Shown here in pieces: positions 1 to 64,000 of a stretch of 64,000 nt of DNA (the first letter of the stretch is position 1; the number at the start of each line of letters is the position of its first letter). Position numbers and translations under genes: made by a program. The notes below the pieces were generated by a model that did no database searches, was not told where the DNA came from, and saw only the letters and a program-made list of their open reading frames with translations. This DNA is from Oscillibacter sp. (lineage in GTDB: Bacteria; Bacillota; Clostridia; Oscillospirales; Oscillospiraceae): positions 1-64,000 of the forward strand of contig JAAVHC010000054.1 in the NCBI GenBank assembly GCA_014799925.1, in the 5' to 3' direction.

Positions 1-39
1 CTCGTAATTCTTGATCCTGGTCCACTTCTTTTTACTCAT
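1..39 (-). CDS. N-terminal fragment of a transposase OrfA-like protein (partial)
   Basis: Thirteen codons are visible from an ATG at 39 and read MSKKKWTRIKNYE before the window edge. From memory, a lysine-rich start followed by an IKxYE segment is common in small helix-turn-helix OrfA proteins of IS3-type elements in Clostridia. A GAGGGGG ribosome site lies 8 to 14 bases upstream, inside the arm of the hairpin at 47..82. The rest of the gene is off the window, so the family call is weak. Confidence 0.35.
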   Translation of the reverse strand, partial: MSKKKWTRIKNYE

Positions 40-46
40 AACAGTA

Positions 47-82
47 CCCCCTCATGTAAGTCTATTATCCTACATGAGGGGG
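47..82 (-). promoter_or_regulatory. perfect hairpin that covers the ribosome site of the partial transposase
   Basis: Arms CCCCCTCATGTA (47-58) and TACATGAGGGGG (71-82) are perfectly complementary with a 12-base loop. In the leftward RNA the 3' arm contains the GAGGGGG ribosome site of the gene starting at 39. Read-through transcripts from outside could therefore fold and hide the site. Confidence 0.6.
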
Positions 83-154
83 CTTCTTGTCTATTGTCCG
101 TTTTTACTGGTTCGGTTCAGACCTCTCTGGAGCTTCATAGTTATGTATCAGGGC

Positions 155-1210
155 TTATGGCTTCAGCGGGCAGAAATCAAAGCCTTTTTCCATTTCCTCC
201 GACAGCCGTACCAAAAAGGCGCTGAGCAGGTCGATGCACCCCTCCAGGTCCTTCCAGCACCCCACCTCTACAGAACTGTGCATATACCGCAGGGGGATGG
301 ATACCAGCGCCATGGGGACGCCCTCGCCCGCCCGGTTCACTGTGTCGCCGTCCGTCCCGGTGCGGCCTGTGGCGATTTCCCACTGCACACCAATTCCCAG
401 GTCGGCGGCGGTCTGTTTCAGCAGGGCATTCATCTTCTTATTCACCGAGGACGCCATGCACAGCACAGGCCCACCCCCTAACTTGACCTCTCCCGTATCG
501 CTTGGCTTTGTGCCCGGGGCGTCGCTGGCCCAGGTGACGTCCACCGCAATAGCGCAGTCCGGCTTCACCCGGGCAGCGGTATAATAGGCGCCCCGTCCGG
601 TGGTTTCCTCGCCCACAGTGGTAGCGGCGTAAATGCCAATGGAAGCGCCTTTCGCGGCGGCCTGCCGGGCAGCCTCCAGCACAACAAAGGCGCCCGTGCG
701 GTCATCCAGCGCCCGGCAGGTAAAGCAGTCGTTGAGCAACTCCCGTACCTGCACGTCCGCACACACCGGGTCGCCTACAGAAACCACCTGGGCAGCTTCC
801 TCCCGGGAATTTGCCCCAATATCTACCAGCAGGTCAGAGACCTCCGTCTTATCCTTCTTCAGCAAATCGCCGGACGTGACGATTACGCCGCTGACCATCT
901 TTCCCTCATGCCAGATCTGCACCGGCGAGCCAAGATACAGCCGGGGCCGCACCCCGCCCGCGCCCATCAGGGAAAGCCTGCCGGACGCATCAATATGGGT
1001 CACCACAAAGCCGATCTCGTCAATATGCCCGCAGAGCAGCACCTTGTGCTTTGCCTCCGGATTGACAACGGAAATGGCATTGCCGCTGGGGTCGGTCATC
1101 TGTGCCCCGGCAAACTCCCTGCCATAGGCCAACGCCTTTTTCTGAATGGCTTCTTCATAGCCGCTGACAGACGGCGTAGACAGCAGATCTTTCAAAAAGT
1201 CCCGGTTCAT
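155..1210 (-). CDS. M42 family metallopeptidase (glutamyl aminopeptidase / endoglucanase-like)
   Basis: This cytoplasmic two-metal aminopeptidase trims N-terminal residues from peptides. The 351-residue length is normal for M42. Visible metal and catalytic segments are CGHIDEIGF (first metal histidine and aspartate), CRALDDRTG (bridging aspartate), GEETTGRGA (catalytic glutamate pair) and AVDVTWASD. The start is set at the ATG at 1210, behind GAGAGGAGAT; an upstream in-frame ATG at 1225 lies before that ribosome site. It is the last gene of a leftward group with ung and the peroxiredoxin, 21 bases after ung. The family is clear. The substrate is not, since M42 members are often mislabelled as cellulases. 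Confidence 0.9.
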   Translation of the reverse strand: MNRDFLKDLLSTPSVSGYEEAIQKKALAYGREFAGAQMTDPSGNAISVVNPEAKHKVLLCGHIDEIGFVVTHIDASGRLSLMGAGGVRPRLYLGSPVQIWHEGKMVSGVIVTSGDLLKKDKTEVSDLLVDIGANSREEAAQVVSVGDPVCADVQVRELLNDCFTCRALDDRTGAFVVLEAARQAAAKGASIGIYAATTVGEETTGRGAYYTAARVKPDCAIAVDVTWASDAPGTKPSDTGEVKLGGGPVLCMASSVNKKMNALLKQTAADLGIGVQWEIATGRTGTDGDTVNRAGEGVPMALVSIPLRYMHSSVEVGCWKDLEGCIDLLSAFLVRLSEEMEKGFDFCPLKP

Positions 1211-1231
1211 AATATCTCCTCTCAAAATGTA

Positions 1232-1912
1232 TTACAGTTCCCAGTTGATCGGTTCCGCCCCCATCTCCTGTAGGAGCTGATTCGTTTTGGAAAAGGGCCT
1301 CGAACCGAGGAAAGCTGGCACGTTCGCGCTTCCCTTTCCTGCCCCCAGCGGACTGGGATGGCTGTTGCAGAGGACCCTTTTGTTCTGCACTCCGTCAAGG
1401 GGCAGGCTGGAAACAAACGCCTGAGCCTGCCGTCCCCAGAGAATGAAGACTACAGGTTGCGGCAGGGCGGCACAGCTCCGGAACACGTCCAGAACAAAGT
1501 CTTGCCATCCCCAATTCTTATGGCTGTTTGCCTGCCCGTCCTGAACAGTGAGAACAGTATTCAGAAGGAGGACTCCTCTCTCGGCCCAGGGCGTCAGATC
1601 CCCGGACTCCGGCATTTTTGCTCCAATATCCTCCTTCATTTCCCGGAAGATATTCCGAAGGGACGGCGGGAGGGGAACGCCGGGATTGACGCTGAATGCC
1701 AATCCGTTTGCCTGTCCGGGGCCGTGATAGGGATCCTGCCCCACAATGACTACCCGAACCTGCTCCGGCGGGGTCAGCGTCAGCGCCCGGAAAATCTGGG
1801 ACTGAGGCGGGTAGATGGTTAGCCCCGCATCCCGCTCGGATTGGGCTCTCTCCGACAAGGCCGCCGCCTTCTGTAAAGAATTTTGCGACAAAAGTTCAGA
1901 CCATTTCTGCAT
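1232..1912 (-). CDS. ung: uracil-DNA glycosylase, family 1
   Basis: The enzyme removes uracil from DNA to start base-excision repair. The 226-residue protein has the full family signature: GQDPYHGPGQANGLAFSV with the catalytic aspartate and stacking tyrosine, the WGRQAQ strand, and the HPSPLGAGKG minor-groove loop with its histidine. The ATG at 1912 follows AAGGGG. It lies 24 bases after the peroxiredoxin gene and 21 before the M42 peptidase, so the three are probably co-transcribed. Nothing is missing. Confidence 0.97.
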   Translation of the reverse strand: MQKWSELLSQNSLQKAAALSERAQSERDAGLTIYPPQSQIFRALTLTPPEQVRVVIVGQDPYHGPGQANGLAFSVNPGVPLPPSLRNIFREMKEDIGAKMPESGDLTPWAERGVLLLNTVLTVQDGQANSHKNWGWQDFVLDVFRSCAALPQPVVFILWGRQAQAFVSSLPLDGVQNKRVLCNSHPSPLGAGKGSANVPAFLGSRPFSKTNQLLQEMGAEPINWEL

Positions 1913-1936
1913 ATTTTAGCCCCTTATTCCGTGTTG

Positions 1937-2398
1937 TCACTCTGCTTTCAGGTATGTCAGGATTTCCGCCGCATTGGTATCGGGCTTCACCTTGGGCATG
2001 ACCTTTTCAATCATACCGTTCTCGTCGATCACAAAGGTGGACCGCACCACGCCCATGCTCACCTTTCCATAGAGCTTTTTCTCCTGCCACACCCCATAGG
2101 CCTGGATGGCAGCTAGATCCGGATCAGAAAGCAGGATGAATGGCAGGCCGTGCTTCTCCGCGAACTTCTGGTGGGACGCCACGGAGTCTTTGCTGATGCC
2201 GATGACCACCGCGTTGATCTTCTTGAATTCCTCATAGGCTCCGGCAAAAGCACAGGCCTGACGGGTGCAGCCAGGGGTATTGTCCTTGGGATAAAAATAC
2301 AGCACAACTTTTTTGCCCGCAAAATCGGCCAGGGATACGGCACTTCCGTCCTTGTCCGGCAGGGTAAATTCTGGGGCTTTTGTTCCAACTTCCAACAT
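1937..2398 (-). CDS. bcp: peroxiredoxin of the Bcp / AhpC-TSA family
   Basis: This 153-residue thiol peroxidase reduces hydroperoxides. The motif YPKDNTPGCTRQACAF holds the peroxidatic cysteine (TPGC) and a second cysteine five residues on, which is the layout of the atypical 2-Cys Bcp subgroup. It starts at an ATG after AAGGAGG. It follows the TOPRIM-like gene by 44 bases on the same strand, and no separate promoter is evident there. It may therefore share a transcript with the upstream cassette, although its function links better with ung as a stress gene. Confidence 0.93.
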   Translation of the reverse strand: MLEVGTKAPEFTLPDKDGSAVSLADFAGKKVVLYFYPKDNTPGCTRQACAFAGAYEEFKKINAVVIGISKDSVASHQKFAEKHGLPFILLSDPDLAAIQAYGVWQEKKLYGKVSMGVVRSTFVIDENGMIEKVMPKVKPDTNAAEILTYLKAE

Positions 2399-2442
2399 TT
2401 TGTTGCTTTCCTCCTTAAAAACTGGGTAAAACCGTAGGATTT

Positions 2443-3177
2443 TCAGATTTCCAAGATCTTCTCAAAGGTTTCCCTCAGAATTTCTGATTCTTCCCACCGC
2501 GTATCACGCAACTGATCGTCTATAAACTGAAATACCTTCTGCGGCGATTGAATCGCCCATGTAACACCAAGATATGCCTTCAAGACAAGCCGCCTCTTTC
2601 CGATATATCGGCCGGCCTCTGGTGCGATGCTGTCTACAAACTCCTTGCTTCGATCCACAATATTTTTGTCATAAGGATCTTCCGAAATGGCACTGAGCAA
2701 AAGGGTCTCCAAGGCACCCTCCCGATCCTTTGGGATAATCAGCAGCAAGAAATCCAAGTGTTGGGTCTCATGGTAACCGTTTTCATAGTTATGGGTCACC
2801 CAGGCATTGTGCCTGGCGTTCTGTGCTACCAAAGGCAGCTCCCTCTGAATCCGCTGGAGGATCTCCGCTTCTGTCTCATCGTCATGGTCCACTATCAGGG
2901 CAATTTTAGAAAATACGGCCCCGCTTGAACTTTTGAGCGGCGGCGCGATCTTTTCATCAAAGAAGAATTGGAACCGATTTTTGGAACCAACGGCACAGAT
3001 CAGCAGATGATCTCCATCCCGCTGATACCAGTTAGCGGATTCTCCGTGAATCCTGTCCGCTTTGATATTCACGCCGGGCGGGCTCTTCTTCACAAATCTC
3101 CAGCCGCAGGTGCGCTGAAGATAATAGCTCAGAAGAATAGCGTCAGTCTCGCCCTCGCAGAGGATCATATTGTTCAT
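2443..3177 (-). CDS. TOPRIM-like protein (DUF3226-like), partner of the adjacent AAA ATPase
   Basis: The 244-residue protein opens with ILCEGETDAILLSYYLQ, a TOPRIM-type first strand with the conserved glutamate. It continues near residue 100 with ALIVDHDDETEAE, matching the DxD strand. TOPRIM folds occur in nucleases and primases. The ATG overlaps the ATPase stop by four bases (ATGA), so translation is probably coupled. Split ATPase plus TOPRIM pairs occur in the PARIS (AriA/AriB) and AbiL defence systems, and fused ones in OLD nucleases. I infer an effector role here; family assignment below TOPRIM-like is uncertain. Base composition is more AT-rich than in the conserved genes downstream. 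Confidence 0.6.
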   Translation of the reverse strand: MNNMILCEGETDAILLSYYLQRTCGWRFVKKSPPGVNIKADRIHGESANWYQRDGDHLLICAVGSKNRFQFFFDEKIAPPLKSSSGAVFSKIALIVDHDDETEAEILQRIQRELPLVAQNARHNAWVTHNYENGYHETQHLDFLLLIIPKDREGALETLLLSAISEDPYDKNIVDRSKEFVDSIAPEAGRYIGKRRLVLKAYLGVTWAIQSPQKVFQFIDDQLRDTRWEESEILRETFEKILEI

Positions 3178-4298
3178 ATGCGCACCTCAAAATCAAAGGC
3201 TTCCCGATTTCGGCTTACCTCCCGCCCGGACATATTCCGGATCAGCGTCTGTTCGTGGGTCTTCTTTAACGTCAAGACTGTAATATCGTCCTGTTCCTGC
3301 TGATCTTCATAGTCCTGGGTTGACAGCAGAGAATCAAAAGCCTCAATACTATGTGTCGTTATGAACAGCTGAATTCCGAACTGCCTGCACGCTTTTACCA
3401 GGAACCGGAAAATATCGTTGTAGTACTGGGCGTGGATCGCTGTCTCCACCTCATCAATCAACAGGATTCCTCCCGCTGTCCGGGCAATGGCGTTGGCCAG
3501 CATCAGCACACGCTTGATTCCATCTCCGTAGGTAGAAACCGGCATGATCCCCAACCGGCTGTGCTTGATATACTCCACCGGACGGTTTGTCCGCTCATTT
3601 TTCAAAATGAGTAGGTCGGTGATCTCCGGGTCAAAAATTTGGATCACATGAAGGCAGATATCCTTATAGGTAGGATCTTTTACAATACGGTTGATAACCG
3701 TATTCTTCATATGATCCACCGGAGAAAGGTAAAGCATATTCAGATACTCATAGTTGCCGACTTTTCGTCCGGTAATGTCAGAGTACTCATGGAACGTGAT
3801 GCGTTCCTCTGCCCGTCTCCCGCCTTCCACAGCGGTGAGCACTCCAACAAAACCTTCTGCCTCTGAAGGCAGATCAAACATTTTTTTATAGGAAGAGGAA
3901 ACCCGAACTGACCGGAGCGCGTCACTGCTGTCCAAAAGGATGCGGGTCCATTCTCCATTGATCGTACATTCTGCTGCTTCTTCTCTTCTGAACGATTGAA
4001 CCAGAGCGGAGATTTGGATCAGCGGTTCCTTCGACGGCTGAGGAAAGAGGTTATAAAAGTTCTCATAGGCGGAAGCCTTCCCTGTAAACAGCGAGTTGTC
4101 CTGGTCCCGCAGCCGGGCGACCCGCAGGACATTTGAAAAAACAGCAGGGTCCCGCAGCATCAGCAGCGCCTCCAAAACGCTGGTCTTTCCGCAGTTGTTG
4201 TCTCCGACAATCAGATTGATATGGTTCAGGTGTTCCGCTGTCAGATCCCGGATACCACGAAAGGTATGGATATGCAGATTTTCAATATAAATTGCCAT
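3174..4298 (-). CDS. AAA family ATPase of the OLD / AriA type
   Basis: The 374-residue protein is an ABC-like ATPase without membrane segments. Walker A is GDNNCGKTS (residues about 32-40), preceded by the FRGI segment typical of RecF/OLD proteins. A TYGDGIKRVL signature precedes Walker B GGILLIDEVETAIH, and an ITTHSIEAF segment forms the H-loop. Its ATG shares one base with the stop of the XRE gene (TAATG), and its end overlaps the TOPRIM gene by four bases, so the three form a tight cassette. In PARIS-type systems such ATPases sense a phage trigger and release the TOPRIM effector. That role is inference here. Confidence 0.85.
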   Translation of the reverse strand: MAIYIENLHIHTFRGIRDLTAEHLNHINLIVGDNNCGKTSVLEALLMLRDPAVFSNVLRVARLRDQDNSLFTGKASAYENFYNLFPQPSKEPLIQISALVQSFRREEAAECTINGEWTRILLDSSDALRSVRVSSSYKKMFDLPSEAEGFVGVLTAVEGGRRAEERITFHEYSDITGRKVGNYEYLNMLYLSPVDHMKNTVINRIVKDPTYKDICLHVIQIFDPEITDLLILKNERTNRPVEYIKHSRLGIMPVSTYGDGIKRVLMLANAIARTAGGILLIDEVETAIHAQYYNDIFRFLVKACRQFGIQLFITTHSIEAFDSLLSTQDYEDQQEQDDITVLTLKKTHEQTLIRNMSGREVSRNREAFDFEVRI

Positions 4299-4603
4299 TA
4301 TTCCTCACCTCTGCTGTCCAAAAACGTGATATTGAGCCGCCGGCCGAGGCCATCCGCTATTTTTTTCAGGGTGGCTATGCTCGGATGGCTGCTCCCGGTC
4401 TCAAACTTGCTGATATTGGCCTGAGAAATACCACATCGCTTCGCAAGCTCACCCTGGGTCAGATTTTCCTCCATGCGGACCGCGATCAGATTTTCTGCAA
4501 TCTCCTGGAAAATATCGTAATCCGGCGCTTCGTCCACTGCATTCAACCTTTGAAGCTGGACATGCTTCAGCCGCTCATCTAAAAATTGCTGTAAATCTGC
4601 CAT
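4298..4603 (-). CDS. XRE-family helix-turn-helix regulator (antitoxin-like)
   Basis: A 101-residue protein with a helical N-terminal half and a C-terminal HTH_3 domain. The recognition region reads LTQGELAKRCGISQANISKFE, followed by SIATLKKIADGLGRRLNI, very like HigA-type antitoxins and cassette repressors. The ATG at 4603 is preferred because AGGAGG lies about 11 bases upstream; a GTG at 4612 is too close to it. As first gene of the cassette, directly behind its promoter, it probably represses the operon. Confidence 0.85.
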   Translation of the reverse strand: MADLQQFLDERLKHVQLQRLNAVDEAPDYDIFQEIAENLIAVRMEENLTQGELAKRCGISQANISKFETGSSHPSIATLKKIADGLGRRLNITFLDSRGEE

Positions 4604-4627
4604 ATGCCTCACCGCCTCCTGCTTTGT

Positions 4628-4656
4628 ATAATATATTGAAAGTCACATGCTGTCAA
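4628..4656 (-). promoter_or_regulatory. promoter of the XRE-ATPase-TOPRIM cassette
   Basis: On the reverse strand TTGACA (4651-4656) and TATTAT (4628-4633) are separated by 17 bases, near consensus for the housekeeping sigma factor. The start of the XRE gene is 25 bases further on. Confidence 0.75.
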
Positions 4657-4759
4657 GGAGAAATATGTTGAAAAAACAATATCTTATCCACTGCAAGAAG
4701 GCCGCCCCGTCTACGCAAAGCTTTCATGTTCTCACGGATATCTCCCACTATGTACAACT

Positions 4760-4812
4760 CCATCCCATTCTCTTCTCAACCCCATCATCCCCGCACAGAA
4801 CCATTCCCATGG
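4760..4812 (+). repeat. direct repeat, left copy, flanking the Phd-like gene
   Basis: About 53 bases containing CATTCTCTTCT and CCCCATCATCCCCGC match the right copy at 5190..5244 at roughly 85 percent, with one gap. The copies are in the same orientation about 430 bases apart. Between them lie one promoter, one small gene and its terminator. Confidence 0.6.
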
Positions 4813-4839
4813 ATGCAGTCCATAAATACAGAATAGCAG

Positions 4840-4868
4840 TTGACCCTTAGCATAACAATGTATATAAT
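4840..4868 (+). promoter_or_regulatory. promoter of the small Phd-like gene
   Basis: TTGACC (4840-4845), a 17-base spacer and a perfect TATAAT (4863-4868) lie just before the GAGGGAGG ribosome site of the gene at 4892. Confidence 0.8.
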
Positions 4869-4891
4869 GTTGCTAAGAGGGAGGTTGCCTT

Positions 4892-5110
4892 ATGCCGGAC
4901 ATTCAACCAATATCGGATCTGTGTAGCTATTTCGCCGAAATCACCCGTGACATGCAAAGCAGTGGTGAATATCAATTCAAGAGCAATATTTACAACAAGC
5001 TCTGCGAGGCAGAAATCCAAGCGGTGGAAATAGCGGAACGTCTCAGCCACGAGGAAGTGATGGCCGCCGCACGAATCAAACTCGGTCTGGATACCTCCCG
5101 CGAGAAGTGA
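4892..5110 (+). CDS. orphan Phd/YefM-like antitoxin with an internal deletion
   Basis: The 72-residue product begins MPDIQPISDLCSYFAEITRD, which matches the N-terminal DNA-binding strand-helix start of Phd/YefM antitoxins. It then passes straight to NKLCEAEIQAVEIAERLSHE, which resembles the C-terminal toxin-binding helix. The middle part of the usual fold (the VFLTKNG strands) is absent, so about 20 to 25 residues seem deleted in frame. It has its own promoter, a GAGGGAGG ribosome site and a terminator. No toxin gene is adjacent. It may be a decayed antitoxin, or a shortened one that still binds toxin. Confidence 0.65.
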   Translation: MPDIQPISDLCSYFAEITRDMQSSGEYQFKSNIYNKLCEAEIQAVEIAERLSHEEVMAAARIKLGLDTSREK

Positions 5111-5132
5111 GTCATCTATTTGTATATATAGC

Positions 5133-5164
5133 CCCCGGATACTGCCGTATCCGGGGACTTTTTT
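5133..5164 (+). terminator. Rho-independent terminator of the Phd-like gene
   Basis: A perfect 10-base-pair stem (CCCCGGATAC and GTATCCGGGG) with a TGCC loop is followed by ACTTTTTT. Confidence 0.9.
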
Positions 5165-5189
5165 GCATCGTTCTCCTTCCATCCTTATG

Positions 5190-5244
5190 TGCTCCACCTC
5201 ATTCTCTTCTCCAGCCCCATCATCCCCGCGCAGAACCTCCCCCA
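5190..5244 (+). repeat. direct repeat, right copy
   Basis: Partner of 4760..4812. The shared core is CATTCTCTTCT followed by CCCCATCATCCCCGC and CAGAACC. Confidence 0.6.
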
Positions 5245-5265
5245 CTGTTCCAACGTCATCAGTAA

Positions 5266-5303
5266 CGAATCCCCGCGCCGGTTTGTACCGGCGCGGGGAT
5301 TCG
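5266..5303 (-). terminator. 17-base-pair hairpin after the aldo/keto reductase
   Basis: Arms 5266-5282 and 5287-5303 are perfectly complementary around a TTGT loop. The hairpin begins four bases after the leftward reductase stop at 5308. The T-run beyond it is poor in both directions, so it may act as an RNA 3'-end stabiliser as much as a terminator. Confidence 0.6.
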
Positions 5304-5307
5304 TTTG

Positions 5308-6450
5308 TCAGAACGGTGAGCTTTTCAGCTTCCCGGCGAAGTCCGCCATGGCCTCAGATATCCTGATCTGCTGGGGACATACCGCCTCGCAGCTGCGGCA
5401 GCCCACGCAGGCGGTGGGGTGCTTCTCCTCCGGCACGGCCATCAGCGCCATGGGGGCGATGAAGCCGCCGCCGGAAAAGTTGTGCTCATTGTACAGCCTG
5501 ATGAGTTCCGGAATGTCCAGCCCCTGGGGACAGTGGCTGGTGCAGTAGCGGCAGGCTGTGCAGGGCAGGGACTTCTTCCCCAGCATTTCGCCCGCGATAG
5601 CCAGCAGCCCGGCCGTCTCCTGTTCGTTCAGGGGGCGGTCCGTCTCAAAGGTGCGGATATTCTCCTGAAGCTGTTCCATGTTGGACATGCCGGAGAGGGT
5701 CACGGTGACCTCCGGGATGGACTGCAGGAACCGGAAGGCCCAGGCAGGGACCTTCTCGTCAGGCCGCAGGGCGGTGAGCCGGGCGGCGTGCTCCTCCGTC
5801 AGGTTTGCCAGCCGTCCGCCCCGGAGGGGCTCCATGACCCAGACAGGAATGTTGTACTCCTTCAGCAGCGCCACCTTGGCCCTGGCGTCCTGGAAGGTCC
5901 AGTCCAGGTAGTTCAGCTGGATCTGGCAGAACTCCATATGGTCGCCGTATGCCTCCAGAAAGCGGCGCATCACCGCCACGCTGCCGTGGGCGGAGAAGCC
6001 CAGGTGCCGGATGCGGCCATTGGCCTTCTGCTTTTTCAGATATGCGTCAATGCCGTACCGGGGGTCCAGATACTCATTGATGTTCATCTCACAGACGTTG
6101 TGGAACAGGTAGAAGTCAAAGTATTCCACCTGGCATTTCTCCAGCTGGCGCTCAAAAATTTCTTCCACCCTGCCCATGTTTCTGAGATCATAGCCGGGGA
6201 ACTTGGTGGCCAGACAGAACGATTCCCGGGGATAGCGGGCCAGGGCCCTGCCCATCGCCAGCTCGGAGTTCTCCCCGTGGTAGCCCCAGGCGGTGTCGTA
6301 GTAGTTGACGCCGTGGTCCATGGCGTATGCCACCATCTCCTGGACCGCGGCCTCGTCGATCCTGGCGTCATCCCCGTCGATGACCGGCAGGCGCATGGCC
6401 CCCAGTCCCAAGGCGGACAGCTTCCGCCCCTGAAAATCCTTATAAAGCAT
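5308..6450 (-). CDS. aldo/keto reductase with C-terminal 4Fe-4S ferredoxin domain
   Basis: The 380-residue protein joins an aldo/keto reductase barrel to a two-cluster ferredoxin-like tail. Barrel residues visible are the aspartate and tyrosine in YYDTAWGYHGENSE, the lysine in CLATKFPG and the histidine in LFHNVCE, which together make the usual catalytic tetrad. The tail holds CTACRYCTSHCPQ and CVGCRSCEAVCPQ, two CxxCxxCxxxCP motifs. Such proteins are common in gut Clostridia and are thought to pass electrons from iron-sulfur clusters to NAD(P)-linked carbonyl reduction. The true substrate is unknown. It is a single-gene unit with its own promoter at 6485..6513. Confidence 0.9.
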   Translation of the reverse strand: MLYKDFQGRKLSALGLGAMRLPVIDGDDARIDEAAVQEMVAYAMDHGVNYYDTAWGYHGENSELAMGRALARYPRESFCLATKFPGYDLRNMGRVEEIFERQLEKCQVEYFDFYLFHNVCEMNINEYLDPRYGIDAYLKKQKANGRIRHLGFSAHGSVAVMRRFLEAYGDHMEFCQIQLNYLDWTFQDARAKVALLKEYNIPVWVMEPLRGGRLANLTEEHAARLTALRPDEKVPAWAFRFLQSIPEVTVTLSGMSNMEQLQENIRTFETDRPLNEQETAGLLAIAGEMLGKKSLPCTACRYCTSHCPQGLDIPELIRLYNEHNFSGGGFIAPMALMAVPEEKHPTACVGCRSCEAVCPQQIRISEAMADFAGKLKSSPF

Positions 6451-6484
6451 AAAATGCCCCTTTCACCTGTTTATTTTCTTCTTC

Positions 6485-6513
6485 AGTATACCGATGTTCC
6501 TGCGCAATTGCAA
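6485..6513 (-). promoter_or_regulatory. promoter of the aldo/keto reductase
   Basis: Reverse-strand TTGCAA (6508-6513), 17-base spacer, TATACT (6485-6490). Confidence 0.65.
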
Positions 6514-6553
6514 ATGCTTTTTCGCTATCGCCGCAAATACCCTGTGAGCATGG

Positions 6554-6593
6554 AAGTCCGGCCTCCGATGCTTCACCAAAGGCCGGACTTTTT
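6554..6593. terminator. hairpin between the TPM gene and the reductase
   Basis: Arms AAGTCCGGCC (6554-6563) and GGCCGGACTT (6581-6590) enclose a 17-base loop. The T-run is on the plus strand, although the genes on both sides run leftward. It most likely ends the TPM operon transcript without a good U-tract, or blocks antisense transcription. Confidence 0.5.
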
Positions 6594-6609
6594 GATGAAT
6601 CTGGATGCC

Positions 6610-7743
6610 TTACCGGCGTCCCCCGCCGAAACCTCCGCCCCGACTGCCTCCACCGAAGCTGCCTCCTCTGGAACCTCCGCCGAAGCCGCCGCCGCGGGAC
6701 CCGCCGCCAAAGCCTCCGCTTCGGGAGCCTCCACCGAAGCTTCCGCCGCGAGAACCGCCTCCAAAGCTGCCTCCACGGGGACCTCCGCCGAAGCTGCCGC
6801 TTCCAAAGCTCCCGCCGAAACTTCCGCTGCGCGGCGGATTAGGCCGGGTGTTTCCGCCTGAGGGGGGCCGTGTTCCGCCGCCCATAGGCGGGCGCGGGCC
6901 TCCGCCGAAGCCGCCGGGACCGCCCGGCCGTCCTCCGGGAGGTGGAGGCGGCCTGTGACCGCCGCTCGGCGGCCGCCGCCTGCGGAACCACCGGCTGCCC
7001 GGGCGGTGCCACCAGAAAATGGGGCGGTACACCACCGGCGGCGCGGCCATGGTGCCGTAACGGCCATACCAGCTGCTGTAGCGGATGCTGTCGATGATGT
7101 TAAACAGCACCACCAGGAAAACAATCAAAACAATCACCGGAATCAGTGAGGCAATGATGCCGAATATTCCCGCGCCGCCGGTGAAGAAGGCATCCTCCTG
7201 GTAGCTGCCATCGGTCATGATCAGGTGCAGCTGGCCCAGCAGATTGGTCACGCCGCCGTCGTAATCGTTCTTATGAACATACTCATAGAGGCAGCCGTCC
7301 ACAAAGCTGGCGGGCTGGGCGGCAAGGCGGTCATAGAACCGCCCGCTGGCGATCAAACGGTAGTCTCCGGCCCCGGCGTCGATCAAAAGGATGGCGTCGT
7401 TCTCCCCCAGGCCGTTCGAGCCGATGCGGTTCGCCCAGTCCCAGGCGGCGTCCTCCAGATCGCCGCTGACGCGGTCCTCGGTAACCACGGCCAGGATGCC
7501 GCCGAACATTTTATCCCAGTTGGCGCTGTAAATGCCGATCGTCTTTTCCGTCTGGAAAGAGAGAATGTGGGCGTTGTCCAGAATATAGGGGTCCAGGTAG
7601 CTGGTGCTGATCGCTTCATCCAGCGGCGCGCCGCCCTCCGGGACCTCCACCACAGGCTTTTTGGACAGTCCCCACAGGGAGGACAGGACAATGGCCGCGA
7701 TCAGAACGATGGCGGCAAAGGCACGGTTTTTCAATAATTTCAT
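6610..7743 (-). CDS. TPM-domain membrane protein with glycine-rich tail
   Basis: The 377-residue protein starts with a hydrophobic anchor (residues about 8-25). A TPM/DUF477-type domain follows (about 45-175, with YILDNAHILS, NDAILLIDAG and DYRLIASGRF), then a second membrane helix (about 185-210). The tail is arginine/proline-rich and then glycine-rich, made of repeated SFGGGSRGG units. TPM domains occur in plant Psb32 and bacterial envelope proteins, some with phosphatase activity. It is last in an operon with XpaC, a 77-residue membrane protein and TelA. The start follows AAGGAG. Its exact function is not known. Confidence 0.85.
   Translation of the reverse strand: MKLLKNRAFAAIVLIAAIVLSSLWGLSKKPVVEVPEGGAPLDEAISTSYLDPYILDNAHILSFQTEKTIGIYSANWDKMFGGILAVVTEDRVSGDLEDAAWDWANRIGSNGLGENDAILLIDAGAGDYRLIASGRFYDRLAAQPASFVDGCLYEYVHKNDYDGGVTNLLGQLHLIMTDGSYQEDAFFTGGAGIFGIIASLIPVIVLIVFLVVLFNIIDSIRYSSWYGRYGTMAAPPVVYRPIFWWHRPGSRWFRRRRPPSGGHRPPPPPGGRPGGPGGFGGGPRPPMGGGTRPPSGGNTRPNPPRSGSFGGSFGSGSFGGGPRGGSFGGGSRGGSFGGGSRSGGFGGGSRGGGFGGGSRGGSFGGGSRGGGFGGGRR
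6615..6835 (-). repeat. tandem coding repeat for Gly/Ser/Arg/Phe units
   Basis: The 3' end of the TPM gene is built of imperfect 24- to 27-base units coding SRGGSFGGG-like blocks. On the plus strand this reads as recurring CCTCCGCCGAAGC words. Copy number may vary between strains through slippage. Confidence 0.8.
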
Positions 7744-7817
7744 ACTTGACTCCTTGCCAATCTCAAACCGGAGCAGGCGCTGAAGCGCTGTGGGCCATAG
7801 GCTAAACGGCCGTCCGC

Positions 7818-8987
7818 CTAGGACCGCAGCTCCATCAGCTTCTGCTTCAGCTCGCCCTCAATGCGGCCCAGCTCTATCTCGGCTTCCCTCCGCTTCTGCG
7901 CGCCGTCGCGCTGGATCTGGATGACCTCGTCCAGGGTGGAAATCAGCTGCTGGTTGGTGTGCTGGAGGGTCTCAATGTCGATGATGCTGCGCTCCGCCTC
8001 CTTGGCGGTGGCGATGGTGCCCATCTTCAGCATCTCCGCGTTCTTCTTCAGCAGCTCGTTGGTGGCGTTGGTGACGGCTGTCTGGGCGGCAGTGGCCTTG
8101 CGGCTGTTCTCCAGGCCCAGGGCCAGTACCATCTGGCTCTTCCACAGGGGGATGGTGTTCACCAGGGAGGACTGGATCTTCTCCACCATCAGCGTGTCGT
8201 TGTTTTGCAGCATCCGGGTCTGGGGGCCCATCTGGATGGACACCATCCGGGTCAGCTCCAGATCGTGAAGCTTTTTCTCAAACCGGTTGCACAGCTGGGC
8301 CAGGTCGTTGTATGCCTGGGCGTCCTCCGCCGCGCCGGTGCGCTCCGCCTTCTGACGCAGTTCCTCCAGCTGGGTGGACTGAATCTCCGCCAGCCGCTTC
8401 TTGCCGGCGATGATGTACATGGTCAGCTCCTTGTAGTACTTCAGATTCAGATCGTACATCTGGTCAAACATGGCGATGTCCTTCATGAGCACCACCTGAT
8501 GCTGCTCCAGTTCGCGGGCGATCTTGTCCACGTTGGCCTCCGCCTTGCTGTACTGGACCTTCATGTTTTCCACGCGGTTGCTGGCCTTTTTGAAGAAGCC
8601 GAACAGCCCCTTTTCCTCTTCCTCATGGCCCAGGTTTTTCAGCTCCACCGTCAGGCTGGTCAGGGTGTCGCCGATTTCTCCCAGGTCCTTGTTCCGCACG
8701 TTGCTCAGGGCGCTTTCAGAGAAGGACGCTACGCTCTTCTGCGCCGCCGCGCCGTATTGCAGCACCAGCTGGGAGTCGGAAATGTCAATCTTTTTGGAGA
8801 AATCCTCCACCATTTTCTTCTCCGCCTCGGTGAGCATACTGTCATCGATGACCACAGGCTTGACCGCCGGCCTGGCGGGCTCCGGAGCGGGCTCCGGCTC
8901 CAGGCTGAGGGTCAGCGAGGGGGCCTCCACCCTGGCGGCGTCGGCGTTCAGGGTCAGTTCGGGCATCATGCCTTCCATGTCAGTCAT
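7818..8987 (-). CDS. toxic anion resistance protein, TelA family
   Basis: The 389-residue, largely helical cytoplasmic protein is of the TelA/YceH type, which takes part in tellurite and cell-envelope stress resistance. Visible family features are the charged coiled-coil body with GLFGFFKKA and MFDQMYDLNLKYYKEL, the QTRMLQNND segment, and a helical C-terminal end. An acidic, proline-rich N-terminal stretch (EPEPAPEPARP) precedes the domain. It overlaps the end of the 77-residue gene by eight bases and is followed after 74 bases by the TPM gene. TelA next to XpaC is a known pairing in Firmicutes. Confidence 0.9.
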   Translation of the reverse strand: MTDMEGMMPELTLNADAARVEAPSLTLSLEPEPAPEPARPAVKPVVIDDSMLTEAEKKMVEDFSKKIDISDSQLVLQYGAAAQKSVASFSESALSNVRNKDLGEIGDTLTSLTVELKNLGHEEEEKGLFGFFKKASNRVENMKVQYSKAEANVDKIARELEQHQVVLMKDIAMFDQMYDLNLKYYKELTMYIIAGKKRLAEIQSTQLEELRQKAERTGAAEDAQAYNDLAQLCNRFEKKLHDLELTRMVSIQMGPQTRMLQNNDTLMVEKIQSSLVNTIPLWKSQMVLALGLENSRKATAAQTAVTNATNELLKKNAEMLKMGTIATAKEAERSIIDIETLQHTNQQLISTLDEVIQIQRDGAQKRREAEIELGRIEGELKQKLMELRS

Positions 8988-9213
8988 TGTCGTTTCCTCC
9001 GTCTATTTCAAAAATCTTCTGTTCCCGCAGCTGCCGCAGCGCCTGTCCGCCCTGAAAGGCGTCCGCCAGGGAGAGAATGAACCACCCTATGCTGGTGATC
9101 AGCAGCAGTATTTTACGTTTCTTCTGCGTTTCCTTCTCGGCCTCGTAAAAGACCGCCCCGGAAAGCCCCCCCTCCAGAATCGCCATGACGTAGTGAAAAA
9201 TACAGTTCTTCAT
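8980..9213 (-). CDS. small membrane protein in the XpaC-TelA operon
   Basis: A 77-residue product with an ATG at 9213 behind GGGGGA. Two hydrophobic stretches are visible: a weaker one near the N-terminus (CIFHYVMAILEGGLSGAVFY) and a clear membrane helix (KILLLITSIGWFILSLADAF). Between them is a charged, lysine-rich linker. It sits 13 bases after XpaC and overlaps TelA by eight bases, so it is almost certainly translated with them. I do not recognise a named family. Confidence 0.75.
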   Translation of the reverse strand: MKNCIFHYVMAILEGGLSGAVFYEAEKETQKKRKILLLITSIGWFILSLADAFQGGQALRQLREQKIFEIDGGNDND

Positions 9214-9226
9214 CAAAACATCCCCC

Positions 9227-9934
9227 TTACAGTTCAAGTTTGATATCCGTGCCGTCCGCGTTTTTCGTCGTCTCCGCCTCCATCTTTTCTCCCGCCAGAC
9301 CCTCGCGGGCCAGCATGGTTTCCAGAACGGCGATGTCGGTGGAAATATCCAGGGCGTCCGCGCCGAAGAGGCCATCCAGCTGCTTTTCAAAGGCGGTGAC
9401 GATGGTGCCCAGGATATTCTCCACCTTTTCCTTGGTGCCGGTGATGTTGTCCCCGGACACGCCGGTGGAATCCATGCGGTCATAGGCGTTGAGAAGCTTC
9501 AGCGTGGTGGGCAGGTAGTAGTTCATGAACTGCCGGATCTGGGACAGCTTGGCCGGGTCCGCCCTCACCTGGTCGAAGATCTTCCGGCAGACCGATTCCA
9601 GACGGCGGATGTCCCGGGAAATTTTTTCGTCCTCAATGGCGTCGTCCAGACGCTTCATTTCGCTGATGGCCTTCTGGCCGTCGGAGATCATCTTGTCCAG
9701 CTCCGCGTTGCCGGTGGGCTTCTCCTCCTCCCGTGGGGGATCGGGGATCACGGTTTCCGTGACCTCGTCTTTGCATACCGCCCGCAGCAGCAGGAATACC
9801 CCCAGGGACAGGACTGCCACAAAGGCGAAATGGCTGGGCTTATACAGATCCCGCAGCGCCGCCCAGACGATCCACACCGCCGCGGCGCCGTAGTATGGAA
9901 CGGTAGATTTGCGGACTTTTTTTATGGTTGCCAT
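9227..9934 (-). CDS. xpaC: XpaC-like 5-bromo-4-chloroindolyl phosphate hydrolysis protein
   Basis: The 235-residue protein has two membrane helices near the N-terminus (YYGAAAVWIVWAALRDL and FAFVAVLSLGVFLLLRAV) and a helical cytoplasmic domain. The domain carries the RQFMNYYLPTTLKLLNAYD segment that marks XpaC proteins. The name comes from a hydrolysis phenotype in Bacillus. In practice the family travels with TelA and is linked to envelope stress. It is first in a four-gene operon (XpaC, 77-residue protein, TelA, TPM) behind a strong promoter. Confidence 0.88.
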   Translation of the reverse strand: MATIKKVRKSTVPYYGAAAVWIVWAALRDLYKPSHFAFVAVLSLGVFLLLRAVCKDEVTETVIPDPPREEEKPTGNAELDKMISDGQKAISEMKRLDDAIEDEKISRDIRRLESVCRKIFDQVRADPAKLSQIRQFMNYYLPTTLKLLNAYDRMDSTGVSGDNITGTKEKVENILGTIVTAFEKQLDGLFGADALDISTDIAVLETMLAREGLAGEKMEAETTKNADGTDIKLEL

Positions 9935-9990
9935 AAAGGTCCTCCTATGCCGGGACAGGGGAATGCCTATCCCTCGGCTGATGATATAGT

Positions 9991-10019
9991 AGTATACTGC
10001 GAAACGGCCGGAAGGTCAA
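9991..10019 (-). promoter_or_regulatory. promoter of the XpaC-TelA-TPM operon
   Basis: Reverse-strand TTGACC (10014-10019), 17-base spacer, TATACT (9991-9996). It lies directly behind the thiT terminator. Confidence 0.75.
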
Positions 10020-10023
10020 GGAG

Positions 10024-10059
10024 AAAAAAGCCGCCTTCCGCGGGTATGCGGAAAGCGGC
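10024..10059 (-). terminator. terminator of thiT
   Basis: GCCGCTTTCCGC and GCGGAAGGCGGC pair on the leftward RNA and are followed by six T bases. It lies 15 bases after the thiT stop. Confidence 0.88.
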
Positions 10060-10074
10060 CTGGCGGACAGATAT

Positions 10075-10644
10075 TCATTGGGGCAGATCCTGCCGCTCCA
10101 GCAGACGGCGCATCGGTTTGATCTGATAAAACACGGCAAAAATGATGAGCGTCAGCACAACGTCCGGTCCGGCCCAAATGATGTTGTACAGGAAAGAGTA
10201 AAACCAGGGCGTGGTCATGGTCATGCCCAGGAATTCTTCCGGCATCCACTTGCCCCAGACGAATACGCCTACCAGATAGCTGGACAGAAACATCAGGACG
10301 CCCCCCAGCAGGGTCCCCCAATATGCGCTGAATTTACGTCTCTTGCACAGTCCAGCCCCCAGGCCCAGCAGGCCGAAGGCCAGAAAGTAGTCGCAGATGA
10401 TGGTGGTCCAGTCGATGGCGCTGCTCAGTCCGACGATGTAGTTCAGTCCGCCGAAGACAAATCCGGCCAGGAATCCCCAGCCTGCGCCGTACCGGATGGC
10501 AAAGAAGACCAGGGGCATAATGGCTATGGTGATGGAACCGCCGCTGGGCAGGCGGTAGAGCCGGAGCTGGTCCAGCACAAGGGCCAGCGCCACCAGAACG
10601 GCGGCCTCGCAGATTGCTCTCGTTTTGTTGGACAGTTTGGACAT
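10075..10644 (-). CDS. thiT: thiamine-specific ECF transporter S component ThiT
   Basis: The 189-residue membrane protein binds thiamine for an energy-coupling-factor importer whose shared ATPases are encoded elsewhere. About six hydrophobic helices are visible, with the early segment ALALVLDQLRLYRLPSGGSI and the aromatic WTTIICDYFLAFGLLG region typical of ThiT. The start is the ATG at 10644 behind AAGGAGG; the frame is open further upstream but lies in the riboswitch leader. The TPP riboswitch upstream confirms the substrate class. It is a single-gene unit. Confidence 0.93.
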   Translation of the reverse strand: MSKLSNKTRAICEAAVLVALALVLDQLRLYRLPSGGSITIAIMPLVFFAIRYGAGWGFLAGFVFGGLNYIVGLSSAIDWTTIICDYFLAFGLLGLGAGLCKRRKFSAYWGTLLGGVLMFLSSYLVGVFVWGKWMPEEFLGMTMTTPWFYSFLYNIIWAGPDVVLTLIIFAVFYQIKPMRRLLERQDLPQ

Positions 10645-10724
10645 GGTTTGTTTCCTCCTTAAAAACAGGTTGGGAAACACCTTTGCGGAAAGCGGGCGGG
10701 TCCGGTCCGTCCCAGCCCGCGGAC

Positions 10725-10760
10725 AAAAAAATCGCATGTCCGCAGGGCGCGGGCATACGA
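10725..10760 (-). terminator. riboswitch expression-platform terminator of thiT
   Basis: The leftward RNA folds UCGUAUG with CAUGCGA and CCGC with GCGG, followed by seven U residues. It lies 20 bases after the aptamer and 81 before the ATG, where TPP binding would cause early termination. Confidence 0.85.
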
Positions 10761-10780
10761 CAGGACACACCTATGATAAT

Positions 10781-10871
10781 CGCATTCCTACGCCGGCATT
10801 ACCCGGATCAGGTTCGAGGGACCGGACGGCAGTGCGTCTCATCTCAGCCGGCGTGCGCCAGCGCCCCTTGG
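10781..10871 (-). promoter_or_regulatory. TPP riboswitch aptamer (THI-box)
   Basis: The reverse strand carries the conserved blocks in order: AAGGGGCGC, GGCTGAGATGAGA, then CCCTCGAACCTGATCCGGGT and AATGCCGGCGTAGG. These are the TPP-binding helices of the thi-box family. It precedes thiT, so low thiamine pyrophosphate allows expression. Confidence 0.96.
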
Positions 10872-10882
10872 ATTGTAGATAC

Positions 10883-10911
10883 AGTATAGCAGTTCCCGGC
10901 GGGATTGTCAA
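10883..10911 (-). promoter_or_regulatory. promoter of the riboswitch-thiT transcript
   Basis: Reverse-strand TTGACA (10906-10911), 17-base spacer, TATACT (10883-10888). Transcription would begin right at the aptamer. Confidence 0.85.
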
Positions 10912-10984
10912 GGAAAATATCTGAGCCCGCCCGGCGCTTTCCGGATCAAAACCGGCAGAAAGCGGAAAAACAGGAAAAATCCGA

Positions 10985-11013
10985 TTGCTTTTCCGAAAGA
11001 ATCTTGCTATACT
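10985..11013 (+). promoter_or_regulatory. promoter of the zapA-U32 run
   Basis: TTGCTT (10985-10990), 17-base spacer, TATACT (11008-11013), 62 bases before the zapA ATG. Confidence 0.7.
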
Positions 11014-11074
11014 AGGGAAACGTAGGATTATATACTGGTATTTTCTGAAAGAGGAAGGAAGGGGAGAGGGAAAC

Positions 11075-11428
11075 ATGGCGAACAAAGTCACCGTAACCAT
11101 CAACGGGACGGAATATACTCTCATGAGCGAGGAAAGCCCCTCCTATATGCAGAAGGTAGCTGCTCTGGTGGATGAAAAAATGAACGATATCATGGCCCCC
11201 GGCCGGGTCAGCCGCATGGACGCGGCGGTGCTGACCGCCGCCAATCTGGCGGATGAGCTGCTCAAGCAGCAGGCCGGCGCCGAAAACCTCCGCCGCCAGC
11301 TGAAGGGCTATCTGGACGACGCCGGCAAGGCGAAGGCCGAGCTGAGCGAGTGCAGGCGGCAGCTGATGAAGCTTCAGCAGCAATCCCAGCGCCAGCAGCA
11401 GCCTCAGCAGCAGCAAAAGAAGAAGTAA
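11075..11428 (+). CDS. zapA: cell division protein ZapA
   Basis: The 117-residue protein bundles FtsZ filaments at the division ring. The N-terminal ZapA domain reads KVTVTINGTEYTL, then SYMQKVAALVDEKMNDI, followed by a long coiled coil. The C-terminus ends in a glutamine-rich tail with three lysines, which is longer than in the minimal family members. The ATG at 11075 follows GGGAGAGGG. U32 begins four bases after its stop, so the two are co-translated. The neighbours (mreC, mreD, PBP2) agree with a division and wall role. Confidence 0.92.
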   Translation: MANKVTVTINGTEYTLMSEESPSYMQKVAALVDEKMNDIMAPGRVSRMDAAVLTAANLADELLKQQAGAENLRRQLKGYLDDAGKAKAELSECRRQLMKLQQQSQRQQQPQQQQKKK

Positions 11429-11432
11429 ACCG

Positions 11433-13520
11433 ATGGAACTGCTCTCTCCCGCCGGCCGCTGGGAGGCCATGACAGCGGCGGTGCAGAACGGCGCGGACGC
11501 GGTCTACCTGGGCTGCGGCCGGTTCAACGCCCGCCGCGGCGCGGAAAACTTCACCCCGGAGCAGCTGCCCCAGGCCGTGGCCTACTGCCATCTGCGGGGG
11601 GTGAAGGTGTATCTGACCGTCAACACCCTGCTCACCGACCGGGAGCTGTCTCCGGGCGCGGAGCTGCTGCGCCTTGCCAGCCGGTGCGGCGTGGACGGGG
11701 TCATCGTCCAGGATTGGGGCCTGGCGGCCCTGGCCCGGCAGACGGTTCCCGACCTGCCCCTTCACGGCTCCACCCAGATGACGGTCCACAGTCTGGCCGG
11801 CGTGGAGGCCGCGGCGAAGCTGGGGATGCGGTGCGTGGTGCTGGGCCGGGAGCTGTCTGCTGCGGACGCGTCCTATATCTGCCGGAACAGTCCCATCGCC
11901 ATTGAGATATTCGCCCATGGAGCCCTCTGCATGTGCTGGTCGGGCCAGTGCGCCATGAGCGCGCTCATCGGGCAGCGCAGCGGCAACCGGGGACTGTGCG
12001 CCCAGCCCTGCCGCCTGCCCTGCCGCTTTGACGGCGGCGGACCGGGGCGTCTCCTCAGCCTGAAGGACGCCAGCCTGGCGGACCATCTGGCGGAGCTTAA
12101 GGACATGGGCGTCTCCATCCTGAAGCTGGAGGGCCGGATGAAACGGCCCGAGTACGTGGCGGTGGTTACCCGGATCTACGCCGCCCTTTTGAAGGAAAAC
12201 CGGAAGCCCACAGCGGAGGAGCGGCGGCAGCTGGAGCTGGCCTTCTCCCGGGAGGGATTCACCGACGGATACTGGCGGGGACGGCTGGGGCCGGACATGT
12301 TCGGCGCGCGGAGCGAAAGCGCGCCGGATCCCGCCGAGCTGTTCCAGGCGGCCAAGGCCGCCTATGAACGGGAGGACCTGCGGACGGTCCCCGTGACCCT
12401 TTCCGCCGAAATAGGCCCGGACGCGCCCGCCCGCCTGACGGTCTCCGATCCGGAGGGCCGTCGGGCGGAGGCTGTCGGACCGGTCCCCGCTCCGGCGCGC
12501 AGCCGCCCGTTGGAGCCGGAGGAAGTCAAGACCCGCCTGTCTAAAACCGGCGGCACGGTTTTCCGCGTACAGCGGACGGAGATAGCCCTGGGCGAGGGGT
12601 TGTCTCTCCCCGCCAGCGCGGTAAATGGTCTGCGCCGGGACGCGCTGGACGCGCTGGCGGCGATCCGCGTCGCGCCTCCGGAGCGGCGGGAAGCGGATCC
12701 GCCGCCCTTTCCCGCGGACGCCTGCTCCCGCCGGGAGCCCGCGCTGACCGTTACGCTGTTTGAGCCCGCGCAGCTGACAAAGCCGCTGCTGGACCTCTCT
12801 CCCGCCATCGTCTGCCTCCCGGCGGAGCGTGTCCGGGATTTCTCCCTGGACGCCGTCCGGGACACGGAGTTCTGCGTTCTGCTGCCCCGCGTCTGCAAGG
12901 ATAGCGAGCTCCCCGCCCTTCTTGACCTGATCGATTGCGCGAAGGAGCGGGGCTGCGCCTCCATCGCCGTTCAGAATCTGGGACAGATTTCCCTTGGGGA
13001 GCGGACAGGTCTGCCCGTCCGGGGCGGCTTCGGCCTGAACGTGTTCAACAGCCGGTCCCTCCGGCAGTGCGCGGACTGGGGTCTGAAGAGCGCCATGCTG
13101 TCCTTTGAGCTGCGGCACGAGCAGATCCGGGACCTGAAAAAGCCGCTCCCCTGCGAGGCCATCGTCTATGGCCGCCTGCCGCTGATGCTGACGGAAAACT
13201 GTCTGGTGTCCAACGCCCTCTCCTGCCAGGCGAAAAACCTCCGCGGCCCCTGCCGGGAGGGCCATACGCTGACGGACCGGCGGGGGGAGCGATTCCCCAT
13301 TCTTCCCGCTTTCGGGTGCCGGAGTGAGATTGAAAACAGCAAGGCGCTGTTTCTGGCCGACAGACCGGAGTTCCGACGGTGCGGGCTGGCTTACGCCAAT
13401 CTGCGCTTTACCACGGAGCGGCCGGAGGAATGCGTCCGGATCCTGGAACGGTATCTTGGACGGAATCAGGACGCGCCCCGGGAGTATACCCGAGGGCTCT
13501 TCTGTCGCGGCGTGGAGTGA
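11433..13520 (+). CDS. U32 family peptidase with C-terminal DUF3656-type extension
   Basis: The 695-residue protein belongs to the U32 group, some members of which act in collagen breakdown or RNA hydroxylation (RlhA, TrhP). The N-terminal barrel starts MELLSPAGRWEAMTAAVQNG and has AVYLGCGRFNAR and YLTVNTLL. The cysteine-rich signature IEIFAHGALCMCWSGQC with RGLCAQPCRLPC suggests an iron-sulfur site. The long C-terminal half is typical of the two-domain U32 proteins of Firmicutes. It lies four bases after zapA. A role in tRNA hydroxylation is possible, but subfamily placement was not tested. Confidence 0.9.
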   Translation: MELLSPAGRWEAMTAAVQNGADAVYLGCGRFNARRGAENFTPEQLPQAVAYCHLRGVKVYLTVNTLLTDRELSPGAELLRLASRCGVDGVIVQDWGLAALARQTVPDLPLHGSTQMTVHSLAGVEAAAKLGMRCVVLGRELSAADASYICRNSPIAIEIFAHGALCMCWSGQCAMSALIGQRSGNRGLCAQPCRLPCRFDGGGPGRLLSLKDASLADHLAELKDMGVSILKLEGRMKRPEYVAVVTRIYAALLKENRKPTAEERRQLELAFSREGFTDGYWRGRLGPDMFGARSESAPDPAELFQAAKAAYEREDLRTVPVTLSAEIGPDAPARLTVSDPEGRRAEAVGPVPAPARSRPLEPEEVKTRLSKTGGTVFRVQRTEIALGEGLSLPASAVNGLRRDALDALAAIRVAPPERREADPPPFPADACSRREPALTVTLFEPAQLTKPLLDLSPAIVCLPAERVRDFSLDAVRDTEFCVLLPRVCKDSELPALLDLIDCAKERGCASIAVQNLGQISLGERTGLPVRGGFGLNVFNSRSLRQCADWGLKSAMLSFELRHEQIRDLKKPLPCEAIVYGRLPLMLTENCLVSNALSCQAKNLRGPCREGHTLTDRRGERFPILPAFGCRSEIENSKALFLADRPEFRRCGLAYANLRFTTERPEECVRILERYLGRNQDAPREYTRGLFCRGVE

Positions 13521-13563
13521 TTTTGGCAAGAAAGCGGAAAGATAAACAGGAAAGGTTTTTCCG

Positions 13564-14010
13564 ATGAAATTACAGATAAAACCCGTATCCGATAAAATCG
13601 GGCGGAGTATTCCCCTGCCCTACTACGCCACCGCGGGCGCGGCGGCAATCGATCTGCACGCCTGCCTGGACGAGGCGGTGGTGATCCCCGCCGGAGGGCA
13701 GGCCATGATCCCTACCGGGATCGCGGCGGCGATTCCGGAGGGCTATGTGGGCATTATGGCGGTCCGCAGCAGCATGGGCATCCGCCACGGGATCACGATG
13801 GCCAATGGGATCGGGGTGATCGACAGCGATTACAGAGGGCCGCTCAGCGTGGGGCTGTACAACCTTCGGGAAGAGGACTACGTTGTTCAGCCCGGCGACC
13901 GGGTCGCCCAGCTGCTGGTGGTCCCGGTGCTGTGCCCGGAGCTGGAGATCGTTTCCGAGCTGCCGGAGACGGAGCGCGGGGCCGGGGGATTCGGATCCAC
14001 GGGACGGTAG
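13564..14010 (+). CDS. dut: dUTP diphosphatase
   Basis: The 148-residue trimeric enzyme converts dUTP to dUMP and keeps uracil out of DNA. All five motifs are present: AAIDLHACLDE, the RSSMGIRHG phosphate loop, NGIGVIDSDYRGP with the catalytic aspartate, PGDRVAQLLV, and the C-terminal arm RGAGGFGSTGR. The ATG follows AGGAAAGG. It lies 43 bases after the U32 gene in the same run. Confidence 0.96.
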   Translation: MKLQIKPVSDKIGRSIPLPYYATAGAAAIDLHACLDEAVVIPAGGQAMIPTGIAAAIPEGYVGIMAVRSSMGIRHGITMANGIGVIDSDYRGPLSVGLYNLREEDYVVQPGDRVAQLLVVPVLCPELEIVSELPETERGAGGFGSTGR

Positions 14011-14050
14011 ACCCCACGGCGCGCCCCCCGACAAACAGAAATTATTCGGA

Positions 14051-14100
14051 GCGGTCCTCCGGTGTTTGCCGGCCTATGGCCGGCTCAGAGCCATGACCGC
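14051..14100 (+). repeat. nested inverted repeat between dut and maf
   Basis: Outer arms GCGGTC (14051-14056) and GACCGC (14095-14100) enclose a perfect inner hairpin GCCGGCC-TAT-GGCCGGC (14068-14084). The distal arm covers the alternative maf start at 14093 and may influence start choice. Confidence 0.55.
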
Positions 14101-14113
14101 AGAAAGAACTGCT

Positions 14114-14710
14114 ATGAGAATCATACTGGCTTCCCAATCCCCCAGAAGGAAACAGCTTTTCACACAGATTGGCATCAAAAATTTTGAGATTCTCGTCCCC
14201 CGGACAGACGAAGAATTTGATCCCTCCCTTTCCCCGGAGGAGATCGTATCCTCCATCTGCCGGAAGAAGGGGGAAGCCGCCCGCGCGCTGGCAGGGGACC
14301 CTGGCGCGGTGATCGTCGCCGCCGACACCATGGTCTTTCTCGACGGGCTGCGGCTGGGAAAGCCCCGCACCGTGGAGGAAGCCCATGGGATGCTCTCCTC
14401 TCTTTCCGGGAGGACCCACCACGTCTGTACGGGCGTGACCGTCTGCCGGGGAGAGCGGATGGAGACGAGGACGGAAACCACCGCCGTCACCTTCCGGCAT
14501 TTAGAGGAGGAGGAAATCCAGGCGTATATCCGCTCCGGCGAGCCCTTCGACAAGGCGGGGGGCTACGGGATCCAGGGGAAGGCCGCGCTGTTCGTGCCCC
14601 GCATCGAGGGGGACTATTTCAACGTTATGGGCCTGCCGCTGTCCCTGCTGGGCAGAATGCTGGCGGATTTCGGCGTCAGCCTGTTTTCGGAGGAGGAGGA
14701 GCTCCCTTGA
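14114..14710 (+). CDS. maf: Maf-type nucleotide pyrophosphatase
   Basis: The 198-residue house-cleaning enzyme hydrolyses non-standard or excess nucleoside triphosphates and is linked to septum control in Bacillus. It begins with the signature IILASQSPRRKQLF and has AADTMVFLDG with the catalytic aspartate. The ATG at 14114 is chosen because the family signature starts immediately after it; an in-frame ATG at 14093 would add seven residues. Its stop overlaps the mreC start by four bases, which preserves the maf-mreC linkage seen in many Firmicutes, here without mreB or radC. Confidence 0.93.
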   Translation: MRIILASQSPRRKQLFTQIGIKNFEILVPRTDEEFDPSLSPEEIVSSICRKKGEAARALAGDPGAVIVAADTMVFLDGLRLGKPRTVEEAHGMLSSLSGRTHHVCTGVTVCRGERMETRTETTAVTFRHLEEEEIQAYIRSGEPFDKAGGYGIQGKAALFVPRIEGDYFNVMGLPLSLLGRMLADFGVSLFSEEEELP

Positions 14711-15546
14711 ATCGTCCATCCAATCGACTGATTATCATGATCCTGTCGCTGGCGGCGGCTGTGGCCGTGCTGCTGAGCGTTATGAGCTATCTGTCCGCGA
14801 CCTCCGCTCCCCTGCCCAATCTGGCCGGCATGATCGTCTCCCCCTTCCGTTCCGCCTCGGCGGCCGTGTCGGAGACCTTCCGGCGCTGGACGGATTACTT
14901 TACCAGGTTTGACGCGCTGGAGGAGGAAAACCGGCAGCTGAAACTGCAAATCGCTAAGATGGAGGAGACCGTCCGCCAGGCCCAGGCGGACCGGGATGAG
15001 AACGCCCGCCTGCGGGAAGTGGCCCAGCTGCGGGAGCAGCGGCGGGACATCCGGCTGGAGGCCGCCCGCGTCCTGGTGCAGGATTCCTCCAACTGGTACA
15101 GCCAGCTGACCATCAACAAGGGGACCGCCCACGACATCACCGTGGGAGACTGCGTGGTGACAGAGGAGGGCAATCTGCTGGGCGTGGTGACAGTGGCGGG
15201 GCTGAACTGGTCCACGGTCCGCACCATTCTGGACAGCGATTCCTCCATCGGGGCCCTGGTGTTCCGCAACGGGTCCAGCGCCATGGCCCAGGGAGATTTC
15301 TCCCTGATGAACCAGGGGCGGCTGAGCCTGACCTATCTGGGCACGAAGCCGGACGTGGTGGCCGGCGACCTCATTGTCACCTCCGGCCTGGGGGGGTACT
15401 TCCCCTCTCAGCTGGTCATCGGCTATGTGGAGGAGGTCCGGACCGGAGACAACGGATTGACCCAGTACGCGGTGCTGCGCCCGGAGGCGGAGCTGGAGAA
15501 TCTCATCCAGGTATTCGTGGTGACCGACTTTGACATTGTGGAATGA
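14707..15546 (+). CDS. mreC: rod shape-determining protein MreC
   Basis: The 279-residue membrane-anchored scaffold links wall synthases to the MreB cytoskeleton. A membrane helix (residues about 8-28) is followed by a coiled coil (about 60-110) and a beta-rich periplasmic-side domain. Typical segments are VLVQDSSNWYSQLTINKGT, GDCVVTEEGNLLGVV and GGYFPSQLVIGYV. The start is an unusual TTG overlapping the maf stop (TTGA), which implies coupled translation. mreB is not in the window. Confidence 0.94.
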   Translation: MNRPSNRLIIMILSLAAAVAVLLSVMSYLSATSAPLPNLAGMIVSPFRSASAAVSETFRRWTDYFTRFDALEEENRQLKLQIAKMEETVRQAQADRDENARLREVAQLREQRRDIRLEAARVLVQDSSNWYSQLTINKGTAHDITVGDCVVTEEGNLLGVVTVAGLNWSTVRTILDSDSSIGALVFRNGSSAMAQGDFSLMNQGRLSLTYLGTKPDVVAGDLIVTSGLGGYFPSQLVIGYVEEVRTGDNGLTQYAVLRPEAELENLIQVFVVTDFDIVE

Positions 15547-15630
15547 GAAGTTGTATTCATAGGCGTGGAATGCAGGATGGGCGCGAAAAGGCCTGTCCAG
15601 ACGGCGGTTAACGCCTATGAATACAGCTTC
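15547..15630 (+). repeat. long hairpin between mreC and mreD
   Basis: Arms at 15547-15566 and 15611-15630 match at 19 of 20 positions. Inside, GGATGGGC and GCCTGTCC pair at eight positions (with G-U pairs) around GCGAAAAG. It starts right at the mreC stop and ends 18 bases before the mreD ATG. Confidence 0.8.
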
Positions 15631-15648
15631 TAAGAAAGGCGGGATTTC

Positions 15649-16161
15649 ATGCTGCCCAAAAACTATCGGATTTTTCAGTGGGCCGTCTACGCTGTCGCGA
15701 CGCTGCTGCTGTGCGCGCTCCAGTCCCTGGTCCTCGGCCATATTCGGATACTGGGACTGACGCCCTTCCTGTACCCCGTGCTGCCCGCCGTGGTGGCCAT
15801 GTTCGAGGGTGCCAACCGGGGAGCGGCCTTCGCCCTGGCGTTTGGAGCGGCCTGCGGGCTCCTGCTCCCCGCGCCGTTTCCCGGATTTTTTGCGCTGATT
15901 TTCCCTGTGGCCGCGATCTGCTCCGCGTGGGTGGCGGAGCGCCTGCTCTCCCGGGGCATCCTGTGCGCGGCAATCGTATCCCTTTTGAGCCTGCTGCTTA
16001 CCGGCGGCTTCCGAATCCTGGTGCAGCTCCTCACCGGCAGGGCGTACCTCAGCCTGATGGCCCGGATTGCCGTGGGGGAGGCGCTTCTGACCCTGCCGGC
16101 TTTGGCGGCCGTGCTGCCGGTGTACCGGATGATCTACCGCCGCTGTGCCGCGGATTATTGA
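15649..16161 (+). CDS. mreD: rod shape-determining protein MreD
   Basis: The 170-residue protein is almost entirely hydrophobic with five to six membrane helices, as expected for MreD, the membrane part of the rod complex. Recognisable segments are YAVATLLLCALQSLVLGHI and PFLYPVLPAVVAMFEG near the N-terminus. It follows mreC after a 102-base structured spacer. Its TGA stop lies in the left arm of a palindrome (16157..16190). Confidence 0.88.
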   Translation: MLPKNYRIFQWAVYAVATLLLCALQSLVLGHIRILGLTPFLYPVLPAVVAMFEGANRGAAFALAFGAACGLLLPAPFPGFFALIFPVAAICSAWVAERLLSRGILCAAIVSLLSLLLTGGFRILVQLLTGRAYLSLMARIAVGEALLTLPALAAVLPVYRMIYRRCAADY

Positions 16162-16190
16162 TACTTTTTCTTGAAAGAAAGAGTATCAAT
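16157..16190 (+). repeat. stop-codon-embedded palindrome after mreD
   Basis: Arms ATTGATACTTTTTCTT (16157-16172) and AAGAAAGAGTATCAAT (16175-16190) match at 15 of 16. The mreD stop TGA is bases 16159-16161 of the left arm. Related copies lie at 39264, 57059 and, as halves, at 20483, 46648 and 48290. Confidence 0.8.
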
Positions 16191-16218
16191 AAGAATTTTA
16201 CTACCGCTCTTTAATGCC

Positions 16219-16274
16219 GTGCAATTCCCGGGTTTCCGCATGCGTTAGGCGGCCCGCGGGCAACGATATTGCAC
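16219..16274 (+). repeat. hairpin in the PBP2 leader
   Basis: Outer arms GTGCAAT (16219-16225) and ATTGCAC (16268-16274) enclose GC-rich inner complementarity (CCCG with CGGG). It lies in the 164-base space between mreD and PBP2. Confidence 0.5.
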
Positions 16275-16325
16275 TTATGACTGAGGAATAATACAGCGTA
16301 TAGCGCAGCAGAAAGGAACTCTCCC

Positions 16326-18539
16326 TTGGAACATGAAAAACACTTTTTCAGACGGGCCAATCTTCTCATCGGCGCCTATCTGATCTGCCTGGTCCTGTTT
16401 GTGGGCATCCTCTATGACGCCCAGATCGTCAACGGCGCGGAATATCTCTCCCAGTCCACCACCCAGGTGACCACGACCAAGACCGTGGAGAGTTCCCGCG
16501 GGATCATCACCGACCGCAATGGCAAGGTGCTGGTCTCCAACCGGGAAATCTACACCGTCACCTTTCAGCCCGCCGAGGTGGCGGATGACCCGGAGATCCT
16601 CCCCGGAGAGGGGAACACCATTCACTCAGAGAGCGTGGCCAGGGCGCTGCTCCGTCTTCTGCGGCTCTTCCAGACTCAGGGCATCAGCTGGGGCGACGGT
16701 CTGCCCGTCTCGTCCGCCGCGCCCTTTTCCTACACGTTTTCCGACGCGTCCGCCGCTCAGCGCACCCTGTTTCAGAGCTATCTGACGGACCGCGGATGGT
16801 CCTCCACCGAAATTACGAAGGCAACGAAGCTGCCTCTGATGAGCGCGGAGCTGCAAAAGCGGTATGGTCTGGAGACCTCCTCCGCTCTCTCCGCGGAGCA
16901 GCTGATGGAGGAGATGCGGAAGGATTTCGGCATTCCCGCCGGTTTTACGGACCAGGAGGCGCGGATGGTGCTGGGCGTGCTCTACGAGCTGGAGCTGCGG
17001 ACCCTGGCCCGCAACGCCGCCACCGTCCCCTACATGCTCGCCGAGGGCGTATCGGTGGAGCTGATCTCCATCCTCCGTGACGGCGCGTTCACCGGCGCCG
17101 TGGTGGGCAGCAAGTCCGTGCGCCAGTATCACACCGACTACGCCGCCCATATTCTGGGCCGGGTGGGCGCCATCTACGACAAAGAGGAGCGGGACAAACT
17201 CAACGAGCCCTACAACGCCGCCAGGGAGGCGGGGGAGGACACTTCCCTCTATCACCACTACCAGCTGGACGACCAGGTGGGCAAGAGCGGCGTGGAGCTT
17301 GCCTTTGAATCCTATCTCCGGGGCCGGGACGGCACCCGTGTGATCACCACCAACCAGGACGGCAAGATCACCAGCGAGCTCTATTCCATTGAGCCCCGGC
17401 CCGGCGGCACCGTCGCCCTCACCATTGACATTGATTTCCAGGCCCAGGTGGAGGCCGCTCTTGCCAGCGGCGTGGAGCAGGTGAAGGCCGGGGCGGAGGA
17501 CGAGGAGGAAGCCCAGCGCATGGAACGGGTGGGCGGCGCGGCGGTGGTGCTCAGCGTGAAGGACAGCGAGGTCCTGGCCGCCGCCACATATCCCACCTAC
17601 AGCCAGCGGACCTACGTCGAGGACCGGGAGACCCTGAATGAGAACCCGGCTTCCCCCTTTACCAACCGGGCCTTCAACAGCGCCTACGCCCCCGGCTCCA
17701 CCTTCAAGCCCCTGACCGCCGTGGCGGCCCTGGAGAGCGGGATCATCACCCCCGCCACCAGGATCAACGCCACCGGCACCTGGTATTATCCCGGAGATCC
17801 CAACAGTCTGGCCCGGTGCTGGCTCTACAGAAGCTCCCGGAGGACCCATGGACGGATCAACGTCAGCGACGCCATCACGGTCTCCTGCAACTATTTCTTT
17901 GCCGAGATGGGCTACCAGCTGGGGATGGACCGGCTCAATGAATACGCCGCCAGTTTCGGTCTGGGGGAGCATACAGGCATCGAGCTGGGGGAGCGCACCG
18001 GCGTCCGCCACGAGAACCAGCCCGGCGAGGACCAGTCCCCCTGGGCCGGCTTCGGGCAGGCCAGCCAGGAGTATACTCCGCTCCAGCTGGCCGGCTATAT
18101 CGCCACCCTGGTCCGGGGCGGTGAGCGGCTGGACGTACACCTGCTGAAGAACATCAGCGCCTATGACGGCAGCTCCACGATCTACGAGCACCAGCCGGAG
18201 GCGCTGTCCCAGGTGGAGATGTCCGAGAGCACGCTGGCGGCCGTGAAGAAGGGCATGGGCGACCTGGTCACAGAGGGCTCCATCGCCAGCGATTTCGCGG
18301 ACTGCATCGTCACCGCCGGCGCAAAAACCGGCAGCGCCCAGGTGGGCGAGCTGAACGCCAACGGCGTGTTCGTCTGCTTCGCCCCCTTTGACGAGCCGGA
18401 AATCGCCGTAGCGGTGGTCATCGAGCAGGGGCGCAGCGGTTCCGCCCTGGCCGCTACTGCCGTGGAAATTCTCAACGCCTACTTTACCCCCAGCGATGCC
18501 GGACTGATTACGGCGCCGGAGGGCGTGCTGCTGCCGTGA
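16326..18539 (+). CDS. mrdA: penicillin-binding protein 2 (transpeptidase of the elongasome)
   Basis: The 737-residue class B PBP cross-links peptidoglycan during elongation. A single membrane anchor (residues about 10-30) is followed by the dimerisation domain with SSRGIITDRNGKVL. The transpeptidase motifs are STFK, SCN (VSCNYFFAEMG) and KTGS. The start is read as TTG at 16326 with AAAGGAA about nine bases upstream; no in-frame ATG gives the membrane anchor. It follows mreD, as is usual. Extra sequence in the middle (residues about 90-230) makes it longer than the usual 600 to 650 residues. Confidence 0.92.
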   Translation: MEHEKHFFRRANLLIGAYLICLVLFVGILYDAQIVNGAEYLSQSTTQVTTTKTVESSRGIITDRNGKVLVSNREIYTVTFQPAEVADDPEILPGEGNTIHSESVARALLRLLRLFQTQGISWGDGLPVSSAAPFSYTFSDASAAQRTLFQSYLTDRGWSSTEITKATKLPLMSAELQKRYGLETSSALSAEQLMEEMRKDFGIPAGFTDQEARMVLGVLYELELRTLARNAATVPYMLAEGVSVELISILRDGAFTGAVVGSKSVRQYHTDYAAHILGRVGAIYDKEERDKLNEPYNAAREAGEDTSLYHHYQLDDQVGKSGVELAFESYLRGRDGTRVITTNQDGKITSELYSIEPRPGGTVALTIDIDFQAQVEAALASGVEQVKAGAEDEEEAQRMERVGGAAVVLSVKDSEVLAAATYPTYSQRTYVEDRETLNENPASPFTNRAFNSAYAPGSTFKPLTAVAALESGIITPATRINATGTWYYPGDPNSLARCWLYRSSRRTHGRINVSDAITVSCNYFFAEMGYQLGMDRLNEYAASFGLGEHTGIELGERTGVRHENQPGEDQSPWAGFGQASQEYTPLQLAGYIATLVRGGERLDVHLLKNISAYDGSSTIYEHQPEALSQVEMSESTLAAVKKGMGDLVTEGSIASDFADCIVTAGAKTGSAQVGELNANGVFVCFAPFDEPEIAVAVVIEQGRSGSALAATAVEILNAYFTPSDAGLITAPEGVLLP

Positions 18540-18584
18540 AATCCCGGCGGTGGAAAAATATCATGCGACAAGGAAATGAAATCT

Positions 18585-20459
18585 ATGACTACTGCCATCT
18601 TTGACCCGCGGGACAGTCAGTATAAGACTCCCTACGGCGCGGTGCCCTGCGGCGCTAAGATTACCGTTACCCTCCGTCCGGACAGGTCGGAGAAATTCTC
18701 CGCCTGCTCGCTGGTGCTTTTTGAGGAGTTCGCGGACGCCTACTGGGAACAGCCCTTGACCCTTGCCGGAGAGGAGACAGGACGGACGCTGTTCACCGGC
18801 TCCTACGACGCGCCGGATCAGCCGGAGCTGATCTGGTACGGCTTCCACCTGCGGCGGGAGAACGGGGAGGATGCCTGGCTGGGGAAAAACGGCTTCTGTC
18901 AGGAGAAGGAAATCGCTTTCTGGCAGCAGACGGTCTATGACGGCACGCTCTCCACGCCGGACTGGTTCGGCCGGGGCGTGACCTATCAGATTTTCCCGGA
19001 CCGGTTCCGCCGGACCGCCGTCCCCGACCCCGCCGGCATGTTGGGAAACCGGGTGGTTCATCAGAACTGGGACGAGGGTATGGAGTACCTCCCCAACGCA
19101 GAGGGAGAAATCCAGAACCGGGATTTTTTCGGCGGGAATCTGGCCGGTGTGGAAGAAAAGCTTGAGTATTTGAAATACCTGGGGGTGAACACCCTCTACT
19201 TCTGCCCCATTTTTGAGGCCGACAGCAACCACCGGTACAACACCGGGGACTATGAGACGATCGACCCCATGCTGGGAACGGAGGAGGACTTCCGCCGGCT
19301 GTGCGAAAAGGCCCACGCGCTGGGGATCCGGGTGATGCTGGACGGAGTGTTCAATCATACCGGCAGCAACAGCCGGTATTTCAACATCAATGGCGAGTAT
19401 CCCGGCCAGGGAGCGTTCCAGAGCCAGAAGAGTCCCTACTACCCCTGGTATGCCTTCCTGTTCTGGCCCCACCGCTATGACGCCTGGTGGGGCATCAAAA
19501 CGCTGCCCGCCGTCAACGAGACCTGCCCCTCCTATATGGACTACATTATCCGGGGAAAGGATTCCATCATCCGCCGCTGGCTGCGCTCCGGGGCGGACGC
19601 CTGGCGGCTGGACGTGGCCGACGAGCTGCCGGACGATTTTATCGCCCAGATCCGTACCGCCATGATGGAGGAGAAGCCGGACAGCTTCCTGCTGGGGGAG
19701 GTCTGGGAGGACGGCAGCAATAAGATCGCCTACGACCAGCGGCGCCAATACCTGCTGGGCCGGGAGACCCACGGTCTGATGAACTATCCCTTCCGTGTGG
19801 CGGCGCTGGCGTATTTGCTGGGCGGCCCGGCGGAGGATTTTACGGAGGCTATGGAGACTATCCGGGAGAACTACCCCCGTCCCGCCTTCTACAGCGCCAT
19901 GAATCTGCTGGGCACCCACGACACCCCTCGGGTTCTGACCCTGCTGGGCACCGGCCCCAGCGAGCCTCCCATGGACCGTACTGCCCGGGCGGAGTACCGC
20001 ATGACGGCCGAGGAGCGGGAGCGGGGCCTGCAATTGCTGCGGGCGGCTGCGGTGCTGCTGTTTGCTTTCCCCGGCTCGCCCATGGTGTACTACGGCGACG
20101 AGGCCGGGATGGAGGGCTTCGAGGATCCCTTCAACCGGGGGACCTTTCCATGGGGCCATGAGGACCAGGCTTTGCAGAAGCACTTCGCCCTGCTGGGCAA
20201 GCTGCGGAACGTACGGGTCTCCATGCAGTCCGGAGATTTGCGCTGGCTGTGGGCCAGGGGGCACGTGCTGGCCTTTGCCCGGGAGGAGGAGGCGGAGATC
20301 ACGGTGGCCATCCTCAACGTGGGCAGTGAGACGGAGGAGCTCTCCTTCCCCTGGCCCAAGCATCTGGCGGCGGACGCTCTTTCCGGACAGCAGTTCGTGG
20401 CGGTCCAGGACCGGATGACCATCCGGGTGCCGGGGATGGATTGTATGCTGCTCATTTAA
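18585..20459 (+). CDS. GH13 alpha-glycosidase (neopullulanase / cyclomaltodextrinase-like)
   Basis: The 624-residue enzyme cleaves alpha-glucans or maltodextrins. An N-terminal beta domain precedes the barrel. Conserved regions are YQIFPDRFRR, VMLDGVFNHTG, WRLDVADEL with the nucleophile aspartate, LGEVWED with the acid glutamate and LGTHDTPR with the transition-state aspartate. No signal peptide is visible, so it acts in the cytoplasm. The ATG at 18585 is preferred since AGGA lies 10 bases upstream; an ATG at 18576 is too close. It lies 45 bases after PBP2, an unusual operon neighbour. Confidence 0.92.
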   Translation: MTTAIFDPRDSQYKTPYGAVPCGAKITVTLRPDRSEKFSACSLVLFEEFADAYWEQPLTLAGEETGRTLFTGSYDAPDQPELIWYGFHLRRENGEDAWLGKNGFCQEKEIAFWQQTVYDGTLSTPDWFGRGVTYQIFPDRFRRTAVPDPAGMLGNRVVHQNWDEGMEYLPNAEGEIQNRDFFGGNLAGVEEKLEYLKYLGVNTLYFCPIFEADSNHRYNTGDYETIDPMLGTEEDFRRLCEKAHALGIRVMLDGVFNHTGSNSRYFNINGEYPGQGAFQSQKSPYYPWYAFLFWPHRYDAWWGIKTLPAVNETCPSYMDYIIRGKDSIIRRWLRSGADAWRLDVADELPDDFIAQIRTAMMEEKPDSFLLGEVWEDGSNKIAYDQRRQYLLGRETHGLMNYPFRVAALAYLLGGPAEDFTEAMETIRENYPRPAFYSAMNLLGTHDTPRVLTLLGTGPSEPPMDRTARAEYRMTAEERERGLQLLRAAAVLLFAFPGSPMVYYGDEAGMEGFEDPFNRGTFPWGHEDQALQKHFALLGKLRNVRVSMQSGDLRWLWARGHVLAFAREEEAEITVAILNVGSETEELSFPWPKHLAADALSGQQFVAVQDRMTIRVPGMDCMLLI

Positions 20460-20482
20460 GCGGACGCAGGCGGCGGGACCCG

Positions 20483-20500
20483 ATTGAAAGAAAAAGTATC
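20483..20500 (+). repeat. right half of the stop-associated palindrome
   Basis: GATTGAAAGAAAAAGTATC matches the right arm of the palindrome family 24 bases after the GH13 stop. The left half is missing. Confidence 0.55.
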
Positions 20501-20508
20501 AGCAAAAA

Positions 20509-20535
20509 CGAGCGCGCCGCAATCCGGCGCGCTCG
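20509..20535. terminator. bidirectional terminator between GH13 and barstar
   Basis: CGAGCGCGCCG and CGGCGCGCTCG form an 11-base-pair stem. Leftward it is followed by TTTTTG and ends the barstar transcript. Rightward it is followed by TCGCTTTTC after the GH13 gene. Confidence 0.85.
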
Positions 20536-20542
20536 TCGCTTT

Positions 20543-20833
20543 TCAAGAATCCTCCTCCGGAAACAGCACTTCCAGTCCCGGATTGACCCGGTCGGCGTCC
20601 TCCAGCGTCTGGCACAGTGCCGCCGCATAGGCTCCCAGCCAATTCTCCATGGTCCTCCGGTGACGCACCACCAGCCGGGTGGGGCCCTTCCGTTCGGTCA
20701 GCAGGTCATACAGCGCGTCCAGACTCCTGCCGTAGTACTCCGGCAGTGCCAGCTGGGCAGCCAGATGATCATGCGCCGCCCGGCGGTTCAGCATCCGTTC
20801 GCCATCAAGAACGACGGTTTCCATCTCCGCCAT
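20543..20833 (-). CDS. barstar-family ribonuclease inhibitor
   Basis: The 96-residue cytoplasmic protein has the barstar pattern: a VVLDGERM strand, a helix with DHLAAQLALPEYYGRSLDAL, TRLVVRH and a C-terminal FPEE end. LPEYYGRSLDALYDLL corresponds to the barnase-binding helix region. It starts two bases after the stop of the barnase-like gene. That order (nuclease first, inhibitor second) is unusual for self-protection, but coupling would keep both made together. Confidence 0.93.
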   Translation of the reverse strand: MAEMETVVLDGERMLNRRAAHDHLAAQLALPEYYGRSLDALYDLLTERKGPTRLVVRHRRTMENWLGAYAAALCQTLEDADRVNPGLEVLFPEEDS

Positions 20834-20835
20834 AC

Positions 20836-21513
20836 TTATTCCTCCCCATATAGCAGCGTAAATGTCTCGTAGTGGTCCTCGGTGTAGTAGATCCGTCCGT
20901 CGTCAGCGTATACCAGCCGCTTGGCGCCCCGGCTGTTCTCCCCGATGGTGTCGATGTCGCACTCGTAATATGTGCCCTTGGGCAGCACGCCTTCCCGGTT
21001 GCCGAACCTGTCCCCGCCGATGGCGCACCCAGGCGCTACCCGCTCCACGGAGCCGCCGGACCAGCCCAGATTCCGCGCCTCATTTTTGGTGATGTAGTTC
21101 TCCGGCAGATGTCCGAAGGTGCAGAGGTACAGGGACACATCCTCCGCGCTGTTATAGGTGCCGTCCTCATCCAGAGCCGCGCCGCCGTCATCCGGCAGAC
21201 CATCCTCATAGGGCGGCTCCTCCTCGCCGTTTTCGGTGCCGGGGTCCTCCGCCGTCTGCGCCGGCTCTTCCGGCGACGGGGCCTCGTCCCCCGGCATCTG
21301 CGCCGGCTCTTCCACCGGCAGGACCTCGTCCTCTGGCTCTATCACCGGGAGATCTACGAGGTCTGACGCTTCATTTCTATCGCCGGCAAGAACTCCGGCA
21401 GGCGCATTCGCCCCGCCGGTCACGCCGTCCGTCGGGCCGCCGCACCCCGGCAGGCTCAGAAGCAGCGCCAGCACCGCCGCCAGCGCCCCGCTCCGTTCAA
21501 ACCATCGTTTCAT
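20836..21513 (-). CDS. barnase-like guanyl-specific ribonuclease, lipoprotein
   Basis: The 225-residue protein has a signal sequence with lipobox LPGC, an acidic proline/glutamate linker (about residues 25-120) and a C-terminal barnase domain. Family landmarks are LPENYITKNEARNLGW, CAIGGDRFGNREGVLP, the catalytic glutamate in YYECDIDT, the arginine in GAKRLVYADDGRIYY and the catalytic histidine in TEDHYETFTLL. Bacillus barnase is freely secreted; here the enzyme would sit on the outer face of the membrane. The ATG at 21513 follows GAGAGG. Possible roles are RNA scavenging or competition. Confidence 0.93.
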   Translation of the reverse strand: MKRWFERSGALAAVLALLLSLPGCGGPTDGVTGGANAPAGVLAGDRNEASDLVDLPVIEPEDEVLPVEEPAQMPGDEAPSPEEPAQTAEDPGTENGEEEPPYEDGLPDDGGAALDEDGTYNSAEDVSLYLCTFGHLPENYITKNEARNLGWSGGSVERVAPGCAIGGDRFGNREGVLPKGTYYECDIDTIGENSRGAKRLVYADDGRIYYTEDHYETFTLLYGEE

Positions 21514-21609
21514 ATTGGCCTCTCTTTCTATAATCAAACAACTTGGAAAGAATCTTGATTCTTTTCAATTCTGCGTATGGAACTGGGCCTGTCTGCCCGT
21601 ACTTTCTGC

Positions 21610-21638
21610 ATTATACTATATTTCCTCATCCTTATCAA
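21610..21638 (-). promoter_or_regulatory. promoter of the barnase-barstar pair
   Basis: Reverse-strand TTGATA (21633-21638), 17-base spacer, TATAAT (21610-21615). It stands back to back with the fructokinase promoter at 21649..21677. Confidence 0.75.
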
Positions 21639-21648
21639 CCATTTCTGA

Positions 21649-21677
21649 TTGCAAACCGCTTTCTCTTCGTCTATAAT
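21649..21677 (+). promoter_or_regulatory. promoter of the fructokinase gene
   Basis: TTGCAA (21649-21654), 17-base spacer, TATAAT (21672-21677), 61 bases before the ATG at 21739. Confidence 0.78.
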
Positions 21678-21738
21678 AGGGTTTGTTGCACAAGCTGCGG
21701 GCCGAGGCCCCGCAATCCCTGTACAAGGAGATGATTCT

Positions 21739-22632
21739 ATGCCCCTTTTTGGCGCGCTGGAGGCCGGCGGCACCAAGATGGTCTGCGCCGTTGGCGACGC
21801 ATCCGGAAACATTCTGGAGCGAATCAGCCTGCCCACCCGTTCCCCGGAGGAAACCATGCCGGACATGCTGGACTTCTTCCGGGCAAAGAAACTGGCTGCC
21901 GTCGGCATCGGCTGCTTTGGTCCGGTGGATCTGGACCGCGCTTCCCCCACCTACGGCTCCATCCTCGCCACACCGAAACTCAGCTGGCGCAATTTCCCGA
22001 TGGTTGAGACCTTTAGGCGGACATTGGGCATTCCCGTGGGCTTTGACACGGATGTCAACGCCGCCGCCCTGGGCGAGTCCACCTGGGGCTGCACCCGTGA
22101 AGCCGCTAACAGCATCTACATCACGGTGGGCACCGGGGTCGGCGTGGGAGTCATCATCAATGGTAAGCCCTACCACGGAATGACGCACCCCGAGGCCGGA
22201 CATATTTTTGTGGCCCGCCATCCTGACGACCCGATGGAGAAGGGAATCTGTCCCTATCATGGCAACTGCCTGGAGGGACTTGCCAGCGGTCCGGCTCTTG
22301 AGCGTCGCTGGGGGAAAAAGGCCCAGGAGCTGGCGGACTGCGGCGAGGTCTGGGCGCTGGAGGCCTATTATATCGGCCAGGCCATCTGCAATTATATTAT
22401 GATCCTCTCGCCGGAGAAGATCGTACTGGGCGGCGGCGTGACCCATCAGGAGCGGATGCTCCCCCTGGTCCGGCAGGAGGTCCGGCGGCAGCTGGGCGGC
22501 TACTTGCAGGGCAAGGGGCTGGACGATCTGGACAACTACATCGTTCCCATCAGCCTGGGGGACAACCAGGGCGTTATGGGCGCAGTGAAGCTGGCGATGG
22601 ACGAGTACGCGGCAGAAGCTGCCCCTGTTTGA
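21739..22632 (+). CDS. scrK: ROK-family fructokinase
   Basis: The 297-residue sugar kinase phosphorylates fructose (possibly mannose) with ATP. It has the N-terminal GALEAGGTKMVCAVG phosphate loop, GTGVGVGVIING, and the zinc-binding ROK signature GHIFVARHPDD then CPYHGNCLEGLASGPAL with its histidine and cysteines. GGGVTHQERML forms the C-terminal nucleotide segment. The start follows AAGGAG. It is a single gene with its own promoter and a shared terminator, and may feed the pathway served by manA at 39291. Confidence 0.93.
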   Translation: MPLFGALEAGGTKMVCAVGDASGNILERISLPTRSPEETMPDMLDFFRAKKLAAVGIGCFGPVDLDRASPTYGSILATPKLSWRNFPMVETFRRTLGIPVGFDTDVNAAALGESTWGCTREAANSIYITVGTGVGVGVIINGKPYHGMTHPEAGHIFVARHPDDPMEKGICPYHGNCLEGLASGPALERRWGKKAQELADCGEVWALEAYYIGQAICNYIMILSPEKIVLGGGVTHQERMLPLVRQEVRRQLGGYLQGKGLDDLDNYIVPISLGDNQGVMGAVKLAMDEYAAEAAPV

Positions 22633-22647
22633 GACAACCAGACATAA

Positions 22648-22682
22648 AAATCGCACCGGAAGTTTACCTTCCGGTGCGATTT
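22648..22682. terminator. bidirectional terminator
   Basis: A perfect 15-base-pair stem (22648-22662 with 22668-22682) has A and T runs at its ends. It ends both the fructokinase and the leftward ApbE-like / opp transcript. Confidence 0.92.
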
Positions 22683-22690
22683 ACTATGGC

Positions 22691-23956
22691 TCATTTGCTT
22701 TTCGGTGAAGCCACGCTGTACTGCACGCCATCCCTTTCATAGAGCTGCGTCAGCGTCGCGTCCGCCTCCGAGGGATACAGCACACCATCCTCACAGTAGA
22801 TAGACGCAATCCCCTTGGCAGACAGCGCCTCCAAGGCTTCCGGCCGGAATTCGTCCGCGATATACACCGGGATCATCTCCAGGAGAATCTCCCCGCAGCC
22901 CCGATCCCCGGCATAGCCGGTCAGGCTGGAAACCGCGTTGCGGCACATGCCGTCCGCCGTGTCCACATAGGGCGTGCGGACCTCCCCCGTACGCGGCCGG
23001 TAAAACCGCCTCTGGTCCAGGGCGTTGACCGGAAAGTCCCGCAGGCCCACAACGCTTTTCGGCCCCTGGTAGCTCATGATTGCCGCGGTGCAGGCTATTC
23101 CATCCTTCTGATCGTAGATCAAAAGAGAATACTCCTCTCCGCTCTCGTCCAGGCACCGGATAAATCCGTCGTAGCTGGCCAGCACCCCTCGGGTGTACCC
23201 CTGGGCAATCAGCTCCTGGGCCAGGCAGTCGGCTGCAAAGGCGTTGCGCATCCAGGCAAAATCAATAAAACTCTCGACGCCCTCCCGCTCGGCGTATTCC
23301 AGATATTCACGGGAGACAAAGAGCCGGATCCGGTTCTCTCCCAGCAGCTCCACCTGAACGGACCGGGGATCGTTGGCATAGGCCGCATACTCCCGGTACT
23401 CCCGTGCCACCTCCGGACTGAGCCGGGGGTCGAAGTCCGCCAGCTGGCTGTCGTCCTCACAGGAAAACAGACCATTGTAGCGCTCGTACACCGGCCCCAG
23501 GTACAGCTCCCGCCGCCCGCTCTCCACCACGGCGGAGAACGCCGCGTACAGTCCCGGGTCCACCTCCAGCGTCTCGTTGGGGTGATGATTGATGGTATGG
23601 ATGTTGACCACGCCGTCAAACTCCTGGCCGCTGTGGAACAGACGGTACACGCTCTGGCAGGCTTCGGTATAGTGGCTGGTTACCTCCCGCACCTCCGCAT
23701 TGGAACTCATCTGGTAGAGAAACGTAAAGTCCCCGGCGCAGGTGGGGTCCGTGCTGCCGCTGGCCTTTACCTCCTGCCATCCCAGCTCCGGGGTCAGCAG
23801 GCCCGTGATGGAGTAGGCCAGCAGGCCCGCGCCCAGCAGCAGCAGGACTGCTGCCGCAATCAGCCGCAGCCCGGTATGCTCCTCGTTCAGCTCGATGCGC
23901 TCCACCGGATGGAGATGGGGCCTCCGGTCCCGGTTGTCTCTCGCGCCGCGTCCCAA
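22691..23956 (-). CDS. membrane-anchored ApbE-like protein, divergent
   Basis: The 421-residue protein has a single membrane helix (about residues 30-50) and a large outer domain. Its order of segments resembles ApbE flavin transferases. A VYRLFHSGQEFDGVVNIHTIN region comes first, then VDPGLYAAFSAVVE. IDFAWMRNAFAADCLAQELIAQGYTRG stands where ApbE has its lysine-glycine motif. RTGEVRTPYVDTADG comes near the end. The usual KGYAAD lysine appears replaced (RNAFAAD) and a GG pair is missing, so activity is doubtful. The start is TTG at 23956, directly after the oppF stop, so it belongs to the importer operon. Confidence 0.5.
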   Translation of the reverse strand: MGRGARDNRDRRPHLHPVERIELNEEHTGLRLIAAAVLLLLGAGLLAYSITGLLTPELGWQEVKASGSTDPTCAGDFTFLYQMSSNAEVREVTSHYTEACQSVYRLFHSGQEFDGVVNIHTINHHPNETLEVDPGLYAAFSAVVESGRRELYLGPVYERYNGLFSCEDDSQLADFDPRLSPEVAREYREYAAYANDPRSVQVELLGENRIRLFVSREYLEYAEREGVESFIDFAWMRNAFAADCLAQELIAQGYTRGVLASYDGFIRCLDESGEEYSLLIYDQKDGIACTAAIMSYQGPKSVVGLRDFPVNALDQRRFYRPRTGEVRTPYVDTADGMCRNAVSSLTGYAGDRGCGEILLEMIPVYIADEFRPEALEALSAKGIASIYCEDGVLYPSEADATLTQLYERDGVQYSVASPKSK

Positions 23957-23957
23957 A

Positions 23958-25277
23958 TCAGGCCACCACGCGCCAGAGCAGCAGCAGGAAGATCGCCAGT
24001 ATTGCGGCGATGCAGATCAGTCCGGCAATGGCCCCTTTCCTGCACTGTTTATAGTTGCGGGTATGGTGGAACTTTTTAAACAGCACCGCCGCAATCAGAC
24101 CCAGAATGGGCAGGAAGAAGGACAGCACCATGTACCAGATGCTTCCGGTGTCGTGGGTGGGATGGACAAGGAACTCTTTCTCCGCCATCTTGTCGGCGGT
24201 CACTTCGCCTCCGGGGGCGCCCGCCAGCTCACCGGTCTCGTCGATCTGAATAGGCTTGACGGGGATGCCCCGCTCCCGGATGGCCTTGTACTCCTCGATC
24301 TCCTTCTTATTGCCGTAGATAAAGTGGTCGTGTCCGATGTTCACCAGCTCCGGCTTGTCCGTGGAGTAGTCGTGCATGGAGGGGTCGTAGGTGTAGAGCA
24401 CCTTGCGCTTCTCCAGCTGGGGGTCGGGAATGGGGATGGCGGAGATCAGGGAGTGGGTATAGGGGTGCAGAGGGAAGTCAAACAGCTCCTCCGCCTCCGC
24501 AATCTCCACGATCTTGCCCTTATAGATGACGCCGATGCGGTCGGAAATAAACCGGACCACCGACAGGTCGTGGGCGATGAAGAGATAGGTCAGCCCCTTC
24601 TCCTCCTGGAATTTCTTCATCAGGTTCAGCACCTGGGCGCGGATGGACACGTCCAGAGCGGAGATGGGCTCGTCCGCCACCACCAGCTCCGGCTCCATAA
24701 CCATGGCGCGGGCAATGCCGATACGCTGGCGCTGGCCGCCGGAGAACTCGTGGGGATAACGGGTCAGATGCTCGGGCAGGAGGCCGACCTCCTCCACCAT
24801 CTCCTCCACCTTCCGCACGCGGTCGGCTTCGTTTTCAAAGAGGTGGAAGTTATACAGGCCCTCGGAAATAATATAATCTACGGTAGCCCGCTCGTTCAGG
24901 GATGCGGCGGGGTCCTGGAACACCATCTGGATATTCCGGATGACCTCCCTGTCCAGGGAATGGGATATCTTTCCGGAAATGCGCACGCCCTTATAGTCGA
25001 TCTCTCCGGCGGCCAGAGAATTGACCCGGATCACGGCGCGGCCGATGGTGGTTTTGCCGGAACCGGACTCGCCCACCAGGGAGAAGGTCTCCCCCTTATA
25101 GATATCAAAGGATGCGTTCTGAACGGCGCGGACCGCGTCCTCTCCCTTACCGAAGGTAATGTCCACATTTTTCAGGGACAGAAGGATCTCTCTGCCGGTA
25201 CGCTCGTCAATGGGGCCATGCTCCGGAAAATGGGAGCTGCGGACCGCTTTTTCATTCTCTTGCTTCAATGTAGCCAC
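23958..25277 (-). CDS. oppF: oligopeptide ABC transporter ATPase OppF-type with C-terminal membrane domain
   Basis: The 439-residue protein is an ABC ATPase: Walker [11 protein letters not shown]-loop FQDPAASLN, signature [15 protein letters not shown], Walker [14 protein letters not shown] and the [12 protein letters not shown] tail of peptide importers. The start is a GTG at 25277 behind GGAGGATGA; the longer frame would overlap oppD by about 100 bases. After the ATPase part it carries some 75 extra residues with two membrane helices ([20 protein letters not shown] and [18 protein letters not shown]). OppF proteins are normally about 320 residues and soluble. Confidence 0.92.
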
Positions 25278-25293
25278 TTTCTCATCCTCCCCC

Positions 25294-27045
25294 CTAAATA
25301 TTGAACGCCTTGACAAGTTTCTCGTGGATATTCTGAATCCCCTCGGGCTTTTCAATCTTGGGGGCGTGGGGATCCAGCAGCCAGGTCTTGGCAAAATGTG
25401 TCTCCGTTACCTGGAACATAGGGGGCTCCTCCAAGGTGTCGATCTTCAGGCAGTGGGGATTGCGGGGCGCAAAGGCGTCGCCTGTGATCTGGTTATACAG
25501 GCTGGGAGGCGTTCCGGTGATGGAATAGAGCTTGGTATTCTTCTCCGCCAGCTGAGGCAGGGAGCTGAGCAGCGCCCAGGTATAGGGGTGGCGGGGATCA
25601 TAGAAGACATCCTCCACCGTACCCAGTTCAATGACCTGCCCGGCGTACAGAACGGCCACGCGGTCGGCCACGTTGGCCACTACGCCCAGGTCATGGGTAA
25701 TGAATACGATGGTGTAGTTGAACTCCTTCTGCAGGTCCTTGATCAGCTGAAGGATCTGGGCCTGGATGGTCACGTCCAGAGCTGTAGTTGGCTCGTCACA
25801 AATCAGGATCTTGGGCTGGCAGGACAGTGCGATGGCAATAACGATACGCTGGCGCATACCGCCGGAGTACTGGAAGGGATAGTCGTCAAAACGGGCCTCC
25901 GCCTTGGGGATGCCGACCTTCCTCATCAGCTCCAGAGCCCGGCGGCGGGCCTCCACCTCGGTGCAGTCCTGGTGCTTGAGAATGATGGAGGTGATCTGCT
26001 TGCCGATGGTAATGATGGGGTTGAGGCTGGTCATGGGGTCCTGAAACACGGTAGCGATACGGCAGCCCCGGATCTGGCTCCAGTCCTTGGCATATTGGAC
26101 CTTGGCAAGGTTCAGCACGCAGGTGCCGTGGAGAGACTCCGCCGTCTCGTCCAGATAGCGGACCCGGAAGGTGACGTCATCAAAAATGGCATTCCTCTGG
26201 TTCTCATCGTTCAGGTCCACCCCCAGCTGCATGGCCTTGATCAGCGCGTCTACCAGCTTGTTCATATATTTCACCCGCTGGTAAATGCCGTAGCGGCCCA
26301 CGGAGAGGTAAATCTCTTTTGTCAGGATCTTATTGCGCTCGTATACCGCCGGCGGAACAGTCCCCTTGATCTCTCTTTCATACTGCGCCTTCAGAGCTGC
26401 GTGCCGCTCCTCATAATACTTTTTGAAGGCAGTGTCATTGGCGGCGGAGGCCTTGCGCTCCCGGACCAGCTGTTCTTCCTTCTTTTTCAGAGCCTTGATC
26501 TGCTCATCGTAATTATTGATCAGCCGGTCGGTCTCCCTGATCTTGTCCTTTTCCCTGCTGCGGTCAAAGGTCTGCTTCAGGTTGAAGGCATCGGTACGCT
26601 TGGCAACCAGATCGTCATACTCTTGCTTTACCTTGGCCTTCTCCTCATCGGAAAGACCGCTGCGCTCCCGTTTTTCGCTCTCCAGAGCCAGAATCTTTTG
26701 GTAGGTGGCCGCGCCCAACTCCAGGTTGGAGGAGTCGTTGAGCTTCTTGAGAGCGCTGTCCATCATTTTATGGGCAGCAGCCGTCAGCTTCACACGGGTG
26801 TCGGACAGCTCCTCGTCGTTGAACACAAGGCTCCCCTGGCTGACAAAGCCGTTGGAATCCAGCATACCCGCGAAGGTTTTCGTGAACACGGACTTGCCGG
26901 AACCGGACTCGCCCACGATGGCGATGGATTCATTTTCATAGATATCCAGGGAGATGCCCCGGATGGCGGTCAAAATCCTTCCGCGGACCCGGAACTTGAC
27001 CCACAGGTCCTTTACGGACAGCAATACTTTCTTATCTTCTGCCAT
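25294..27045 (-). CDS. oppD: oligopeptide ABC transporter ATPase OppD-type with large coiled-coil insertion
   Basis: The 583-residue protein has Walker [11 protein letters not shown] near residue 46 but its Q-loop ([13 protein letters not shown]) only near residue 330. Usual OppD spacing is about 60 residues. The insert of roughly 225 residues is rich in lysine and glutamate with heptad-like stretches ([20 protein letters not shown]). After it the ATPase resumes normally: [30 protein letters not shown], the [12 protein letters not shown] element and a cysteine-poor tail (FAPRNPHC). The frame is unbroken, so the insert is probably real. Confidence 0.92.
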
Positions 27046-27057
27046 GGCTGTCCCTCC

Positions 27058-28035
27058 TTACATATGTGTCCGCGGATCGGACGCGTCGCCCAGGTTCTGT
27101 CCTACCACATACAGGACAATGCTGATGACCGCGGAGATCGCCACCGGGCTCCAGAACTCAAGCTCCCAGCCGGGCGTGACCATGGCGCCTTCCGCGTTGT
27201 AGATCAGGCGGCCCAGAGACATCTCGCTCATGCCCATGCCAATGTAGGACAGGAACACCTCGTAGGAGATGTAGCTGGGCAGCTCGGTGGCCAGCAGGGT
27301 CACGATGACGGAGGTCATGAAGGGCAGAATATTCTTTATAGCGATCTTGATGGTGGAGGTGCCCAGGCAGCGGGATGCCATGTTGTATTCCCGGTCGCGG
27401 ATAATGACCACCTGGGTACGGATAAAGTAGGCGATGCCGATCCATCCAATGACTGTCAAGGCAAACACCATGGTCCAGAAGGTGGGGGCAAAGAGCATGG
27501 CCAGGACCGTGATGATGAGGAGAATAGGCACATTGCCCACGATGTTGTAGACCTCCATCATGATCATATCCACCTTCTTGGAGAAGCCCCACACCGCGCC
27601 GATCAGCACGCCGACGGTCATATTGATGGCCGCGCAGAGGAACGCCAGGGAGATGGAGATCCGGGAGCCGTTCCAGATGGCCTCAAAAGTGGGCTCGCCG
27701 CTGGCGCCGGCGCCCAGAATCCACTTCAGGCTGGTGCCGAAGTACTGCATGGCCTTGGCGGGGCTCAGGTGCTTGGCTTCAGAGTCCATGAGGTTTGCGT
27801 ATGGGTCGTAGTTGGTCACCGCGGGATAGATGTAGGCAAAACCGATGACAAACAGCAGCAGGGCCAGAATGGCGATGTTCGCCTTCTTCCGGAAAAATAC
27901 CCGGAAGACGCTCTTCCAGTAGGAATACCGGGGAGCGGTGATTTTTTCCGACTCCAGGTCGTTATGGTCCACAAAAGCAAACAGCTCTCCGTCGCTCATG
28001 TTATATTTCTTATTCAGATCTTCCATCACTCTCAC
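27058..28035 (-). CDS. oppC: oligopeptide ABC transporter permease OppC-type
   Basis: The 325-residue permease has an N-terminal cytoplasmic segment with YWKSVFRVFFRKKANIAIL, then about six membrane helices. The EAA-type coupling loop (YNMASRCLGTSTIKIAIKNILP) contacts the ATPases. The size is normal for OppC, unlike its partners. It overlaps oppB by four bases and ends 12 bases before oppD. Confidence 0.95.
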   Translation of the reverse strand: MRVMEDLNKKYNMSDGELFAFVDHNDLESEKITAPRYSYWKSVFRVFFRKKANIAILALLLFVIGFAYIYPAVTNYDPYANLMDSEAKHLSPAKAMQYFGTSLKWILGAGASGEPTFEAIWNGSRISISLAFLCAAINMTVGVLIGAVWGFSKKVDMIMMEVYNIVGNVPILLIITVLAMLFAPTFWTMVFALTVIGWIGIAYFIRTQVVIIRDREYNMASRCLGTSTIKIAIKNILPFMTSVIVTLLATELPSYISYEVFLSYIGMGMSEMSLGRLIYNAEGAMVTPGWELEFWSPVAISAVISIVLYVVGQNLGDASDPRTHM

Positions 28036-29612
28036 CTCGCTTTGTCAGTAAAGGAGATACGCGGGTCCACCGTGGCCATCAGCACGTCGCCCAGAACAAT
28101 GGAGACAACCGACAGCACCGCGTAAAAGAATGTCACACCCACGATGACGGCATTGTCGTAGCGGTTGATGGCCGTGGTCAACAGATTGCCGGCGCCGGGG
28201 ACAAGGTACAGACGCTCAGTGATGATGGCGCCCGTCATGGCGCCGATGACGCTGGCCGGGATGCCGTGGGTGATGGGGATCATGGCGTTCTTCCAGATAT
28301 GCTTGGCAAATATCTCCGTCTCGGTCAGGCCGCCGGAGCGGGCAAACTTCACGTAGTCGGAGTTCATCTGGTCGATCATGTACCGCCGCATCCACTTCAT
28401 CAGGTTGGCTATGCTGGGCAGCGCCAGGGAGACGATGGGCAGGACATACATCAGCTTATTGCCGGACTCCATATCAAACAGCGTCGGCAGGCCGAATACC
28501 GCGCCGCCGATAGCCCTGAACATGAAGATATACGCCAGGCTGGGCGTTGCGATGATAAAGATGATATACATCGTGCCGATCTTGTCCAGGAGGCCCTCCT
28601 TATACCGGCTCATTAGCAGGCCGATGGGCAGGCCCAGCACGTAGGCCATAATGACTGAAATGATACCGATGACAAAGGAATAGCCCATCCGGGACAGGCC
28701 GCCCTTGATCGTCTGCACATTGGTGTAGTCGTCCTCAAATCGCTCCGCATTGGACGCAATGGAGTCCCGGGAGCCCTCCACATAGGTCGCCGTGTGCAGA
28801 TCGTCCGCACGCTCCAGCACGGCCCCCGTGGGATAAGTAACGGTAGAGAGTACATAGACTCCCTGCGTTTCCGTCATGGTGGTGAATACGTCCACGCCCT
28901 GGTTGACCGTGAAGGATTCACCCAGATTGATGGTCAACAAATTCTGATGGAGATAGGGGAACTGATCATTGAAATACAGCAGGTACTTGTGGCGCGTACC
29001 GTTCCCAATGATGGCCGGGGAAAATTTTTCTCCTCCGTATACCGGGTCATGCAGGGTAAAGGTCAGCCCCCGCTCTCCGATATCAATTTCCTCCGGGACA
29101 TAGTGGATGTTGTCGATCTGGAACATCTTTGTGAAATAGGTGATGGCCCGCTGGGCCAGCGGAATATCCTTGGTCGCAAACATGACAGGACCGCCGCCGT
29201 CCTTGAGCTGACCGTTTTTGCGGGTGTCCGCGTTCAGGCGGATCACCTGATAGCCCTGAGATTCATAATACTCCCGGAATTTAGCCGTGTACTCCGTCGT
29301 CAGCTCGGAGTCCTTATCCGGCGTCCGGCCCAGAGAAGCCGCTGTTTTCTGGGTCTCCGTGTCAAGCTCCCCGGCTTTGACCAGCGCTCTCAGATAATCC
29401 GCATAGGGGACGTAGTCCACATAGCCATAAGCCTCCCACCGGGTGTACTCATAGGTGGTGCGGCTGTTGCTGGTCATGTGGCTGTAGGCGGGATCGCCAG
29501 AGAAGATCTTGTTTCGATCCAGCATAGAGTATATCAGCACCATTACGATCAGCACCACGATAACAGCGGAGACCGCGCCGTGCAGGAGCCGTTTCAGTAC
29601 ATATTTTCCCAT
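28032..29612 (-). CDS. oppB: oligopeptide ABC transporter permease OppB-type with large outer insertion
   Basis: The 526-residue protein starts with a standard OppB first helix (LLHGAVSAVIVVLIVMVLIY). Then, between residues about 35 and 300, there is a hydrophilic region outside the membrane before the remaining helices begin at MGYSFVIGIISVIMAYVLGL. The coupling loop YVKFARSGGLTETEIFAKHI is normal. Usual OppB proteins are about 310 residues. The insert includes YVPYADYLRALVKAGE and GVYVLSTVTYPTGAV and might act as a second substrate or partner site. Confidence 0.93.
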   Translation of the reverse strand: MGKYVLKRLLHGAVSAVIVVLIVMVLIYSMLDRNKIFSGDPAYSHMTSNSRTTYEYTRWEAYGYVDYVPYADYLRALVKAGELDTETQKTAASLGRTPDKDSELTTEYTAKFREYYESQGYQVIRLNADTRKNGQLKDGGGPVMFATKDIPLAQRAITYFTKMFQIDNIHYVPEEIDIGERGLTFTLHDPVYGGEKFSPAIIGNGTRHKYLLYFNDQFPYLHQNLLTINLGESFTVNQGVDVFTTMTETQGVYVLSTVTYPTGAVLERADDLHTATYVEGSRDSIASNAERFEDDYTNVQTIKGGLSRMGYSFVIGIISVIMAYVLGLPIGLLMSRYKEGLLDKIGTMYIIFIIATPSLAYIFMFRAIGGAVFGLPTLFDMESGNKLMYVLPIVSLALPSIANLMKWMRRYMIDQMNSDYVKFARSGGLTETEIFAKHIWKNAMIPITHGIPASVIGAMTGAIITERLYLVPGAGNLLTTAINRYDNAVIVGVTFFYAVLSVVSIVLGDVLMATVDPRISFTDKAR

Positions 29613-29642
29613 ATTTATACCTCGCTCCGTCTCTTGTTATAG

Positions 29643-29674
29643 CGCGAGGGGGTGGGAACCCCCACCCCCTCGCG
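29643..29674 (-). promoter_or_regulatory. strong intercistronic hairpin between oppA and oppB
   Basis: A perfect 14-base-pair GC-rich stem (29643-29656 with 29661-29674) without a T-run. Such hairpins commonly protect the upstream binding-protein mRNA and raise its yield over the permeases. Confidence 0.8.
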
Positions 29675-29709
29675 TTAATCTTATTTCCTTATGTGTGATC
29701 AGGTGCGGA

Positions 29710-31965
29710 TCAATACAGGCCGATGTTCTTGCACATATAACCGCCGGCCTGGATGGTATCCAGGAAGGACTGAGCGTCGCCGTAGTCGGGACCCCAACCG
29801 GAGTTGGTGGACAGATCGAAGTTACCCTCGTTGCCGGCCTCGAAACGGTAGGTGGCGCTCTCCATGTCGGTATCCTTATCCATGGCGATCAGATCAATGA
29901 TGACCATGCCGTCCAAAGCGCCCTCAACGGACTGCTTCACCACGTTCGCCATGTTCCGGTAGACATCAGCAGTGTTCTGATAGGGATAGTCGATGTGGAT
30001 GGGCTTGTCGGCGGAGATCTCCACGCCGATCTGAGCCAGCTCAGCAATGGCCAGTTCCAGCTCAGCCTTGGCGTTGGCGACGTTGTACCAGCCGTCGAAG
30101 CCGTCGCCGGAGCCAGCGCCGCCGTCACCGTTGGGATCCCAGACCTTGACGGCGTAGCCGTCGGCATCCAGCTGAGCCTGCATGATCTCGCCATAGGCGG
30201 TGCCGCCGGCGAAGGTGGTGGCGGTGCCGTTGATGTCAACGGTCACGTCATCGGCCAGATACACGAAGGTGGCGGGAGTGTAGGAGTTACGCAGAGCGGC
30301 CAGCTTCAGCTCCTCACCCACGCTCTGGGCGTTGTAGGAAGCCTTGTCGAAGGCCATGCCCATGGCCAGACGGAAGTGCTGGTTGACCATGGCGTCCCGG
30401 GTCCGGGCGATCTCCTCGGCGTTGTCACGCTTGGGGGAGACACCGATGCTGTCGTTGTCGAAGTTGTTCCAGACGGCGCGGTGGACGTTCTTCCAGCCGC
30501 CGAAGGTGGTGCCGCGGCCAGAAGTCACATAGGCGTACAGCTCGAAATAGCTCTGGGTCTCGCCATCAGGAATGTCGATCTTAGCCTGCTGCACAGCGGA
30601 GGTGTTGAAGCCGGCGCCGGAAGCGGCGCCAGACTTGGCGTCATTGTAGGAGCGCAGGGGATCGCTGCCGTCGTTGTAGTTGTAGACCAGGTTCTTGCAG
30701 TTCACCGCGTCAGCATTCCAGTAAGTGGGGTTGGCCGCGTAGCGGGTGGTGTTCTGGGCGGTGTAGCTGGTGACCAGATAGGGGCCGCAGTAGGCGATGT
30801 TGGAGGGAGTCTTGCCGTAATCGCCGGCGGTGTACTCCTCACCCTCAGCGCTGAAGGTGCCGCCCTGGGAACGGTAGAAGTCGCGGTTCATGGGAGCGAA
30901 GATGCTGTAGCCCAGCATGGTGGGGAAAGCGGGGAAGGGGGCTTCCAGGGTGTACTCCAGGGTGTACTTATCCAGAGCCTTCACGCCGATGTCCTCCAGG
31001 GTGGCTTCACCCTGCAGATAAGCGTCAAAGTTCTTCAAGCCGCAGCCGTCGCTCACGGTCAGCAGATAACCCAGAGCAGCGGCGTTGTCCAGCAGGTGCT
31101 CCATGGAGGCAACCCAGTCGTCAGCGGTGACTTCGCCGATCTCGGTGCCCTGCTGATCCACCCACTTCACGCCCTCGCGGATGTGGAAGGTGTACACGGT
31201 GCCGTCGGGGGACACGTCATAGCTGGTAGCCAGGCAGGGCTGCTGCACGCCCTTGACGTCGTACTCCAGCAGGTTGTCATAAGTGCCGGCGATGAACATG
31301 GCGTCGGAGGTGTAGGAGGTGGCGATGGTGTCCCAGATGTTCAGGTTGTAGCCGGTATTGGTGACGTAGGTATCCGTCAGGGTATAGCCGTGCTCGTCCA
31401 GATAAGCCTTGGCGGCCTCAAAGTAAGCGGCCTCGTCCTCAGCCGCGGCCCAAAGGGCCTTCAGGGCGTTGACATCGTCCAGCTTAATCAGCTCGTTGCA
31501 GACCAGGGTCTTATAATAGCGGTACTCGTCCATGCCCCACAGCACAGTGGGAGAGGTGCGGGTCACTACGCGGCTCATGGCGTAGTTGCCGCCCTGGGTG
31601 TAGATGGGCATAAATACGCCGGACTCCATCAGCTTGGCCTCGGCGATAGCCATCAGGGCCGCGCGCTCGTCGCCGCTGGCCTGCTTGGCAACAGCGTAGG
31701 CGTCGGCGAACTCGCCCAGCACGAAGTCATAGATGGCGTCGGACGCGTCCTCGTAGTCCATGGCGTCGATGGCGGCCCAGTCGGGACCGGTGTAGGCGTC
31801 CGCCGCGGGCTCATCCGGGGTGTCCGGAGTGCTGGGGGTGTTGTTCTCCGCGGGGGGAGTATCAGGGGTGGGGTTTGCCGCGGGGGTATCATTATTGCCG
31901 CCGCAGGCGACCAGGCTCAGCAGCATGGTTAGCGCAAGAGCCAGGCACAGGAACTTCTTTTTCAT
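29710..31965 (-). CDS. oppA: oligopeptide-binding lipoprotein OppA-type, enlarged
   Basis: The 751-residue protein has a signal peptide and lipobox (SLVACGG), a threonine/proline-rich linker, and an SBP_bac_5 binding domain: IATSYTSDAMFIAGTYDNLL, CLATSYDVSPDGTVYTFHIR and KWVDQQGTEI. Between residues about 55 and 200 it carries extra sequence (SGVFMPIYTQGGNYAMSRVV) that looks like the C-terminal lobe of the same fold, placed in front. Usual OppA proteins are 530 to 600 residues. It is first in the operon, behind TAGGAGG, a long leader and a strong promoter. Confidence 0.92.
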   Translation of the reverse strand: MKKKFLCLALALTMLLSLVACGGNNDTPAANPTPDTPPAENNTPSTPDTPDEPAADAYTGPDWAAIDAMDYEDASDAIYDFVLGEFADAYAVAKQASGDERAALMAIAEAKLMESGVFMPIYTQGGNYAMSRVVTRTSPTVLWGMDEYRYYKTLVCNELIKLDDVNALKALWAAAEDEAAYFEAAKAYLDEHGYTLTDTYVTNTGYNLNIWDTIATSYTSDAMFIAGTYDNLLEYDVKGVQQPCLATSYDVSPDGTVYTFHIREGVKWVDQQGTEIGEVTADDWVASMEHLLDNAAALGYLLTVSDGCGLKNFDAYLQGEATLEDIGVKALDKYTLEYTLEAPFPAFPTMLGYSIFAPMNRDFYRSQGGTFSAEGEEYTAGDYGKTPSNIAYCGPYLVTSYTAQNTTRYAANPTYWNADAVNCKNLVYNYNDGSDPLRSYNDAKSGAASGAGFNTSAVQQAKIDIPDGETQSYFELYAYVTSGRGTTFGGWKNVHRAVWNNFDNDSIGVSPKRDNAEEIARTRDAMVNQHFRLAMGMAFDKASYNAQSVGEELKLAALRNSYTPATFVYLADDVTVDINGTATTFAGGTAYGEIMQAQLDADGYAVKVWDPNGDGGAGSGDGFDGWYNVANAKAELELAIAELAQIGVEISADKPIHIDYPYQNTADVYRNMANVVKQSVEGALDGMVIIDLIAMDKDTDMESATYRFEAGNEGNFDLSTNSGWGPDYGDAQSFLDTIQAGGYMCKNIGLY

Positions 31966-32124
31966 AATATGCCTCCTATTAAAATATCTTTAACCGGTGC
32001 GGCGGCGGTCTTTCCCACCCGCCCCGCCCCAGCTAAATACAAAGGGGTGATAATGGCATTTGCAGCGGCCGCTCCGCGGCCCTCCGCCTTTAAATGCTTT
32101 AAAGCGATAAATCATCCTCTTTCG

Positions 32125-32164
32125 GAAAAAATGCGGTTGGGATCCGCTTCAGGCCATACCGCAT
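32125..32164 (-). terminator. possible attenuator in the opp leader
   Basis: On the leftward RNA AUGCGGU (32164-32158) pairs with ACCGCAU (32137-32131), followed by six U residues, starting about 15 bases after the predicted start of transcription. A 160-base leader follows before oppA. Confidence 0.55.
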
Positions 32165-32186
32165 GAGGATAAGAATTCTGCCTAAT

Positions 32187-32215
32187 ATTATACTGAAAAA
32201 AACGGGGCTTGTCAA
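32187..32215 (-). promoter_or_regulatory. promoter of the opp operon
   Basis: Consensus reverse-strand TTGACA (32210-32215), 17-base spacer, TATAAT (32187-32192). Confidence 0.88.
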
Positions 32216-32380
32216 TAATGTCCGGTTCCGAAAAGACAGCCAAAATAATCAAAATTTCATGCTCTTAACCGCGATTCTCTATCAATCGTCACAAAAAGCG
32301 TCTCGCGCCCCGTCAAACAGGCGGGAACGCGCCCTTCGGCCGCGGTCCGCGGGAGCGCTGATTTTTCCTGCGCATAACAG

Positions 32381-32409
32381 TTGACAGCTCCTGAACCGTA
32401 TAGCATAAT
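32381..32409 (+). promoter_or_regulatory. candidate promoter for the AraC-type gene
   Basis: TTGACA (32381-32386), 17-base spacer, CATAAT (32404-32409). The remaining bases from 32216 to 32628 are AT-rich and show no gene; a TATAAT near 32568 is an alternative closer start. Confidence 0.45.
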
Positions 32410-32628
32410 AATTGTACAATTCCAAAAACAATATAACTGGATAAATTTTGATTTAAGCCGCGAGAACGGATAAACCCATATCGGAGGAAGGCGGCTGGTA
32501 CTTTTCCCGAAAAAGCGCCTCTCTTTTTTGTGCAAGGATAGAGAGGAAAAATTTAAGGACAGGCCTTATAATGATAAAGACAAATTCATGTCCACAAAGC
32601 ACAACATGTGCGGATAAGGAGGTATTTC

Positions 32629-33480
32629 ATGGAATGGGTCGAAAGATTAAACCAAAGCATGAATTATATTGAGGAACACCTGACAGACGAAATTGACTAT
32701 GAACAGCTTGGGCGGATCGCCTGCTGCTCCGCCTATCACTATCAGAGGATGTTTACTTATATGGCGGGCATCACTCTGGCGGAGTATATCCGGAGAAGAA
32801 AAATGTCTTTAGCGGCGGTAGACCTGCAGGGGGGAGATGAACGGATTATTGATATTGCGGAGAAGTACGGCTACCGTTCCCCGACCGCATTCAACAGAGC
32901 GTTTCAGTCTTTCCACGGGATAGCCCCTTCGTCTGTGAAAGACGAGGGCGTACCTGTGAAATCTTTTTCCCCCATTAAGTTTAGAATTGCTGTGAAAGGA
33001 GCGACAGAAATGAATTATAGGATTGAAACAAAAGAAGCGTTCCGCATTATCGGCGTATCCGCGCCGCTTGATAAGGAAATCACAAATAACTTTATGGTTG
33101 TGCCTAAGATGTGGCAGGAGGCGTCTGTAAATGGAACCATACAGAAATTGGCGGGAATGATGGATACGCCGCTGATGGGGCTTTTGGGCGTGAGCGCCTG
33201 CAATGATGAAGAACAATGGAAATATTTTATTGCCGTTTCCAGCACAAAGCCAAGTGGTGAGTTTGAAGAATATACCGTTCCTGCGTCCACTTGGGCAATT
33301 TTTTCCGGAACGGGTACAAACCAGTCCATACAGGAACTGGAGCAGCGGATTATAACAGAATGGCTTCCGGCCTCCGGATATGAATACGCCAATGCCCCCG
33401 ATATTGAGGTTTACCTGAATCCGGACCCACAGAACGCACAATATGAGGTGTGGATACCCGTAACAAAGAGAAAGGCATAA
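32629..33480 (+). CDS. AraC-family regulator with GyrI-like effector-binding domain
   Basis: The 283-residue protein joins an N-terminal AraC double helix-turn-helix (residues 1-110, with LGRIACCSAYHYQRMFTYMAG and IIDIAEKYGYRSPTAFNRAFQ) to a C-terminal GyrI-like domain (about 128-283). This is the layout of Rob/SoxS-like drug-responsive activators. The ATG at 32629 follows AAGGAGG. It is markedly more AT-rich than its neighbours, which suggests recent transfer. No target operon is obvious beside it; pheT is convergent. Confidence 0.93.
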   Translation: MEWVERLNQSMNYIEEHLTDEIDYEQLGRIACCSAYHYQRMFTYMAGITLAEYIRRRKMSLAAVDLQGGDERIIDIAEKYGYRSPTAFNRAFQSFHGIAPSSVKDEGVPVKSFSPIKFRIAVKGATEMNYRIETKEAFRIIGVSAPLDKEITNNFMVVPKMWQEASVNGTIQKLAGMMDTPLMGLLGVSACNDEEQWKYFIAVSSTKPSGEFEEYTVPASTWAIFSGTGTNQSIQELEQRIITEWLPASGYEYANAPDIEVYLNPDPQNAQYEVWIPVTKRKA

Positions 33481-33580
33481 CAGAGGGACTTATGGACGGG
33501 AAAGTCTGATTGACGCAGGGGATTGATTGGGCGGATCGTTTCCGTCACAGTTTATGCCGCAGGCTTCAAACGCAGACGCA

Positions 33581-33613
33581 GCGCCCTCCGGAATCGCAGA
33601 TTCCGGAGGGCGC
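33581..33613. terminator. hairpin between the AraC gene and pheT
   Basis: A perfect 15-base-pair stem (33581-33595 with 33599-33613) around GCA, followed by a short TTTC on the plus side. It probably ends the convergent transcripts on both sides. Confidence 0.75.
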
Positions 33614-33634
33614 TTTCATCTGTCCGGATGGTGC

Positions 33635-36334
33635 TTACCGCAGGACCGCGCCCAGCTCCTTCTCCAGGGCCGCGAGAACATCCCTGATTTCCTCGTCGGC
33701 CTCGGCGGCGGTGATGCTGCGCTCGTCGGAACGGAGGGTCAGGCTGAAAGCCGCGCTCTTGCTGCCCGCGGCCACGCCCTGGCCGCGGTAGATGTCAAAC
33801 AGCTCCACACCCCGCAGCAGCCTGCCGCCGGCCCGGCGGATGCAGGCCTCCAGCGCGCCTACGGTGACCTCCTCCCTGCAGACCACCGCGATGTCGCGGC
33901 TGACCGCCGGGAACCGGGGCAGGGGGCTGTACTCCGCGCCGGGGCCCTGGGCCTCCAGCAGCGCGTCAAAGCTCAGCTCCGCGCAGTACAGCTCACAGTC
34001 CACGTCATAGTTGGCCGCCACGGTGGGATGGATCTGGCCCAGGACGCCCAGCAGCTGCTCCCCCGCGTATACGCCGGCGCACCGGCCGGGATGATAAGAG
34101 GGATCGTTCTGACAGGCGGCGAAGGTCACGTCCTCCACCCGCAGCTCCCGCAGCAGGGCCTCCACCGCGCCCTTCATGGTGAAGAAGTCAAAGCCCTCGC
34201 CGTAAGCGCCCAGGGTGAGCATCTTCGGCTCGTTGGCCAGCCCGTCGGGGCCGCCGGGGAGGTAAATGCGTCCGATCTCATACAGCCGGGCGCTCTTGTT
34301 GCGGTAGCTGTAGTTCCGGGAGAGGATGTCCAGCATGGAGGGCAGGGTGGTGGTCCGCATAATGGAGGTGTCCTCGCCCAGGGGGTTCAGAATCTTCAGG
34401 CTGTTGCGCAGGGGCTCGTCGGGGGCCCAGCCGATCTTGTCATAGCAGGCGGGGGAGATGAAGGAATAGGTGATGATCTCGTCATATCCGCAGGCCCGGC
34501 AGACGCTGCCCAGACGGCGCTCCGCCATCTGAAGAGGGGAATAGCCGCCCTGAGTGGTCTCGCCCCGCTGGAGGGTGGTGGGGATGTTGTTGTAGCCGTG
34601 GAACCGGGCCACCTCCTCCGCCAGGTCCGCCATGCACTGTACGTCGCCCCGCCAGGAGGGTACGGCAACGGTATCGCCCTCCACGCCGAAGTCCAGTGCG
34701 CGGAGGATGCTCCGCATCTCGCTCTCCGGCACGTCGGTGCCCAGCAGGGCGTTGATCTTTTCCGGCTCCAGCTTCAGCACCGTGGGCTGCGGCACGTGAT
34801 TGAGGATGTCGATGACGCCGTCCACCACCTCGCCGGCCCCCAGCATTTCCACCAGCTCGCAGGCCCGGTTCACGGCGGGCAGGGTGTTCAGGGGGTCCAG
34901 GCCCTTCTCGAATTTGGCGGACGCCTCGGTGCGCATCCCCAGGGACAGGGCGGTCCGGCGGATGCAGGTGCCGTCGAAGTTGGCGGACTCGAAGACCACA
35001 TCCACGGTGTCGTCCACGATCTCGCTGTTCTCCCCGCCCATGATGCCCGCAAGGCCCACGGCCCTGGTGTCGTCGGCGATGACCAGCATGTTGGGGTTCA
35101 GTTTCCGGACGCTGCCGTCCAGGGTGGTCAGCTCCTCGCCCTCAGAGGCCCGGCGGACGATGATCTTCCCGCCCTTCACATAGCGGTAGTCAAAGGCGTG
35201 CATGGGCTGGCCGTACTCCAGCATGACGTAGTTGGTGATGTCCACGATGTTGTTGATGGGCCGCACACCCATGCTCCGCAGCCGCTCCCGCATCCACTTG
35301 GGGGAAGGGGCAATCTTCACGTTGCGGACCATCCGGGCGGTGTACCGGGGGCACAGCTCCGGGTCCGGGGTCTCCACATCCAGCAGCTCCGGCAGATTGC
35401 CCTCCGCCCCGCCCTTCACCACCGGCTCGTGGAGCCGCAGGGGAGCGCTGAAGGTGGCGGCGGCCTCCCGGGCCAGTCCGATGACGCTCAGGCAGTCGGG
35501 ACGGTTGGGGGTGATCTCAAACTCCACCACGTGGTCGTCGGCGTTGATGACGCTCTTGATGTCGTCGCCGGGCCGGCAGTCCTCGTGAAGGACGAAAATG
35601 CCGTCGGGGATGCAGTGGGGAAACTCCCGCTGCTCCGCGTGGAGGTCCGCCAGGGTGCAGATGGTTCCGGTTTTGGTGTTATAAGCCACCATGTCCATGG
35701 AGTGGATGTTCTCGCAGCTGGTCTCCACCGTGGTTCCCACGGGCTCGCCGTTCTCTGTCCACATCAGGCCGCAGGACCAGCGGTTTTCCCCGGCGGGTTC
35801 CACAGCGCCCACGCCCGCGGCCACCACCGGCCCGAAGATTTTGTGCCCCGGCTGGATATCGGCGGGAATAGAGGGTTTTTCCGGATCAATGGGGTGGTAG
35901 TCGTTCAGCAGCGCGGCGGCGGTGACAGCGGCGTAGGGGAAATCCCGCTCGTCCAGTCCCAGCTCGCTGAGGGAGCAGAGCATTCCATCGGACATGACGC
36001 CCCGGAGCTTGCCCCTCTCGATCTTCTTCCCGCCGGGGAGGGTGGACTTATGCAGGGCCACGGGCACCAGGTCGCCCTCGTGGATGTTCCAGGCCCCGGT
36101 AACGATCTGGACCGGCTCGTTTCGGGCCACGTCCACCCGGCAGATCCACATATGGTCGGAATCGGGGTGGCGCTTCATCTTCCTGATGCGGCCCACCACC
36201 ACGTTGGAGATCTCCGCCCCCAGATCCTCGGTGGTCTCCACCTTGGAGCCGGAGAGGGTCATGGCCTCGGCAAATTCTCTGTCACTGGCCTCAACGGCAA
36301 CGAACTCGCTGAGCCATTTTCTGCTTAATTTCAT
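33635..36334 (-). CDS. pheT: phenylalanyl-tRNA synthetase beta subunit
   Basis: The 899-residue subunit pairs with PheS to charge tRNA-Phe. Domain order is the N-terminal fold and EMAP/tRNA-binding domain (RIRKMKRHPDSDHMWICRVD), B3/B4 editing domain (FEITPNRPDCLSVIG), B5 and the catalytic-like core, and the C-terminal anticodon-binding FDX domain (RFPAVSRDIAVVC). It is about 100 residues longer than the usual 800. The extra part, roughly residues 150-250, includes WSCGLMWTENGEPVG and is probably a lineage-specific insert in the editing region. It ends the T-box operon. Confidence 0.97.
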   Translation of the reverse strand: MKLSRKWLSEFVAVEASDREFAEAMTLSGSKVETTEDLGAEISNVVVGRIRKMKRHPDSDHMWICRVDVARNEPVQIVTGAWNIHEGDLVPVALHKSTLPGGKKIERGKLRGVMSDGMLCSLSELGLDERDFPYAAVTAAALLNDYHPIDPEKPSIPADIQPGHKIFGPVVAAGVGAVEPAGENRWSCGLMWTENGEPVGTTVETSCENIHSMDMVAYNTKTGTICTLADLHAEQREFPHCIPDGIFVLHEDCRPGDDIKSVINADDHVVEFEITPNRPDCLSVIGLAREAAATFSAPLRLHEPVVKGGAEGNLPELLDVETPDPELCPRYTARMVRNVKIAPSPKWMRERLRSMGVRPINNIVDITNYVMLEYGQPMHAFDYRYVKGGKIIVRRASEGEELTTLDGSVRKLNPNMLVIADDTRAVGLAGIMGGENSEIVDDTVDVVFESANFDGTCIRRTALSLGMRTEASAKFEKGLDPLNTLPAVNRACELVEMLGAGEVVDGVIDILNHVPQPTVLKLEPEKINALLGTDVPESEMRSILRALDFGVEGDTVAVPSWRGDVQCMADLAEEVARFHGYNNIPTTLQRGETTQGGYSPLQMAERRLGSVCRACGYDEIITYSFISPACYDKIGWAPDEPLRNSLKILNPLGEDTSIMRTTTLPSMLDILSRNYSYRNKSARLYEIGRIYLPGGPDGLANEPKMLTLGAYGEGFDFFTMKGAVEALLRELRVEDVTFAACQNDPSYHPGRCAGVYAGEQLLGVLGQIHPTVAANYDVDCELYCAELSFDALLEAQGPGAEYSPLPRFPAVSRDIAVVCREEVTVGALEACIRRAGGRLLRGVELFDIYRGQGVAAGSKSAAFSLTLRSDERSITAAEADEEIRDVLAALEKELGAVLR

Positions 36335-36365
36335 CTATTTGTTACTCCTTTATTACGAAAGCGTG

Positions 36366-36427
36366 TTGGGCTTCGCCCAAACCCACCAGGGCTTCGCCCT
36401 GGACCCTCCACCTTTTGAAAAAGGTGG
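36366..36427 (-). repeat. three consecutive hairpins between pheS and pheT
   Basis: TTGGGC-TTC-GCCCAA type (36366-36380), CCAGGGC-TTC-GCCCTGG (36386-36402) and CCACCTTTT-GA-AAAAGGTGG (36408-36427) follow each other within 62 bases of the 127-base spacer. They have no T-run and look like RNA-processing or stabilising elements. Confidence 0.8.
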
Positions 36428-36461
36428 ACGAAAACTTTTATTTGCGCGATGCGCCTGTCCC

Positions 36462-37487
36462 CTAGAATTGCTCCAAAAATCTAACGTCGTTCTCAAAAAT
36501 CAGCCGCATATCGTCGATCTTGAACCGCCGCAGGGCCAGACGCTCCAGACCGAAGCCAAAGGCCCAGCCGGTGTAGACCTCCGGGTCGATGCCGCTCATC
36601 TCCAGCACCCTGGGGTGGACCATGCCGGCCCCCAGCAGCTCGATCCAGCCCTCGCCCTTACAGGTGGGGCAGCCTGCGCCGCCGCACTTGTGGCACTGTA
36701 CGTCCATCTCGCAGCTGGGCTCGGTGAAGGGGAAGTGGTGGGGCCGGAACCGGGTCTTGGTGCCCTCGCCGAAGAGCCTTTCCGCCACAGCGTTCAGTGC
36801 GCCCTTCAGGTCCGCCATGGTTACATTCTTGTCGATGACCAGGCCCTCCACCTGATGGAACATGGGGGAGTGGGTGGCATCCACCTCGTCCTTCCGGTAC
36901 ACCCGGCCCGGAGCCACCACGCGAATGGGCAGGGGCATGGTGTCCATGGCCCGGACCTGCATGGGGCTGGTCTGGGAGCGGAGCATCACCCGGCTGTCGG
37001 TATCAAAATAGAAGGTGTCGGACCAGTCCCGGCTGGGGTGGCCCTCCTCGGCGTTGAGGCGGTCAAAGTTGTACTCCGCCAGCTCCACCTCCGGCCCGTC
37101 CATGACGGTGAAGCCCATGCCGATGAAGATGTCCTTCAGCTCGTCCAGGGCAATGTTCATGGGGTGCTGGTGGCCCACGGCCACGGTTTTGCCGGGGATG
37201 GTCACGTCAACAGCCTCGGCCTTCAGCCGCAGCTCCAGCGCGGCGGCCTCCAGCTTCTGGGAGCTCTCCTCCAGCGCCTTTTCCAGGGCGGCGCGGACGT
37301 CGTTGGCCAGCTGGCCCATGACGGGCCGCTCCTCCGGAGAGAGCTTGCCCATCATTTTCAGCACGCCGGTCAGCTCGCCCTTCTTGCCCAGGTACTTCAC
37401 CCGGAGGGCGTCCAGCCCCGCGGCGTCCTTCGCGCTCTCAAAGGCGGAGAGCGCCTCGGCGCGGATCTTTGCTAATTGGTCTTTCAT
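36462..37487 (-). CDS. pheS: phenylalanyl-tRNA synthetase alpha subunit
   Basis: The 341-residue catalytic subunit has an N-terminal coiled coil that binds tRNA (residues 1-85). The class II core follows with HPMNIALDELKDIFIGMGF (motif 1 region), DTFYFDTDSRVMLRSQTSPMQVR, FHQVEGLVIDKNVTMADLKG and motif 3 GWAFGFGLERLALRRF. The length is normal. Its ribosome site AAGGAG lies in the last codons of the CPBP gene, so it is coupled to that gene. Confidence 0.98.
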   Translation of the reverse strand: MKDQLAKIRAEALSAFESAKDAAGLDALRVKYLGKKGELTGVLKMMGKLSPEERPVMGQLANDVRAALEKALEESSQKLEAAALELRLKAEAVDVTIPGKTVAVGHQHPMNIALDELKDIFIGMGFTVMDGPEVELAEYNFDRLNAEEGHPSRDWSDTFYFDTDSRVMLRSQTSPMQVRAMDTMPLPIRVVAPGRVYRKDEVDATHSPMFHQVEGLVIDKNVTMADLKGALNAVAERLFGEGTKTRFRPHHFPFTEPSCEMDVQCHKCGGAGCPTCKGEGWIELLGAGMVHPRVLEMSGIDPEVYTGWAFGFGLERLALRRFKIDDMRLIFENDVRFLEQF

Positions 37488-37488
37488 G

Positions 37489-38229
37489 TTAAAACTCCTT
37501 GATACCTTTCTTGTATTTTCTAAAGATATAGCAGATTATGATACCTATAAAAATAACAACATTATTATATTTTGCGGGCGCTAAAAAGCATATGTTAAAA
37601 ATCATATGCAGCAGGGATACGGACAGCAGATTTTTAAATCTGAAGTAGGTTATCCCCAAAACAAGTGAAATAAGAACCGCCCAAATGAACAGGGGGATCA
37701 CTTCCTCCAACCCAAGCGAATTTCTGACAGTCCACATGGGAATATGCCAGACAGCCCAAATCACACCGGTAAGCCCCGCCGCGGACACTTTTCCTCTTCC
37801 GATGGCGATACGGTTTAAGAGGAAGCCTCTCCATGCCATTTCTTCCATCAAAGCGGTTGCAAACAGGTAGGCCGCAGAAAAAACAAATGCTGATGGGGAT
37901 GGATACGCATGGCGGAACAGTTCGGCTTTCTGCCAGAGGGAATATCCGAAGGAGGTCAGAAGGCCAGCCAACACAGCCGCGATACACACGAAAATTTCTT
38001 TTGCGGAAATTTTCTTAAAACAATTGAGCCAGCAGGATTTTACCGTATGCTCACCTGTCAGAAATATTGCGGAGATCAGGGCAGGAATCAGGACAAAAAA
38101 GTATCTCAGATACAGCAGAGCGTCAGGAACCATTGCGCCGAACTGCCGCAGCAGCATCGGGACATAACAGATAAAGGAGAATGCATAAACCGCTGAAACC
38201 CACAAAATTGTACGCATTTTCCCCGGCAT
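37489..38229 (-). CDS. CPBP-family intramembrane metalloprotease inserted before pheS
   Basis: The 246-residue membrane protein has about seven to eight helices and the CPBP/Abi motifs MEEMAWRGFLL (EExxxR) and IWAVWHIPMW (histidine motif), then a third conserved histidine/asparagine segment LLHMIFNICF. Family members process prenylated or bacteriocin-related peptides. The gene is AT-rich compared with pheS/pheT. It lies between the T-box and pheS, ending one base before the pheS start. I infer it entered an existing pheST operon. Confidence 0.88.
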   Translation of the reverse strand: MPGKMRTILWVSAVYAFSFICYVPMLLRQFGAMVPDALLYLRYFFVLIPALISAIFLTGEHTVKSCWLNCFKKISAKEIFVCIAAVLAGLLTSFGYSLWQKAELFRHAYPSPSAFVFSAAYLFATALMEEMAWRGFLLNRIAIGRGKVSAAGLTGVIWAVWHIPMWTVRNSLGLEEVIPLFIWAVLISLVLGITYFRFKNLLSVSLLHMIFNICFLAPAKYNNVVIFIGIIICYIFRKYKKGIKEF

Positions 38230-38302
38230 GCCGCATCACCCCCTTATCTCCCCCAACAGATCAGCGCAAAGCGTTTCCCATGCACAAGTGAGATTTTTAA
38301 AA

Positions 38303-38758
38303 TCAATCCAATTGGAGAACATGGCAGGTAACCGGAAACGCCTCATTCCCCGGCATCCGGCCGGAAACGGTCTCTATCAGGCGAAAGCCGCAGCGTTCAT
38401 AGAGCCGGCGGGCCGGTTCGTTGCCGGTCAACACCTCTACTGTAACGGGACGCCCCGTATGTTCGAGCGCGTCCTGCACAAGCCGGGTCCCTATGCCCCG
38501 GCGGGACAGCGCCGGGGCTACATACAACCAGGCCAGTTCCCCTTCCGCAAAGGCGGAAAAACCCGCCGCGGCATCTCCCAGACAAGCCACCCGCACGGTG
38601 TAATCAAACAGCCCTTCCGATTCCGCGGCAATTGCCAGAGGAAGAAACGCCGCTTCCAGCCCTGCCAGACGCAGCTCATTTTGTCTGGCGGCGTCGTGGA
38701 TCGCCTGAAGCCTGGGCCAGTCCTCCCCGCAATAGCCGCGAATCACAATGGCGTCCAT
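38303..38758 (-). CDS. GNAT-family N-acetyltransferase, first gene of the T-box operon
   Basis: The 151-residue protein has the GNAT acetyl-CoA motif ALSRRGIGTRLVQDAL, an upstream strand ELAWLYVAP and a C-terminal LYERCGFRLIE. The ATG at 38758 is preferred, with AAAGGA eight bases upstream; an ATG at 38773 falls in the T-box terminator. It is separated from the CPBP gene by 73 bases. The substrate is unknown. Being first behind the T-box, it would be made under phenylalanine starvation. Confidence 0.88.
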   Translation of the reverse strand: MDAIVIRGYCGEDWPRLQAIHDAARQNELRLAGLEAAFLPLAIAAESEGLFDYTVRVACLGDAAAGFSAFAEGELAWLYVAPALSRRGIGTRLVQDALEHTGRPVTVEVLTGNEPARRLYERCGFRLIETVSGRMPGNEAFPVTCHVLQLD

Positions 38759-38773
38759 TACATATCCTTTCAT

Positions 38774-39023
38774 AAAAAATACCTTCCATCCCCGCCTTGG
38801 GGACGAAAGGTTCACCTTCCGCGGTACCACCCGCATTCGCGCCCGAAAACAGGCGCGCACTTGCCGCCCCTGTAACGGTGGGCTTCCGTCCTGCTCTCAC
38901 AGGCCGCTCCCGGGCGAACCAAGCGACACGCGCCAGGGCGGCTTGCAGCCGGTGACCGCCCCTCTCTGAAACACGCAAACTCGCTATTTTCCCGTTCCTC
39001 GCATGTAAATTGCTCCTATGCTC
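38774..39023 (-). promoter_or_regulatory. T-box leader of the pheST operon
   Basis: On the reverse strand the hallmark T-box sequence GGGTGGTACCGCG (around 38820-38832) is followed by the terminator ACCTTTCGTCCCC / GGGGATGGAAGGT with a TATTTTTT tail (38774-38811). Stem I shows CAGAGAGGGG and a distal loop around CCGGCTGCAAGCC. A TTC triplet in TTGGTTCGCCCGGG is a plausible phenylalanine specifier. Uncharged tRNA-Phe would favour antitermination. Confidence 0.92.
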
Positions 39024-39029
39024 CAACGA

Positions 39030-39058
39030 ATCATATCATAAAATTCCCGCTTTGACAA
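39030..39058 (-). promoter_or_regulatory. promoter of the T-box operon
   Basis: Reverse-strand TTGTCA (39053-39058), 17-base spacer, TATGAT (39030-39035). Confidence 0.8.
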
Positions 39059-39120
39059 GCCCTTCCGGCGGAATTGCCGCAAAATTCTCATCCGGATGGA
39101 ACCAGGCTCCTTTGCCGCGC

Positions 39121-39251
39121 CAACCGCCGCGCAGAGGGGTACGCCCCCGCGCGGCGGTTGTTCACGGTTGAAAGCGCCGCCTTGCGGCGCTTCACGGAGC
39201 AGTCATGCACAATCTGTTCCGCACAGCCGCTCCATGCGGTCGGTGCAGAAT
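39121..39251 (-). repeat. multi-hairpin intergenic repeat, copy c
   Basis: Three hairpins lie in series: CAACCGCCGCGC with GCGCGGCGGTTG (39121-39160), AAGCGCCGC with GCGGCGCTT (39172-39192), and a third around AGCCGC-TCCAT-GCGGTC (39216-39250). From 39172 on it is closely alike to 56964..57060 and ends, like that copy, at a stop-embedded palindrome. Confidence 0.8.
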
Positions 39252-39263
39252 CATAAGCCCTTT

Positions 39264-39293
39264 TGATGCTTTTTCTTTCAGGAAAAAGCATCA
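39264..39293 (-). repeat. stop-codon-embedded palindrome after manA
   Basis: Arms TGATGCTTTTTC (39264-39275) and GAAAAAGCATCA (39282-39293) are perfect. The manA stop TGA is the first three bases on the leftward strand (39293-39291). Confidence 0.85.
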
Positions 39294-40220
39294 CTGCGGC
39301 GTGAGAAAGGATACCAGCGTCCGGCAGCCGCCGTCCACCCGGTATGTCCCGCTTCCGGCGGGAAGGAAGAAGCACTGGCCCTTCCGGATCTCCTGCGTCT
39401 CGCCGCCGCAGGTCAGCGTGCCCGCGCCCTCCGTCACCAGCAGGGCGTGGAAGGAGGTCTCGCCGCAGGTCTCCTGGAACGGGCCGTCGTGACCGTCCAC
39501 GGTGAAATAGCGGCAGCTCCCCAGATGGGGGCCGAAGTCCAGCGCCGGAGCGGGGCGGCGGTCCGTCACCGCCAAGGCTTTCTCCACATGGAGGGGCCGG
39601 GGCTTTCCGTCCGCGCCCAGGCGGCCATAGTCAAACACCCGGTAGGTGACGTTGGAATTCTGCTGAATTTCCGCGATCACCAGCCCCGCGCCGATGGCGT
39701 GGAGGGTGCCGGAAGGGATAAAGAACACGTCTCCGGCCCTTACCGGGACCTTCCGCAGCGCCTCCGTCAGCGTACCGTCACCCACCCGGCGGGAGAATTC
39801 CTCCAGGCTGACCTCCCGGTCAAAGCCGTAGTAGAGGAACGCGCCGGGCTCCGCGTCCAGCACCACCCACATCTCCGTCTTGCCGTACTGCCCTTCGTTG
39901 GCCAGCGCGTAGGCATCGGAGGGATGGACCTGGATGGAGAGGTTCTTTTTCGCGTCAATGAGCTTGATGAGCATGGGGAATTTTTCGAACGCTTCGCAGG
40001 CGGTTCCCAGCGCCGCCCTGCCTGCCCTCTCCAGATAGGCCGGCAGGGTCAGCCCCGCGTAAGGGCCGTCGGCCAGCACAGAGGGACCGTCCGGATGGCA
40101 GGAGAGCACCCAGGCCTCGGCCAGGGGATTCTGTTCGCTTTGGATGCCGAAGTCGGTCCTCAGCCGCTGGCCGCCCCAGATATAATCCTTGCAAGCGGGT
40201 AACAGTTGATAAGCAGGCAT
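39291..40220 (-). CDS. manA: class I mannose-6-phosphate isomerase
   Basis: The 309-residue zinc enzyme interconverts mannose 6-phosphate and fructose 6-phosphate. Cupin segments with zinc ligands are LSIQVHPSDAYA, GKTEMWVVLDAEP and IPSGTLHAIGAGLVIAEIQQNS. YRVFDYGR follows, as in short Firmicute ManA proteins. The ATG at 40220 follows GGAAAGG. Its stop lies in a palindromic repeat. The promoter overlaps that of the divergent dipeptidase gene. Confidence 0.95.
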   Translation of the reverse strand: MPAYQLLPACKDYIWGGQRLRTDFGIQSEQNPLAEAWVLSCHPDGPSVLADGPYAGLTLPAYLERAGRAALGTACEAFEKFPMLIKLIDAKKNLSIQVHPSDAYALANEGQYGKTEMWVVLDAEPGAFLYYGFDREVSLEEFSRRVGDGTLTEALRKVPVRAGDVFFIPSGTLHAIGAGLVIAEIQQNSNVTYRVFDYGRLGADGKPRPLHVEKALAVTDRRPAPALDFGPHLGSCRYFTVDGHDGPFQETCGETSFHALLVTEGAGTLTCGGETQEIRKGQCFFLPAGSGTYRVDGGCRTLVSFLTPQ

Positions 40221-40298
40221 AAGCAACACCTTTCCATTTTGATTGCGGCCGTTCCGTTTCTTGCGAACCTGGCCGGATTCCGGGCCGGAAAATTCGCC

Positions 40299-40327
40299 TT
40301 GCAATCCCGGCCCGCCCATGATATATT
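40299..40327 (+). promoter_or_regulatory. promoter of the dipeptidase gene
   Basis: TTGCAA (40299-40304), 17-base spacer, TATATT (40322-40327). Its -10 box overlaps that of the manA promoter on the other strand. Confidence 0.65.
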
Positions 40328-40351
40328 ACTTCCATTCTGTAAAATAGTCAA
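40323..40351 (-). promoter_or_regulatory. promoter of manA
   Basis: Reverse-strand TTGACT (40346-40351), 17-base spacer, TAATAT (40323-40328), facing the dipeptidase promoter and sharing five -10 positions with it. Confidence 0.7.
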
Positions 40352-40406
40352 TGCGGTTTCATAAAATAGAATCGTGCCGCCCGACGGCGGCGGAAAGGAA
40401 CCGACG

Positions 40407-41351
40407 ATGTCCGCTTTATTTGATCTCCACTGCGACACCCTGACCCGGAACTGCTATCCGCCCTATGAGGAGGAAACCGAAACCCTGGACAACCCCGCCT
40501 TCCACCTGGCCCTCAGCAAGGTCCCCGCCGGGACGAAGTGGGTCCAGTGCTTCGCCGTCTTTGTTCCCGACGACCGGCGGGGAGACGACGCCATCGCTTT
40601 CTTTGACCGCGCGGCCGCCTCCTTCTACCGCCAGGCGGAGGCACATCAGGACCGCATGTCCGCCTGCCGCTCCTTCGCGGAAATGGAGGCGGCAGTGAAC
40701 GCCGGAAAGACCGCCGGCCTGCTTACCGTGGAGGGCGGCGCGGCTCTGGCGGGAAAGCTGGAGCGGGTGCGGACCATTTATGACGCCGGCGTGCGGATGA
40801 TGACACTCACCTGGAACGGCCCCAACGAGCTGGCCTCCGGCCATGATACCCCCAGCGGCTTTTCCGCCTTTGGCCGGGAGGCGGTGGCGGAGATGGAGCG
40901 CCTGGGCATGATCGTGGACGTATCCCACTTAAATGACCGGGGCTTTGAGGAACTGCTGTCCTTTGCGCAAAAGCCCTTTGCCGCGTCCCACTCCAACGCC
41001 CGCGCCGTCTGCGGCCACCGCCGCAACCTGCCGGACGAGTTCATCCGGGAGATGGTCCGCCGGGAGGGCCTCATCGGGCTGACCTACTGCCGCCCCTTCC
41101 TCTCCGACGACGACCGGGGCAGTCTGGACGATCTGTATCGCCACGTCTGTCATTTCCTGGAGCTGGGCGCGGAAAAGTGCATCGCCCTGGGCTCCGATTA
41201 CGATGGCGCGGGGATCCACGAGGATCTGGACAGCGTGGAAAAAAGCCTCCGCATTGGAGACTATCTCACAGCCCATGGCATCTCCCGGGAGATCGCGGAC
41301 GGGATCTGCTTTGAAAACGCCTGGCGGTTCTTCGGGAAATGGATGGGATAA
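40407..41351 (+). CDS. membrane dipeptidase (M19, renal dipeptidase-like)
   Basis: The 314-residue two-zinc enzyme cleaves dipeptides and may accept D-amino acid ends. Metal ligands appear in LFDLHCDTL (HxD), VEGGAALAGK (bridging glutamate), DVSHLNDRGF (histidine), FAASHSNARAVCGHRRN (histidine and arginine) and ALGSDYDGAG (aspartate). No signal peptide is visible, as in many bacterial members. The ATG at 40407 follows GGAAAGGAA. It may process peptides delivered by the opp importer, but that is only inference. Confidence 0.94.
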   Translation: MSALFDLHCDTLTRNCYPPYEEETETLDNPAFHLALSKVPAGTKWVQCFAVFVPDDRRGDDAIAFFDRAAASFYRQAEAHQDRMSACRSFAEMEAAVNAGKTAGLLTVEGGAALAGKLERVRTIYDAGVRMMTLTWNGPNELASGHDTPSGFSAFGREAVAEMERLGMIVDVSHLNDRGFEELLSFAQKPFAASHSNARAVCGHRRNLPDEFIREMVRREGLIGLTYCRPFLSDDDRGSLDDLYRHVCHFLELGAEKCIALGSDYDGAGIHEDLDSVEKSLRIGDYLTAHGISREIADGICFENAWRFFGKWMG

Positions 41352-41406
41352 AGGAAGCGCCGGGGCAGTTTTACATGCGTTCCGACGAGAAATTTTGAAA
41401 ATTCCC

Positions 41407-41437
41407 TTGACCTTCCCCCTGCTGGAAGGTGTATCAT
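41407..41437 (+). promoter_or_regulatory. MerR-type promoter and operator
   Basis: TTGACC (41407-41412) and TATCAT (41432-41437) are separated by 19 bases instead of 17. The spacer centres on a perfect inverted repeat ACCTTCC-N7-GGAAGGT (41410-41430). This is the classic layout of promoters activated by MerR proteins through DNA untwisting, so the operon is probably autoregulated. Confidence 0.88.
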
Positions 41438-41461
41438 GATCCCGCAAAGGAGGGGAAAGGG

Positions 41462-42112
41462 ATGAAGATCAACGAGGTGGAGGCCCTGGTGGGCATCACG
41501 AAGAAGAACATCCGCTTCTATGAGGAGAAGGGCCTGCTCTCCCCCGGCCGCAACGGTGAGAACGGCTACCGGGACTACGGCGAGGCGGAGGTGGCCATTC
41601 TGCAAAGGATCAAGCTGATGCGGAAGCTGGGCGTGCCTATTGAGGAGATCCGCCGGATGCAGGAGGGGACACAGACCGTGGGCGACGGGATGCGCCGCCA
41701 TCTGGTCACGCTGGAGCGGGAGCGCCAGAACCTGGAGGAATCGGTCCGGCTGTGCGAACTGCTGCGGGAGCGGACGGAGCCTCTGGGGGAGCTGGACGCA
41801 CAGAGCGTGCTGGCGGAAATGGAGAAGCTGGAGCAGTCCGGCGCCACCTTCCAGAACAAGCAGCGGCAGGATGTGCGCACCCGCTATGTGGCTCCTATCG
41901 CGGTTTCGGTGGTGATGGTGGCGGCGATGGCGGCGATGGCGGGCGTGATGCTCTGGGGATTCTACATTGATCCGGAGAGCGCGCCGCCGCTGGCCATCGT
42001 GCTGATCATAGCGGCGGTACCGCTGCTGGTCATCGCTGGGGTGCTGGCCGCTCTGTTCCAGAGGATCACGGAAATCGGGAAAGGAGAGATTGACGATGCA
42101 AAGAAATACTAG
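41462..42112 (+). CDS. MerR-family regulator with C-terminal membrane segments
   Basis: The 216-residue protein has an N-terminal MerR DNA-binding domain (KINEVEALVGITKKNIRFYEE, then NGYRDYGEAEVAILQRI), a dimerisation coiled coil (about 75-125) and two membrane helices (about 140-165 and 172-198). It ends in the tail RITEIGKGEIDDAKKY. The ATG follows AGGGGAAAGGG. A MerR protein fixed to the membrane could sense envelope signals and act on its own promoter. The same tail recurs in the next two proteins. Its stop overlaps the next gene by 17 bases. Confidence 0.9.
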   Translation: MKINEVEALVGITKKNIRFYEEKGLLSPGRNGENGYRDYGEAEVAILQRIKLMRKLGVPIEEIRRMQEGTQTVGDGMRRHLVTLERERQNLEESVRLCELLRERTEPLGELDAQSVLAEMEKLEQSGATFQNKQRQDVRTRYVAPIAVSVVMVAAMAAMAGVMLWGFYIDPESAPPLAIVLIIAAVPLLVIAGVLAALFQRITEIGKGEIDDAKKY

Positions 42113-42350
42113 GAAGAAAATCGCGCCCGTTGTCATCGCGGTGCTGGTGGTACTGTATATCGGCCCGATGGTGGGTATGGCGGCCTACGCCGCCGGACTG
42201 CTGGGAGCGGCGGGCGGCTGGGGCATTCTGCCCTTTCTGCTGCTGTACGCCGCGGCGGGCGGCGCGGTGATTGTGGGGGTGCTGTATGCCATGGCCCAGC
42301 GCCTGCGGGAGATCGACGGAGGAGAAGAGGATGAAGCCAAAAAGTACTGA
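42096..42350 (+). CDS. small two-helix membrane protein, first
   Basis: An 84-residue protein starting at the ATG at 42096, with AAGGAGAG eight bases upstream; a TTG at 42090 is less likely. It has two membrane helices (VVIAVLVVLYIGPMVGMAAY and ILPFLLLYAAAGGAVIVGVL) and ends RLREIDGGEEDEAKKY, nearly identical in pattern to the MerR tail. It overlaps both neighbours and is surely part of the operon. No named family is recognised. Confidence 0.82.
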   Translation: MQRNTRKKIAPVVIAVLVVLYIGPMVGMAAYAAGLLGAAGGWGILPFLLLYAAAGGAVIVGVLYAMAQRLREIDGGEEDEAKKY

Positions 42351-42594
42351 TTCCCAGTCTGTACGGCGGAAAAACGCCATCCTGGGAGCGCTGTCCGCCA
42401 CAGTGCTGCGCCTGACGGCGGCGGTGACGCTGCTGTGGCTGCGCTGCGGCAGGGATCCCGCCGGCTTCTCCGCAAAGCTGCTGCTCATTCTTATTGTGTT
42501 GGATTTAGGGAGCATTCCCTTTATCTGGATAAGTCTGCGAACAAGATTAAGAGAAATTCAAGGAGGAGAAGAAGATGCTGCTGCTCAATATTGA
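42331..42594 (+). CDS. small two-helix membrane protein, second
   Basis: An 87-residue protein with an ATG at 42331 behind GGAGAAGAGG, overlapping the previous gene by 20 bases. Two hydrophobic segments are visible (ILGALSATVLRLTAAVTLLWL and LLLILIVLDLGSIPFIWISL), and it ends RLREIQGGEEDAAAQY. The tail repeats the motif of the MerR protein and of the first small protein. This suggests that all three bind the same partner or interact. Confidence 0.82.
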   Translation: MKPKSTDSQSVRRKNAILGALSATVLRLTAAVTLLWLRCGRDPAGFSAKLLLILIVLDLGSIPFIWISLRTRLREIQGGEEDAAAQY

Positions 42595-42886
42595 CCATGT
42601 ACCCGGAAGAGAGATCGAGGCCCTGGGCCTTGTGAAGGGGACCGTCGTGCAGTCGAAGAACTTCGGCAAGGACTTCATGGCGGGTATGAAGACCCTGGTG
42701 GGCGGGGAGATCACCGGCTATACCGAGATGCTCGTCGAGGCCCGCCAGATCGCCACCAAGCGCATGGTGGACGAGGCCGAGGCCCTGGGGGCCGATGCCG
42801 TCGTCAACGTCCGCTACGGCTCGTCCTCCGTCATGCAGGGGGCCGCAGAGGTCATCGCCTACGGCACCGCCGTGCGCATCCGCTGA
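42575..42886 (+). CDS. YbjQ-family (DUF74) heavy-metal-binding-like protein
   Basis: The 103-residue protein is a typical YbjQ/UPF0145 member that forms a pentamer-like ring in known structures. Segments seen are REIEALGLVKGTVVQS, ARQIATKRMVDEAEALGADAVVNVRY and a YGTAVRI end. The start follows AAGGAGGAG and overlaps the preceding gene by 20 bases. Its function is not established. In this operon it may be the soluble partner of the membrane tails. Confidence 0.93.
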   Translation: MLLLNIDHVPGREIEALGLVKGTVVQSKNFGKDFMAGMKTLVGGEITGYTEMLVEARQIATKRMVDEAEALGADAVVNVRYGSSSVMQGAAEVIAYGTAVRIR

Positions 42887-42917
42887 GCATTCTGCGCGAA
42901 TCAAAACAGCCCGAAAG

Positions 42918-42948
42918 CCGCCGCGTCCAAATGGATGCGGCGGTTTTT
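42918..42948 (+). terminator. terminator of the MerR-YbjQ operon
   Basis: CCGCCGCGTCC and GGATGCGGCGG pair (one G-U) around AAAT and are followed by five T bases. Confidence 0.9.
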
Positions 42949-43004
42949 GCAGAAACGCTGACAGCTCTGCGTTTCCGCAGCTCTGCAAATTCGCAAAATA
43001 GCAG

Positions 43005-43043
43005 TTGACAAACGTCTACCGATGTGATAGGATGCAGGTAGAC
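43005..43043 (+). promoter_or_regulatory. promoter with BlaI-like operator before the M56 gene
   Basis: TTGACA (43005-43010), 17-base spacer, TAGGAT (43028-43033). A perfect inverted repeat GTCTACC (43014-43020) and GGTAGAC (43037-43043) straddles the -10 box. CTAC/GTAG half-sites recall BlaI/MecI operators. Confidence 0.7.
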
Positions 43044-43077
43044 ATCATTATACCTGACAAAAAGAGAGGGAACGGCC

Positions 43078-46000
43078 ATGAAAGAAATCCTGCTGACCTC
43101 CTCGGTTCTGATTCTTGCGCTGCTGGCGCTGCGCCGGATATTCCGGGAGAAGATATCCCGCCGGGTGCAGTATGCCCTGTGGGGACTGGTGCTGGTGCGG
43201 CTGCTGATCCCCGTCAGCCTGCCCGCTCTGGATTTCAGCGTGCTGACCATGGCGGAACCGGTCCAGGAGACCATTTCCGCCCGGCTGGAGGCCCCGGCCT
43301 TCGCCGCCCCGGCGGTCCCTGCCATCAATTTTCAGCCCAGCTCCCAGAATACCTCCCCGGCGGCGGAGCCGAGCCTTCCCGGCGCATCACCAGCCGCCCA
43401 GCCGTCCGCCGCGCCGGCGGAGCGGGCGGAGGCCCCCGCCGCCGGGAAGGAGCTGACTCTGACGGAGGTCCTGCGCCTGGCATGGCTGGCGGGCACCGCG
43501 GCGATGACCGTGTGGCTGCTGGCGGCCAATCTGGCTTTCGCGGCAAAGCTGCGCAGAAATCGGGTCCCCGTGCGGGTCTCCGGCTGTCGGCGGCGGGCGT
43601 ATCTGGTGGAGTCCGGGCTGGTGTCCCCGTGCCTGTTCGGCGTGCTGCGGCCCGCCATCTATCTGACCCCCGCCGCCATGGCCAGCGAGGAGAGCCTCCG
43701 CCACGTGCTGGCCCACGAGGAGACCCATGCCCGGCACCTGGACCCCCTGTGGTCTCTGCTGCGGGGCGTGTGCCTGGCGGTGTACTGGTTCGATCCGCTG
43801 GTGTGGATCGCCGCGTCGGCGTCCAGGACGGATTGCGAGCTGGCCTGTGACGAGGGAGCCATCCGCCGCCTGGGGGAGGAGGAACGTCTGGCCTATGGCA
43901 GGACGCTGCTGAGCCTGGTCCCCATCCGGCGGCTGCCGGGAAATCCCCTGCTGTCCGCCACCACCATGTCCTCGGACAAGAAGCGCCTGCGGGACCGCAT
44001 CACCCGCATTGCCGAGAAGCGCAGGACCCGGAAGCTGGCCCTGTGCGCCATGGTCCTGCTGACCGCCGGGGCGTGCCTGGTGACCTTCGCCGGGTGCGCA
44101 GAGAGCGCCGGAAAGAAGGCCCCGGACGCCGCGCCCACCCCTGTGACAGAAAAGCAGGACGGCCCGCTTACGGCAGCGGAGCTGCAATACTTCAACGAGA
44201 ATTTCTTCAACGGCGACTACATGAACATCCGCAACCAGTTCCTGTCCTCCTTGTACGACGATCCGGCGGATATTGACCTCTTTGAGCTGTTCTACTGCGG
44301 CAGCGGTCAATATGAGCCGATGACGGATGAGGAATGGACCGCTTATGGCTCCGATATGACCGACACCACAAAGGTTTCCACTGCAGCGGCGGACGCGCTG
44401 CTGACGGAATATATGGGCCTTACGCTGGACGAGACAAAACAGATGGGGTTGAATAACTTCACGTATTCGCCGGAGTATGACGCATACTACTATTCCCACG
44501 GTGACACCAATTACCGGATGGATGTTACGATTCCTGCCGGGGTGCGGGAAGGAAACCTGGTCCGCCTGTACTACAATGATACCTTCTACGCCGACGGCTG
44601 GAAGCGCGTCACCCTGCGGGAGACGGAGAGCGGCGGACATTGGTTTGTATCCAACGCGTATTGTGAAAAGCCGGTTATCCCCACTGTATACCCGGTGGGG
44701 GAGCCTCTGCTGACCATCCCGCTGACGAACCTGACGGGCTATGAGCCCCAGGCGGTGGAGATGACCCATCACAGCGGGGACTGCGAGGAGCGGTTTGTCA
44801 GCTACGGCCAGAGCTGGAACGTCCGGGGCCGCCACGTCCAGGGCTACCGCTCCACGGACGGCAGGATTTACGCGGCGGAGATCACGGAGTCCGCCGCGGG
44901 CAGCGAGAGTATGGTCGTCTGGGAGGCGGACTGCTTCCTGGAGATGCCCAACGATCAGTTCTCCATGGACCTCTTCACGGACCTCTTTGGCCGGGACGGC
45001 TTCGTCCTTTCTTACACCGGAGACGTCGAGGGCGCGTACCGGTCCTACTACTCCTTCGATAAGGATGGGACCCTGTGCCTGCTGTGTACGGTGCCGGGAT
45101 ACGGCATGGACAGCCAGATCATGGACCTGGACGGCGACGGCGTGAACGAGCTGCTGTGTTCCGACAGTATGTATGACGCGCGGCTGTACTTCCAGCAGGA
45201 CGGCAGGATTTATGAGGCGGACATCGCCGCGCTGCTGAAGGAGGCGTGGCCGGAGAACCTCGGTCTGGAGTTCGACGGGCTTTCTTCTTATGCCCGTTCC
45301 CTCCCCCTGTGGACTTATTTCCAGACAGCGGGGGACAGCGGCGCGGAGTTCGGTGCAATCGCTTTCCGGACCGCCTGGTTTGACGGCGAAAACCTGCTGG
45401 TCTACAAGGTGGATAAGACCGCCGTGGACCATGTCACCCCCGGCGTCACCGGCCCGGAGGACGTGATAACCACTCTGCGTCAGGTTGTTCAGGAGCAAAT
45501 GGACGAGCGGAAACAGGATGGTGGTCTGGCGGATGCCGGGATCGACGACTGGCGGATCGTCAGCCTAGCGGGGCCCTGGTACGAGCGGTATGACGGCCTG
45601 ACCGTGGAAATCTACCGCTACAACTACGAGCTCCACGCCGCCGCGCCGGAGCGTGTCGGACTGGCTGGTGGGATGTATGTGGACGAGGACGGCTGGGTCA
45701 GTCCGGGGTATCCCGACTGCGACTATATCTATTTCCGCGTGGAGGCGGACGGCAGCCGGACGTATCTGTTCCATGACATGTCCAACGACATGGGGCCGGA
45801 CAGCGAGTGGTTCCACGACGCCCTGGAAGAGGTGCTGGTCCGGGGAGGCTATCTGGAGCCCGGTCCGGGTCAGGCGGTCCAGATGGTCTGGGATGAGATG
45901 CAGTTTGACAAATCCCTGACCCTCACCCTCCGGACGGCGGACGGCAAAGGAGGCGGGGCCTATCCCGCTTCCCTGGGCTGGAACCGGCCCGGAGACCTGA

Positions 46001-46650
46001 CGACGAATTATACATGGGAAGCCCTGACGGAGGACCAGGTCCCCGACCTCAGCGGAACGGCCTCCCTGACCGTGGGCGCAGGGGCGAATATCCTGACCTT
46101 CTACGATCCCCAGCTGGTGTCCTGCTCTGTCGATGGGGCCGCATCTTGGTACCGCGCCGCCTGCGCCGGACCGGAGGACCCCTTTGCCTGCGAGATATAT
46201 GAGTGGTTCCGGCGGTGGTATGACGAGGCGGAAATAAACGCCATGGAGGCGGCCATTCCTGTCATCCCTGATGACGGACGCAGCCGTGAGGAGATTGCCC
46301 GGACCTGGGTGGAGGCCTATGAGGGTACGCATCTGAAGGTCACCAGCGGCAGCAGGTTCAAATGTACCTATATGGACATCCAATACGTGGACCTTGACCT
46401 CTGGAATGAGGTCGATATAACGGAACTTCTGGAGGAGTACGCAGAGTCACGCGGCGCTGAGGATGTGTTCCTGTTCAACTACAGCGCGGTCTTTGTCCCA
46501 GAGGGCGACCCCCACTGGTTCATGGCGGGCAACACCGGCGAATACGAGGGCGACGACGCACCGGAAGGCGCGCTCCAGTGGTGGATGATGGGCTACATGT
46601 ACCTGATGGAGGACGGCTGGCGCTGCGACGGCGTGGGGACCGGCCCCTGA
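43078..46650 (+). CDS. BlaR1-like M56 metallopeptidase with very large C-terminal outer domain
   Basis: The 1190-residue protein starts with membrane helices (about residues 4-20 and 34-52), an alanine/proline-rich loop and the BlaR1-type protease domain with LAHEETHARHLD (HExxH near residue 212). SDKKRLRDRITRIAEKRR follows, then a last helix (about 320-340) ending in FAGC. The remaining 850 residues lie outside and contain several YxxD-rich lobes and one FG-GAP-like MDLDGDGVNELL. BlaR1 sensors are about 600 residues and usually sit beside blaI. Here no blaI is adjacent, and the C-terminal part is not a recognisable penicillin-binding domain. Confidence 0.85.
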   Translation: MKEILLTSSVLILALLALRRIFREKISRRVQYALWGLVLVRLLIPVSLPALDFSVLTMAEPVQETISARLEAPAFAAPAVPAINFQPSSQNTSPAAEPSLPGASPAAQPSAAPAERAEAPAAGKELTLTEVLRLAWLAGTAAMTVWLLAANLAFAAKLRRNRVPVRVSGCRRRAYLVESGLVSPCLFGVLRPAIYLTPAAMASEESLRHVLAHEETHARHLDPLWSLLRGVCLAVYWFDPLVWIAASASRTDCELACDEGAIRRLGEEERLAYGRTLLSLVPIRRLPGNPLLSATTMSSDKKRLRDRITRIAEKRRTRKLALCAMVLLTAGACLVTFAGCAESAGKKAPDAAPTPVTEKQDGPLTAAELQYFNENFFNGDYMNIRNQFLSSLYDDPADIDLFELFYCGSGQYEPMTDEEWTAYGSDMTDTTKVSTAAADALLTEYMGLTLDETKQMGLNNFTYSPEYDAYYYSHGDTNYRMDVTIPAGVREGNLVRLYYNDTFYADGWKRVTLRETESGGHWFVSNAYCEKPVIPTVYPVGEPLLTIPLTNLTGYEPQAVEMTHHSGDCEERFVSYGQSWNVRGRHVQGYRSTDGRIYAAEITESAAGSESMVVWEADCFLEMPNDQFSMDLFTDLFGRDGFVLSYTGDVEGAYRSYYSFDKDGTLCLLCTVPGYGMDSQIMDLDGDGVNELLCSDSMYDARLYFQQDGRIYEADIAALLKEAWPENLGLEFDGLSSYARSLPLWTYFQTAGDSGAEFGAIAFRTAWFDGENLLVYKVDKTAVDHVTPGVTGPEDVITTLRQVVQEQMDERKQDGGLADAGIDDWRIVSLAGPWYERYDGLTVEIYRYNYELHAAAPERVGLAGGMYVDEDGWVSPGYPDCDYIYFRVEADGSRTYLFHDMSNDMGPDSEWFHDALEEVLVRGGYLEPGPGQAVQMVWDEMQFDKSLTLTLRTADGKGGGAYPASLGWNRPGDLTTNYTWEALTEDQVPDLSGTASLTVGAGANILTFYDPQLVSCSVDGAASWYRAACAGPEDPFACEIYEWFRRWYDEAEINAMEAAIPVIPDDGRSREEIARTWVEAYEGTHLKVTSGSRFKCTYMDIQYVDLDLWNEVDITELLEEYAESRGAEDVFLFNYSAVFVPEGDPHWFMAGNTGEYEGDDAPEGALQWWMMGYMYLMEDGWRCDGVGTGP

Positions 46651-46661
46651 TGCTTTTTCTT
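46648..46661 (+). repeat. left half of the stop-embedded palindrome after the M56 gene
   Basis: TGATGCTTTTTCTT begins with the TGA stop of the M56 gene; the right arm is absent. Confidence 0.65.
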
Positions 46662-46727
46662 GAATTTGAACATTGAATAAGGACAACAATAAAATTATCG
46701 TTCAGAGCATAGTTAAAGTGAGGCAGT

Positions 46728-46859
46728 CTACTGCCACTGGCTGATCCTGGACAGGGCATCAATCCCACAGCCTGGCGCACCCATATACTTCTCTGCCAGC
46801 CCCAGGGTTTCCCTGACGTTCCAAATTTTATAGCGTTCCAAATAGTGTTCCACAACTAT
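46728..46859 (-). pseudogene. unrecognised protein remnant downstream of tRNA-Gly
   Basis: A 43-codon open stretch reads VVEHYLERYKIWNVRETLGL, continues through AEKYMGAPGCGIDALS and ends at a TAG. The composition looks protein-like and the frame stays open into the tRNA terminator without a start codon. It lies just after tRNA-Gly, a common site for integrated elements, so it may be the tail of a lost gene. I do not recognise the family. Confidence 0.3.
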
Positions 46860-46893
46860 CTGCGGCAAAAGCAAAGTTGGCAGAAAAGCTGAG

Positions 46894-46929
46894 AAAACCC
46901 TCCGAAACCGTCAAGTTCCGGAGGGTTTT
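46894..46929 (-). terminator. terminator of tRNA-Gly
   Basis: Arms at 46894-46908 and 46915-46929 match at 14 of 15 positions and end in TTTT on the leftward strand, five bases after the tRNA. Confidence 0.85.
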
Positions 46930-46933
46930 GCTC

Positions 46934-47007
46934 TGGAGCAGGGTACGGGAATCGAACCCGCCTCCTCGGCTTGGGAAGCCGATGTACTACCGATGTACTA
47001 ACCCTGC
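46934..47007 (-). tRNA. tRNA-Gly (anticodon CCC)
   Basis: The reverse strand reads GCAGGGT at the 5' end and ACCCTGC-T-CCA at the 3' end, so CCA is encoded. The anticodon arm is TCGGC-TTCCCAA-GCCGA (anticodon CCC) and the T-arm contains GGTTCGATTCC. The D-arm has GTAC-ATCGGTA-GTAC. Confidence 0.97.
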
Positions 47008-47024
47008 GAACTAACACTGGCGTT

Positions 47025-47053
47025 ATTATAGCAGACTTCTTTCCCAAATGCAA
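47025..47053 (-). promoter_or_regulatory. promoter of tRNA-Gly
   Basis: Reverse-strand TTGCAT (47048-47053), 17-base spacer, TATAAT (47025-47030), 18 bases before the tRNA. Confidence 0.85.
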
Positions 47054-47155
47054 GGCGAAATTTGCTGGATTTGTCATTTGATTTCTCCCAACCGCATATC
47101 CTTGTGATAAGAGTCCTGAAAAACAGGGAAAACGGGAAAAAGGAAGGGAATTTGT

Positions 47156-48292
47156 ATGAAAAAGGTGTTATCGGGCCTGCTGTCTCTGGTCATGCTGCTG
47201 GCGCTGGCGGTCCCGGCGGGGGCGGAATCCCTGGCGGTGGAGGCGGAAGCTTGTCTGTTGATGGAAAAAACCACCGGACGGGTGCTGTATGCCTTCAACG
47301 AGCATCAGCAGCTGGAGCCGGCCAGCGTTACCAAAATCATGACGGTGCTGCTGGTGATGGAAGCCATCGATTCCGGAACTCTGGGGTATGACGATATGGT
47401 CACCGCTTCGGCCTACGCCTGCTCCATGGGCGGCAGCCAGATCTGGCTGAAGGAAAACGAGCGGATGTCGGTGGAGGATATGCTGAAGGCCGTCTGCGTA
47501 GCCTCCGCCAACGATTGCAGCGTGGCCCTGGCGGAACACCTGGCCGGCAGCGTTGACGCTTTTGTGGAGAAAATGAACCGACGGGCCGGCGAGCTGGGGA
47601 TGAACGACACCAGTTTCCTCAACCCCACCGGCCTCCCTGCGCGGGGACATGTGACCAGCGCCTACGACATTGCCCTCATGAGCCGGGAGCTGATTCTGAA
47701 CCACCCGGACGTCCGCCGCTTTACCACCATCTGGATGGATACCCTCCGGGAGGGCGAGTTCGGGCTGAATAATACCAACAAGTTGATCCGATTCTACCAG
47801 GGCGCCACCGGGCTGAAGACCGGCAGCACCGACAGCGCTCTTTACTGCCTCTCCGCCACGGCGGAGAGGAACGGCATGGAATTGATCGCGGTGGTGCTCA
47901 AATCCCCCACGTCCACCCAGCGGTTTGAAAGCGCCAAGACGCTGCTCAACTACGGCTTTGCCGCCTACGCTCTCGCCCAGGCCCAGCCCCCGGAGCCGCT
48001 GTCCCCCATCCCGGTGGAGCTGGGGGACGCTCCCTGCGTCATCCCCCGGCTGGAGGACAGCCCGGTGATCCTGGCGGCCAAGGAAAAGGTCAACGCCATG
48101 GAGGTGACGGTGGAACTGGAGGAACGGCTGTCCGCTCCTGTGGAGGCGGGACAGCAGGTTGGCAGGATGGTGGTCACCTCCGGCGGAGAGGTCCTGGCGG
48201 AGCTTCCGCTGGTGGCGGAGGAGTCGGTGGCCAGACTGACCTATTGGCAGATCCTGGAACAATGTCTCAGGACGGCATTCCTGGGAGCCTGA
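47156..48292 (+). CDS. dacF: D-alanyl-D-alanine carboxypeptidase (DacF / PBP5-type)
   Basis: The 378-residue exported enzyme removes the terminal D-alanine from peptidoglycan side chains. A signal peptide (MKKVLSGLLSLVMLLALAVPAGA) is followed by the S11 domain with SVTK (active serine), SAN (ASANDCSVALAEHL) and KTG (GLKTGSTDSA), then the C-terminal PBP5-like beta domain and an amphipathic end that could anchor it. In sporulating species DacF acts in the forespore wall, and spmA/spmB are in this window. The TGA stop starts a half palindrome. Confidence 0.94.
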   Translation: MKKVLSGLLSLVMLLALAVPAGAESLAVEAEACLLMEKTTGRVLYAFNEHQQLEPASVTKIMTVLLVMEAIDSGTLGYDDMVTASAYACSMGGSQIWLKENERMSVEDMLKAVCVASANDCSVALAEHLAGSVDAFVEKMNRRAGELGMNDTSFLNPTGLPARGHVTSAYDIALMSRELILNHPDVRRFTTIWMDTLREGEFGLNNTNKLIRFYQGATGLKTGSTDSALYCLSATAERNGMELIAVVLKSPTSTQRFESAKTLLNYGFAAYALAQAQPPEPLSPIPVELGDAPCVIPRLEDSPVILAAKEKVNAMEVTVELEERLSAPVEAGQQVGRMVVTSGGEVLAELPLVAEESVARLTYWQILEQCLRTAFLGA

Positions 48293-48303
48293 TACTTTTT
48301 CTC
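48290..48303 (+). repeat. left half of the stop-embedded palindrome after dacF
   Basis: TGATACTTTTTCTC begins with the dacF TGA stop and runs into the terminator hairpin. Confidence 0.6.
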
Positions 48304-48304
48304 A

Positions 48305-48347
48305 GCCGAGACCAGGGATAGCTGCCGTCCCTGGTCCCGGCTTCTTT
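48305..48347 (+). terminator. terminator of dacF
   Basis: GCCGAGACCAGGGA pairs with TCCCTGGTCCCGGC (one mismatch) around a nine-base loop, followed by TTCTTT. It abuts the convergent acetyltransferase gene. Confidence 0.85.
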
Positions 48348-48816
48348 ACAGGATAACCTCCATCCCCACCTTCTGGGGCTTCAGGCCGCATGCTTCATAA
48401 AACCGCAGGGCGCTCTCATTGCAGGTCCAGACATTCAGGGTCACGTTGTAGCACCCGGCGGTCCGGGCCAGCTCCAGCACCGCGTCGTACAGCGCCCGGC
48501 CCACATGACGGCCCCGGCAGGCCTCGTCCACGCAGAGGTCGTCCAGGTACAGGGTGGTCATGTCGTTGAAGGAGCCCTCGCCCTGGTGCCGCTGGTAGAC
48601 GCAGAAGGCGTAGCCCAGCGCCTGACCGCCGTCGTCCAGGGCCACCAGAACGGGGCGCTCAGGATCCTTCAGCAGCACCCGCAGCTCCTGATCGTCGTAC
48701 TTCCGGCCCCCGGCCCGGAAGAGGTCGGGACGGCCCCGATGATGGACCCCGCAGACCTGGAGCAGCAGCTCGCCCAGCCGGGGGATATCTTTTTCTTCCG
48801 CTTGACGGATATTCAT
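48346..48816 (-). CDS. GNAT-family N-acetyltransferase
   Basis: The 156-residue protein starts MNIRQAEEKDIPRLGELLLQ, the usual GNAT opening. It has a DDLCVDEACRGRHVGRALYDAV acetyl-CoA loop and NESALRFYEACGLKPQK near the end, as in RimI-like and amino-group acetyltransferases. The substrate cannot be told. The ATG follows AGGAGG, which lies just outside the hairpin repeat region upstream. Confidence 0.93.
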   Translation of the reverse strand: MNIRQAEEKDIPRLGELLLQVCGVHHRGRPDLFRAGGRKYDDQELRVLLKDPERPVLVALDDGGQALGYAFCVYQRHQGEGSFNDMTTLYLDDLCVDEACRGRHVGRALYDAVLELARTAGCYNVTLNVWTCNESALRFYEACGLKPQKVGMEVIL

Positions 48817-48830
48817 GAGAATTCCTCCTT

Positions 48831-49042
48831 CTTATTATTTCCGAACTTAAAGTTCGGGAATAATACAATTTGATCCGAGCCGTTTTACTCGCCGCCGCAA
48901 ACGGCGGCAGCCGTGATTCTGCAACAGCCGCATCGAGCGGCTGTGCAGAATTGAATTTCGCATGACCACTCGATGTGGTCATTGCGACATCCGTAAAACA
49001 GGGCATATATTATTTCCGGCCTTTTAGCCCGGAAGTAATATG
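48831..49042 (-). repeat. multi-hairpin intergenic repeat, copy e
   Basis: Four hairpins fill the gap between two leftward genes: around 48831-48864 (TTATTTCCGAAC with GTTCGGGAATAA), 48917-48951 (ATTCTGCA...TGCAGAAT), 48959-48986 (TGACCAC-TCGAT-GTGGTCA) and 49008-49041 (TATTTCCGG with CCCGGAAGTAATA). The second resembles the one at 57008-57042. The stretch 48980-49041 matches the reverse complement of 58263..58324 at roughly 85 percent. Confidence 0.8.
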
Positions 49043-49768
49043 TGTTTCTTTTTCCGGGATCAGTCCCTCAATCAGCTCCATGACCGCCGCGCCGCCCAGG
49101 AGCAGTCCGGCCGCCGGCGGCACCCAGGGCACGCTGCCCGGCACGCTCCGCCGTCCCGGCGGCGGGGCCTCCAGCGGAGCGCAGTACGCCGGCTCCTCCG
49201 GGCTGTAGACCACCTTCAGATGCCTGACGCCCCGCCGCCCCAGCTCCCGGCGCATCACCCGCGCCAGGGGACAGCCGTAGGTCTTGCTCAGGTCCGTCAC
49301 CTCCAGCCGGGACGGGTCCAGCTTGTTCCCGGTCCCCAGGGCGGAGAGAATGGGGATGCCCCGTGCCTGGGCCTGGCAGATGAGGTCCACCTTGCAGGCC
49401 ACCAGATCGATGCAGTCCACCAGGCAGTCATAATGCCCCCAGAACCGCTCGTTGTCCCCCCGGTCGTACTTCCCGATGATCGGGTGTATCACGCACACCG
49501 GGTTGATGTCCAGAACCCGTGCCGCCATAGCCTCCGCCTTGGGCACGCCCACCGTGGAGGTGACCGCCCCCAGCTGCCGGTTGATGTTGCTCTCGCCGTA
49601 CTCGTCCGAATCAATGAGCGTCAGCTCCCCTACGCCGGATCGCGCCAGCGTCTCGGCGGCCCAGCTCCCCACGCCGCCCAGGCCCACCACGCAGACGTGG
49701 GAGCGGGCCAGCTTCTCCATGGCGGCGGGGCCCAGGAGCATTTCATTGCGCAGAAATCGTTCGCTCAT
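49010..49768 (-). CDS. tcdA: tRNA threonylcarbamoyladenosine dehydratase (TcdA / ThiF family)
   Basis: The 252-residue E1-like enzyme cyclises t6A in tRNA to ct6A using ATP. The nucleotide loop CVVGLGGVGSWAAETLARSG, LTLIDSDEYGESNINRQ and the family-specific DCIDLVACKVDLI are present, with a C-terminal membrane-associated helix region (PAAGLLLGGAAVMELIEGL). The ATG at 49768 follows AAAGGAAA. The last ten residues and the stop are encoded by a palindromic repeat, so the original C-terminus may have been replaced. Confidence 0.94.
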   Translation of the reverse strand: MSERFLRNEMLLGPAAMEKLARSHVCVVGLGGVGSWAAETLARSGVGELTLIDSDEYGESNINRQLGAVTSTVGVPKAEAMAARVLDINPVCVIHPIIGKYDRGDNERFWGHYDCLVDCIDLVACKVDLICQAQARGIPILSALGTGNKLDPSRLEVTDLSKTYGCPLARVMRRELGRRGVRHLKVVYSPEEPAYCAPLEAPPPGRRSVPGSVPWVPPAAGLLLGGAAVMELIEGLIPEKETHITSGLKGRK

Positions 49769-49790
49769 GGCATTTTCCTTTCGTGATGCA

Positions 49791-49827
49791 GGAAAGCGGC
49801 CCCGTGGAACCACAGGGACCGCTTTCC
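49791..49827 (-). terminator. hairpin after the parvulin gene
   Basis: GGAAAGCGG and CCGCTTTCC with inner CCC/GGG pairing form a stem 14 bases after the leftward stop at 49841. Only short T runs follow. Confidence 0.65.
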
Positions 49828-49840
49828 CGCTTCTCAGAGA

Positions 49841-51346
49841 TTAGCCCACGTTCTTCATGCCGCCGGCGTTGATCTCGGCGTTGGCGCTCTCGGTGAGGTT
49901 GTCCTGCCAATCGCTGGTGGCGGCGCTGCGCAGGGCGTTCTCGCAGGCGTAGTGCCAGTAGGGAGTGCTGCCATAGCCCACAAAATACATGATGTGCGCG
50001 CCGGTGCTGGAGGAGTACACGATGCCCGTGTCGCCGCTCTGGCGGCCGTCCTCGTAGCACCAATCCTGGAAGGCCGCGATCATCCGGCCCCTGGGCACGT
50101 TCTCATAGAGACCGCCGTTGGTGTTGCTGCCGCCGTCCTGGGAGTACTGCTCCGCCAGGGCGGCGAAGCCGGCCTCGGTGCCGTCCCAGCCGTTCAGGAT
50201 CTCCTGGGCTTTTGCGGTGAGCTGTTCCTCGGTGGCGGTCTCGCCCTCGGCGAGATCCAGATTGTCCGACGTCACCAGGATGTGGCGGACGTTGTAGTCC
50301 GGCGTCTCGTTCCGCTGGCGGCCGTTGAACACGGCCACGTAGTACCGGCTGTTGGACTCATCGGCCAGAACCTCGGCGTCTCCGCCCTTGCGGCTCTCGT
50401 CAAAGAGCCACTGACCGGGGACGCTGGAGCTGCTGCTCATTTCCGCGCTGCCGGTGTAGGAGACGCCCTCCACCTGCGCGGAGGCGGCCTCCAGGTCCTT
50501 GCCGGCCCGATAGGCCATCAGGATCTGCTCCGCGGTCTCCTTGGCGGCATCCATAGCGGCGGCCTTCTCCTCGTCGGTGGTCTCTACGGCATTGCCGTCG
50601 GCGTCGGTCCGGGCCTCCGGCGTACCAGAGATGGAGACATAAGCGCCGTCGACAAGGTCATAGGAATCCTTGTTCTCCTCGTAGTAGGACTGGATCTCGT
50701 CGTCGGTGTAGACGAAATTCTCCTCGCTGTAGACAGAGGCATACTTGCTGGCCAGAAACTGATCCCGCAGACAGGACTCATAGACGGAGCTGGTCATGGT
50801 GGGACCGTAAACCGCCTTCAGGTAAGCGCCATAGCTGTACCCGGCGGAGGCGGCGGCGGACTTGACGCTGTCCACGTTGGACTTGACCGCAGCCTCGTCA
50901 TCGCTGTCCAGGGAGACGCCCGCCGCCTTGGCCGCCGTGACGGCGGCGTGGACATACTTCATGTTGTCCACGGCGGACTCTTTGAAATAGTCATCGTAGG
51001 TCTTGTTCTCATCGGTGGGATGGGGCTGGGCCTTCAGGGTTTGCAGGTACTCCTGACCAAAGAAGGAGGCGTAGTTGCCGCAAACCTGATTATAATAGTA
51101 GGCCGTCTGGGGAACGGTGTACTTCTTCCCGTCAATGGTGACGGCGGTCTGATTGCGCTGGATGATGCCGGAATTATAGATCAGCAGGGCGGCGGCCACC
51201 ACCACGAAGACGGCGGCAACGGTGCCGTAGAGGATATTGGATTTGCGCTCGGCAGCCTTCTGCTCGGCGGCGCGCGCCGCCTTCGGGTCCACCGTGCCGC
51301 TGGCTAAAAGCTCCTGACGCTTTTTCTTTTCTCTGGATGCGCTCAT
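49841..51346 (-). CDS. membrane-anchored parvulin-type peptidyl-prolyl isomerase (PrsA/SurA-like)
   Basis: The 501-residue foldase has a short basic cytoplasmic start, one membrane helix (about residues 38-60) and a SurA-N-like helical region. The C-terminal PPIC rotamase domain reads NVRHILVTSDNLD, then FAALAEQYSQDGGSNTNGG and GRMIAAFQDWCYE. It helps exported proteins fold at the outer face of the membrane. Unlike PrsA it is not a lipoprotein. It has its own promoter and is probably single-gene. Confidence 0.9.
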   Translation of the reverse strand: MSASREKKKRQELLASGTVDPKAARAAEQKAAERKSNILYGTVAAVFVVVAAALLIYNSGIIQRNQTAVTIDGKKYTVPQTAYYYNQVCGNYASFFGQEYLQTLKAQPHPTDENKTYDDYFKESAVDNMKYVHAAVTAAKAAGVSLDSDDEAAVKSNVDSVKSAAASAGYSYGAYLKAVYGPTMTSSVYESCLRDQFLASKYASVYSEENFVYTDDEIQSYYEENKDSYDLVDGAYVSISGTPEARTDADGNAVETTDEEKAAAMDAAKETAEQILMAYRAGKDLEAASAQVEGVSYTGSAEMSSSSSVPGQWLFDESRKGGDAEVLADESNSRYYVAVFNGRQRNETPDYNVRHILVTSDNLDLAEGETATEEQLTAKAQEILNGWDGTEAGFAALAEQYSQDGGSNTNGGLYENVPRGRMIAAFQDWCYEDGRQSGDTGIVYSSSTGAHIMYFVGYGSTPYWHYACENALRSAATSDWQDNLTESANAEINAGGMKNVG

Positions 51347-51460
51347 GTGTCGTTCATTCCTTCCAAAATTTTCTGCCGCCCGGTAAAATCAGGGAAAATG
51401 GCGGCGATAACATTTGTGGCTCGCTCCGGGGAACTCCCCCATTTTAGCTCAACAAACCAT

Positions 51461-51489
51461 AGTATACTCGAATACGCCCTGTTTCGCAA
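51461..51489 (-). promoter_or_regulatory. promoter of the parvulin gene
   Basis: Reverse-strand TTGCGA (51484-51489), 17-base spacer, TATACT (51461-51466). Confidence 0.7.
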
Positions 51490-51615
51490 GTAAAAGTTCT
51501 GTGAATCCGCAGATTTTTTCCGGCGGAAAGGTCCCGTCCTCCCAAGCGCCTCCGTTTCCGGACCTTTTTCAGTTTTCCCCGGAGAAACCAGGGGGATGCG
51601 CGGCCCATATTTTTC

Positions 51616-52953
51616 CTAATCTCCCGCCCAGGCCAGCGCGGTGGCCGCAGCTTCCGGGAAGGCCGTCTCATCCCACTGATGGTCGGTTTCCCGCAGGCGA
51701 TCGCTGGTGACGTTAAAGTAGCGGTGCGCCGTCGCCCTGGGAACGGGGAAGGAGGCCACGGGATCGTCCCAGGTGACGTCCACCGCGTACCACTCGTCCT
51801 CCAGCTTCACCAGATTCCAGGCGTGCTCGGCGGTGCCTCCGTGGGACATGCCATGGACGGTGACGCACTCACAGCCCGCCAGCTCCATCAGCAGCTGGAA
51901 GGTGGAGGCATAGCCCAGACAGATGCCCTTTCTCCCGGTGAGGAAGCCGTAGGGGTTGTCGTTGTGGGGCATGGGGTCCCCGATGGGACCGCTGCTGAGC
52001 GCGCCGGGGTCGTACTCCGCCCAGCTGATCATCCAGTCGTGGAGGGCCAGCTCCTTTTCATAGGCCGTCAGGGTCTGGTCCGTCAGCGCGGAAATCCGGT
52101 CCAGAATGGCGAGGATCTCCAGATCCTCCTGATACAGGCCCTCCCGGCTTCCGCTGGTCCAGGCGGAAACCAGGCGGGATTGGTCATAGGACCAGGGCTC
52201 CGGCTCCGGTTCCGGCTCGGGTTCAGGTTCAGCCTCAGGCTCAGGTTCGGGTTCGGGCTCCGGTTCCGGGGCAGTGGCGGACGCAGGCTCCGGTTCCGGT
52301 TCCGGCTCCGGAGCAGAGACGGGTTCCGGTTCCGGAACAGAGACAGGCTCCGGTTCCGGTTTGGGCTCCGGAATGGGGGCCGGTTCCGGGGCGGACGGCT
52401 CCGGCTCCGCCGTGACGGGAGGCTGGACCGGATCGTCTTCCGGCGGGTCCTCCTCCGGCGGCGGCGAGGTGAAGCAGGCCGCGAAGGCGTCCTCGGCCGC
52501 CTGCCGGTCCGAACCGATCAGCAGAGCGGCATAGGGTCCCCGGACGGCAGTCCCGGACCGCTCCAGGATGGCGAACTGCTCCGGCGCGTAGCCGGCAAAG
52601 TCCCCGGCCCGCGCGGTTATGTAGGCGGAGAGCGTCGCCTCGGCCCCGCCCGCGGCGTCCGCGCCCGTCAGGCGCAGGATGGCGACTTCCCTTGCGGAGA
52701 CGCCCCCGGCGTAAAGGACCGCGCCTCCGGCCAGGTCCTCCGGATGGATCTGATAGACGTCGGCGACATAGCGGGAGAAATCCTCATCTCCATACCGGAG
52801 CGTCTGATAGTCACCCGGTCCCTGCGCGCTCCAGACGGCCCGCGCCATCTGCTCCTCGCTCCACTCGGTTTCCGCCGGTTCCCGCTTCCCGCAGGACGCC
52901 AGCAGGAGCAGGCACGCCGCAAAAAGCAGCAGGGCTGATTTGCTTCGGTTCAA
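51616..52953 (-). CDS. lipoprotein with DUF4358-like and transglutaminase-like domains
   Basis: The 445-residue protein has a signal peptide with lipobox LLASC. A DUF4358-like domain follows (about residues 35-160, with [20 protein letters not shown] and AILRL). Next is a long proline/glutamate linker (about 170-255) and a C-terminal transglutaminase-like protease fold. The catalytic triad is visible as the cysteine in [10 protein letters not shown], the histidine in TAEHAWNLV and the aspartate in [10 protein letters not shown]. It probably works on wall or surface proteins. It directly follows an 89-residue gene. Confidence 0.9.
52195..52400 (-). repeat. tandem Pro-Glu coding repeat
   Basis: Hexamer-based repeats encode PEPEPEPE-type sequence in the transglutaminase lipoprotein. 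On the plus strand they read as repeated GGTTCCGGCTCC words. Length is likely variable. Confidence 0.85.
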
Positions 52954-53223
52954 TTAAGATTCCTCCTCTATGGAGTTCGGGACCATGTCCCGGTACTCCG
53001 CCTGCTTCGCGCTGTTCCAGGTATCGGGCTCACTGATGCAGTAGCCTCCCATTTTCCGCAGCTCCCGGCTGCGGTACAGCGTGTAACGGACGTCCACATA
53101 GTCCCCGTGGACCTCCAGGATCAGCTTTTCAATGGCGCTGGCAGGGTATTTTTCCGTGACGCGGCGGATATAGCTGTCCTGCTCCCGCTCGGACAGGGGA
53201 CCGTTGACGACGATGATCTGCAT
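52954..53223 (-). CDS. small conserved protein with NrdD-tail-like pattern
   Basis: The 89-residue protein starts MQIIVVNGPLSEREQDSYIR and ends with GGYCISEPDTWNSAKQAEYR. The second half (VDVRYTLYRSRELRKMGGY, then WNSAKQAE) recalls the tail that follows the catalytic part in some anaerobic ribonucleotide reductases (RITGYL...FN.AK.AE). That likeness is from memory and weak. The ATG has GGAGGT upstream, and its stop abuts the transglutaminase start, so the two are coupled. Confidence 0.75.
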   Translation of the reverse strand: MQIIVVNGPLSEREQDSYIRRVTEKYPASAIEKLILEVHGDYVDVRYTLYRSRELRKMGGYCISEPDTWNSAKQAEYRDMVPNSIEEES

Positions 53224-53286
53224 CCGGCGTACCTCCTACTTATCACGCTGACAGATATGATTCCTGTGTTTTGACACTGGAATCAC

Positions 53287-53315
53287 ATTATACAGGATAG
53301 CCGCAGAAAATGCAA
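53287..53315 (-). promoter_or_regulatory. promoter of the 89-residue / transglutaminase pair
   Basis: Reverse-strand TTGCAT (53310-53315), 17-base spacer, TATAAT (53287-53292). Confidence 0.8.
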
Positions 53316-53405
53316 GCCGGCGGCGGGAGGAAAACTGCGGGGCTCCGTTTTCCTCCCCATATGGATAAAAAAACAAAAAAAGAGCAGATTATCCTAAAAT
53401 ACTTC

Positions 53406-53434
53406 TTTACAACAGGAAATGACTGTGATATAGT
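53406..53434 (+). promoter_or_regulatory. promoter of the rpsO-pnp operon
   Basis: TTTACA (53406-53411), 17-base spacer, TATAGT (53429-53434). A GC-rich leader of about 100 bases follows. Confidence 0.75.
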
Positions 53435-53543
53435 AATCTGGCACGCGGCAAAAGGCGCTGCGCGCATTCCCTGGCTTCGACGGCGGCGGCACCTGCCCCG
53501 GCGCGGCCTGCGGAGAATTTATTGTGAAAGGTGATAACACGCT

Positions 53544-53810
53544 ATGATGCAGAAAGCTCAGAAGACCTCCATTATCGAGGCCAACCGCACCCACGAGACC
53601 GACACCGGCTCTCCCGAGGTCCAGGTCGCCATCCTCACCGAGCGGATCAACCAGCTCACCGAGCACCTGAAGGTCCACGCCCACGACAACCACAGCCGCC
53701 GGGGCCTGTATAAGATGATCGGTAAGCGCCGCAGCCTGCTGGACTACCTGGCCAAGAAGGACATCGAGCGCTACCGCGCCCTCATCGCCAAGCTGGGGAT
53801 CCGTAAGTAA
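53544..53810 (+). CDS. rpsO: 30S ribosomal protein S15
   Basis: The 88-residue protein binds 16S rRNA early in small-subunit assembly. It has [20 protein letters not shown], the RNA-binding [22 protein letters not shown] and a [12 protein letters not shown] end. The ATG follows GAAAGGTG. It precedes pnp, the near-universal bacterial arrangement. Confidence 0.98.
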
Positions 53811-53889
53811 AGCGCATAGCGGGGGGAAGGGGCTGCCTCTTCTCCCCGCGTTTTCACGTCTCCGGCATCCCCCGGGAATCGGGAAAAAG

Positions 53890-53956
53890 GCCGCTGTTTT
53901 AGCAGTTGATCTTGTCTCTGAATCATCAGAAATGAGATCAAGTGCTAAAAAGCGGC
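53890..53956 (+). promoter_or_regulatory. long RNase III-type hairpin in the pnp leader
   Basis: GCCGCT, TTTTAGCA and TTGATCT pair in order with AGATCAA, TGCTAAAA and AGCGGC, interrupted only by one bulge and one G-G mismatch; a further TCTGA-TCAGA stem closes the top. It stands between rpsO and pnp where Escherichia coli has its RNase III autoregulation site. Confidence 0.8.
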
Positions 53957-53958
53957 TG

Positions 53959-54017
53959 GGCAGCACCGCCTCGCGGTACTGCCGGGACGGTCGTTGGGCG
54001 CAGCCCAATGACGTCCC
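53959..54017 (+). promoter_or_regulatory. two further hairpins in the pnp leader
   Basis: GGCAGCACCGC with GCGGTACTGCC (53959-53983) and GGGACG...TTGGGC-GCA-GCCCAA...CGTCCC (53984-54017) follow the long hairpin and end 41 bases before the pnp ATG. Confidence 0.7.
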
Positions 54018-54057
54018 CTTTTCATACGAAGAACACATGAAAGAAAAGGAGTACGCT

Positions 54058-56208
54058 ATGTCAACCATCATCACCAAAAAGCAGTTCCCCAACTACCGCA
54101 AGTACACCATGGATCTGGCGGGCCGCCCCCTGACTCTGGAGACCGGCAAGCTGGCCGAGCTGGCCAACGCCGCCGTTCTGGTCACCTATGGCGAGACCAC
54201 CGTGCTTTGTACCGCCACCGCTTCCGCCCGTCCCCGCGACGGCATCGACTTCTTCCCTCTCTCCGTGGATTTCGAGGAGAAGATGTATTCCGTGGGCCGC
54301 ATCCCCGGCTCCTTTATGCGCCGTGAGGGCCGCCCCGGCGAGAAGGGCATCCTCACCAGCCGCGTCATTGACCGGCCCATCCGCCCTCTGTTCCCCGGCG
54401 ACTTCCGCAACGACGTGGCCATCATGGCTACCGTCATGAGCGTGGACCGGGACTGCTCCCCCGAGGTGGCCGCCCTCATCGGCACCTCCGCCGCCCTGGC
54501 CATCTCCGACATCCCCTGGAACGGGCCCGTGGGCGCGGTGAAGATGGGCCTGGTGGACGGCAGGATCGTGGTCAACCCCACCGCCGAGCAGAACGAGCTG
54601 TCCGACATGGACGTGACGGTGGTCTCCACCGGCAAGAAGGTGGTCATGATCGAGGCGGGGGCCAACGAGGTCCCCAACGACGTCATGTTCGAGGCCATCC
54701 GGACCGCCCACGAGGAGAACCAGAAGCAGGTCGCCCTCATCAACCAGATGGTGGCGGAAATCGGCAAGGAGAAGTTTGACTATCCCCACGCCGACTTCAA
54801 CCAGGAGCTCTTCGACGACATCGTGGCCAACTTCATGGACGAGGCCAAGGCCGCCATGGACACCGACGACAAGAACGTCCGGGAGGCCCGCTGGAACGCC
54901 ATGATCGAGCACTGGCACGAGAAATACCTGGAGCAGTACCCCGACATGGACAAGTACCTGGAGGAGTTCACCTACAAGTTCCAGAAGAAGATCGTCAAGG
55001 CCTGGCTGCTCCAGGGCCACCGCGTGGACGGCCGCCAGAAGAACGAGATCCGTCCCCTGGCCGCCGAGGTGGGCGTGCTGCCCCGTGTCCACGGCTCCGG
55101 CCTCTTCACCCGCGGTCAGACCCAGGTGCTGAGCATCTGCACCCTGGACACCCTCTCCGCCTGCCAGAAGCTGGACACCATCTGGCCCGAGGAGTCCAAG
55201 CGCTATATGCACCACTACAATTTCCCCGGCTACTCCGTGGGCGAGGCCAAGCCCTCCCGCTCCCCCGGACGCCGCGAGATCGGCCACGGCGCGCTGGCCG
55301 AGCGGGCTCTGCTGCCCGTGCTCCCCTCCGAGGAGGAGTTCCCCTACGCCATCCGCGTGGTATCCGAAGTGGTGAGCTCCAACGGCTCCACCTCCCAGGG
55401 CTCCATCTGCGGCTCCACTCTGGCCCTCATGGACGCCGGCGTGCCCATCAAGGCCCCCGTGGCCGGCATCTCCTGCGGCCTCATCCAGGACGACGACGGT
55501 TCCTTCACCACCTTCATTGACATCCAGGGCGTGGAGGACTTCCACGGCGAGATGGACTTCAAGGTGGGCGGCACCAAGAAGGGCATCACCGCCATCCAGA
55601 TGGACCTGAAGAACGACGGCCTGACCATGGAGATCATCCGCAACGCCCTGGACATCACCTACGACGCCCGGTGCGAGATTCTGGACCAGATCATGCTGCC
55701 CTGCATCGCCGAGCCCCGTCCCGAGGTCAGTGAGTGGGCGCCCAAGATGATCACCATGCACATTGATCCCGACAACATCCGCGACGTTATCGGCAAGGGC
55801 GGCTCTGTCATCCAGAAGATCGTGGCCGACACCGGCGCGAAGATCGACATCGAGGATGACGGCACCATCCGCATTGCCTCCGCCAACACCGCCTCCGCCG
55901 AGGCCGCCAAGCACGCCATCGACCAGATCGTGTTCGTGCCCGAGGTGGGCTCCCTGTACTATGGCCGCGTGGTGCGCCTGATGCAGTTCGGCGCTTTCGT
56001 GGAGCTGGCCCCGGGCAAGGACGGCCTGGTGCATATCTCCAAGCTGGCCAGCCACCGCGTGGAGAAGGTGGAGGACGTGTGCAAGATCGGCGACATGATG
56101 TGGGTCAAGGTCACCGAGATCGACGAGAAGGGCCGGGTGAACCTCAGCCATAAGGACGCTCTCCGCGAGATTGAGGAGAAGAAGGCCCGGGGCGAGGTTA
56201 TCAAGTAA
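54058..56208 (+). CDS. pnp: polynucleotide phosphorylase
   Basis: The 716-residue 3'-5' exoribonuclease uses phosphate to degrade RNA. Two RNase PH cores are seen (ETTVLCTATASARPRDGIDFFPL with the phosphate-binding region, and GSTSQGSICGSTLALMDAGV). A KH domain follows (IRDVIGKGGSVIQKI) and then a C-terminal S1 domain (YYGRVVRLMQFGAFVELAPGK). The ATG at 54058 follows AAAAGGAG; the frame is open further up through the leader hairpins, but no better start exists there. Confidence 0.98.
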   Translation: MSTIITKKQFPNYRKYTMDLAGRPLTLETGKLAELANAAVLVTYGETTVLCTATASARPRDGIDFFPLSVDFEEKMYSVGRIPGSFMRREGRPGEKGILTSRVIDRPIRPLFPGDFRNDVAIMATVMSVDRDCSPEVAALIGTSAALAISDIPWNGPVGAVKMGLVDGRIVVNPTAEQNELSDMDVTVVSTGKKVVMIEAGANEVPNDVMFEAIRTAHEENQKQVALINQMVAEIGKEKFDYPHADFNQELFDDIVANFMDEAKAAMDTDDKNVREARWNAMIEHWHEKYLEQYPDMDKYLEEFTYKFQKKIVKAWLLQGHRVDGRQKNEIRPLAAEVGVLPRVHGSGLFTRGQTQVLSICTLDTLSACQKLDTIWPEESKRYMHHYNFPGYSVGEAKPSRSPGRREIGHGALAERALLPVLPSEEEFPYAIRVVSEVVSSNGSTSQGSICGSTLALMDAGVPIKAPVAGISCGLIQDDDGSFTTFIDIQGVEDFHGEMDFKVGGTKKGITAIQMDLKNDGLTMEIIRNALDITYDARCEILDQIMLPCIAEPRPEVSEWAPKMITMHIDPDNIRDVIGKGGSVIQKIVADTGAKIDIEDDGTIRIASANTASAEAAKHAIDQIVFVPEVGSLYYGRVVRLMQFGAFVELAPGKDGLVHISKLASHRVEKVEDVCKIGDMMWVKVTEIDEKGRVNLSHKDALREIEEKKARGEVIK

Positions 56209-56232
56209 CCCGAGTCGAACCATAAAATCTAT

Positions 56233-56263
56233 AACCGGGCGGGGTGTCAATACCCGCCCGGTT
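56233..56263 (+). terminator. terminator after pnp
   Basis: AACCGGGCGGG and CCCGCCCGGTT form an 11-base-pair stem followed by a short TTTCTG. The next gene starts 22 bases on, so read-through is possible. Confidence 0.75.
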
Positions 56264-56284
56264 TCTGTTCAGGAGGAATGTACT

Positions 56285-56779
56285 ATGCTATACTTACAGC
56301 CCGTCTCCCTGACGGATGGGAAAGAATTTTATGACATGCTCCAGCGCGTCCCACCGGAGCACGGCTTTGAAAATTCAGCGTATCAGATGGAATACGCCGC
56401 ATTCCCCGCATGGCTGGAGAAGTGCGTCAATATGGCGCAGGGGATTGGATTGGAGGATTGGCAGGTGCCTTCCGGCACGTACTGGCTCATGGACGATGGT
56501 GTGCCCGTAGCCATGGGCAAGCTGCGTCATTATCTCACTGACGCTCTGCGGGAGCGCGGGGGGCATATTGGCTATGCCGTGGATGGGACCTTGCGGGGCA
56601 GGGGATATGGCAGGGCTTTGCTGCGCCTGCTGCTGGATGAGGCCCGGCAGATCGGCATTACGGAGGAGATCCTGGTAACCGTCAACCCCGGCAACGTCCC
56701 CTCCCGCCGTGTGGCCGAGGCCAACGGAGGCCAGCTCCGCCGGGAGACGGAGGAGCATGTGTACTACTGGTTTACCTGA
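56285..56779 (+). CDS. GNAT-family N-acetyltransferase
   Basis: The 164-residue protein has an N-terminal helical part (DGKEFYDMLQRVPPEHGFEN), the GNAT strand HIGYAVDGTLRGRGYGRALLRLLL with the acetyl-CoA loop, and VNPGNVPSRRVAEANGGQL. This resembles RimJ/RimL-like or antibiotic acetyltransferases. The ATG at 56285 is chosen over upstream in-frame codons because AGGAGG lies just before it. The substrate is unknown. Confidence 0.9.
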   Translation: MLYLQPVSLTDGKEFYDMLQRVPPEHGFENSAYQMEYAAFPAWLEKCVNMAQGIGLEDWQVPSGTYWLMDDGVPVAMGKLRHYLTDALRERGGHIGYAVDGTLRGRGYGRALLRLLLDEARQIGITEEILVTVNPGNVPSRRVAEANGGQLRRETEEHVYYWFT

Positions 56780-56797
56780 TATCGCAGATCATAGACC

Positions 56798-56834
56798 GGA
56801 CCGGAGGGGGATACCTCCTGTCCGGTCCATTTTT
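56798..56834 (+). terminator. terminator of the acetyltransferase gene
   Basis: GGACCGGA pairs with TCCGGTCC, with inner GAGG/CCTC pairing, followed by ATTTTTAT. Confidence 0.88.
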
Positions 56835-56910
56835 ATACTATTCCTCGATTAAAAGTGCAATATCGTAACCGGGCAGAAATCCAGGAATCGCAATGGGTTT
56901 AGTCTCGTAT

Positions 56911-57042
56911 AGATTGTGCAATGACCGCATCCGTGGGGCCGCCTTTGGCGGCCTTAGCGCTATAAGCGCCGCTTTGCGGCGCTTCACGGAGCGGTCATGC
57001 ACAATCTATTCTGCACGGCCACTCGATGTGGCCGTTGCAGAA
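56911..57042 (-). repeat. cloverleaf-like intergenic repeat, copy d
   Basis: Outer arms AGATTGTGCAATGACCGC (56911-56928) and GCGGTCATGCACAATCT (56991-57007) enclose two hairpins: GGCCGCC-TTT-GGCGGCC (56937-56953) and AAGCGCCGC-TTT-GCGGCGCTT (56963-56983). A fourth hairpin CGGCCAC-TCGAT-GTGGCCG inside ATTCTGCA/TGCAGAAT follows (57008-57042). Copy c (39172..39266) shares everything from the second inner hairpin onward. Confidence 0.85.
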
Positions 57043-57058
57043 TCACAAGTTCTTTTTG

Positions 57059-57086
57059 ATACTTTTTCTTTCAAGAAAACGTATTA
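57059..57086 (-). repeat. stop-codon-embedded palindrome after spmB
   Basis: GATACTTTTTCTT and AAGAAAACGTAT pair at 11 of 12 positions. The spmB stop (57086-57084) is TAA, taken from a slightly changed arm; other copies give TGA. Confidence 0.7.
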
Positions 57087-57614
57087 CGCGCCGAACAGCA
57101 GCCGCACCGCGAAAGCCGCGGCCATAAAACCCGTCAGGTCCGCGATCAGCGCGGCGGGGATGGCATAGCGGGTCTTGCGGATCCCGGCGGAGCCGAAGTA
57201 GACGGCGATGGTGTAGAATGTGGTTTCCGTGCTGCCCAGCATCACCGCCGCCACCCGCCCTACGTAGGAATCCGGCCCATGGGAAGCCATCAGCTCGCTG
57301 CCGATGGCCAGGGCTCCGCTGCCGCTGACGGGCCGGATGAACAGCATCGCCGCCGTCTCCGGCGGGATGCCCAGCCGGACCAGCGCGGGAGCAAGCGCTT
57401 CCCCCAGCAGCTCCATCAGCCCGCTGGCCCGCAGCATGTAAACCGCCGTCATCAGCCCCACCAGATTGGGCAGGATCCCCAGCAGGGTGTCCAGCCCGTC
57501 CTTCGCCCCCGCTGAGAGGGCGTCGTAGACATTGACCCGCTTCCACATGCCGAAAAGGGCCGTAAATGCCAGCAGAAGCGGCACCAGATACGCGGAATAG
57601 TCCATATTTCCCAT
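57084..57614 (-). CDS. spmB: spore maturation protein B
   Basis: The 176-residue membrane protein belongs to the nucleoside-recognition/Spm family, needed for full spore core dehydration in Bacillus. Segments seen are VNVYDALSAGAKDGLDTLLGILPNL, LFIRPVSGSGALAIGSEL and ETTFYTIAVYFGS. Four to five membrane helices are expected. It lies four bases after spmA. Its stop falls inside a palindromic repeat. Confidence 0.94.
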   Translation of the reverse strand: MGNMDYSAYLVPLLLAFTALFGMWKRVNVYDALSAGAKDGLDTLLGILPNLVGLMTAVYMLRASGLMELLGEALAPALVRLGIPPETAAMLFIRPVSGSGALAIGSELMASHGPDSYVGRVAAVMLGSTETTFYTIAVYFGSAGIRKTRYAIPAALIADLTGFMAAAFAVRLLFGA

Positions 57615-57618
57615 CCCC

Positions 57619-58197
57619 CTACCGCTTCCATACCCGCCCGAGAACCTTTGCCGCCAGCAGTCCCGCCGCCACCGACAGCGCCGACGCCAGCCATACCGCC
57701 GGCAGGATGTCGAAAGCGCTCTCCGACCCCAGCGCCGCCCGGACGCCGGCCACGGTGGTGGGCAGCAGCTGGATGGAGGCGGTGTTCAGCACCACCAGGG
57801 TACACAGCTCATTGCTGGCCCGGCCGCCGCACCCTCTGGCCATCCGCCGGGCAGCCTGAATACCCAGGGGCGTGGCCGCGTTGCCCAGCCCCAGCAGATT
57901 GGCGGACACATTCCCCGACAGCGCCGCCAGAGTGTCCGGGTCCTGGCACGCTCTGGGCAGCAGCCGGTTCAGCACGGGCCGGAACAGGCGGCTGAGCCCA
58001 TCCATCAGGCCGCTGGCTTTCATGATGGACATGACGCCGCTCCACAGGCACATGATCCCCGCCATGCTCAGGCACAGATCCACCGCCGCCGCCGCGCCCT
58101 CCATGGCCGCGTTGCCCACCGCGCCGATGGTGCCGTTGATCAGGCCGTACACCACCGCCGCCGCCACCATTCCCGTCCAGATCCAGGCCATCGCCAT
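57619..58197 (-). CDS. spmA: spore maturation protein A
   Basis: The 192-residue partner of SpmB has the same gate-domain fold: NGTIGAVGNAAMEGAAAAVDL, LWSGVMSIMKASGLMDGLSRL, GNVSANLLGLGNAATPLGIQA and ELCTLVVLNTASIQLLPTTV. The pair supports the view that the host forms endospores. The start region has GGAGGCGGAT just upstream. Between it and the rightward helicase lies a repeat (58263..58324). Confidence 0.94.
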   Translation of the reverse strand: MAMAWIWTGMVAAAVVYGLINGTIGAVGNAAMEGAAAAVDLCLSMAGIMCLWSGVMSIMKASGLMDGLSRLFRPVLNRLLPRACQDPDTLAALSGNVSANLLGLGNAATPLGIQAARRMARGCGGRASNELCTLVVLNTASIQLLPTTVAGVRAALGSESAFDILPAVWLASALSVAAGLLAAKVLGRVWKR

Positions 58198-58262
58198 GCT
58201 ATCCGCCTCCCTTTCCCTCTATATATAGCGGACAAGGGGAGAAAACATGCCTCCTTAGCGAA

Positions 58263-58324
58263 ATATTACTTCCGAACGGAAAGGCCGGAAGTAATATCTG
58301 CCATGTTTTGCGGATTTCGCAATG
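58263..58324 (+). repeat. inverted copy of the tcdA-end repeat
   Basis: The hairpin ATTACTTCCG...CGGAAGTAAT with the following ATGTTTTGCGGATTTCGCAATG is the reverse complement of 48980..49041 at roughly 85 percent. Here it stands alone between divergent genes. Confidence 0.8.
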
Positions 58325-58357
58325 TATATAAAATTGGGTCAAAATTTCTCCGCTGTA

Positions 58358-58386
58358 TTTATTCCCTGCGGAAACTGTGCTATACT
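58358..58386 (+). promoter_or_regulatory. promoter of the SNF2 helicase gene
   Basis: A weak TTTATT (58358-58363), 17-base spacer and TATACT (58381-58386), 31 bases before the ATG. Confidence 0.5.
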
Positions 58387-58417
58387 GAGCAATAAACGCC
58401 AGGGGAGGTTGTAAAGG

Positions 58418-61400
58418 ATGTTTTTTGAAAAAGAAATGATCCCGACAGTATTCAGCTGCAAGGACTTCTCACGCGGGCAGGAGTATTACAGACGGGGACA
58501 GGTTCAGAAGCTCAGAGTGGTGCGCACGGATACAGGCGGCGAGGTTACCTGTATTGTGCAGGGAAGCGAGCCATACGACGTCTCAGTGCTTGTAGAGGGC
58601 CAAAAAATATCGGCTTACTGCGGCTGCCCGCGATTTGCGGATAAGGATATCTGCAAGCATATCGCGGCGGCGATGCTGGCCTGCGCGGACCTGCGGGAGG
58701 AGGACCTCCCTGCGGACAGCGACCGCTGGGCCAGGAATATGCTGCGTACTTATATGGAGAAATCAGCCCGGCAGATGCAGCAGACGCCGGATAAAGCGGT
58801 ACGGCTGGTCCCCCGCATCTACCCCGGCTATCAAAGCAGCGAGTACCCGTCCTTTGCTTTCCAGGTTGGCTTTGACAGACTGTATGTCGTCCGGGATATC
58901 AAGAAATTTGTGGAAAGCGTGATCCGGCAGGAAACTGTCAGCTATGGAAAGGGCCTGACGTTTTGCCACGCGCCGGAACAGTTTGACCAGGACTCGCAAG
59001 AGCTGATCTCTGTTCTGACGGACCAGTTCACTCTGGGGCGCACACTGGGGTACGGTTCCCTGTATCCCTCCTATGAGGCCGCGCTCTTTCCCGGATATCA
59101 GAAAAACCAGATCACCCTCACCGGCAGCGCTTTTGACCGGATGTTTGACCTCTTTCTGGACAGGCAGATGGAGGCCGGTTCAGGGAAGCAGGTATACGCT
59201 TTCACCGTCAGGGACCCTGAGACTGCCCTCTCCCTGAAGCAGCGGGGTAAGGCAGCGGAGCTGCGGCTGAATGTGGAAGGAGGCCGCTGGACGTTTTTCG
59301 GCAGCCCCCGGAGCCTCTATGCCATGGGGCAGGGCCAGGTGCTGCGGTGCAGCCGGAAATTCCGGGAGAACGTCTATCCGCTTCTGAAAAGCGGCGCGGA
59401 GGAGATGCTGCTGTCCCTCGGGGATCTCCCGACCTTCTGCGGCTGTGTGCTGCCGGAAATCCAGGACAGCGTAACCATCGACGATCCGGCTCAGCTTCTT
59501 CAGGAATATCTGCCGGACGAGTGCGTGCCCTGCTTTCGGTTTGACATGGATGGCGGCGCGTTGACCCTGCGGGTGGATTTCCGCTATGACAACGTGACCT
59601 TTAACTGCTTTGACCAGCCGCAAAAGCCGGTCAAGCGGGACATTCGGGCAGAGCAGACCGCGCTGGCCTTTGTGGGGCAGAGATTTCCCGTCCGGGAAGG
59701 AACGCGCTTTATCATGACCGGCGACGACGCGGCGTACGAGTTTCTCACCGGGGAGCTGGAAAAATTTCAGGAGCTGGGCGACGTATTCGTCACCGACCGG
59801 CTTCGGGAGAAGCGGGTTCAGCCTGCCCGGTCCGCTGTGGGAATCTCTGTCTCCGACGGCTCGCTGCTGCTGGACTTTGATACCGGCGGCTTTCCGCCGG
59901 AGGAGCTGGAGGCATTGTACCAAAGCCTGCTGAAACGCAAGCGGTACTACCGTCTGTCCGACGGACGCTACCTGCCGCTGGACGGTTCCTCCTGCGAGAC
60001 GCTGGCGGAAATGGCCCATATGCTCCAGCTTTCTTCCAAAGATCTGAAAAAAGGCCGGGTCAGGCTGCCGGCCTTCCGGGCGTTATACCTGGACAGTCTG
60101 CTTTCCGGCAGGGAGGACATACAGATCCGGAGAGATCAGTGGTTCCGGGAAATGATCCGCAATTTCAAGTCTGTGCCGGAAGGCGGGTACACGCTGCCGG
60201 AGGGTCTGGACGATGTCCTGCGCCCTTACCAGAAGGAGGGCTTCCAGTGGCTGAAAACGCTGGACAACTATGGCTTTGGCGGTATCCTCGCCGACGAGAT
60301 GGGACTGGGCAAGACGCTGCAAATGATCGCTTTTCTGGCCTCGCTGAACCCGGCGGACCAGATCGGCCCCAGTCTGATCGTCTGTCCGGCGTCGCTGATC
60401 CTCAACTGGGCGGATGAGCTGGACAAGTTCGCCCCGGGCCTCACGTATACGCTCATCATGGGTACCGCGAAGGAGCGGGCGGCACAGATTGCCTCCGGCG
60501 CGGAGCGAAAACTGTGGATCACTTCCTATGAGCTTCTGCGGCAGGACATTGAGCAGTATGCTCCCCTGCGCTTCACCTGCTGCGTCCTGGATGAGGGCCA
60601 GCACATCAAGAACCAGTCCACCCTGGCCTCCAAGGCGGTGAAGCGGATCGACTGCCGCCGGCGCTTTGTCCTGACGGGTACGCCCATTGAAAACCGGCTC
60701 AGCGAACTGTGGAACCTCTTCGACTTCCTGATGCCGGGATATCTGTTTTCCCACGCCGGCTTTGTTCAGAAGCTGGAAAAACCGGCGGTGAAAAGCGGGG
60801 ACGCGGAGGCCATGGATCAGCTCCGCCGCCTGGTGCGGCCCTTCCTTCTGCGGAGGATGAAAAAGGATGTACTGAAGGAGCTGCCGCCGAAGATCGAGTA
60901 CATCCGCCGGATCCCCCTGTCGGAGGAGGAGAAAAAGGTCTACTTCGCCTCCAGCGCCGCTGCGCGGCAGTCGCTGACCGCTGCCGGCGGAGACAGCGGA
61001 AAGATGGCGGTTCTTGCGGCGTTGACAGAGCTGCGGCAGATATGCTGTGCGCCGGACCTTCGGTTTGAAAATTACGAAGGGCCCTCCAGCAAGCTGGAGG
61101 CCTGTATAGAGCTGTGTGCCGGGATGGTGGAAAACGGGCACCAGATCCTGCTGTTTTCTCAGTTCACATCCATGCTGGACCGCATCCGGGGACGGCTGGA
61201 CAAGCTGAATATTTCCCACTTTACCCTCCAGGGCTCCACGCCTAAGGCCAAACGGGCCCAGATGGTCAAATCATTCAATGCCGGCGGCGCGTCGGTTTTC
61301 CTGATTTCCCTGAAAGCCGGGGGCACAGGGCTGAATCTGACCGCCGCGGATGTGGTGATCCACTACGACCCCTGGTGGAATCCCGCCGCCCAGGATCAGG

Positions 61401-61591
61401 CCACCGACCGCGCCCACCGCATCGGGCAGCGCGCCAGCGTTCAGGTTTACAAGCTGATCGCCAAGGACACGATCGAGGAGAAGATTCTGACGCTGCAGTC
61501 GAAAAAGGCCGGGCTGATGGATGCGGTCACGGATGGTGCGGGAAGCGGGATCCTCGATATGTCCAGGGAGGAACTGCTGACCCTGCTCTAG
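58418..61591 (+). CDS. SWIM zinc-finger SNF2-family helicase
   Basis: The 1057-residue ATP-dependent DNA translocase has an N-terminal SWIM finger (CGCPRFADKDICKH, residues about 68-84), a bacterial SNF2-associated middle region and the Swi2/Snf2 motor. Motor motifs are ADEMGLGKTLQMIAF (Walker A), LDEGQHIKN in place of DEAH, LTGTPIENRLSELWNLFDFL, FSQFTSMLDRI and QATDRAHRIGQ. It starts at an ATG behind GGGGAGG. Such proteins may aid RNA polymerase recycling (RapA/HelD-like) or repair. It is a single-gene unit, and no partner nuclease is adjacent. Confidence 0.95.
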   Translation: MFFEKEMIPTVFSCKDFSRGQEYYRRGQVQKLRVVRTDTGGEVTCIVQGSEPYDVSVLVEGQKISAYCGCPRFADKDICKHIAAAMLACADLREEDLPADSDRWARNMLRTYMEKSARQMQQTPDKAVRLVPRIYPGYQSSEYPSFAFQVGFDRLYVVRDIKKFVESVIRQETVSYGKGLTFCHAPEQFDQDSQELISVLTDQFTLGRTLGYGSLYPSYEAALFPGYQKNQITLTGSAFDRMFDLFLDRQMEAGSGKQVYAFTVRDPETALSLKQRGKAAELRLNVEGGRWTFFGSPRSLYAMGQGQVLRCSRKFRENVYPLLKSGAEEMLLSLGDLPTFCGCVLPEIQDSVTIDDPAQLLQEYLPDECVPCFRFDMDGGALTLRVDFRYDNVTFNCFDQPQKPVKRDIRAEQTALAFVGQRFPVREGTRFIMTGDDAAYEFLTGELEKFQELGDVFVTDRLREKRVQPARSAVGISVSDGSLLLDFDTGGFPPEELEALYQSLLKRKRYYRLSDGRYLPLDGSSCETLAEMAHMLQLSSKDLKKGRVRLPAFRALYLDSLLSGREDIQIRRDQWFREMIRNFKSVPEGGYTLPEGLDDVLRPYQKEGFQWLKTLDNYGFGGILADEMGLGKTLQMIAFLASLNPADQIGPSLIVCPASLILNWADELDKFAPGLTYTLIMGTAKERAAQIASGAERKLWITSYELLRQDIEQYAPLRFTCCVLDEGQHIKNQSTLASKAVKRIDCRRRFVLTGTPIENRLSELWNLFDFLMPGYLFSHAGFVQKLEKPAVKSGDAEAMDQLRRLVRPFLLRRMKKDVLKELPPKIEYIRRIPLSEEEKKVYFASSAAARQSLTAAGGDSGKMAVLAALTELRQICCAPDLRFENYEGPSSKLEACIELCAGMVENGHQILLFSQFTSMLDRIRGRLDKLNISHFTLQGSTPKAKRAQMVKSFNAGGASVFLISLKAGGTGLNLTAADVVIHYDPWWNPAAQDQATDRAHRIGQRASVQVYKLIAKDTIEEKILTLQSKKAGLMDAVTDGAGSGILDMSREELLTLL

Positions 61592-61602
61592 GGAAGGACT
61601 GA

Positions 61603-62415
61603 TTATGACGAAAGCACCTCGTCAGATAATTCCCGATAAGCGCGGCGATTAACAAAATCATTCATTATATTTCGTATTTCTTCCATCCTGTCCCTTGTCT
61701 CAGCATCACTGTAGGCAAATCGGTCTATCAAACTGTCGATATACCCATTCTCTTTAATTACTTCATAGGATTCTTTGAAATTCAGGTCAAAGACAAACGC
61801 CAATACACACACCCAATAGTCCAGAGGAGTAACTCTATCGCGTATATCCACGCTTTTTCTGTTTGCTGCTGCCGCATAAACCCGGTCTGATAAGATTGAC
61901 CGCTCTATGTCCTCTTCAGTATTTACCTTCCCAGGGAATATGGCTTCCAGCTTTTCCTCTTGCTTCACTCTGAAATTATCCAGCTTGTCTGCGTCTCTGA
62001 TTATTTTGGCGTGCAGCAGACATCTGTCATCCAATCCATCCTGAATGGCAATTTTGCTATGATTACCGATAGCATTTTTTATAATCTCGTCATAACTGTC
62101 ATCCGCAATAAAGTCCCTTATCAGATGATCTTCAAATAAGAGCTTTACTCCGTATGAGGCATGATCAAAACCGGCGCTGTCAAAACTGCTGGTATGGTTT
62201 ATTTCTTCAAATCTGCCGATGTCATGGAGAAGCGCCACTAACGCTGCTAATTTTATATCTTCATCGGATAAGCCTGACTTTGTTGCGATACCTTTGGCAA
62301 TCTCAACTACATGATAAGTATGAACCGCTTTTAATTGAAACCCCGGGCTGTCGTTGTCTCGATACCCATCCAGGAATTTATTGAATGAGTCTTTCGCTTT
62401 TTCCATATCGATCAT
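61603..62415 (-). CDS. HD-domain metal-dependent hydrolase
   Basis: The 270-residue protein carries an HD phosphohydrolase domain. The first histidine is in KAVHTYHVVEIAKGIA, the paired HD in VALLHDIGRFEEI, then GFDHASYGVKLLF and a later aspartate in IIRDADKLDNFRV. Members act on nucleotides or phosphoesters, and the substrate here is unknown. The gene is AT-rich compared with the core genes and lies 23 bases after the Gfo/Idh gene in a probable two-gene unit. Confidence 0.93.
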   Translation of the reverse strand: MIDMEKAKDSFNKFLDGYRDNDSPGFQLKAVHTYHVVEIAKGIATKSGLSDEDIKLAALVALLHDIGRFEEINHTSSFDSAGFDHASYGVKLLFEDHLIRDFIADDSYDEIIKNAIGNHSKIAIQDGLDDRCLLHAKIIRDADKLDNFRVKQEEKLEAIFPGKVNTEEDIERSILSDRVYAAAANRKSVDIRDRVTPLDYWVCVLAFVFDLNFKESYEVIKENGYIDSLIDRFAYSDAETRDRMEEIRNIMNDFVNRRAYRELSDEVLSS

Positions 62416-62438
62416 GTGCCGCCCTCCATAATTTTCTA

Positions 62439-63425
62439 TCAGTCCCCAGGAAAAAGAATGCCTGCCTTTTTTCGGGAAGCTTCCAGCGTGGCAACAACGT
62501 CTAACATTACGTCCAGCCGCTCATAAATGGCATCATAGTCGTCCGCCAGCACCAGCTTTGTCAGATTCTGCACCTCATAAAACCAGCGATCCGGGTTGGG
62601 CTGGTCGTTAAAAATCTCATCGCTGGCTTTTGTCACAACCCGTACCTCCGCAATGCCATTGCTGCCGTCTTTGATATAGATGTAGCCCCCTTCGCCTTCG
62701 ATCTGGAAAGAGTTGACGCCCCACGTGTCCTTGGCTCCAGTAAACTGGCCGACGAAACCGTCATAGCGCATCACCAAAATACCGGAAGTGTCCGCCATAC
62801 CGGGATAGATGTTGGGATAATATACGGCATCCGCCGGCTTGCCAAACAAGGCAATGCTCAGATAGACATTGTAGAAGTTCAAATCCATTAGGCAGCCGGC
62901 GCCGTACGCTGGATTAAATACATTCGGCGCCTCGCCCTTCAGCAGCTGATCGTACCGAGCGGAATACTGGCTATAGTTGCCCAGCAACAGCTTGACCCGT
63001 CCAATCTTCGGCAGTTCCCGCTTCAAAATGTAAAGGTTTGGCAAAAATGCGGTGGGAACCGCCTCCACCAGAAACAGGCGCTTTTCCTTCGCAAGCGCGA
63101 CCAGTTCCTGCGCCTGCTCCGTCCTGGTGCAGAAAGGTTTTTCACAAATGACGTTTTTTCCCGACAGCAACGCTTTTTTGACTTGTTCATAGTGGAGCAA
63201 ATTGGGCGTTGCGATGTAGACGAAATTGACCTCATTATCATCCAGAAAAGCTTCCATATCCGTATAGACCTTATCTGCGCCGTACTCCGACGCCAAAGCC
63301 TTGCCCTTATCTTTGGTTCGGGAATATACTGCAGCCAGCCGAATGCTGTCTGTAAGCTTTACATTGTCCAGAATAGGGCGGACGATAGCGCCGGAGCCAA
63401 CAGTTCCAAGCCTGATTTCTTCCAT
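62439..63425 (-). CDS. Gfo/Idh/MocA-family oxidoreductase
   Basis: The 328-residue NAD(P)-dependent enzyme has the Rossmann start LGTVGSGAIVRPILDNV, VNFVYIATPNLLHYEQVKKAL, the conserved ICEKPFC lysine-proline motif and a C-terminal alpha/beta domain with GAGCLMDLNFYNV. Relatives oxidise sugars, inositols or dehydrogenate amino sugars. The ATG at 63425 follows GGGGGAA; an upstream frame start at 63482 lacks a good site. The substrate is not clear. Confidence 0.92.
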   Translation of the reverse strand: MEEIRLGTVGSGAIVRPILDNVKLTDSIRLAAVYSRTKDKGKALASEYGADKVYTDMEAFLDDNEVNFVYIATPNLLHYEQVKKALLSGKNVICEKPFCTRTEQAQELVALAKEKRLFLVEAVPTAFLPNLYILKRELPKIGRVKLLLGNYSQYSARYDQLLKGEAPNVFNPAYGAGCLMDLNFYNVYLSIALFGKPADAVYYPNIYPGMADTSGILVMRYDGFVGQFTGAKDTWGVNSFQIEGEGGYIYIKDGSNGIAEVRVVTKASDEIFNDQPNPDRWFYEVQNLTKLVLADDYDAIYERLDVMLDVVATLEASRKKAGILFPGD

Positions 63426-63577
63426 GCTGATTCCCCCCTGCTTTGTATGGGCCTTGCCAATTCTGGTTGTCCACATAGACAAGCGGACGATCTCTTTTCT
63501 GTTCTTGATGCTGTGATCGTTCTTTTTGCGAGTGTACCATACCAGTTGAACTTCAGGCCGTATGCCTTAGCTCGCTT

Positions 63578-63611
63578 ATTACGTTGGCAAATAAATAATC
63601 GCCAACGTAAT
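63578..63611 (-). repeat. palindrome with AAATAAATAATC core
   Basis: ATTACGTTGGC (63578-63588) and GCCAACGTAAT (63601-63611) enclose AAATAAATAATC. The same core, flanked by GGC, recurs in reverse at 63707-63722. Confidence 0.8.
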
Positions 63612-63625
63612 CACATTAAATTTCA

Positions 63626-63669
63626 TGCCGTTTTGCTCGCCCCTTGCGGGGCAGCCGCAAAACACGGCA
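63626..63669. repeat. nested hairpin related to copy e
   Basis: TGCCGTTTTGC and GCAAAACACGGCA enclose CCCC-TTGC-GGGG. The region 48880-48915 has a similar GCCGTTTTACTCGCC...GGCGGCAGCCGTG layout. Confidence 0.75.
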
Positions 63670-63670
63670 A

Positions 63671-63733
63671 TGATTCCTTCGGCAATCTATAGACGCGGCA
63701 AGCTTTTGGATTATTTATTTGCCGAAGGAATCA
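63671..63733 (-). repeat. palindrome joined to the BlaI remnant
   Basis: TGATTCCTTCGGCAA (63671-63685) and TTGCCGAAGGAATCA (63719-63733) are perfect arms around a 33-base loop. The left arm on the leftward strand begins with the TGA that ends the BlaI remnant. Confidence 0.85.
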
Positions 63734-63821
63734 TATATCCCGCAATGTTTTGGGCGGTTCATTCCAGATGATTTTCCATGACCACCCATTCTGATCCCGA
63801 AATCGAAATATGTGTCTGCAT
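63731..63821 (-). pseudogene. frameshifted and truncated BlaI/MecI-type repressor start
   Basis: From an ATG at 63821 behind AAAGGAGAG the frame reads MQTHISISGSEWVVME and stops after 20 residues. Shifting one base at ATGGAAAATC gives KIIWNEPPKTLRDI, which continues the BlaI/MecI opening (SxxEWxVMKxxWxxPPxTxRxI) exactly. So a single-base insertion broke a BlaI gene, and the rest was lost at the palindrome 63671..63733, whose TGA ends the second frame. Promoter and ribosome site are intact. Confidence 0.72.
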
Positions 63822-63853
63822 AGTCTCTCCTTTGGCAGATTGTTTGTCATTTT

Positions 63854-63882
63854 ATTATGGCAATAAAACCACATCGTGTCAA
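63854..63882 (-). promoter_or_regulatory. promoter of the BlaI remnant (and perhaps the Gfo/Idh gene)
   Basis: Reverse-strand TTGACA (63877-63882), 17-base spacer, CATAAT (63854-63859). From here to 63426 there is no intact gene, only the remnant and three palindromes. Confidence 0.75.
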
Positions 63883-64000
63883 TTATTTTTCTCGCATTAT
63901 TTTTACCCGTAAACCACCATCTGAAATATGCCGCTTACAGCACACCCCGTTTTGAAGCAGGCCCCTGCTTTCTAAAATCTCCTTCGTTGGCCGGTTGATA
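63883..64000 (-). CDS. C-terminal end of an unrecognised gene (partial)
   Basis: The last 38 codons of a leftward frame read INRPTKEILESRGLLQNGVC and continue to KIMREK before TAA at 63885-63883. The sequence looks like a real protein end, with balanced charge and a stop just before the next promoter. The rest lies beyond the window and no family is recognised. Confidence 0.45.
   Translation of the reverse strand, partial: INRPTKEILESRGLLQNGVCCKRHISDGGLRVKIMREK

Follow-up and report, generated by a model that had tools for sequence, protein, structure and literature searches.

A BlaR1-type M56 metallopeptidase gene without an adjacent blaI carries the operator of a remote paralogous blaI-M56 locus in Oscillibacter sp.

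Introduction

The BlaR1/BlaI system is usually presented as an antibiotic-resistance sensor. As described in Staphylococcus aureus and Bacillus licheniformis, it includes an M56 membrane protease (HExxH...E, with Tyr and Arg) and an outer C-terminal sensor, and a BlaI-type operator lies over the promoter. The key residues of S. aureus BlaR1 are H201ExxH, D210, E242xxxD246, Y261, and R294, and its self-cleavage site is S283-F284 (PMC9834060). In MRSA, mecA without a working mecI is controlled by BlaI-BlaR1, and in S. aureus MecI repression is not relieved by BlaR1 despite operator cross-talk (PMC3149077).

In this study, an M56 gene of Oscillibacter sp. (Clostridia, Oscillospiraceae; assembly GCA_014799925.1) was analyzed in the first 64,000 nucleotides of contig JAAVHC010000054.1, a stretch hereafter called the window. 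The gene shares with BlaR1/BlaI the membrane protease with its zinc-site, Tyr, and Arg residues, the outer C-terminal part, and the operator over the promoter. Unlike BlaR1/BlaI, its outer part is about three times larger and is not a penicillin-binding domain, and the locus contains neither an adjacent blaI nor a beta-lactamase gene. The arrangement resembles MRSA mecA/MecR1 in that a repressor-less locus would be bound by a homologous remote BlaI through a shared operator (PMC3149077). In contrast to mecA, the gene under remote control would be a second antirepressor rather than a resistance gene, and the two loci involved, that of the window and one on contig C47 of the same genome, are in-genus paralogues. 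The system thus appears, from its sequence, to be a BlaR1/BlaI variant with two antirepressors on one repressor. In the open-access literature, searches turned up no publication that describes outer parts of this kind in M56 proteins.

Results

An intact BlaR1-type protease

The open reading frame has exact bounds, with its ATG at 43078 and a stop codon ending at 46650, and all 1,190 codons are in frame. The gene and its protease part comprise the following features:

43078..46650, + strand: M56 metallopeptidase (BlaR1-type), intact, 1,190 aa (ORF, Peptidase_M56 match, dN/dS)
43078..44109, + strand: membrane protease part, residues 1-344, Peptidase_M56 (Pfam match, M56 tree)
43714..43728, + strand: HEETH zinc motif, H213-H217 (sequence, alignment, PMC9834060)
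43837-43839, + strand: E254, third zinc ligand
43849-43851, + strand: D258, zinc-site residue
43963..43968, + strand: T296-M297 in the ATTM loop, aligned by analogy with the BlaR1 self-cleavage site S283-F284 (PMC9834060)

Peptidase_M56 matched residues 4-310 with 157 bits (cut-off 31). Judged by this domain, with its HExxH and distal ExxxD, the protein is a member of peptidase family M56 (BlaR1-type). When aligned to S. aureus BlaR1, its catalytic set is complete (H213ExxH217, D222, E254xxxD258, Y273, and R307). The initial annotation had named a non-conserved HExxH site as grounds for discarding its reading of the gene; HExxH, E254, and D258 are invariant in nine close relatives. The ATTM loop is also conserved in the alignment. 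By homology to BlaR1 (PMC9834060), the protease is predicted to lie inside and the C-terminal part outside.

In pairwise comparisons with the orthologues of two other genomes (G009 and G002), dN/dS was approximately 0.4 across the whole gene and 0.2-0.5 within its protease part. These values span time before the blaI deletion described below and are therefore suggestive as evidence that the gene is alive. Together with the complete catalytic residues, they suggest that it is not decaying.

A modular, non-penicillin outer part

The outer part covers residues 345-1190 (approximately 846 aa) and was divided into three modules:

44110..44697, + strand: outer module A, residues 345-540, alpha/beta domain (comparison of relatives, model)
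44698..45429, + strand: outer module B, residues 541-784, all-beta, propeller-like (model, fold search)
45124-45153, + strand: DLDGDGVNEL loop of module B
45430..46647, + strand: outer module C, residues 785-1190, at least two alpha/beta subdomains, conserved C-terminal end GW.C.G.GTG (model)

The initial description of an outer part of about 850 residues without penicillin-binding motifs is borne out. Two SxxK strings occur by chance; a motif search of the outer part detected neither K[TS]G nor an ordered penicillin-binding triad. The NCBIfam model blaR1_generic scored 102.8 bits against the protein, below its cut-off of 400. None of the nine M56 proteins of the host genome showed a transpeptidase domain when scanned with Pfam, and PF00905 matched just three other genes genome-wide. 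PDB chains matched the window M56 solely in the BlaR1 protease region (202-324). A penicillin-sensor reading is thus ruled out: the outer part shows neither a transpeptidase motif or profile match nor a PDB relative, and on sequence criteria it is not the transpeptidase-like C-terminus (SxxK, SxN, KTG) of a BlaR1 beta-lactam sensor. No Pfam or NCBIfam sensor domain matched residues 345-1190 either, the sole sub-threshold hit being FG-GAP. A match to a known domain unrelated to sensing, which would have spoken against a receptor, was likewise not found in Pfam, NCBIfam, or the PDB.

The proposed structure prediction of this region yielded models of all three modules. AlphaFold2 gave a mean pLDDT of 83.6 and a pTM of 0.67 for the 846 residues (20 sequences), and a pLDDT of 91.9 and a pTM of 0.83 for residues 780-1190 (24 sequences). 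A fold search with the whole outer part was headed by DDB1 and other propellers with TM-scores of only about 0.1, so no homology to them is claimed and the middle module is called just propeller-like. For module C the search gave no convincing PDB match: the best hit, RsgI9 S1C-NTF2 (E 8e-3, probability 0.20), was rejected, and none reached E<=0.001. A lipobox (FAGC) after the last membrane helix was also rejected, because the Cys is not kept outside the genus, where the sequence is mostly T-F-T-G-A.

The modules recur among relatives. The DxDGDGxxEL loop of module B is invariant, and the C-terminal end of module C is common to many M56 proteins with differing middles. Module A is found as a single copy or as a tandem pair within the M56 protein (L088, L089, and L090). 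In three loci (L060 of G009, L072, and L080) a separate module-A lipoprotein gene lies between blaI and the M56 gene, indicating that this sensor module can split off as a gene of its own. Other Oscillospiraceae blaI-M56 pairs (L073, L078, and L095) possess modules A, B, and C in the same order; unlike the window locus, they retain blaI directly upstream. The initial annotation considered the size of the outer part notable. It is indeed about three times that of a normal penicillin sensor, but relatives reach a total length of 1,744 aa and large outer parts also occur in the host's other M56 genes, so this size is ordinary in the group. Oscillospiraceae often have M56 proteins with large outer parts of a non-penicillin kind, and the distinctive trait of the window gene is its apparently shared repressor, not its size.

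Modules B and C (44698-46647, compared with L059/L060) are much nearer to G002 (68-74%) than to G009 (44-49%), whereas the protease part is slightly nearer to G009 (77%) than to G002 (74%). This is a sign that protease and outer part may have recombined.

Loss of the adjacent blaI

No blaI adjoins the window M56, which is thus not part of a two-gene BlaR1/BlaI module with an adjacent blaI in one operon. The host genome contains nine M56 genes, all of them complete, but just eight genes for BlaI. Eight of the nine M56 genes directly follow a blaI, the window gene being the sole exception, and no unpaired BlaI gene was found in the genome. Among 80 loci fetched from public genomes, blaI lies upstream in all 77 with enough upstream DNA to be usable; in two of these, an intervening module-A lipoprotein gene puts it approximately 780 bp from the M56 gene. 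A family-wide search, drawn partly from the same species, gave 17 of 17 usable loci. The same-genus orthologues and close paralogues all have blaI upstream, mostly with a 4-bp overlap with the M56 gene, and all carry the operator form described below. The term "orphan", as first applied to the gene, therefore fits it in this species and not in the sampled relatives.

Since the sampled relatives always have blaI, the window copy has evidently lost it while retaining promoter and operator. In the M56 tree, the window protein groups with those of G009_C84 and G002_C1, both of which have blaI, and the C47 clade is sister to this group. Taken with the blaI genes of the relatives, the tree indicates that an in-genus duplication gave two blaI-M56 loci and that this species deleted one blaI. 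G002 retains both copies, each with its own blaI.

An operator shared with contig C47

The leader that remains upstream of the window gene contains the following elements:

43005..43010, + strand: -35 box TTGACA (promoter with 10/12 matches; same in 9/9 same-genus subfamily loci)
43014..43020, + strand: left operator arm GTCTACC, within the promoter spacer (operator searches, leader alignment)
43028..43033, + strand: -10 box TAGGAT, extended, with TG at 43025-43026 (promoter score, sequence)
43037..43043, + strand: right operator arm GGTAGAC, over the expected transcription start (operator searches, leader alignment)
43048..43054, + strand: third operator arm TTATACC, 4 bp past the right arm (leader alignment)
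43065..43071, + strand: likely ribosome-binding site (AGAGAGGG region); blaI of the relatives starts about here (sequence, leader alignment)

The promoter is TTGACA-N17-TAGGAT with an extended -10 box. As first noticed, a BlaI-like inverted repeat brackets the -10 box: GTCTACC-N16-GGTAGAC (43014-43043) has zero mismatches, and its right arm lies about 34 bp from the start codon. The third arm, TTATACC here, is GTATACC in most relatives, including many of the same-genus loci.

The combined -35 and operator sequence (TTGACAAAC-GTCTACC-N16-GGTAGAC) occurs exactly twice in the 2.97 Mb genome (control 0), and no further copy was found there within 3 mismatches. The second copy is the promoter of a paralogous blaI-M56 pair on contig C47:

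Contig C47, about 9383-9766: C47 BlaI, candidate repressor of the window M56 (own promoter with the same -35 and operator)

A slightly relaxed operator pattern gave 8 hits in 25 same-genus genomes (reversed control 0), all at promoters of this subfamily: two in the host and one each in six other genomes. By inspection, the other seven blaI genes of the host have different upstream sequences, for example TGTCATG...CATGACA on C50 and ATTCTATCGCGATAGAAT on C7. By its promoter and operator, the window gene is a predicted member of the C47 BlaI regulon. The idea that its repressor is encoded elsewhere is thus strongly supported at this level, and the repressor can be named as C47 BlaI, a putative substrate of the window M56.

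At the orthologous locus of G009, BlaI is 80% identical to C47 BlaI and has an identical YGGSLGLMMSAMVES segment. The S. aureus BlaI cut site, N101/F102, aligns inside YGGSLGLMMSAMVES of C47 BlaI, beside a Met. By analogy, the predicted cuts would place Met at P1' in both C47 BlaI and the window M56 (ATT/M), versus Phe at both in S. aureus. The orthologous locus of G002 has a drifted operator, GTCTACA...AGTAGAC, and encodes a BlaI with just 65% identity to that of C47. In this single case the drift looks like insulation, as opposed to the identical operators in the host.

The C47 branch and the neighbors of the window gene

The C47 locus consists of blaI, a gene for a 591-aa M56 protein with a short sensor, and a gene for a secreted His/Cys-repeat protein. 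This locus shares with that of the window gene the identical -35 and operator, a related protease (58%), and module B, which alone forms the outer part of the C47 M56; unlike the window protein, the C47 M56 has no modules A and C and has a His-rich loop, and its locus includes the third gene. The third gene (L021, about 6565-7068; likewise in L062, L063, L064, and L065) is present in 5/5 C47-clade loci and in none of the other loci scanned. Its product is a secreted protein of approximately 170 aa that has a His-rich tail besides three Cys/His repeats (GRHVHNGVTYCGYAH...); it matched no Pfam family above the cut-off. The His-rich loop of the C47-clade outer part contains 5-6 His, a number reduced to 0-2 in the window clade. 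Loop and repeat protein together suggest that a metal may be the signal of the C47 branch. A wall-related ligand, as initially proposed for the window protein, is unsupported, in that neither a wall-binding nor a transpeptidase domain could be detected in it and the sole hint within the regulon, from the C47 branch, would if anything suggest a metal.

No obvious target gene adjoins the window M56. Its downstream neighbors are as follows:

46934-47007, - strand: tRNA-Gly, downstream of the window M56
47156-48292: D-alanyl-D-alanine carboxypeptidase (DacF-like), beyond the tRNA-Gly

Regulation of dacF was considered and rejected, because the opposite-strand tRNA-Gly intervenes and no operator match was found there.

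Discussion

The window M56 is probably an antirepressor of the BlaR1 type that has lost its own blaI by deletion and runs on the shared C47 BlaI. The intact protease, the lost blaI, the unique shared operator, the modular non-penicillin outer part, and the in-genus paralogy with C47 all support this reading at the sequence level. We infer repressor binding, ligand, cleavage, and output in the following form. A C47 BlaI dimer would occupy the window's GTCTACC-N16-GGTAGAC, identical to its own operator, and keep the promoter off. A signal bound by outer modules A-B-C would switch on the HExxH protease in the cytoplasm. The protease would then act on C47 BlaI, cutting its C-terminal dimerisation part, probably within YGGSLGLMMSA/MVES. 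Both operator-bearing promoters, that of the C47 operon (blaI, M56, and the His/Cys-rich protein) and that of the window gene, would thereby be derepressed, and two distinct outer sensors would converge on one repressor in an OR-gate-like manner.

The BlaR1/MecI case (PMC3149077) means that sharing an operator is no proof that the window protease cuts C47 BlaI. The lost blaI may also have differed from C47 blaI, as its G002 orthologue does. With its cognate blaI gone, and with repressor specificity separable from operator cross-talk (PMC3149077), the window gene could be a passive leftover that is regulated by C47 BlaI, no longer meets its substrate, and is on its way to loss. We regard this as unlikely, given the intact reading frame, the dN/dS value (which includes pre-loss time), and the invariant catalytic residues; moreover, its branch in the M56 tree is short (0.13, versus 0.17 for the blaI-bearing G009 copy), and the likely cleavage segment of C47 BlaI is that of the orthologous G009 BlaI. 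A receptor that cleaves itself or a substrate other than BlaI, its level just being set by BlaI, would fit the surroundings of the gene, where only the tRNA-Gly and then the separate dacF follow, and the conserved ATTM loop, which the alignment places at the self-cleavage site of BlaR1. This is very improbable, since in every relative the M56 gene overlaps blaI or lies almost next to it, which marks BlaI as the ancestral partner. An assembly artefact, with blaI dropped or the deletion misassembled in a draft of 84 contigs (97.9% complete), is likewise very improbable. The junction lies well within the contig and reads as a clean leader with operator, ribosome-binding site, and ATG; window and C47 agree in GC (0.598 vs 0.604) and tetranucleotide usage (correlation 0.975); and by inspection no collapse-causing repeat was noticed at the junction.

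If the shared-repressor reading holds and the C47 signal is a metal, the window receptor would give this switch a further input of another kind. A two-input proteolytic switch, with one sensor possibly metal-responsive and a single BlaI left after the loss, is a tentative proposal that we hold at somewhat below even chances; G002, with both blaI genes, would be arranged as if insulated. The window gene represents a natural deletion that reveals repressor dependence, and this deletion makes ligand, specificity, and cross-talk testable with one operator reporter. In gut Oscillospiraceae, receptors of the BlaR1/BlaI family have multiplied, to nine copies in one genome, and their outer parts are modular and of a non-penicillin kind.

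Two other loci of the host were also noted. The outer part of the M56 protein at L027 (C7, 5757-8378) ends in a Peptidase_M23 domain (PF01551, 101.7 bits), whose last zinc motif is VLHFE where HxH is usual; this domain may therefore be non-catalytic and may serve as a wall-binding sensor. At C12:48510-51612, a blaI-M56 pair is immediately preceded, on the same strand, by a gene with a transpeptidase domain (PBP); it is the only pair in the host genome with a classical-looking neighbor.
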